A DNA stretch of 7,771 nt from Treponema sp. (GTDB lineage Bacteria > Spirochaetota > Spirochaetia > Treponematales > Breznakiellaceae). Below the pieces are notes generated by a model, which was not told the DNA's origin, did no database searches, and saw only the letters and a list, made by a program, of their open reading frames with translations. Where the stretch lies: assembly GCA_031275035.1 (NCBI GenBank), contig JAISPH010000202.1, positions 1-7,771 of the forward strand, given 5' to 3'. The translations under genes and the position numbers were made by a program. This document shows, one piece after another, positions 1 through 7,771 of the stretch. The stretch's first letter is position 1. Every line of letters begins with the position of its first letter.

Positions 1-3
1 TTT

Positions 4-318
4 ATGAATACCTATAACAAAATAAAAAAGAATTTCCACAATATGTTCCGCCGGCTTTTCGGCGGCGGAGCGGCGCAGCTGCACCTCCAGGACGGCAACC
101 ATGTGCTGGAATCGGGGATAACCAAGGTACTATCGGTACGGATTGAAAACGAAGACGCCGCCGCCGATACGGGGTTTCCCGGGGAGATCTTTGAAGAAGA
201 AGAAGTAGAGGCGGAGGAAGGCCGGGAGCTTCCCATCGGCGTGGATGACCCCGCTCTGGTAAGCGATGCGGAACTGAGACCCATCAGGGCGGGAAGATCC
301 TCCGGTTCTGAAGCATAA
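4..318 (+). CDS. Small acidic hypothetical protein
   Basis: I do not recognise this 104-residue protein. The N-terminus is basic (Lys/Arg-rich, about residues 6-18) and contains a Gly run (20-22). The middle is polar, and residues 62-73 are a strongly acidic stretch (FEEEEVEAEEG-like). There is no signal peptide, membrane span or recognisable motif. The ATG lies three bases from the window edge, so the true start may be further upstream and no ribosome binding site can be judged. An internal ATG at 43 is a possible alternative. The stop is 10 bases before the next start on the same strand, so co-transcription with the YhhN gene is likely. The compositional split (basic head, acidic tail) would suit a soluble protein with a flexible charged tail, but no function can be assigned. 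Confidence 0.5.
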   Translation: MNTYNKIKKNFHNMFRRLFGGGAAQLHLQDGNHVLESGITKVLSVRIENEDAAADTGFPGEIFEEEEVEAEEGRELPIGVDDPALVSDAELRPIRAGRSSGSEA

Positions 319-328
319 TGGAGTTGCG

Positions 329-976
329 ATGAGTTTATCCGCCAAAACAGCGCTGGCCCTGTTCGTCCTTGTTTCGCTGCTGCACCTGATCGCTATTCTG
401 CTGGGAAGGGAAACGTTCAGAAAAATAACCAAGGTCTTCCTGATGCCGCCGCTGATCTTTTTTTACGCCGCGGCGGCAAAGAATGTCCTGGCCGTCGTCC
501 TGCTGGGGGCGGTCTTCGGCTGGTTTGGGGATATTCTGCTTATCAGAACAGGCGATAAACGGTTCTTTATCCTGGGGCTTTCCGGCTTTCTGCTGGGGCA
601 CCTCTGTTATATTTTCTCGATGCTGTTCTTCACCGGCGCTTTGCACATACCGGCCCTGATCGTTTCCGCGGTCCTTGCGGCGCCTTTGTGGTTTCTCGTA
701 AACAGGGTCCTCAATCCCGGTCCCGGTATGCGTATCCCCGTAAAGATCTATAGCATTATCATTGAGCTGATGATCCTCAGCGCCCTTCAGCTTATGCTGT
801 ACCGGCGGGATCTTCCAGGCCTTCTGGCCTTTACCGGGGGCATTTTCTTTGGCGTATCGGACAGTATCCTGGGTTATTATACCTTCAGGACCCTGCCCCG
901 GTACGGCAACCTCCCCGTCATGCTGAGCTATATCACCGGCCAGGGCTGTATCCTCGCCGGCCTGGCATACTGCTAA
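329..976 (+). CDS. YhhN family membrane protein, probable lysoplasmalogenase
   Basis: This 215-residue protein is almost entirely hydrophobic, with about seven or eight membrane helices, as in the YhhN/TMEM86 family. Family members characterised in animals and bacteria cleave the vinyl-ether bond of lysoplasmalogens, releasing a fatty aldehyde. Two family signatures are visible: GD at 67-68 followed by FxxGLxGFLxGHxxY (residues 80-94), and SDS at 177-179 followed by a Tyr/Phe-rich helix. The C-terminal YITGQ segment (201-205) also fits. The conserved acids D68 and D178 are the likely catalytic or structural pair. The start is supported by a GGAG at 320-323, five bases before the ATG. The gene probably shares a transcript with the small acidic gene upstream. 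A role in plasmalogen turnover fits an anaerobe, but substrate specificity is inferred from the family. Confidence 0.9.
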   Translation: MSLSAKTALALFVLVSLLHLIAILLGRETFRKITKVFLMPPLIFFYAAAAKNVLAVVLLGAVFGWFGDILLIRTGDKRFFILGLSGFLLGHLCYIFSMLFFTGALHIPALIVSAVLAAPLWFLVNRVLNPGPGMRIPVKIYSIIIELMILSALQLMLYRRDLPGLLAFTGGIFFGVSDSILGYYTFRTLPRYGNLPVMLSYITGQGCILAGLAYC

Positions 977-1059
977 AACTTCCCCGGATTCTGCGCTTAA
1001 AAACCATCCCGCCGGGCCGTTACCGGACCTGTCCGGGGACCCGCCGGTTCCAGGCGGCC
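977..1059. other. Convergent intergenic gap with two short inverted repeats
   Basis: The gap separates the ends of the YhhN gene (plus) and the SpoIID gene (minus). It contains CCGGA (1023-1027) pairing with TCCGG (1032-1036) and CCGCC (1041-1045) pairing with GGCGG (1053-1057). Neither is followed by a T-run on either strand, so these are not canonical intrinsic terminators. They may be weak or Rho-assisted stop signals, or simply a product of the GC-rich base composition. Confidence 0.25.
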
Positions 1060-3051
1060 CTACTCCCCGGAAATGCGGGAACTAAGCCTGGCCCGGGGAT
1101 AGTAGTGCCTCAATATTTCTTCCGCGCCGTACCCCGCCCCGGCCATTCCCGCGGCGCCGCTTTGATCCAGGCCGACCCCGTGGCCGTAACCCGCCCCCTG
1201 AAAAATAAAAAACTCCGGGGAGCCGTCTTTTCCCAGGAGGGCGTTGATTGCGATAAGGTTGCTCCGCAGCCCCCCCAGGCAGTACCGTATCCTGTCGCCG
1301 TCTATAAAAACAGTTCCTTCGCTGCCCCGGATCTCCACCCTGTTGACCCGGCCGGAAATGCCCCGGCCCCGGCTTATCACCCCAAGGACCTTTCCCACGG
1401 GGCCGGCTCCGGCGGCCCGGCGGCCTATATCCTCCGCGGAGACCCAGCGTTCCCAGCGATACGCCTCGGGATAGTGGAGATTCTCCGCCGACGAATAGGA
1501 CGGAACCCGTTCCCGTATCCACCGGACCAGCTGATCCGGCGGCAGGGGCCGTTTCCGCCCCGGCGTCAGCAGATCCGGCACGGCGGTCATAAAGGCGTCG
1601 TAACCCCATACGGAAAGGCTGTCCTCGCTGTAGCCGCCGTGGTTGGCGGAATAGTAGGCCCTCAGGGGCCGGCCCCCCGCCTCAAGATATATTCCCCGGG
1701 TAGCGTCTACGGCGGCGGTGGTCTCCTCCCGCTCAACTCCGATTCCCCGGTAGGCGGCGGAGAGCGCCGAACCGTAAAGGTCGAAGCCCTTTTCGGCATT
1801 GGCCCCCAGATAGGCCAGGGTATAGGACCGGGCGGCGACGGCCTGGGCCTTCAGGGCCTCCGCGGGCCAGAAATAGGGCAGTTCCGATGGGACCACTCCG
1901 TAGAGGTACTCTTCAATGTTGAGGATATTGATCAGCGTAATCCCCGGAGGGGCGGACCGGAATTCGAGGCTGCCCCGGTAGGAACGGTTCACCGGAGCCG
2001 CGGCCCCGACGGTGGAGGAACTTTCCCCATCGTCGTAGCTCAGGGTAAGCGGTCCCGGCGCGGAGAAGAGGACCCGCCCTTCCTGATCCTCCGCCGCAAT
2101 AAAGCCCCCCTCCAGGGGCCGTATCCAGAACTGTTCCGAAGCCCCGCCGGTAAGAACCGCGGCGGGAAAACCGGGCTCCCCGTTTCCCCTGAGGGTCCAG
2201 CTTCCGCCGGTCTTTACCGGGATGAGGGGACATTCCTCGATAAGGGCTATCCGTACCTGGACCAGCCCCTTCTCCGCCGGCGGTTTTACCCTGGGAGGAT
2301 CCGCATCGATCCTGACCCCGTGGGGGACCTCCGCCGTTTTGGGAAGCCGCCGGCGGCATTCGCCGAGGAGGGAGCCGATTTCTTCCCTTTGGGGAAAGCT
2401 CCCGGCGGCCCGGTCCAGGTAACCGAGGGCCTCCCGGTACTGTCCGCGGTCAAAGAGCAGACGGCCCAGGGGAAAGAGGGCCTCCGCAAAGGCCGGATCC
2501 TGGCCGAGGCAGGTTTTAAAACATTCCTCGGCCCCGGCGGGGTCCCGGGACATAAGCAGGCCCCCGAGAAAAAACCAGGCCGGGGGCCGGAACTCCTCAA
2601 GGGCAAGACTCTCCCGCAGCAGAGCCGCCGCCCGCTCCTCATCCCCCCGGCCCCGGCAGAGCAGGGCCTGGTAGAAACGGAGCTCCCCGCCGGCATCCGG
2701 GACATCGAGCCGGGGCAGCAGGGCCGCCGCTTCGTCATAGTTTCCCCCAAGGCAGAGGGTAATGAAGAGTTCCCTGATATCGTAAGGATCTTCCCGGGTC
2801 TCAGCCATGACCCGCAGCAGATCCGCGGCGGACGCGTTATCCCCCCGCTCAAGGTACAGAAAGACAAGCTGGTTTTGCAGATCCCCGTTGTCCGGTTTTT
2901 TGCGAAGCAGATCTTCAAGGAGCGCTATGCTTTCCTCAATGCGCCCCCCGTAGTACGCGTCCACGGCCTTTTCCGCCTGGGAAATCCGGGAACCGCAGGC
3001 AAGGATAAAAAACAAGGACAGGAAAGCCAAAGGCTGAAAACGAAGATCCAT
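1060..3051 (-). CDS. TPR-SpoIID/LytB domain lipoprotein (probable peptidoglycan lytic transglycosylase)
   Basis: A 663-residue envelope protein. A hydrophobic signal peptide ends in an ILA-C lipobox, so Cys19 should be lipidated. Residues 25-235 are amphipathic helical repeats of TPR type (for example the A..CF.....DP.F.EA..PLG.LLF..G.Y.EAL motifs around 174-210). A linker and beta-rich region follows to about 355. The SpoIID/LytB domain runs from about 358 to 655. It shows EYLYGVVPSELP (381-392), the EALKAQAVAARSY motif (398-410), an AVDATRGI segment (447-454), SANHGGYSEDSLSVWG (468-483) and GYGHGVGLDQSGAAGMA (621-637). SpoIID enzymes cleave glycan strands that lack stem peptides; Glu390 matches the position of the catalytic Glu. 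An in-frame stop just upstream fixes the ATG as the first available start; the ribosome binding site is weak. It lies 57 bases downstream of the vWA gene, probably in the same operon. Sporulation is not implied, since the domain is common in non-sporulating bacteria. Confidence 0.93.
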   Translation of the reverse strand: MDLRFQPLAFLSLFFILACGSRISQAEKAVDAYYGGRIEESIALLEDLLRKKPDNGDLQNQLVFLYLERGDNASAADLLRVMAETREDPYDIRELFITLCLGGNYDEAAALLPRLDVPDAGGELRFYQALLCRGRGDEERAAALLRESLALEEFRPPAWFFLGGLLMSRDPAGAEECFKTCLGQDPAFAEALFPLGRLLFDRGQYREALGYLDRAAGSFPQREEIGSLLGECRRRLPKTAEVPHGVRIDADPPRVKPPAEKGLVQVRIALIEECPLIPVKTGGSWTLRGNGEPGFPAAVLTGGASEQFWIRPLEGGFIAAEDQEGRVLFSAPGPLTLSYDDGESSSTVGAAAPVNRSYRGSLEFRSAPPGITLINILNIEEYLYGVVPSELPYFWPAEALKAQAVAARSYTLAYLGANAEKGFDLYGSALSAAYRGIGVEREETTAAVDATRGIYLEAGGRPLRAYYSANHGGYSEDSLSVWGYDAFMTAVPDLLTPGRKRPLPPDQLVRWIRERVPSYSSAENLHYPEAYRWERWVSAEDIGRRAAGAGPVGKVLGVISRGRGISGRVNRVEIRGSEGTVFIDGDRIRYCLGGLRSNLIAINALLGKDGSPEFFIFQGAGYGHGVGLDQSGAAGMAGAGYGAEEILRHYYPRARLSSRISGE

Positions 3052-3108
3052 CGGGCAATTTTACCCCAAAAGCCGGGACAGATCCACGCCCGCAGGCCGC
3101 GGCGGCCT

Positions 3109-4260
3109 TCATCCTGCAATGATCGTGATCTTCCTGCCGTTTTTTAACTGTAGTTCGGTATTTCTTAAAGGGTACGTCCCGGCCTTCCCGTAGGAGGATT
3201 TGTCCGCAAACCCCCCGCCGTCGAGGACGCGGAGCCTTAACCCCGAAAAGCTCCGCTCGATACGGAAGAGCCCCGCATCCGCGCCGCCGATACCGTCCAG
3301 GGCCGCCGCCGCGGAATTGAGGGTAAGCCCCCCAAAGGGAACAAGCTTCCGTTCCAGCGTATCCTTGCCGTCGCTCAGGGTAAGCGTCACCGGAAGGAAC
3401 GCGCGGATAAGGAACACCAAGAGCACCGCAAACAGGATGAGAACCAGCACGGCGGCGGCGGCCAAAACCGGGGCGGGAACGCTGAGGGCCGCGGCGGCTC
3501 CGGTCAGAAAGACGGGCAGAGCCGAAGTGTTCTCCGCCGGGGGGATCGTCTCTCCTGCCGCAGCGGCAGCCGCCTCCCGGAGCGCCGCCTCCTCGTCAAC
3601 CTTTTCGGCATAGGCGTCGAGCCGCAGATCCGAGAGCTCCGTACCGGTATTCTGATACACCGAACCCTCCACCGCCCGGGCTATCTTTTCCGCATCGGTG
3701 CCGGAACCAATGCCAATCACATAGAGAAACCACCCGCCCTTGGAGATTTTCTCGCCAATGGAGCGGAACCTTTCGTCCAGGCTTAAATCCTTCCCCGCAT
3801 AGGGACTTTGGGGAGGGGGCGTGTTTTTCCCGTCGGTGATAAAAAGAATAAGCTGCCTGGCCCCGGGCTCCCTGCGGCGTTCAAGCAGTTCCGCAAGTTT
3901 TTCCATGGCGATCCCGATATCGGTATAGTCGTCATCCGCTTCGAGCTTCCGCAGATCATCCCGGAGGGCGGCCTTTGCCGCATCGGAATCAATGGTCCGG
4001 GAAAAACGATCCGCCGCGGAATTGCCAAACGCGATCAAAGTAAAGCTGTCCCCGGTTTGGAGCAGGCCGCCGATTACCTCCTCTTCAAGATAATCCTGGA
4101 CATTGACGAATTTCCGTTCCTCATTCATGCTCCCGGAAACGTCGAGGATGACCCAGATATCCCGCTTTGCAGCGTCCTGGCCGGGCTGGGTTTGGGCCGG
4201 AACAAGCGCCGGAAAAAGGATCAGGACAAAAACCGCAGACAGCAATGCGCACTTTTTCAT
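3109..4260 (-). CDS. vWA-domain membrane protein with signal peptide and C-terminal membrane anchor
   Basis: Predicted to be 383 residues from the ATG at 4260. This start is preceded by GAGG six bases away and gives a classical MKK signal peptide (likely cleaved after VPA, residue 22). An ATG five codons earlier (4275) lacks a ribosome binding site. Residues 34-215 are a von Willebrand factor A domain with a complete metal-ion (MIDAS) site: DVSGS (D40, S42, S44), the Thr at 113, and ITDG with D143. An Ala-rich linker leads to a single strong membrane helix (about 262-289). About 94 beta-rich residues follow that I cannot assign. With a cleaved signal peptide, the vWA domain would sit in the periplasm and the tail in the cytoplasm. 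vWA domains bind protein partners through the metal. The neighbouring SpoIID lipoprotein is the obvious candidate partner, but that is inference from gene order. Confidence 0.92.
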   Translation of the reverse strand: MKKCALLSAVFVLILFPALVPAQTQPGQDAAKRDIWVILDVSGSMNEERKFVNVQDYLEEEVIGGLLQTGDSFTLIAFGNSAADRFSRTIDSDAAKAALRDDLRKLEADDDYTDIGIAMEKLAELLERRREPGARQLILFITDGKNTPPPQSPYAGKDLSLDERFRSIGEKISKGGWFLYVIGIGSGTDAEKIARAVEGSVYQNTGTELSDLRLDAYAEKVDEEAALREAAAAAAGETIPPAENTSALPVFLTGAAAALSVPAPVLAAAAVLVLILFAVLLVFLIRAFLPVTLTLSDGKDTLERKLVPFGGLTLNSAAAALDGIGGADAGLFRIERSFSGLRLRVLDGGGFADKSSYGKAGTYPLRNTELQLKNGRKITIIAG

Positions 4261-4374
4261 AGAAGACCTCGTCATATCAGGATAACTCCCGTCAAAGGCG
4301 GGTTTTGGTCATCGAACTCCGGCGCGGATAACCGGTCATGTATAAAAACCAGAGGGCAAAACAGAAAAAGTTGA

Positions 4375-4683
4375 TCAGCGATTATGCAAAATAGCGTCTA
4401 TTTCCCTTTCAAAAACCAATAAAATTCTCTCTTTTTTATACTGTATTTCAGCCTCCTGTTCCAGAGAAACGCCGCCTGTATCCTGAAAAAATACTAAAGG
4501 ATCGACATTAAGAGCTTCGGCTATTCTTTCGATTGTAGAAAGTTTGGGGACGTTTCTGTAAATTTCCATTAGTCCGATATAACTAGTCGCCGTATTGCAC
4601 GCCTCAGCCAGTTTTTCCTGGGAAAATCCCTTTTCTTTACGTATACGCTTAATATTATCAATAACAAGCCGTTCCAAATGCAT
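4375..4683 (-). CDS. XRE-family HTH transcriptional regulator (XRE1)
   Basis: A 102-residue protein. Residues 7-62 form a five-helix Cro/cI-type HTH domain: IKRIRKEKGFSQEKLAEACN (helices 1-2), TSYIGLMEI (recognition helix about 32-41), VPKLSTIERIAEALNVDP (helices 4-5). Residues 74-98 are a charged amphipathic helix that could mediate dimerisation. The usual SxIExG turn after the recognition helix is altered to LMEIYRN, so contacts may differ from standard family members. The gene is visibly more AT-rich than the vWA and SpoIID genes that follow it on the same strand, suggesting a different origin or relaxed composition. The ATG has only a weak upstream ribosome binding site. It is divergent from the orphan lipoprotein gene across a 160-base AT-rich gap and lies 114 bases upstream of the vWA gene, so it could control either side. 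It is paralogous in style to XRE2. Confidence 0.9.
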   Translation of the reverse strand: MHLERLVIDNIKRIRKEKGFSQEKLAEACNTATSYIGLMEIYRNVPKLSTIERIAEALNVDPLVFFQDTGGVSLEQEAEIQYKKERILLVFEREIDAILHNR

Positions 4684-4693
4684 TTCTATATTA

Positions 4694-4773
4694 TTATTGA
4701 TATAAAATAAAAAAAGTTATTGATAAACATGCTATATCTTTATATCATATCTACTATAATTTACGATTATTGA
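4694..4773 (+). repeat. TTATTGATA repeats, candidate XRE1 operators
   Basis: The word TTATTGATA occurs at 4694-4702 and 4717-4725 (23 bases apart, close to two helical turns). A third, shorter copy, TTATTGA, occurs at 4767-4773, and an inverted half copy TATCAA at 4784-4789. All lie in the gap between XRE1 and the divergent lipoprotein gene. The second copy contains the -35 hexamer of the candidate lipoprotein promoter. Regulator binding is inferred; the AT-rich background makes chance repeats more likely than usual. Confidence 0.4.
4720..4748 (+). promoter_or_regulatory. Candidate sigma-70 promoter for the orphan lipoprotein
   Basis: TTGATA (4720-4725) and TATCAT (4743-4748) are separated by 17 bases and match the consensus in 10 of 12 positions. 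Transcription would start near 4755, giving a leader of about 90 bases before the ATG at 4844. A weaker alternative closer to the gene is TTGTAT (4781-4786) with TATAGA (4804-4809), also spaced by 17. A perfect TATAAT at 4755-4760 has no usable -35. Confidence 0.4.
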
Positions 4774-4843
4774 ACATAAATTGTATCAAAAATCCAAGAT
4801 TCGTATAGAAAAGTATACAGTATTTTTAAGGGGGAAAATTCTT

Positions 4844-5737
4844 ATGAAAAAACGCTGGGTTTTAACAGGAACAGCCGGTATTTTGCTGGTGTCGGCTGTT
4901 GTATTTATGGGCTGTAATAATGGAACAACCGCTTCGCCGCCCCAAAGCAGGGAGTACATAGGCGCTTCAAGCGATGGAGCAATATATGTGGTGAGGATTA
5001 CCGGGAACAACTATGAATTGGTTCTTTTTAAGACTGATGGGACTGTCAAAACATCTACCGGCGCCTTTACCGGCGGCGGCGATTCGGCGCTCGTACTTGC
5101 GCCTACAGTCGCACCGGCGTCAACTATAGAAGTAACGGTAAACGACCAGGGAATAAACAGCATAACAGGAAGCATCACGTTTGACGACGGCTCCTCCGAA
5201 TCTGCCCCATCGGGGGTAACGCCGCAGGAGGGTATTTTTAAGGATGTCCAGTTGTACCGGATAACCGGATGGAGCCAGGAAAGCGGTGATGAAAAGAGCG
5301 GGGGGGCGGATGGATTTACGAACTATATGGGCGGCGGCGGGGTTCAAGCGCTTACGTTCAGGATAGGTAACATTGAGGCGTCCGGGCCCAGTACGCAATA
5401 CAAATCTCTCCCCGGAGCAACCGGTTCCATATCGGCGGACGGCAAGCTTACCATGAACCTTCCCGCATTTATTGACGACGCATACCTGTTTGACATGTCC
5501 AATCTCCTTCCCGGTGTTAGAGGAGGTCTGTTTACCAGCGATCCGGCGGTTACCCCGGTCAGGGCCGGCGCTTCGCCAAGAACGCCAAGCGTCTTTATGT
5601 ATCTAAACAAGGCCGCCACATACGACGGGGTTAACTATGTCCGGGGATGGAACGTAGGCGGCGGTTTCCCGTTTAATTCCTCCACCTATAAAATCGTTTA
5701 TGATCTTGAAGGGAACATCGCCGATCTGACTCCCTAA
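4844..5737 (+). CDS. Orphan lipoprotein of unknown function
   Basis: A predicted 297-residue lipoprotein that I do not recognise. The ATG at 4844 has a strong AAGGGGG ribosome binding site nine bases upstream and gives a textbook MKKRW signal peptide ending in FMG-C, so Cys24 should be lipidated. Phe at -3 is tolerated by spirochaete lipoboxes. An in-frame TTG at 4781 would bury the signal peptide and is less likely. The mature part is rich in Gly, Ser, Thr and Asp with alternating hydrophobic residues, suggesting an all-beta fold. An early segment (about 37-70: REYIG, IYVVRITGNNYELVLF) looks like a short beta meander, and residues 156-166 are a Gly-rich loop. No catalytic motif is apparent. 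It is divergently transcribed from XRE1, which is its probable regulator. It probably sits in the periplasm or on the cell surface. Confidence 0.82.
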   Translation: MKKRWVLTGTAGILLVSAVVFMGCNNGTTASPPQSREYIGASSDGAIYVVRITGNNYELVLFKTDGTVKTSTGAFTGGGDSALVLAPTVAPASTIEVTVNDQGINSITGSITFDDGSSESAPSGVTPQEGIFKDVQLYRITGWSQESGDEKSGGADGFTNYMGGGGVQALTFRIGNIEASGPSTQYKSLPGATGSISADGKLTMNLPAFIDDAYLFDMSNLLPGVRGGLFTSDPAVTPVRAGASPRTPSVFMYLNKAATYDGVNYVRGWNVGGGFPFNSSTYKIVYDLEGNIADLTP

Positions 5738-5755
5738 GGCGGGAATACCGCCGGA

Positions 5756-5779
5756 CCCGCCCTGAAGCCGGCGGGCGGG
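5756..5779 (+). other. GC-rich inverted repeat after the lipoprotein gene
   Basis: CCCGCCC (5756-5762) and GGGCGGG (5773-5779) are perfect 7-base arms around a 10-base loop, starting 19 bases after the lipoprotein stop codon. No T-run follows. It may protect the mRNA 3' end or contribute to termination together with the next hairpin. Confidence 0.35.
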
Positions 5780-5796
5780 ATCGCGGATACAATTAT

Positions 5797-5831
5797 GCGC
5801 CGCCGTATAGCGGCGCGTAAATCCTTCTTTT
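5797..5831 (+). terminator. Possible intrinsic terminator for the lipoprotein gene
   Basis: GCGCCGC (5797-5803) pairs with GCGGCGC (5810-5816) around a 6-base loop. A pyrimidine-rich tract, TCCTTCTTTT, follows at 5822-5831. The tract starts several bases after the stem, so this is a weaker terminator than the one at 5984-6013, which would act as a backup. Confidence 0.4.
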
Positions 5832-5884
5832 CATTACCGGCCCAACGGGCTGATTGGAAGGCGGGGATCCATACCTATCGGGAC

Positions 5885-5916
5885 GACTCTCCCCGCTGCC
5901 TGCGGCGGGGAGAGTC
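5885..5916. other. Perfect 12-bp stem hairpin
   Basis: GACTCTCCCCGC (5885-5896) is exactly complementary to GCGGGGAGAGTC (5905-5916), with an 8-base loop TGCCTGCG. The stem is stable but has no T-run on either side, so it is not a standard intrinsic terminator. It immediately precedes the composite palindromic element starting at 5921 and may belong to it. Confidence 0.6.
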
Positions 5917-5920
5917 ATTG

Positions 5921-6076
5921 GACTTGTTCGATAACCCGGTTGGTTATCGCGGACTTTCGTCCGGCACAAGTCTCCCAAAAAACGTGGATTTCATTAAGAA
6001 ATCCACATTTTTTGTTGTTTTTAAGCGGTTGTTGGCGAACCTTGGTTCGGCAGAAACTGAAGTTTCTGAACAACTC
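5921..6076. repeat. Composite palindromic element: two three-way-junction units flanking a terminator
   Basis: Unit A (5921-5972) has closing arms GACTTGT/ACAAGTC (5921-5927/5966-5972) enclosing two adjacent hairpins: CGATAACC/GGTTATCG (5929-5936/5942-5949) and CGGAC/GTCCG (5950-5954/5959-5963). Unit B (6028-6074) has closing arms GTTGTT/AACAAC (6028-6033/6069-6074) enclosing CGAAC/GTTCG (6036-6040/6045-6049) and CAGAAAC/GTTTCTG (6051-6057/6062-6068). Read in reverse complement, B has the same order of elements as A. Its outer end GAGTTGTTC matches A's GACTTGTTC in 8 of 9 bases. The one mismatch is a paired C-G to G-C swap, and the small hairpins differ by a paired G-C to A-T swap. The whole is a quasi-palindrome centred near the terminator at 5984-6006. 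No target-site duplication or open reading frame of substance is visible. It could be a dispersed repeat, a MITE-like remnant or a structured RNA. Confidence 0.55.
5977..6013. terminator. Bidirectional intrinsic terminator between convergent genes
   Basis: GTGGATTTC (5984-5992) and GAAATCCAC (5998-6006) form a perfect 9-bp stem with a 5-base loop ATTAA. Six T's (6008-6013) follow on the plus strand and six A's (5977-5982) precede it, giving a T-run on the minus strand as well. It can end transcription of the lipoprotein gene from the left and of the outer-membrane protein gene (stop at 6090) from the right. Confidence 0.85.
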
Positions 6077-6089
6077 TATTAAACCGGCC

Positions 6090-6773
6090 CTAGAATTTAT
6101 ACCCCACCGCAAATTTGAGGGAAGGCCCGTGGCCTACGCCCTGATCGACAGACACCGGAGACGACGGATACATGGCGATACATATTCTTTCGAGCTCATC
6201 TTCAGCATTAGTGTTCTGCCTGAAACCGTAGAGAAATTCCCCCCGGAGAAACAGGGTCTCGGTAAGGGCAAAATCGGCGCCGAAACCGAACTTGTACCAA
6301 AAGGCATTGAAGTCCTCCGTATCGGTGCTTATAGGGATAGGTCCCAGACCGGAAACTCGACCGGAGAGGAAAAGCTGGTACTCAACGCCCAGCAGGGGAA
6401 AAACGGAAATTTTGCCAAAGACAAAGGGGTACTTTCCAAAAACGCCGATAATTAAACCCGTGAAGAGGGAATCTTCAGTGGGAACAACAATGTTCGTCTT
6501 CCTCTGACCGGCAAAGTAACCCAGGTTCACTTCGAAATAGGTAGCGTCAAAGAACCCGAAAAAACCGAAAGACGATAAGTCTGTTTTTCCGTAGGGAGAA
6601 TATTCTATGGGAACGCTAGATAAAGTCGTCTGGCGGGAAGCTTCCGCTTCCTTATAGTCCCCCGCATAGAAGATGCCGCCCCCGATGCTAAAAGTAAAAG
6701 GGGGCGGGTTCAGAGCAAAGGCTCCTCCAGCCAGGACGAGAATAAAAATCGACAGGGTAATTGCTTTTTTCAT
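6090..6773 (-). CDS. Outer-membrane beta-barrel-like protein
   Basis: A 227-residue protein with an MKK signal peptide (hydrophobic core 5-18) cleaved after AFA at residue 20, so it is exported and not lipidated. The mature part is made of alternating hydrophobic and polar strands rich in Phe, Tyr and Gly (for example FTFSIGGGIFYAG, GFFGFFDATYFEVNLGYF, LFLRGEFLYGF). The last strand, LKFAVGYKF, ends in Phe, the classical outer-membrane-protein C-terminus recognised by the BAM machinery. The size fits an 8- to 10-stranded barrel of the OmpW/OmpA-membrane-domain class, but no specific family is recognised. The start has a strong AGAGGA site seven bases upstream. A leader of about 90 bases separates it from a perfect consensus promoter. 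It is divergent from XRE2 and convergent with the lipoprotein gene. Confidence 0.8.
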   Translation of the reverse strand: MKKAITLSIFILVLAGGAFALNPPPFTFSIGGGIFYAGDYKEAEASRQTTLSSVPIEYSPYGKTDLSSFGFFGFFDATYFEVNLGYFAGQRKTNIVVPTEDSLFTGLIIGVFGKYPFVFGKISVFPLLGVEYQLFLSGRVSGLGPIPISTDTEDFNAFWYKFGFGADFALTETLFLRGEFLYGFRQNTNAEDELERICIAMYPSSPVSVDQGVGHGPSLKFAVGYKF

Positions 6774-6799
6774 CGTATACTCCTCTCGTTAAAGCTGTT

Positions 6800-6815
6800 G
6801 CGGGCATACGCCCAC
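6800..6815 (-). other. Leader hairpin in the OMP mRNA
   Basis: On the minus strand GTGGGC and GCCCGC pair around a GTAT loop (five Watson-Crick pairs and one G-U). It lies about 13 bases upstream of the ribosome binding site of the outer-membrane protein gene. It could modulate mRNA stability or translation; no riboswitch family is recognised. Confidence 0.3.
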
Positions 6816-6840
6816 GGGAAGAGGATCATAATTATATGAA

Positions 6841-6852
6841 ATGAATATTCAT
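6841..6852. other. Perfect 12-bp palindrome ATGAATATTCAT
   Basis: A perfectly symmetric 12-base word inside the 5' leader of the outer-membrane protein gene, between the predicted transcription start and the leader hairpin. It differs in sequence from the TGTC-N5-GACA sites, so it may be a binding site for a different regulator. Confidence 0.3.
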
Positions 6853-6858
6853 AAACTA

Positions 6859-6871
6859 TGTCCAGGAGACA
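6859..6871. promoter_or_regulatory. Operator candidate 1 (TGTC-N5-GACA) over the OMP transcription start
   Basis: TGTCCAGGAGACA has perfect 4-base arms; with the flanking A and T the arms become ATGTC/GACAT. It overlaps the last base of the minus-strand -10 box and covers the predicted start of transcription. It is the first of three sites spaced 36 and 35 bases apart. Confidence 0.55.
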
Positions 6872-6900
6872 TTATAAATTGTTAAAATAAATAATGTCAA
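6871..6900 (-). promoter_or_regulatory. Consensus sigma-70 promoter for the OMP gene
   Basis: On the minus strand the -35 box is TTGACA (6900 to 6895) and the -10 box is TATAAT (6876 to 6871), separated by 18 bases. All 12 consensus positions match. Such a strong promoter would need a repressor to be switched off, in keeping with the overlapping operator-like palindromes. Confidence 0.8.
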
Positions 6901-6907
6901 TAAGACA
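6895..6907. promoter_or_regulatory. Operator candidate 2 (TGTC-N5-GACA) over the OMP -35 box
   Basis: TGTCAATAAGACA has perfect 4-base arms and completely contains the minus-strand TTGACA hexamer (6895-6900). A protein bound here would block RNA polymerase at the OMP promoter. Confidence 0.55.
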
Positions 6908-6929
6908 GTTGCAGGCGTTTGTTTTCTAT

Positions 6930-6942
6930 TGTCTATTAGACT
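6930..6942. promoter_or_regulatory. Operator candidate 3 (TGTC-N5-GAC) abutting the XRE2 start codon
   Basis: TGTCTATTAGACT matches the pattern of sites 1 and 2 except for the last base and contains a symmetric core GTCTA-T-TAGAC (6931-6941). It ends at the base before the XRE2 ATG, the position expected for autorepression. It also occupies the space where a ribosome binding site would normally be. Confidence 0.5.
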
Positions 6943-7302
6943 ATGTCGATGACCTTACAGGAAACATTTATCGTCAATCTTAAAAAATTCCGTAAAAAAA
7001 GGGGCATATCGCAGATGGCCCTTGCCCAACTATGCGATACCAGCGGCAATTACATCGGAGAAATTGAGACGGGACGGCGGATCCCATCCTTTGAAAAGAT
7101 AGAAAAAATCGCCTGGGCCCTTCAGATTGCCTCATATCAGTTGTTTGTGCAGGAAACCAGTGAGAACGCCGCGGAAGAAGACTTACAAACCGGAGATTTT
7201 CTTAACGGCCTTCCCCATAAAATAAAAAGAGAAATTACGGGCCGTCTTTTGTCCGCAATTCATAAGTGCATCGACGAATCCTTTGATGCAAACAATTATT
7301 AG
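6943..7302 (+). CDS. XRE-family HTH transcriptional regulator (XRE2)
   Basis: A 119-residue protein. Residues 10-65 form a Cro/cI-type HTH domain: VNLKKFRKKRGISQMALAQL (helices 1-2), SGNYIGEIETGRRIPSF (recognition helix and the conserved E-x-G-x-R-x-PSF turn), EKIEKIAWALQI (helices 4-5). After an acidic linker (about 71-82), residues 88-112 are predicted helical and may dimerise or sense a signal. Compared with XRE1 the HTH aligns without gaps over most of its length, so the two are members of one family. No Shine-Dalgarno sequence precedes the ATG (nor the in-frame ATG two codons later), suggesting poor or leaderless translation. It is divergent from the outer-membrane protein gene; three operator-like palindromes lie in the gap, so it probably represses that gene and itself. 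Confidence 0.92.
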   Translation: MSMTLQETFIVNLKKFRKKRGISQMALAQLCDTSGNYIGEIETGRRIPSFEKIEKIAWALQIASYQLFVQETSENAAEEDLQTGDFLNGLPHKIKREITGRLLSAIHKCIDESFDANNY

Positions 7303-7315
7303 AGGGAAGCTCCGG

Positions 7316-7361
7316 AACCCCGGCTGGGTTTTGGGGGCCTGCCGGGAATTGTGCGGCCCCC
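7316..7361 (+). terminator. Possible hairpins ending XRE2 and guaA transcription
   Basis: AACCC (7316-7320) pairs with GGGTT (7326-7330) and is followed by only two more T's. A second stem, GGGGGCC (7333-7339) with GGCCCCC (7355-7361), overlaps the guaA stop codon and has a 15-base loop. Neither has a long T-run, so termination is plausible from the convergent layout but not strongly supported. Confidence 0.3.
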
Positions 7362-7771
7362 TATTCCCATTCAATCGTGGCGGGGGGTTTGCTTGATATA
7401 TCGTAGGTTACCCTGCCTATATCCTTAACGGTATTGGTGATCAGGGTTGCAATTTCCAAAAGATCCTTTGCCGGAAAAGGATACACCCCGGCGGTCATGC
7501 CGTCGGAACTGGTGATAGCCCTGAGGACCAGAACCCAGCCGTACTTGCGGACATCCCCGGCGACGCCTACGGACCGGATGGGGAGCAGCGCCGCAAAGGC
7601 CTGCCATATCTCGTCGTAGAGGCTTTCCCCCGAAGGGCCCCGGCGGCGCTTGAGTTCTTCGATATAGACGGCGTCCGCCTCCCGGAGTATATCGCACTTC
7701 TCCCGGGTTACCTCCCCCAGGATACGGACCGCAAGGCCGGGGCCGGGAAAGGGATGGCGGCGGACCACTCC
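7361..7771 (-). CDS. guaA: GMP synthase (glutamine-hydrolysing), C-terminal part
   Basis: The last 136 residues of GuaA, which amidates XMP to GMP using glutamine and ATP in purine synthesis. The gene continues beyond the right edge of the window; an in-frame GTG at 7768 is internal, not the start. Family hallmarks are [57 protein letters not shown] and the invariant C-terminus [14 protein letters not shown]. This part forms the dimerisation domain and closes the XMP-binding site. Between EELK and LYDEIWQAF there are about seven more residues (RRRGPSGES region) than in typical homologues, a small surface-loop insertion. It converges with XRE2 and marks the return to core genome. Confidence 0.97.

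What the first reader, a model, noticed from the sequence alone, without database searches (positions are those of the whole stretch)
5921..6076. Two mirrored three-way-junction elements around a bidirectional terminator
Bases 5921-5972 and 6028-6074 each fold as a closing stem around two hairpins with almost no unpaired junction bases. In reverse complement the second has the same architecture as the first. Their outer ends (GACTTGTTC and GAGTTGTTC) match in 8 of 9 bases, the difference being a swapped base pair (C-G to G-C). The small hairpins CGGAC/GTCCG and CGAAC/GTTCG differ by a paired G-C to A-T change. Compensatory changes argue for a selected structure, not chance. The relative orientation is somewhat ambiguous because the small hairpin also aligns in direct orientation (13 of 17 bases, 5950-5966 against 6036-6052). 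A dispersed MITE-like repeat, a structured RNA or a cruciform are all possible.
Basis: partly seen in the sequence, partly recalled or inferred. Interest (0 to 1): 0.7.

Follow-up and report, generated by a model that had tools for sequence, protein, structure and literature searches.

The report
Treponeme MITE with hairpin ends
The two mirrored folded elements are the two ends of one 158-base miniature jumping element, related to an IS5-type insertion sequence, that is scattered in many copies through genomes of related treponemes; it is a new family of a well-known kind of mobile DNA.

Summary
The two three-way junctions and the terminator between them form one unit, 5920-6077 (158 bp), with ATT on both sides (5917-5919, 6078-6080). 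It is a MITE (miniature inverted-repeat transposable element). In related Treponema/Spirochaetaceae MAGs it is dispersed: 14 of 17 genomes give a match. In one, G010, 772,635 bases hold 108 near-full copies. Flanking 3-mers agree in 79 of 99 copies against 54.0 shuffled (0 of 5000), consensus Y-ANT-R: a 3-bp target duplication. Two inserts lie in other repeats whose empty copies carry one ANT; a third is less clear. Three IS5-type insertion sequences in these genomes carry the same ends and ATT duplications. The mirror symmetry is that of terminal inverted repeats, each prolonged into a hairpin; the Y shape comes from a small hairpin in the inner strand. Paired changes are real but do not by themselves show a selected RNA. 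Copies are not enriched between convergent genes and show no clear orientation bias, so a host role as terminator is unsupported. New member of a known kind; interest moderate.

The parts
5917..5919 (.). Left target-site duplication, ATT
   Evidence: Sequence; same 3-mer on both sides in 79 of 99 G010 copies
5920..6077 (+). Whole MITE, 158 bp
   Evidence: Borders fixed by alignment to copies in other genomes and by the flanking 3-mers
5920..5936 (+). Left terminal inverted repeat GGACTTGTTCGATAACC (16 of 17 like the IS end in L161)
5920..5973 (+). Left end hairpin, Y-shaped; the side hairpin 5950-5963 lies in the inner strand
   Evidence: Folds; 13 of 20 aligned copies lack a side hairpin here
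5976..6014 (.). Central hairpin with A-run and T-run, terminator-like; its sequence differs between subfamilies
   Evidence: alignment
6018..6028 (+). Linker TTTTTAAGCGG, of a type conserved in the copies
   Evidence: Alignment of 20 copies
6027..6075 (-). Right end hairpin, Y-shaped; the side hairpin 6036-6049 lies in the inner strand
   Evidence: Folds; 16 of 20 aligned copies lack a side hairpin here
6061..6077 (-). Right terminal inverted repeat, read from outside AGAGTTGTTCAGAAACT
   Evidence: Sequence: 8 of the outer 10 and 11 of the outer 17 bases like the left end
6078..6080 (.). Right target-site duplication, ATT

Best explanation
The feature is one copy of a MITE family, a non-autonomous relative of an IS5-type (probably ISL2-group) insertion sequence of treponemes. 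A transposase made by such an IS would bind the outer ends (RGACTTGTTCGA..AACC), mobilise the element and insert it into Y-ANT-R sites, duplicating ANT. Shown here: unit borders, copy number, target duplication, empty sites, and IS copies with the same ends and the same duplication. Inferred: that this transposase moves the MITE in trans. Each end is prolonged inward as a self-complementary hairpin and the middle is a hairpin with flanking A and T runs; these may stop transcripts from running through the ends or simply be tolerated, and no function of them is shown. The Y shape arose, by inference, when small palindromes were added to the inner, less constrained strand of each end hairpin.
For: Dispersed copies: 10 of 14 genomes with the window query at E 0.1, 11 of 11 genomes of the genus of G010 with a G010 copy as query at E 0.001, 14 of 17 in either; some are short matches. 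In 20 G010 contigs not picked by hits (171,069 b) there are 24 hits, 20 near-full. Of 123 non-overlapping G010 hits 108 are near-full. Target duplication: 79 of 99 usable copies (108 near-full, 9 too near a contig edge) carry the same 3-mer on both sides, 54.0 expected by shuffling, 0 of 5000; the pairs include GTT/GTT and TTT/TTT. Position -4 is T or C in 94 of 99, +4 is A or G in 79 of 99. Empty sites: L092 and L210 inserts against repeat copies that run across the junction with one ANT. IS partner: L160/L226 873 bp, L225 901 bp, L224 775 bp, each with ATT on both sides and AGACYTGTT ends. DDE_Tnp_1 matches lie inside all three (1.8e-13 in L225, 3.9e-7 in L224, 3.2e-4 and below the cut-off in L160). 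One-ended copies give HTH_Tnp_4 1.7e-8 (L177) and DDE_Tnp_4 2.3e-16 (L222), and NF033581 IS5 family transposase far below its cut-off. Side hairpins lie in inner-strand columns in all rows of A1 that have them. Single-arm changes: 39 in the terminal strands, 94 in the inner (copies share ancestry, so not independent).
Against: No transposition was observed. No whole genome of the window's own species is held, so its copy number and IS are unknown. None of the three two-ended IS copies was shown to be intact (L160 has stops in the transposase frames); L222, the nearest to intact, has two overlapping frames and no right end was found. G002, G004, G005 and G016 have MITE matches but no match to the L177 transposase part. 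In 20 of 99 copies the flanking 3-mers differ. The L096 insert aligns with empty repeat copies at 77-79% but these have no ANT at the junction.
Confidence: 0.94

Rival explanations
1. REP/BIME-like repeats moved by a RAYT or IS200/IS605-type Y1 transposase that recognises hairpins.
For: Hairpin ends; Y1_Tnp matches are many in G010, G013 and G015 (18, 17, 25), three genomes with many copies.
Against: These enzymes leave no target duplication (recalled), yet one is seen. Of 12 Y1_Tnp loci fetched (short flanks, 12 of 62 matches) one holds an element, L155, some hundreds of bases from the gene, and 11 none. G007 has 50 element matches but one Y1_Tnp match; G017 has element matches and no Y1_Tnp.
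Confidence: 0.03
2. A structured RNA (small RNA or paired regulatory elements) selected for its fold. Not exclusive of the MITE reading.
For: Strong folds; covariation score 0.160 against 0.073 shuffled, 0 of 500.
Against: No Rfam match at gathering scores; tandem-gene copies lie in either orientation (24 opposite, 21 same); the central hairpin differs in sequence between subfamilies.
Confidence: 0.04
3. A mobile bidirectional terminator kept by the host to insulate convergent genes. Not exclusive of the MITE reading.
For: Terminator-like hairpin at 5984-6006; in the window it lies between two convergent reading frames, 4844-5737 (+) and 6090-6773 (-).
Against: In G010 5 of 67 placeable copies lie between convergent genes (14.5% of gap length) and 17 of 67 between divergent ones (26.2%); chi-square p 0.22 against gap length, 0.063 against gap number (crude gene calls, 32 of 99 copies not placed).
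Confidence: 0.05
4. attC sites of a chromosomal integron.
For: Imperfect palindromes in many copies.
Against: A two-ended unit with fixed borders and a 3-bp duplication, on both strands of many contigs. An integron integrase was not searched for.
Confidence: 0.01

Closest known systems
Prokaryotic MITEs (review PMC10969869; its parts 2 and 3 and passages read)
   Same: Under 500 bp, terminal inverted repeats, target duplication, mostly intergenic, many copies, stable fold, an IS with the same ends in the genomes
   Different: Each end is a hairpin of its own; Y-shaped variants. Whether the likeness to the IS stops at the ends (type II) was judged by eye only
IS5 family, ISL2 group (group and its ANT target recalled)
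   Same: The partner IS has HTH_Tnp_4 and DDE_Tnp_4/DDE_Tnp_1 domains, the same ends and ATT duplications
   Different: The MITE encodes no transposase; the IS ends printed do not look like hairpins by eye (not folded)
SPRITE, RUP and BOX of pneumococcus (named in passages of PMC10969869)
   Same: Small dispersed elements; SPRITE terminator-like; elements inserted in one another
   Different: Other sequence and host phylum; RUP target TA (recalled)
ERIC and Correia elements (copy numbers from PMC10969869)
   Same: Short, palindromic (ERIC size and shape recalled), up to hundreds of copies
   Different: Other ends and targets (recalled)
IS605 stem loops on Borrelia plasmids (PMC2775950, listing and start of abstract only)
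   Same: Hairpins of a mobile element in a spirochaete
   Different: Y1-type transposase; no target duplication (recalled)

Membership tests
MITE | Short (<500 bp), no own transposase | tested here: met
   158 bp in the window; copies 106-172 bp. Reading frames that cross it run out of it; they were not searched as proteins
MITE | Terminal inverted repeats | tested here: met
   8 of the outer 10 bases alike in the window; same ends in copies
MITE | Target-site duplication | tested here: met
   79 of 99 against 54.0 shuffled, 0 of 5000
MITE | Many dispersed copies with uniform borders | tested here: met
   108 of 123 hits near-full in 772,635 b of G010; own genome not held
MITE | Empty sites | tested here: met
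   L092 and L210 against empty repeat copies with one ANT; L096 less clear; L216 against L006 at 73% only suggestive
MITE | Autonomous relative with the same ends | tested here: met
   L160/L226, L225, L224 have both ends and transposase parts, not shown intact
MITE | Mobilised in trans by that transposase | not testable with these tools
   Needs a transposition assay
IS5 family, ISL2 group (the partner IS) | DDE transposase of the IS5 type | tested here: met
   PF13359 2.3e-16 and PF01609 4.3e-10 in L222; PF13613 1.7e-8 in L177; NF033581 below its cut-off
IS5 family, ISL2 group (the partner IS) | Placement in the ISL2 group by a tree with reference ISs | not tested
   ANT target recalled for ISL2; no reference set used
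REP/BIME with RAYT | Y1 transposase gene flanked by the repeats | tested here: not met
   11 of 12 fetched Y1_Tnp loci without the element
Rfam RNA families | Match at gathering score | tested here: not met
   0 matches in the window

The most novel reading that the evidence does not exclude
The end hairpins are actively kept symmetrical: copying of one arm from the other during replication or repair (template switching) makes both arms change together, and small palindromes settle only in the inner strand because the outer strand must stay readable for the transposase. The MITE would then be a natural record of palindrome correction in a bacterium.
Probability: 0.2. Interest if true: 0.55.

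Novelty: new member of a known kind. Interest (0 to 1): 0.35.

Why it matters
It explains palindromic, terminator-like repeats in treponeme genomes that would otherwise be read as RNAs or regulatory elements, and ties them to a transposase. Several G010 contigs begin or end inside a copy, so the family probably breaks assemblies. The G010 copies, about 40 of them listed at 93-100% to one query, are a natural test of how palindrome arms evolve together.

Tried and rejected
REP/RAYT, integron attC, host-kept terminator and selected RNA were considered; reasons are under the rivals. An integron integrase was not searched for, and no covariance model was built. Searches with the element in phages and plasmids, and with an exact left-arm pattern in viral contigs, found nothing; the protein of 4844-5734 found no confirmed relative in viral contigs. 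Synteny: of seven window proteins only the two xre-type ones matched the 14 loci L001-L014, so no orthologous empty site for the window copy could be shown. BLAST of the MITE against the transposase loci missed the IS partners although two of them (L127, L136) were in the set; the end pattern and a transposase search found them. In low-copy genomes the pattern hits are about as many as its backward control (0-3 per strand), so many are chance. The paired-change excess appears in one of two subfamilies only.

Literature: eight searches listed no paper on a treponeme MITE of this kind; most subscription papers are not held. PMC10969869: outline, two sections and passages. PMC12730594: passages. 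All others: listing and start of abstract.

Full report
What is there. Folding 5885-6085 gives four structures: a perfect hairpin 5885-5916, a three-way junction 5920-5973, a hairpin with A and T runs 5976-6014 and a second three-way junction 6027-6075. The first hairpin is not part of the unit: it ends just before the ATT at 5917-5919, and 5738-5919 gave no BLAST match in the loci held.

Other copies. The window comes from a relative of treponemes: its SpoIID-like protein is 50-55% identical (best segment) to 14 loci of MAGs named Treponema or Spirochaetaceae; five further loci are more distant bacteria. That these MAGs are from termite guts is recalled from their isolate names; no call says it. 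With 5915-6085 as query 10 of the 14 genomes gave a match at E 0.1; with a G010 copy as query 11 of 11 genomes of its genus did at E 0.001; 14 of 17 in either, G009, G011 and G014 in neither. Some of these are matches of 30 bases or so. G010 is the richest of those looked at: 123 non-overlapping hits in 772,635 bases held, 108 near-full. Part of that sequence was chosen because it had hits; the 20 contigs C1-C20 were not, and hold 24 hits, 20 near-full, in 171,069 bases, which would be some 380 in 2.7 Mb if typical (extrapolation). Copies of 108-110 bp (18 of 55) and 124-135 bp (37 of 55) were seen (55 of 60 hits analysed, the other five cut by contig ends or not fitting the end pattern).

How it moves. 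Among 99 G010 copies with 12 bases on both sides the flanking 3-mers are equal in 79, 54.0 expected by shuffling, none of 5000 shuffles as high; 95 have ANT on the left, 92 on the right; the wider site is Y-ANT-R. Outside G010, 12 of 18 copies have equal flanks, among them AAT/AAT (L024, L042) and AGT/AGT (L047) (the search pattern favoured ANT). Of 95 G010 sites with flanks joined less one duplication, the L092 insert and the L210 insert lie in other dispersed repeats, and empty copies align across the junction at 83-89% with one ANT (two shown for each). The repeat round L092 itself ends beside a MITE-like end. The L096 insert, in the same repeat as L210, aligns with empty copies at 77-79%, but these have CAG or AAG at the junction. 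Further partial matches (L083, L102, L216) are not used as proof; L083 is two elements in tandem.

The partner. The pattern ANTNGASTTGTTC in 14 genomes pointed to a pair of ends in G017 (L160), and a transposase search to others. L160/L226 (873 bp), L225 (901 bp) and L224 (775 bp) carry AGACTTGTTCGAGAACC, AGACTTGTTTAATAACT and AGACTTGTTTAATAACC on the left, similar right ends, and ATT on both sides, with DDE_Tnp_1 matches inside. One-ended copies beside transposase frames are L161, L162, L173, L177 and L222. Protein pieces match HTH_Tnp_4 (L177 over the cut-off; L222 below it), DDE_Tnp_4 and DDE_Tnp_1 (L222). L222 has two overlapping frames round a run of eight A, which looks like a programmed frameshift (inference). 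The first frame of L177 found matches in 10 of 17 genomes; G002, G004, G005 and G016 have MITE matches and none of these.

The shape. In an alignment of 20 chosen copies the two end hairpins pair in 92.6% of cells (88.0 shuffled), with 10 pairs changed on both sides (4.7 shuffled) and covariation 0.160 (0.073 shuffled, 0 of 500); slid structures reach at most 45% pairing (the structure was taken from one of these copies, which favours it). The central hairpin keeps its form but not its sequence. The side hairpins that make the Y lie in inner-strand columns in the rows that have them (7 of 20 left, 4 of 20 right), and single-arm changes in G010 copies are fewer in the terminal strand (39) than in the inner (94) (not independent). 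Both fit a terminal strand held by the transposase. Changes on both arms are common in G010 (31 standard and 7 non-standard double cells in 42 long copies against 10.9 if independent; 27 and 2 in 57 short copies against 8.5), but many are inherited. Counting only states seen in one copy, paired changes are in excess in the long subfamily (9 against 0.93, maximum 5 in 1000 shuffles) and not in the short (1 against 0.83) (one outlier copy dropped from each).

Function. Crude gene calls in G010 placed 67 of 99 copies between two genes: 5 convergent, 17 divergent, 45 tandem (p 0.22 against gap length, 0.063 against number of gaps, with fewer convergent and more divergent than expected); 5 of 99 lie in a frame of 110 aa or more; in tandem gaps 24 copies run against and 21 with the genes. 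This is the picture of a tolerated intergenic element, not of a terminator placed by selection.

Verdict. A MITE family related to an IS5-type IS in treponemes, not found in print by eight searches of the held library. It meets the features of a MITE that could be tested; mobilisation in trans is inferred. Its hairpin ends and Y variants are unusual, but the kind is known.

Noticed in passing
G010, G013, G015: Y1_Tnp matches, mostly with modest Pfam scores, are many (18, 17, 25), as in RAYT-like families; their own repeats were not looked for.
   Followed up: partly
L096, L210, L082, L183, L218, L188, L190; also L111, L113 of G013: A second dispersed repeat, about 80-100 bp in the aligned part, hosts MITE insertions in G010.
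   Followed up: no
G010, G013, G007 loci: Small palindromes CGGACT..AGTCCG and CGAACC..GGTTCG are over-represented (G010 8 and 2; shuffled controls mean 0.23, max 3), inside MITE copies and, by eye, outside them too.
   Followed up: partly
window 4375-4683 (-) and 6943-7302 (+): Two xre-type regulators matching the same stretch of L013 stand outside the frames 4844-5737 and 6090-6773 that flank the MITE; these two have no Pfam match.
   Followed up: no
window 5885-5916: Perfect 14-pair hairpin directly before the left target duplication; no repeat of 5738-5919 in the loci held.
   Followed up: partly
L030 1427-1498 and following: A MITE copy without a complete right end hairpin begins directly behind a tRNA-Glu gene in G013.
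   Followed up: no
L222 1504-2359: Two overlapping transposase frames round a run of eight A, like a programmed frameshift.
   Followed up: partly
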